From NCBI GenBank assembly GCA_002422765.1, contig DITI01000062.1, forward strand, positions 3,069-11,576: DNA of 8,508 nt, in the 5' to 3' direction. The DNA is from Candidatus Pacebacteria bacterium UBA6188. Lineage in GTDB: Bacteria > Patescibacteriota > Microgenomatia > UBA1400 > PJMF01. Shown in pieces: positions 1-8,508 of this stretch. The notes under the pieces are model-generated. The model saw only the letters and a program-made list of their open reading frames with translations, searched no databases and was not told the DNA's origin. A program made the position numbers and the translations under genes. Within the stretch, counting starts at the first letter, position 1. Every line of letters begins with the position of its first letter.

Positions 1-1263
1 GTTTTGGCGGCTATTTTGATTGATAAAGACGCGATGATCAAGGTTTCAGAAATTCTCAAACCTGATTCTTTTTATAGTAAAGCTAACCAAGTGATTTTTT
101 CAGCCATGTTGGAGCTTTATGACAAGCGCATGACGATTGACGTCATTACTCTCAAGGATCAGCTCACCAAAGACAAAAATATTCGTACTGCTGGTGGTGT
201 TTCCACTATTAGTCAACTTTCCAACTTACTTTCAACTGCAGCCAATGTAGAGAATTACGCTTCAATGGTCAAAGAGAAGTATGTTAAGAGAGAATTGATC
301 GCCTTGTCTAATGAAATGGGTAGCTTGGCTTTTGATGAAAGCAAAGAAGTTAATGAGATTTTGGATACCGCTGAACAACAGGTGATGGCCATTTCTCAGA
401 CTCATGCTCGTCGTGATTTTTTTCCGATCAAACAAACTTTAGTTGAAAGTTTTGATCGCCTCGACGAATTGCAAAAGAGCGGAGGAGAGTTGCGCGGTTT
501 ACCCACTGGTTTTGCTGATTTAGATCACATGCTAGCTGGTTTGCAAAAATCAAACTTAATTATTTTGGCCGCTCGCCCTGGTACAGGAAAGACGGCTTTT
601 GCAGTTAATATTGCTCAATATGCAACCATTGTTGCCAAGAAAAAAGTGGGCATTTTCTCTCTGGAAATGAGTAGAGAAGAGTTGGTTGATCGTTTGTTGG
701 TGGGTCAGGCTGACATTGATGCTTGGAAGCTCAAAACAGGTCGTTTGTCTCAGGAAGATTTCTTGAAAATATCTGATGCGATGGGCGTTTTAGCCGAAAC
801 CAAGCTTTTTATTGATGATACTCCAGGACTCAGTATTTACGAAATGCGCACCAAAGCGCGTCGTTTAATGATGGAACAAAACATTGATCTTTTGGTAGTC
901 GATTATTTGCAGTTGGCTCATGGTCAAAATCGCGAGAATCGCGTCCAAGAAGTGGGTGAAATTTCTCAAGGTCTCAAGAATATTGCTCGTGAACTCAAAA
1001 TTCCAGTTTTAGCTCTGGCCCAATTATCTCGTGCTGTTGAACAGCGCGGTGAAAAAGCTCCACAACTTTCAGATCTACGTGAATCTGGTTCGATTGAGCA
1101 GGATGCTGATGTGGTAATGTTTTTGTACCGCAAAGATGATGACTTACGCGAATCGGTGACATTAAAAATTGCCAAACATCGTAATGGTGGTCTAGGTGAC
1201 GTAGAGCTTTACTTTAGAGGTGATCGAGTCAAATTTTTTGGAATGGAAAACCGTCGTCACTAA
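1..1263 (+). CDS. dnaB: Replicative DNA helicase DnaB, 5' end cut by the window
   Basis: This is the ring-shaped hexameric helicase that unwinds DNA at the replication fork and recruits primase. The reading frame is open from base 1, and the first residues (VLAAILID) match the family's N-terminal helical domain just after its usual start. The true start therefore lies upstream, and TTG at 4 is internal. About 419 residues are present against roughly 440-470 for the family. Numbering from codon 4, the N-terminal primase-interacting domain covers about 1-110, a linker follows, and the RecA-like ATPase starts near 160. Walker A is ARPGTGKT at 190-197. Walker B is LLVVDYLQL, with Asp300. The QLSRAVEQR and DLRESGSIEQDADVV segments and the late KHRNGG arginine motif are all present, so the ATPase core looks intact. 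No intein is seen. The identification is secure; only the start is unknown. Confidence 0.97.
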   Translation, partial: VLAAILIDKDAMIKVSEILKPDSFYSKANQVIFSAMLELYDKRMTIDVITLKDQLTKDKNIRTAGGVSTISQLSNLLSTAANVENYASMVKEKYVKRELIALSNEMGSLAFDESKEVNEILDTAEQQVMAISQTHARRDFFPIKQTLVESFDRLDELQKSGGELRGLPTGFADLDHMLAGLQKSNLIILAARPGTGKTAFAVNIAQYATIVAKKKVGIFSLEMSREELVDRLLVGQADIDAWKLKTGRLSQEDFLKISDAMGVLAETKLFIDDTPGLSIYEMRTKARRLMMEQNIDLLVVDYLQLAHGQNRENRVQEVGEISQGLKNIARELKIPVLALAQLSRAVEQRGEKAPQLSDLRESGSIEQDADVVMFLYRKDDDLRESVTLKIAKHRNGGLGDVELYFRGDRVKFFGMENRRH

Positions 1264-1274
1264 AAATTAAGATT

Positions 1275-1310
1275 AGCGCCTCAGAGCAATTATTTGGCGC
1301 TGACGCCAAA
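1275..1310. other. Small inverted repeats between convergent genes
   Basis: TTTGGCG (1293-1299) and CGCCAAA (1304-1310) form a perfect 7-bp hairpin with a CTGA loop. A competing pairing joins AGCGCC (1275-1280) with GGCGCT (1296-1301). The site lies between the dnaB stop and the minus-strand gene end, and overlaps the last codons of the latter. That is where a bidirectional terminator would be expected, but no U-run follows on either strand, so an intrinsic terminator is not demonstrated. Confidence 0.35.
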
Positions 1311-1523
1311 GAGCAAGTAAACCAAGCCTCCAGAAAGAAGTAGAAACATAGTGAAAAAACCAAGGTTCGCCTTGAGTTTTTTACTGGACATATCTGAATT
1401 AGGGTTATCTACACTGACAATAATAATCAAGGCAATGACAATCCAAATTCCTCCGCGCACCACAATTGACCAAATGCTGTCGACAGCAAAAGCTTTGATC
1501 ACTAAATCACGAATTGCATCCAT
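1290..1523 (-). CDS. Small two-helix membrane protein of unknown function
   Basis: This 77-residue protein has no function I recognise. It has a short N-terminal segment (MDAIRDLVIKAF), a hydrophobic helix at about 18-39 (SIWSIVVRGGIWIVIALIII), a polar lysine-rich connector at about 40-54 (NPNSDMSSKKLKAN), and a second hydrophobic helix at about 55-73. This predicts a hairpin in the cytoplasmic membrane. There is no signal-peptidase site or lipobox. The hydrophobic-polar-hydrophobic pattern and the lack of any competing frame make it a believable gene. It converges on dnaB and diverges from the HAD gene at 1596. No Shine-Dalgarno precedes the ATG. A weak promoter sits almost on the start codon, so translation may be leaderless. 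Its fold resembles many uncharacterised small membrane proteins; a link to replication because of dnaB would be speculation. Confidence 0.72.
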   Translation of the reverse strand: MDAIRDLVIKAFAVDSIWSIVVRGGIWIVIALIIIVSVDNPNSDMSSKKLKANLGFFTMFLLLSGGLVYLLFGVSAK

Positions 1524-1529
1524 GATTTA

Positions 1530-1558
1530 AATATGACCGATTTTTGGTGGCTGAGCAA
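1530..1558 (-). promoter_or_regulatory. Possible promoter of the small membrane protein gene
   Basis: Read on the minus strand, TTGCTC (1558-1553) and CATATT (1535-1530) are 17 bases apart, and the -10 box ends 6 bases before the ATG at 1523. This would place the transcript start on or next to the start codon. Both boxes are imperfect, so the call is tentative. Confidence 0.3.
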
Positions 1559-1577
1559 GTAGACAATAGCCATCATG

Positions 1578-1586
1578 TGTTAAAAT
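1578..1586 (+). promoter_or_regulatory. Extended -10 promoter of the HAD phosphatase gene
   Basis: TGt-TAAAAT (1578-1586) is an extended -10 element. Transcription should begin near 1593-1596, which coincides with the in-frame ATG at 1596. The ATG at 1587 touches the -10 box and would be left out of this transcript. No convincing -35 box is seen, though extended -10 promoters tolerate that. The arrangement suggests a leaderless mRNA. Confidence 0.5.
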
Positions 1587-1595
1587 ATGCGCCTA

Positions 1596-2372
1596 ATGCT
1601 AGGAACCCAACTCGATCCTCACCAAATCATAGTAGTTGCTGATTTTGATGGTACTTTTACCAAAAAAGAAATCGACGGCAAGAAAACCTCGGCTCTCATG
1701 ACTGTTTTACAGGATGAGAAATACCTGGGTGTAGCTGGTAAAGCAGATTGCCAAGCTCTTTTTGAACATTATTATCCAATTGAACTTGATCCTAACTTAA
1801 GTGAAGCAAATAAGAGTGCTCTGATGCAAGAGTGGTGGGAGAAAACCTATGCGGTTTTTAAAAGAGAAAAAGTTTCTAAAGAGATGTTCTTGGAAGTTTG
1901 TGATTCGCCATTTTTACAGTGGCGAGATGATTTACTGACTTTTCTCCAATTGTTAAATCACAAATCAATTCCTTTAATCATTTTTTCGGCTGGAGGGTTT
2001 GGCAAACTTGCTATTGAGTATTTGCTTGATAAGGCAGGAGTTTTGACCGACAATATTCAGGTTTTTAGCAATCAGATAATTTTTGATCAAGATGGCTATT
2101 TCCAAGAGCCAGTTCGACCGATTGTGCACATTGCCAATAAAACTGGTGCTTTTTTGGTCAAGAATCAATTGATTGAGGCAAAGCCAGCTCGTCGCCAATG
2201 TTTGGTGATTGGTGACACCCTAGAGGACGCCAACATGGTTCAAGGTATTGATTTTGATTTGGTTTATAAAATAGCTTTTAGTGATTATCATCAAGACCAC
2301 TTCCAAGAAAAATTTGATTTAGTTCTGCCAAAAACTGGCTCATATCAGCCAATCATCGACTTGCTTGATTGA
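1596..2372 (+). CDS. HAD-family phosphatase resembling pyrimidine 5'-nucleotidase (UMPH-1/NT5C3)
   Basis: Likely a cytoplasmic Mg-dependent phosphatase that removes the 5' phosphate from a nucleoside monophosphate. HAD motif I is ADFDGTF, with nucleophile Asp16 and acid/base Asp18. Motif II is FSAGG (Ser131). Motif IV is GDTLED (206-211). Between motifs I and II lie HYYPIELDP (58-66) and EWW (79-81), which I recognise as hallmarks of the cap region of eukaryotic cytosolic 5'-nucleotidase III. The C-terminal part also follows that family (an IxxxNK segment before motif IV, then a terminal DLVL segment). At 258 residues it is near a UMPH-1 core. The start at 1596 is preferred because a -10 box ends at 1586; ATG 1587 would add three residues (MRL). 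It stands alone, with the tRNA-Leu promoter overlapping its stop. HAD membership is certain; the subfamily is likely, from remembered motifs; the substrate is inferred. Confidence 0.85.
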   Translation: MLGTQLDPHQIIVVADFDGTFTKKEIDGKKTSALMTVLQDEKYLGVAGKADCQALFEHYYPIELDPNLSEANKSALMQEWWEKTYAVFKREKVSKEMFLEVCDSPFLQWRDDLLTFLQLLNHKSIPLIIFSAGGFGKLAIEYLLDKAGVLTDNIQVFSNQIIFDQDGYFQEPVRPIVHIANKTGAFLVKNQLIEAKPARRQCLVIGDTLEDANMVQGIDFDLVYKIAFSDYHQDHFQEKFDLVLPKTGSYQPIIDLLD

Positions 2373-2392
2373 ACTTGAAAATAAGGTAGAAT
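2365..2392 (+). promoter_or_regulatory. Promoter of tRNA-Leu
   Basis: TTGATT (2365-2370) and TAGAAT (2387-2392), spaced 16 bases, form a good sigma-70-type promoter overlapping the stop codon of the HAD gene. Transcription would start near 2399, about 20 bases before the tRNA. The downstream lgt-like gene has no promoter of its own that I can see and may be read from here. Confidence 0.6.
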
Positions 2393-2418
2393 ATACTTCA
2401 TCTAAAGTTAGTCTTTTA

Positions 2419-2502
2419 GCCGAGATGGCGGAATTGGTAGACGCGTAGGTCTCAAAAACCTATGAAGGCAACTTCATGAGGGTTCGATTCCCTCTCCCGG
2501 CA
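2419..2502 (+). tRNA. tRNA-Leu, anticodon CAA
   Basis: Class II tRNA decoding UUG. The acceptor stem is GCCGAGA (2419-2425) with TCCCGGC (2495-2501), and the discriminator A is at 2502. The D arm has GCG/CGC around a loop containing TTGGTAGA. The anticodon stem TAGGT/ACCTA (2446-2450, 2458-2462) encloses CTCAAAA, giving anticodon CAA at 2453-2455. A long variable arm TGAAG-GCAA-CTTCA (2463-2476) is diagnostic of Leu/Ser/Tyr tRNAs. The T arm is GAGGG-TTCGATT-CCCTC (2478-2494). One acceptor pair (fifth) is an A-C mismatch. The 3' CCA is not encoded (ACAT follows the stem), so a CCA-adding enzyme is needed. Confidence 0.95.
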
Positions 2503-2521
2503 CATAGTCCTCATTCATCTT

Positions 2522-3319
2522 ATGCTACCAATCATTCTTGATTTGCCATTTTTTCGTCTAAAATCACTAACATTGCTGGTTTTCTTAGCTCTCTTTTTTT
2601 CAGCCTTTATTTTTTGGCGCAAGGGTAGAGAAGAACATTACAACACTTTTGAGATTTTTGACGCTTTTTTACTTTCTGGACTTTTTGGTTTTTTGGCAGG
2701 CAGACTGGCTTTTATAGTTTTTCACTGGTCACTTTTTTCAACTAATATTTTTCAAGTCTTTAATATTACTGGCAGACCAGGCAATGAGCCCTTAATTGCT
2801 TTGACAGCGGCCATTTGGTATCTTTACCGCTTAGCTAGCAAAAACAAATGGGATGCTTTTGAAATTTTAGACTTTTATGTGACAGGGATTAGTTTGGGAA
2901 TGATTTTTATCTACGCTGGTTTTTTCTTGGACGGGAGTTATGGCGGCACCTTTACCAAAATGCCTTGGGGAGTGATTGCTCTTGGTACTTTTGAAAAAAC
3001 CCATCCCACTCAACTTTACTCTCTATTTTATTATCTATTTGCTTATATTTACTTGAGTAAAATGGAATATAGTTACCGCACCTTAGAATGGTACCGCAGC
3101 GGCAAAAAAACCGCTCAATCTGGTTTTTTATTTAGTACTTTTTTGATTTTTACTGCTCTTTTTCATTTGGTGACTGGGCCGAGCCGATTGCCTAGTTTGT
3201 TTTTTAATGGTTTAGTTTTGGATTATTTTGTTTATTTCTTGGTCTTGGTTTTTGGTTTGGTTTTACTTTACAGAAGATCTGGTAGGTCTTTCAAGCTTTT
3301 TACAAGGCATAAGTCATGA
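2522..3319 (+). CDS. Divergent Lgt-like (prolipoprotein diacylglyceryl transferase family) membrane protein
   Basis: Polytopic membrane protein of 265 residues, close to Lgt length, with about seven hydrophobic segments (roughly 13-32, 46-68, 89-104, 115-136, 163-179, 199-222, 230-252). Lgt transfers diacylglycerol to the lipobox cysteine of prolipoproteins. Family traces are the GR at 60-61 after a hydrophobic stretch (Lgt GARL) and THPTQLY at 160-166 (Lgt RHPSQLYE). Other hallmarks are missing: no HGG motif with the essential histidine (the region reads TGRPGNEPL), and AGFFLDGSYGG at 132-142 replaces the GRxGNFxNGE signature, losing its arginine and asparagine. It may be an altered enzyme or a non-enzymatic relative. 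The ATG lies 19 bases after the tRNA with no clear Shine-Dalgarno. Its stop overlaps the next start (ATGA), so the two are probably co-translated. Family likely; activity uncertain. Confidence 0.75.
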   Translation: MLPIILDLPFFRLKSLTLLVFLALFFSAFIFWRKGREEHYNTFEIFDAFLLSGLFGFLAGRLAFIVFHWSLFSTNIFQVFNITGRPGNEPLIALTAAIWYLYRLASKNKWDAFEILDFYVTGISLGMIFIYAGFFLDGSYGGTFTKMPWGVIALGTFEKTHPTQLYSLFYYLFAYIYLSKMEYSYRTLEWYRSGKKTAQSGFLFSTFLIFTALFHLVTGPSRLPSLFFNGLVLDYFVYFLVLVFGLVLLYRRSGRSFKLFTRHKS

Positions 3320-4164
3320 AGCTAGAAGTTTTATTTGAAGACCAAGACGTGTTAGTAATCAACAAGCCAAGTGGCCTGGTGGTTAATAGGGCAGAGACAG
3401 TCAAAGAAAAAACCCTTCAAGATTATCTAGTAGAAAAGTTTGGCGAAGCTTATTTCCAAGCTCCTTTTTGGGAGGCAAAAAATGATCATCAAACGATGAT
3501 TCCAGCTGATTTTGTGAGTGATTTTGGTGATCCGCTAACCATTTGGCAGGAAAGGTTAGGCATCGTGCACCGTTTGGATAAGGATACTAGTGGCGTTTTA
3601 CTTTTAGCCAAAAATCCTGGTTCATTACTCAATCTTCTATCTCAATTCAAAAAACGCCAAACCAAAAAAACTTACTTGGCTTTAGTGCATGGTAAATTAA
3701 GTCAAAAGAGTGGAGAAATTAACGCCCCTTTGGGTCGCAGTCCTCATAATCGCCTCAAGTTTTCCGTTGATAATGATGGGCGCCAAGCCCTTACTCGCTA
3801 TAACATGCAGCAAGAATATGATGCTTTAAATCCAGAGACACTAGCTTTAGTCGCTCAAACTAGCAAAATTAAAGCCAAAAAAATTCAAGAACTTTACCAG
3901 GCTGGATTTTCACTAGTCCAATTACAGCCCCAGACTGGCCGCACACACCAGATCAGAGTCCATATGGCAGCTCTACAACACCCTTTAGTTGGAGATCAGC
4001 TTTATTCTGGCAAGAAAAGAAGCAAACTCGATGCTTTTTGGTGTCAGCGTCAATTTTTGCACGCTTTATCTTTGGAATTTACCCATCCAAGAAGCCAAAA
4101 ACAACTCAAAATCGAAGCCCCCTTGGCAAAAGATTTGCAGGATGTTATAATAAAACTTAGTTAA
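3316..4164 (+). CDS. RluA-family RNA pseudouridine synthase
   Basis: Converts specific uridines in rRNA or tRNA to pseudouridine. It has the RluA-family motifs in order: VINKPSGLVV (about 14-23), the catalytic HRLDKDTSGVLLLAKN with Asp88, KTYLALVHG, and QPQTGRTHQIRVHMA followed by HPLVGDQLYSG. There is no N-terminal S4 domain, since the protein begins at the catalytic fold. Two stretches are longer than in typical members: between KPSG and HRLD (about 25 extra residues, aromatic and acidic), and before the TGRTHQIR motif (lysine-rich). At 282 residues it is otherwise complete. The ATG overlaps the lgt-like stop by 4 bases, with AAGG about 8 bases upstream as a weak ribosome site. The target cannot be assigned from sequence, so I give no rluA/C/D symbol. 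A strong promoter for the next unit is embedded in its last codons. Confidence 0.92.
   Translation: MKLEVLFEDQDVLVINKPSGLVVNRAETVKEKTLQDYLVEKFGEAYFQAPFWEAKNDHQTMIPADFVSDFGDPLTIWQERLGIVHRLDKDTSGVLLLAKNPGSLLNLLSQFKKRQTKKTYLALVHGKLSQKSGEINAPLGRSPHNRLKFSVDNDGRQALTRYNMQQEYDALNPETLALVAQTSKIKAKKIQELYQAGFSLVQLQPQTGRTHQIRVHMAALQHPLVGDQLYSGKKRSKLDAFWCQRQFLHALSLEFTHPRSQKQLKIEAPLAKDLQDVIIKLS
4123..4151 (+). promoter_or_regulatory. Strong near-consensus promoter for the phosphoribosyltransferase leader
   Basis: TTGGCA (4123-4128, five of six matches), a 17-base spacer and a perfect TATAAT (4146-4151) preceded by TGt (extended -10) make this the best promoter in the window. It overlaps the end of the pseudouridine synthase gene, so the next transcription unit is independent. 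Predicted transcription start is about 4158. Confidence 0.8.
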
Positions 4165-4282
4165 CAATTAGATAAGAGTGCGAAAAGACGTTTAGTTTTT
4201 CGTATTCCCAAGCAACAATCCTGATTCACTAAATCAGGGGGATACCAAGCGAATAGGAAAAAGTAGACGTCTTTTTTGTTTT
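4158..4282 (+). ncRNA. Structured leader RNA or small RNA with built-in terminator
   Basis: Predicted transcript from the promoter at 4123-4151 to the U-run at 4271-4282. Bases 4183-4207 pair with 4251-4275 over 25 positions: 22 Watson-Crick pairs, one G-U and two G-G mismatches. The 43-base cap holds a second hairpin, CCTGATT/AATCAGG (4220-4226 with 4232-4238). It also has CCAAGC twice, directly after the 5' strand (4208-4213) and directly before the 3' strand (4245-4250). An alternative helix, GTATTCCC (4202-4209) with GGGGATAC (4238-4245), would replace the upper part of the main stem. Position before a purine-type phosphoribosyltransferase suggests a riboswitch or attenuator; an abundant small RNA is the alternative. 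I do not recognise the guanine, preQ1 or T-box core, nor SRP RNA. Confidence 0.6.
4183..4282 (+). terminator. Intrinsic terminator/attenuator ahead of the phosphoribosyltransferase gene
   Basis: The base of the long helix (AAAAGACGT at 4183-4191 with the facing strand 4267-4275) runs straight into CTTTTTTGTTTT (4271-4282), the stem-plus-U-tract layout of a Rho-independent terminator. It ends one base before the Shine-Dalgarno AAGGAG, so termination here would prevent expression of the downstream gene and read-through would permit it. Confidence 0.65.
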
Positions 4283-4288
4283 AAGGAG
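4283..4288 (+). promoter_or_regulatory. Strong Shine-Dalgarno of the phosphoribosyltransferase gene
   Basis: AAGGAG lies 8 bases before ATG 4297 and fixes that start. It follows the U-tract of the terminator directly, so it is available only in read-through transcripts. Confidence 0.75.
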
Positions 4289-4296
4289 CTAAATCT

Positions 4297-4893
4297 ATGC
4301 AGTTTACAACAATTTCTTTCCCTGGTGACCAGGCTAAGTACATTACGCCCACTTGGGATCAGCTTGATGAGCTTACCCTACAAATTGCTAAACAAATTAA
4401 AGTCAAAGCTGAAAATTTTGACTTAGTAGTTGCTCTAGCCAAGGGTGCTTGGCCCATGAGCAGGTCATTGGTAGATTATTCTCAGATCAAAGAACTAGCT
4501 AGTTTGGGAGTTAAATTTTACAAAGGTATCAATCAACGTTTAAGCGAACCAAGTGTCTATCAGGAGTTACCAATTGAAATAAAAAATAAAAAAATTCTTT
4601 TATTTGATGATGTGGCTGACACTGGTGAATCACTACGTTTTGCTAAAGATTACTTGTTACAAAAAGGAGCCAAGGAAGTCAAAGTGGCAACCCTACTTTA
4701 CAAGCCTTGGTCAGTAGTTGAGCCAGATTATTATGGAGCGACAACTGAAGCTTGGATAATTTTTCCTTTTGAACGACGAGAAATGATTGATCTTTTAGGA
4801 AAAAGCTGGACCAAGCAAGGCCTTGATCAAGAAAATATCCTCAAACGCTATCAACAGTTAGGTTTTATGGAGGTTTATAGAAGTGTCTGTTGA
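4297..4893 (+). CDS. Purine-type phosphoribosyltransferase
   Basis: Type I phosphoribosyltransferase of 198 residues, expected to join a free base to PRPP to make a nucleoside monophosphate in the cytoplasm. The PRPP-binding signature ILLFDDVADTGESL is at about 100-113 (acidic pair Asp104-Asp105, loop DTGES at 108-112). Earlier, LVVALAKGAWPMSRSLVD (about 43-60) is the PRTase loop region. The later ATLLYKPWSVVEPDYYG and AWIIFPFE segments resemble archaeal-style xanthine/hypoxanthine-guanine phosphoribosyltransferases, so purine salvage is the best guess. There is no HTH or other fused domain, so this is not an evident PurR/GfcR-like regulator. It has its own strong promoter, a terminator-bearing leader and a strong ribosome site. 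Its end overlaps the next gene by 11 bases. Family is sure; base specificity is inferred. Confidence 0.88.
   Translation: MQFTTISFPGDQAKYITPTWDQLDELTLQIAKQIKVKAENFDLVVALAKGAWPMSRSLVDYSQIKELASLGVKFYKGINQRLSEPSVYQELPIEIKNKKILLFDDVADTGESLRFAKDYLLQKGAKEVKVATLLYKPWSVVEPDYYGATTEAWIIFPFERREMIDLLGKSWTKQGLDQENILKRYQQLGFMEVYRSVC
4869..4873 (+). promoter_or_regulatory. Shine-Dalgarno that sets the GTG start of the next gene
   Basis: GGAGG, 9 bases before GTG 4883, lies inside the end of the phosphoribosyltransferase gene. It supports the unusual GTG start and translational coupling of the two genes. Confidence 0.75.
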
Positions 4894-5734
4894 AGTTATT
4901 GATTTAACTAGAATCAAAGCCGAACAAGCAGCTCGAACCGAGCGCCGTCTTAATTTGCAAGATGCCTTTGCTGAAATTTCACATTTAGTAGTAAACACTG
5001 GCACCCACATGAAAGCTGAGGCAGCGGCCACCATTGCTGCTAATCTGGTTAATCCCAACATTAGACTTGATTCTGATCGAGTAATTATTCAACCCTCCAA
5101 AAAAGAAGAGCCGACTAGCCTGTGGGCAAGACAAGTTTCTCGTTTCAAGGCTAAGACAGCTAGAGAAGAATATGTTGCTGATCAAATGGATGATCCTAAT
5201 TTCTTTTTTGCACAACTAGCCAACGTGGTTTTCTATGGAGCAGACATTAACGCTTTCACAGAAGATCCTGAAACCGGCCTGGTAGTGCCGAGCCATAAGA
5301 AGGCTAGAGAATTTCCTGTGACTTTGCCAGAGTCAGAATATGTTAAGTTGCGTGACAAACTTTATAGACACTACGTTAATCCGCCGGGTGGGAAGGTAAG
5401 GGTAATTTGGGATATTTCAGCCTCAACTATTAATGGGCGCAACCATGACTTCACTGATTTGGTTGAAGTTATAGCCGATCCTTTAGATGCTGAGCTTTTG
5501 GAAATTTATCTAGCTCAAGCAGTAGCAGATGGTAAAATTCTTAATTCCAATACTCATTTAGCAGCTTTTGAAATGCTGTGTGAGAGTCATAAAATTAAAA
5601 CCACGTCGAGGTTGCCTTACGAATTGAGAAGAAAAGGTTACAAATTTGCTGACTTCCGTCAATCGCCCAAGCCAGAAGAATTATTGGCGATCAGACGCTC
5701 TATCAATAATAATCAGCCAGTTTACGTGGCTTAA
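4883..5734 (+). CDS. Protein of unknown function, coupled to the phosphoribosyltransferase
   Basis: A 283-residue protein I do not recognise. It starts at GTG with a perfectly spaced GGAGG and overlaps the upstream gene by 11 bases, so both are made from one mRNA. It looks soluble: no membrane segment and no signal peptide. The N-terminal 45 residues are helix-rich with many Ala/Arg/Glu. The middle (about 70-125) is charged with aromatic patches (DDPNFFFAQLANVVFYG). A more globular part follows with KVRVIWDISASTINGRNHDFTDLVEVIADP (about 171-200, given here as two adjoining pieces: KVRVIWDISASTING and RNHDFTDLVEVIADP). The C-terminus is basic (TTSRLPYELRRKGYKFADF). There is no Walker motif, HTH, zinc-binding cysteine pattern or nuclease signature; it has a single cysteine. 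Base composition matches the neighbours. The linkage hints at nucleotide metabolism or its control, but that is inference. Confidence 0.8.
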   Translation: MSVEVIDLTRIKAEQAARTERRLNLQDAFAEISHLVVNTGTHMKAEAAATIAANLVNPNIRLDSDRVIIQPSKKEEPTSLWARQVSRFKAKTAREEYVADQMDDPNFFFAQLANVVFYGADINAFTEDPETGLVVPSHKKAREFPVTLPESEYVKLRDKLYRHYVNPPGGKVRVIWDISASTINGRNHDFTDLVEVIADPLDAELLEIYLAQAVADGKILNSNTHLAAFEMLCESHKIKTTSRLPYELRRKGYKFADFRQSPKPEELLAIRRSINNNQPVYVA

Positions 5735-5749
5735 AGTTTGGGTTAGAAT
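5721..5749 (+). promoter_or_regulatory. Promoter pointing into the gap before the YhhQ-family gene
   Basis: TTTACG (5721-5726), 17 bases, TAGAAT (5744-5749). The -10 box ends 7 bases before an ATG at 5757, placing the transcript start on or next to that codon. It overlaps the end of the unknown-function gene and could supply transcription for the yhhQ-like gene, glyA and beyond. Confidence 0.5.
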
Positions 5750-5756
5750 CGCTCTT

Positions 5757-5804
5757 ATGTTTAAAGCTGCGTTCCACTTCCAGCTCTCCTACGCCACTCT
5801 CTAA
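5757..5804 (+). CDS. Possible 15-residue leaderless peptide
   Basis: ATG at 5757 opens a 15-codon frame, MFKAAFHFQLSYATL, ending at TAA 5802-5804. It has no Shine-Dalgarno, but the -10 box at 5744-5749 would make its mRNA leaderless. It lies alone in the 163-base gap before the queuosine-precursor transporter gene, where a regulatory leader peptide could sit. A frame this short can occur by chance. The peptide contains no run of one amino acid that would suggest classical attenuation. The rest of the gap holds three loosely similar GGC(A/C)ATTTTT stretches (5806-5815, 5821-5830, 5832-5843) and a small GCTTTTT-ACT-AAAAAGC hairpin near 5846-5862. Confidence 0.22.
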   Translation: MFKAAFHFQLSYATL

Positions 5805-5841
5805 CGGCAATTTTTCTTACGGCCATTTTTGGGCAATTTTT

Positions 5842-5870
5842 TTGTGCTTTTTACTAAAAAGCTCTATTAT
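5842..5870 (+). promoter_or_regulatory. Possible proximal promoter of the queuosine-precursor transporter gene
   Basis: TTGTGC (5842-5847), a 17-base spacer and TATTAT (5865-5870) would start transcription near 5877, about 20 bases before ATG 5898. The -35 box is weak and the region is T-rich, so this is tentative. AGAAAGA at 5881-5887 is a poor ribosome site. Confidence 0.42.
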
Positions 5871-5897
5871 TATTTTAGATAGAAAGATTTATTAGAC

Positions 5898-6521
5898 ATG
5901 AAAACTAGAGAACACAAGTTAGACTTATTATTAGCGATTTATATTACTTCGATTGTGGCAGCCGAGTTAATGGGAGCCAAAACTTTCCCATTGTGGATTT
6001 TTAATGCTTCAGTGGCAATTTTTACTTTGCCGATTACTTTTATTATCAATGACGTGGTGACCGAGGTGGAGGGTCGAGCTAGAGCCTTGAGCTTTATGCG
6101 TAGCACCTTTCTAATTTTACTTTTTTTACTAGCTTTTAATTTGTTGGCAATTAGTTTGCCACCTAGTAGTAGAGCAGCGGCTTTTGAACCGGCTTACCAG
6201 ACTATTTTTTCCAAGTCTTTGCGCATTACCATTGCTAGCTTAACTGCGTTTTTTGTGGCTGAACGCCTCGATATTTATATTTTTAGTAAAATTCGAGCGC
6301 GTTTGAAAAATAGTGGCTTGTGGTTGCGTAGTAATGTGTCAAATATTGTTAGTATGTTTTTTGACACCAGCATTTTTATGTTTTTGGCTTTCTTCGAACC
6401 AGGCAACGCTAAATTTGTCTGGTCTTTGGTTTTGCCATACTGGGGACTAAAATGTCTTTTCTCGATGGTAGAAACCCCAGCGACTTATTTAGCTGTTAAT
6501 TGGCTCAAGAAATCAAAATAA
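5898..6521 (+). CDS. Queuosine precursor transporter, YhhQ/VUT family
   Basis: Integral membrane protein of 207 residues with about six hydrophobic segments (roughly 8-24, 30-50, 68-90, 108-122, 148-168, 172-192). YhhQ-family proteins import queuosine precursors (preQ0/preQ1 or queuine) used to modify the wobble base of GUN-anticodon tRNAs. The family pattern is visible: FIINDVVTEVEG (about 48-59) matches the usual D(V/I)xTEVYG signature with Tyr replaced by Glu, and RSNVSNIVSMFFDTSIFM (about 143-160) matches the SNxxSQxxDT segment with Gln replaced by Met. Length is typical. The gene has a possible promoter of its own and lies 30 bases ahead of glyA, so the two are probably co-transcribed. 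No preQ1 riboswitch core is seen upstream. The family is well supported; the exact precursor is unknown. Confidence 0.85.
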   Translation: MKTREHKLDLLLAIYITSIVAAELMGAKTFPLWIFNASVAIFTLPITFIINDVVTEVEGRARALSFMRSTFLILLFLLAFNLLAISLPPSSRAAAFEPAYQTIFSKSLRITIASLTAFFVAERLDIYIFSKIRARLKNSGLWLRSNVSNIVSMFFDTSIFMFLAFFEPGNAKFVWSLVLPYWGLKCLFSMVETPATYLAVNWLKKSK

Positions 6522-6536
6522 TTTTATTAAAATTTT

Positions 6537-6543
6537 AAAGGAA
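6537..6543 (+). promoter_or_regulatory. Shine-Dalgarno of glyA
   Basis: AAAGGAA, ending 8 bases before ATG 6552, supports that start. The 30-base gap to the upstream gene shows no promoter or terminator. Confidence 0.6.
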
Positions 6544-6551
6544 TCAAAAAA

Positions 6552-7889
6552 ATGAAAAGCAATACTGATAAAAATAACAAAGATCCAATATTCGAGCTGG
6601 TCAAAAAAGAAGAGCAGCGCCAAAAAGAAATGATTGGTCTCATTCCTTCAGAGAACCATAGTTCAGAGGCAGTGCGCAGTGTTTTATCTTCTTGTTTATC
6701 TAGTAAATATGCCGAAGGTTATCCTAAACGTCGCTACTATGAAGGCAATCAGATTATTGATGAGATTGAAATTTTGGCTCAGGAACGACTCAAAAAATTA
6801 TTTGCTGTTCCGCACGTTAACGTGCAACCTTATTCTGGTTCACCAGCCAATTCGGCGGTTGAATTTGCGCTTTTAGAGGCCGGTGACGTGATGATGGGTT
6901 TATCTTTAAGTAGTGGTGGTCACTTAACTCATGGTCACCCCAAAGTGACTTTCTCTGGTCGTTATTTCAAATCTGTGCAATATGGTTTGGACCAAAATGC
7001 TCGCATTGATTATGAGCAAGTTCGTCAATTAGCTTTGGAACATCGACCTAAACTGATTGTTGCTGGCACTACGGCTTATCCTTTTACCCTGGATTTTCAA
7101 AAATTTGCAGCGATTGCAGATGAAGTTGGAGCCTATCTTCTGGCCGATATTTCCCACATTACTGGTTTGGTCGCTACTGGAGAGCATCAGAGTCCTGTGC
7201 CTTATGCGCACGTGGTGATGTCAACCACTCACAAAACTTTTCGTGGGCCACGTGGTGCCATGATCATGGTGACAGAGAAAGGTTTGGCCAAAGACCCAGA
7301 TCTGGCTGATAAAATAGACAAGGCAGTTTTTCCAGCCTTACAAGGCGGACCCCACAACGAAACTACAGCAGCCATTGCCATTGCTGCTGCTGAAGCTTTG
7401 CAGTCAGAATTTAAGCAATATGGCAGACAAATTCGTCTCAACGCCTTAACCTTAGCCAAGGCTTTGCAAGATGCAGGTCTCAAATTAGTAGGCGATGGCA
7501 CGGACAATCATTTGTTACTCATAAATTTGACGCCTTTTGGTGAAGGATTTGGTACGCAGGTGGCTTTTGCCTTGGACGTAGCTGGTATTTATGCCAATCG
7601 CAATACTATCCCCAATGAACCCTGTTCACCTTTCTATCCTTCTGGCTTACGCATCGGCACGCCACTGGTAACCACCAGAGGTATGAAGGAGCCAGAGATG
7701 ACAAAAATTGCTCAATGGATTGGGCGGGTAGTAGACCATATAAAAACCGAACAATTGCCAGCTGATCAGGCTCAACGTCGTAGCTTTTTACAAGATTTCA
7801 AAAAACGCATGGTCAAAGACGAAGAACTATTAAAAATTAGAGCGGAAGTAAAGGAATTAGCCAGCACTTTCCCGCTCTTTGCTTGGTAA
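6552..7889 (+). CDS. glyA: Serine hydroxymethyltransferase
   Basis: PLP-dependent cytoplasmic enzyme interconverting serine plus tetrahydrofolate with glycine plus 5,10-methylenetetrahydrofolate, the main entry of one-carbon units. The 445-residue protein has the family landmarks: LIPSENHSS (about 30-38), SKYAEGYPKRRYYEGN (about 51-66), QPYSGSPAN, SSGGHLTHGHP, the PLP aspartate/histidine segment LLADISHITGLVA, and the PLP-lysine motif STTHKTFRGPRGAM with Lys228. LQGGPHNETTAAIA and the C-terminal SGLRIGTPLVTTRGM follow. It is slightly longer than the usual 415-430 residues, mainly at the polar N-terminus. It is preceded by the YhhQ-family gene and followed, after an unusual 190-base gap, by folD, which uses its product. 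This pairing supports a functional folate one-carbon route. Confidence 0.97.
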   Translation: MKSNTDKNNKDPIFELVKKEEQRQKEMIGLIPSENHSSEAVRSVLSSCLSSKYAEGYPKRRYYEGNQIIDEIEILAQERLKKLFAVPHVNVQPYSGSPANSAVEFALLEAGDVMMGLSLSSGGHLTHGHPKVTFSGRYFKSVQYGLDQNARIDYEQVRQLALEHRPKLIVAGTTAYPFTLDFQKFAAIADEVGAYLLADISHITGLVATGEHQSPVPYAHVVMSTTHKTFRGPRGAMIMVTEKGLAKDPDLADKIDKAVFPALQGGPHNETTAAIAIAAAEALQSEFKQYGRQIRLNALTLAKALQDAGLKLVGDGTDNHLLLINLTPFGEGFGTQVAFALDVAGIYANRNTIPNEPCSPFYPSGLRIGTPLVTTRGMKEPEMTKIAQWIGRVVDHIKTEQLPADQAQRRSFLQDFKKRMVKDEELLKIRAEVKELASTFPLFAW

Positions 7890-7895
7890 TTTGTC

Positions 7896-7904
7896 TGGTA
7901 AAAT
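7896..7904 (+). promoter_or_regulatory. Extended -10 promoter of the folD leader
   Basis: TGg-TAAAAT (7896-7904) is an extended -10 element just after the glyA stop. It predicts a transcript start near 7910-7912, the first bases of the long inverted repeat. No good -35 box is seen. Confidence 0.5.
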
Positions 7905-7910
7905 GACTAA

Positions 7911-8079
7911 TATATTAATTCTTACTTTTTAAAGACAGGTCGTTGAAGAGCTGAATATTGATAATAAGCGTTAAACATGTTTCTAAACAGCGATTTCACC
8001 GAGTGAGAAGAAGATTGTTAATTTAAATAAGCAAGAATTTTTAGTCGAACGTACCTGAATTTAAAAAGTAAGAATTAAT
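7911..8079 (+). promoter_or_regulatory. folD leader with long base-paired ends; candidate cis-regulatory RNA
   Basis: The 190-base gap between glyA and folD contains no credible gene. Bases 7912-7933 pair perfectly with 8060-8081, the 3' arm running into the folD ATG (8080-8082). After a 2x2 internal loop the helix continues with CAGGT/ACCTG (7936-7940, 8053-8057) and, past one bulged base, CGTT/AACG (7941-7944, 8048-8051). The roughly 100-base interior has a TTTCAC-CGA-GTGAGA hairpin (7994-8008) and a 9-codon frame, MFLNSDFTE (7977-8006), with no ribosome site. No recognisable Shine-Dalgarno precedes folD. With the -10 at 7899-7904 the mRNA 5' end would mask its own start codon. I do not recognise a known THF-riboswitch core. 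Confidence 0.5.
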
Positions 8080-8081
8080 AT
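7912..8081. repeat. Perfect 22-bp inverted repeat enclosing 126 bases
   Basis: The arms 7912-7933 and 8060-8081 are perfect reverse complements, and inner pairing extends the similarity by about nine more bases. Imperfect direct repeats lie at the edges: ATGACTAAT (7903-7911) and ATGACTCTAAT (8080-8090). This is also the outline of a small non-autonomous terminal-inverted-repeat element with a degenerate target duplication. No transposase is present. It may equally be the closing stem of a leader RNA. Confidence 0.8.
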
Positions 8082-8508
8082 GACTCTAATTTTTAACGGT
8101 GAGCAACTGGCCAAGCGCAAAGCCTTAAAGCTGAAGGCGAAGGTTTTGGCCTATCAAGCCAAGGGTATTCAACCCAAAATTGCGGCGGTTTTTTTCAAGG
8201 AAGATCAGGCTAGTGCTCTTTACACAGCTCTTAAAAAACAAAGCGCTGAAAATCTCGGCATTGCCTACCAAGCCAAGGCTTTTTCTTTTGCTGATAAAGT
8301 CGAATTAATTCAAAGTCATCTCGATGACTTAAGCGCTGATCCAAACATCACTGGTATCATCATTCAAAAACCCTGGACCAAGAAATGGTTGGAAGCGGTG
8401 CCAAATGGTGACTTTGCTAGTTGGTGGTCCAGTTTGGTGAGTCATATTGCGACCAAGCAGTCTCATGGCGTCAATAAAGATGTTGATGGTTTGGCTCCAG
8501 CCACTTTG
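8080..8508 (+). CDS. folD: FolD, methylenetetrahydrofolate dehydrogenase/cyclohydrolase, 3' end cut by the window
   Basis: Bifunctional cytoplasmic enzyme oxidising 5,10-methylenetetrahydrofolate to methenyl-THF and hydrolysing it to 10-formyl-THF, downstream of GlyA. The frame is open to the last base (143 codons, about half the usual 280-300 residues), so the NAD(P)-binding half lies outside. Seen are the N-terminal FNGEQLAKR, KIAAVFFKEDQASALYTALK with the family's Tyr48 and catalytic Lys52 (YxxxK), GIIIQKPW with Gln96 (family VQLPLP), and NKDVDGLAP (Asp134 and Asp136). It is divergent: QLPLP has become QKPWT, and the stretch between it and KDVDG is about 15 residues longer, rich in Trp and Ser. 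ATG 8080 is the only reasonable start and lies in the base-paired leader. Identification is good from motif order and context. Confidence 0.85.
   Translation, partial: MTLIFNGEQLAKRKALKLKAKVLAYQAKGIQPKIAAVFFKEDQASALYTALKKQSAENLGIAYQAKAFSFADKVELIQSHLDDLSADPNITGIIIQKPWTKKWLEAVPNGDFASWWSSLVSHIATKQSHGVNKDVDGLAPATL

What the first reader, a model, noticed from the sequence alone, without database searches (positions are those of the whole stretch)
4123..4296. Terminator-bearing structured leader before a purine-type phosphoribosyltransferase: candidate riboswitch or attenuator
A near-consensus promoter drives a 125-base segment whose 25-position helix (4183-4207 with 4251-4275) ends in a U-tract one base before the Shine-Dalgarno. 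The cap has a 7-bp hairpin, CCAAGC repeated on both sides of the internal loop, and an alternative helix (4202-4209 with 4238-4245) competing with the top of the main stem. Leaders of purine salvage genes are often ligand-controlled, but I do not see the known guanine-aptamer core, so a new RNA class is possible. A constitutively terminated small RNA fits too.
Basis: partly seen in the sequence, partly recalled or inferred. Interest (0 to 1): 0.72.

Follow-up and report, generated by a model that had tools for sequence, protein, structure and literature searches.

The report
New purine-gene RNA switch in Patescibacteria
In one order of ultra-small Patescibacteria, a conserved RNA leader that matched no catalogued RNA family in our searches sits mostly in front of purine-recycling genes and is predicted to fold in two competing ways, so it likely acts as a switch that turns those genes off when a purine-type molecule binds it.

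Summary
Window 4176-4282 is one copy of an RNA family found in 40 of 88 genomes of its order, with no credible member in the class and phylum samples outside it. No Rfam match. On 42 distinct sequences, 27 of 29 stem pairs change on both sides; the internal loop CCAAGYAACRA / GGAAACCAAGY is nearly invariant. The stem ends in a U-tract in 40 of 43 copies; in two others it covers the Shine-Dalgarno. Downstream genes are mostly purine enzymes (HGPRT-like, adenosine deaminase, guaA, guaB, purA, purB, PNP) and fast-evolving relatives of the window's second gene, whose model has the Maf fold. Best reading: a new riboswitch-like class, an OFF switch for purine salvage; ligand unknown, binding untested. 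The main rival is a protein-sensed attenuator. Many loci share one syntenic slot, so the gene contexts are not all independent.

The parts
4123..4151 (+). sigma-70-type promoter TTGGCA-17-TATAAT inside the 3' end of the upstream rluD-like gene
   Evidence: 11 of 12; sites of 10 or more of 12 upstream of 21 of 40 copies, shuffles 0.9
4176..4187 (+). 5' arm of the antiterminator hairpin P0
   Evidence: sequence GAGTGCGAAAAG
4196..4207 (+). 3' arm of P0, which is also the upper 5' strand of the terminator/P1 stem (mutually exclusive)
   Evidence: sequence TTTTTCGTATTC
4183..4207 (+). 5' strand of the P1/terminator stem
4208..4219 (+). conserved core, 5' side (CCAAGCAACAAT; consensus CCAAGYAACRAH)
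4220..4238 (+). P2 hairpin, variable in sequence and length, covarying
4239..4250 (+). conserved core, 3' side (GGGATACCAAGC; consensus DGGAMACCAAGY)
4251..4275 (+). 3' strand of the P1/terminator stem
4272..4282 (+). U-tract TTTTTTGTTTT of the intrinsic terminator
   Evidence: sequence; 40 of 43 copies have 6 or more T in 8
4283..4288 (+). Shine-Dalgarno AAGGAG of the phosphoribosyltransferase gene, outside the terminator
   Evidence: sequence
4297..4893 (+). HGPRT-like phosphoribosyltransferase, first gene behind the leader
   Evidence: Pribosyltran 2.1e-15; best NCBIfam match TIGR01203 HGPRTase, 52.8 bits, below its cut-off of 150
4883..5734 (+). Maf/ITPase-fold protein of 283 aa, second gene, overlapping the first

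Best explanation
The leader at 4176-4282 belongs to a conserved RNA family that lies mostly in front of purine-salvage genes in one order of Patescibacteria and likely works as an OFF riboswitch, in which a bound purine-type ligand would stabilise the intrinsic terminator. As the RNA is made, a 5' hairpin (P0, 4176-4187 with 4196-4207) is predicted to form first. It ties up the strand needed for the terminator, so transcription would run on into the phosphoribosyltransferase and Maf-like genes. If a ligand occupies the conserved internal loop (4208-4219 and 4239-4250), the P1 stem would be stabilised, displace P0 and zip down into the terminator that ends in the U-tract, and transcription would stop before the Shine-Dalgarno. 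Shown by sequence comparison: both helices and their covariation, their overlap, the near-invariant loop, the terminator sequence and the gene contexts. Inferred: ligand binding, its purine nature, and the OFF direction.
For: Family: 33 of 138 relatives with model R1, 40 of 88 order genomes with R2. Terminator stem: 91.1% of cells paired, 27 of 29 pairs with changes on both sides, covariation 0.640 against 0.225 shuffled and 0.209 at most when slid. P0: in 34 of 43 copies a hairpin beats composition shuffles at p<0.05; swapping 5' arms among 34 sequences gives 14.43 +- 0.47 against 18.43 observed, 0 of 20,000. Folding of growing transcripts: P0 holds for 3' ends 4205-4265, the terminator takes over from 4269. 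Core positions near-invariant in 41-42 sequences. The expression platform varies while the core stays: U-tract in 40 of 43, SD occluded in L107 and L108. Genes: all 11 genomes of the window's genus and of genus g4 have the PRT first; of the 29 other element-bearing order genomes, 23 have a known purine enzyme or a Maf-like protein among the first three same-strand genes: ADA-guaB-guaA, guaA-guaB, purB-purA, PNP, PRTs. Tandem pairs in G028. Known purine riboswitch: 0 of 88 genomes, two control genomes found.
Against: No ligand was tested and nothing here separates a small molecule from a protein. Alone, the terminator fold is far more stable (-37 kcal/mol against about -22 for the P0 state), so the switch would have to be under kinetic control, or the default is OFF. 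Many loci share one slot (lgt-rluD-element-X-glyA), so gene contexts are not independent. Of the 29 other genomes, 3 (G045, G048, G069) have first genes with no recognised purine link, and 3 more (G022, G025, G040) are linked only by homology to leading genes of gua/pur operons. P0 does not reach p<0.05 in 9 of 43 copies (L081, L093, L095, L098, L100-L104), and for L095, L098 and L104 swapped arms score better than their own. The alignment was fitted to the terminator structure, which favours it. Order members outside the window's family score lower (28-57 bits), and one phylum hit of 38 bits (G419) lacks the core, so weak hits were accepted only because the core is visible in them.
Confidence: 0.66

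Rival explanations
1. A protein-sensed attenuator: an RNA-binding protein, perhaps a PyrR-like phosphoribosyltransferase or a Maf-like product of the operon itself, binds the conserved loop and tips the same two-helix switch.
For: The first gene is a phosphoribosyltransferase with weak resemblance to PyrR models (25.2 bits, cut-off 140); the repeated CCAAG on both loop strands could suit a dimeric protein (inference).
Against: The window-type PRT is not found at E<=1e-20 in 14 of the 40 element-bearing order genomes, so it is unlikely to be the general sensor, though genomes are incomplete and divergent PRTs exist (G067). First genes differ widely. No protein cluster covers all loci, although the stretches read were short.
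Confidence: 0.2
2. A constitutively terminated small RNA that acts in trans and merely sits beside purine genes.
For: Own promoter and strong terminator; in L015-L018 repeats separate it from the PRT gene by 90-247 nt.
Against: 41 of 43 copies are followed by a same-strand open frame within 250 nt; L107 and L108 have no U-tract but put the SD into the stem; an sRNA does not explain the covarying competing P0 helix.
Confidence: 0.07
3. An ordinary intrinsic terminator of the upstream lgt-rluD operon, conserved by descent.
For: It follows the rluD stop codon directly (4164) and many copies share this slot.
Against: Promoters upstream of the stem well above shuffles, near-invariant unpaired loop, P0 covariation, copies outside the slot such as ADA-guaB-guaA (L085) and tandem copies (L065/L090).
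Confidence: 0.04
4. A riboswitch for a one-carbon or folate-type ligand rather than a purine.
For: glyA and folD lie further downstream in many loci, the window included.
Against: glyA belongs to the shared slot and follows after other genes; copies outside it (L085, L095, L080, L083, L094) have purine or Maf-like genes and no glyA in the stretch read.
Confidence: 0.08

Closest known systems
Xanthine-I riboswitch (NMT1 motif)
   Same: A hairpin with a conserved internal junction, purine-related genes including an adenosine deaminase, OFF switch (PMC7373994, passages)
   Different: NMT1 is reported only from Proteobacteria and almost never with terminators; its junction G7-A8-A9-G10-C11-G12 (PMC8266621, passages) is not CCAAGYAACRA / GGAAACCAAGY; no Rfam match here
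Purine riboswitch family RF00167 (guanine, adenine, 2'-dG)
   Same: 5' leaders of purine salvage genes, terminator control (recalled)
   Different: Three-way junction with loop-loop contact (recalled); here one stem, one internal loop, one hairpin; 0 of 88 order genomes match RF00167
PRPP riboswitch (ykkC subtype 2b)
   Same: Controls purine metabolism (title and abstract start of PMC5912903 in the listing)
   Different: Different fold (recalled); no Rfam match
PyrR attenuator of pyr operons
   Same: Antiterminator against terminator, phosphoribosyltransferase in the operon (recalled)
   Different: PyrR senses by protein and controls pyrimidine genes (recalled); here purine genes, and the window-type PRT is not found in 14 of 40 genomes

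Membership tests
Riboswitch (general kind) | Conserved, aptamer-like core in 5' leaders | tested here: met
Riboswitch (general kind) | Expression platform with mutually exclusive helices | tested here: met
   P0 and P1 share 4196-4207; both covary; U-tract or predicted SD occlusion; switching itself not measured
Riboswitch (general kind) | Downstream genes share a metabolic theme | tested here: met
   Purine genes or Maf-like proteins; 3 of 29 genomes outside the two PRT-first genera lack any link, 3 more only by homology, and many loci share a slot
Riboswitch (general kind) | Direct binding of a small ligand | not testable with these tools
   Needs in-line probing or transcription assays
Purine riboswitch RF00167 | Match to the family covariance model | tested here: not met
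   Window E<=1 none; 0 of 88 order genomes, B. subtilis and L. lactis controls found
Xanthine-I riboswitch (NMT1) | Match to an Rfam family model / NMT1 junction sequence | tested here: not met
   No match over the element among 4227 families at E<=1 in the window and ten loci; junction differs from passages. That NMT1 is in this Rfam copy is recalled
PRPP, ZTP, T-box, 6S RNA | Match to an Rfam family model | tested here: not met
   that these families are in the library is recalled
PyrR-type protein attenuator | Regulatory phosphoribosyltransferase encoded in every genome with the leader | tested here: inconclusive
   Window-type PRT not found at E<=1e-20 in 14 of 40 element-bearing genomes; divergent PRTs and incomplete genomes not excluded
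Maf/ITPase superfamily (window 4883-5734) | Maf fold | tested here: met
   Predicted model; catalytic function not tested

The most novel reading that the evidence does not exclude
A riboswitch class of its own, so far seen only in one order of Patescibacteria, whose ligand is a purine intermediate (such as hypoxanthine, guanine, IMP or a non-canonical purine nucleotide) and whose aptamer is the cap of the terminator itself; through it these bacteria ration purine salvage, interconversion and Maf-type nucleotide clean-up from one signal.
Probability: 0.5. Interest if true: 0.85.

Novelty: new variant of a known kind. Interest (0 to 1): 0.74.

Why it matters
Patescibacteria largely depend on outside nucleotides (recalled), and I found no description of how they sense them: in the held paper library the only paper with both 'riboswitch' and 'Patescibacteria', 'Microgenomates' or 'CPR bacteria' speaks of synthetic riboswitches. 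A compact leader with a defined loop makes the question directly testable in a tube without culturing the organism. It also points to a set of fast-evolving Maf-like proteins as part of purine metabolism in these cells, and its terminator-as-aptamer layout would be a simple ready-made OFF switch.

Tried and rejected
Known RNA families: window and ten loci against 4227 Rfam families at E<=1, only a tRNA and matches that look like chance, none over the element. Spread outside the order: class sample 233 genomes, 9 hits at E<=0.001, all in the order; phylum sample 379 genomes, 7 hits at E<=0.01, of which one lies outside the order (G419) and lacks the CCAAG core, so I count it as false; both runs used stricter filters that lose weak matches. 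Strict core pattern in 379 phylum genomes: 1 hit, same family; the pattern needs GAG after the core and so misses the window's own genus. Viral contigs: 20 pattern matches, 0 of 20 confirmed by the model. Own genome: one copy. Phyla other than the window's own were not searched. Leader peptide: none seen in the leader by eye. Minus-strand model hits are the near-palindromic stem read backwards, dropped from the later alignments. Literature: searches gave no description of this RNA in titles and abstract starts of the listings; of the papers I saw passages of three (PMC11665869, PMC7373994, PMC8266621); subscription papers and preprints are not held.

Rows dropped: one search used 34 of 43 copies (one each for two genera, without L102, whose element duplicates that of L101, and without L109); one search used 40 of 43 (L109, L102 and one copy at a contig end left out).

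Full report
What was checked. The 139-nt leader 4158-4296 folds at -39 kcal/mol against a shuffled mean of -22.8 (z -4.58, 0 of 200). The window lies in a genome of 776,431 bases in 66 contigs. The nearest named records are Candidatus Microgenomatus sp. (89% identical PRT) and Candidatus Pacebacteria UBA6180; that these are Patescibacteria is recalled. Genes around it: dnaB, a UMPH-1-type phosphatase, lgt, an rluD-like gene, the PRT, a 283-aa protein, a Vut_1 transporter, glyA and folD (gene names beyond the Pfam matches are mine).

Conservation. Upstream regions of the PRT in relatives carry the same element. In G018 (L025) it lies behind the PRT and in front of the next gene, so it does not belong to the PRT as such. 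A covariance model from 12 sequences found it in 33 of 138 relatives; a second model from 34 sequences found it in 31 of 42 family genomes, 40 of 88 order genomes, 9 of 233 class genomes, all in the order, and 7 of 379 phylum genomes, one of them (G419) outside the order and without the core.

Structure. On alignment A5 (43 copies, 42 distinct, the core-less L109 included) the terminator structure has 91.1% standard pairs, 27 of 29 pairs with changes on both sides and a covariation score of 0.640, against 0.225 +- 0.011 shuffled and at most 0.209 slid. The alignment was fitted to this structure, which helps it, but the unfitted MAFFT alignment of 12 sequences already had 14 of 29 pairs with both-sided changes. 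The unpaired loop is the best conserved part: CCAAG on the 5' side 39-41 of 41 at each position, the AAC that follows 31, 41 and 40 of 41, GG on the 3' side 38 and 36 of 42, ACCAAG 40-42 of 42.

The second state. Just 5' of the core most copies have a hairpin such as GCGAAAGC..GCUUUCGC (window: GAGUGCGAAAAG / UUUUUCGUAUUC). 34 of 43 copies beat shuffles of their own composition at p<0.05; 9 do not (L081, L093, L095, L098, L100-L104). Swapping 5' arms between 34 sequences lowers the mean score from 18.43 to 14.43 +- 0.47, and 0 of 20,000 permutations reach the observed value, so as a set the arms coevolve, although L095, L098 and L104 score worse than with swapped arms. The 3' arm is the upper 5' strand of the terminator stem, so both cannot form. 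Folding growing transcripts of the window puts P0 in place for 3' ends 4205-4265 and the terminator from 4269.

Expression platforms. 40 of 43 copies have six or more T in eight after the stem. Of the other three, L109 is the core-less hit; in L107 and L108 the 3' strand of the stem contains the Shine-Dalgarno (AAGGA, AGGAGG), paired in the predicted fold. Both kinds would give OFF when P1 forms. 41 of 43 copies are followed by a same-strand open frame within 250 nt, 37 of them within 125 nt; L101 ends with its contig and L109 shows none. 21 of 40 copies tested have a promoter-like site of 10 or more of 12, shuffles 0.9 on average, 4 at most.

Genes. Eleven genomes of genera g1 and g4 have the PRT first; in G006 a GMP-synthase-like gene follows. 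Among the other 29 element-bearing order genomes, 23 have a purine enzyme or a Maf-like protein among the first three same-strand genes: adenosine deaminase, IMP dehydrogenase, GMP synthase-like (G020, the last gene cut by the stretch); a 395-aa protein, GMP synthase, IMP dehydrogenase (G034); adenylosuccinate lyase and synthetase as third and fourth genes (G039); a purine nucleoside phosphorylase superfamily member (G075); PRTs (G024, G054, G031, G067); Maf by Pfam (G016). Three more (G022, G040, G025) start with relatives of the leading genes of G034 and G039. Three (G045, G048, G069) show no link. Many loci share the slot lgt-rluD-element-X-glyA, so these are not independent draws; what changes inside the slot is which gene follows, and copies outside the slot (G020, G054, G015, G032, G038) have purine or Maf-like genes as well.

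What it is not. No Rfam match over the element at E<=1 in the window or ten loci. The classic purine riboswitch is absent from all 88 order genomes while two control genomes ring. The xanthine-I riboswitch is the nearest in layout, but its junction sequence, host range and platform differ (PMC7373994 and PMC8266621, passages only). The window-type PRT as sensor fits poorly: 14 of 40 element-bearing genomes lack it at E<=1e-20.

Verdict. A real RNA family, not in Rfam, with the two-state anatomy of a riboswitch or attenuator, attached mostly to purine salvage genes. The mechanism I commit to is an OFF switch by ligand-stabilised P1/terminator. Ligand binding, ligand identity and direction are inferred.

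Noticed in passing
window 7911-8082: About 170 nt before folD, bounded by an inverted repeat of about 20 bp, fold z -6.58; partial copies at 73-81% identity elsewhere in the same genome, so a MITE-like repeat that reaches the folD start codon.
   Followed up: partly
L015-L018, between the terminator and the PRT gene: Dispersed hairpin repeat TTTCGGACCC..GGTACGAAA in 6 of 8 genomes of the genus, up to 9 exact matches per genome, some in tandem, none in the window's own genome.
   Followed up: partly
L090 (G028) 2306-3787: Two tandem pairs of the element, each pair before a Maf-like gene.
   Followed up: partly
L107 2413-2510 and L108 6038-6129: Copies without a U-tract in which the stem is predicted to cover the Shine-Dalgarno.
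   Followed up: yes
upstream of several elements (L016-L018, L056, L059, L065, L069, L071): A recurring GTCCTATAA-like motif near the promoter, seen by eye; meaning unknown.
   Followed up: no
window 5952-5983, minus strand: Sub-threshold CRISPR-DR34 match, 23.2 bits against 35; likely chance.
   Followed up: no
L081, L096, L098 and L082, L091 first genes: Two unnamed families of 337-395 aa, some with weak HD-domain resemblance, that lead gua and pur operons in G034 and G039.
   Followed up: partly
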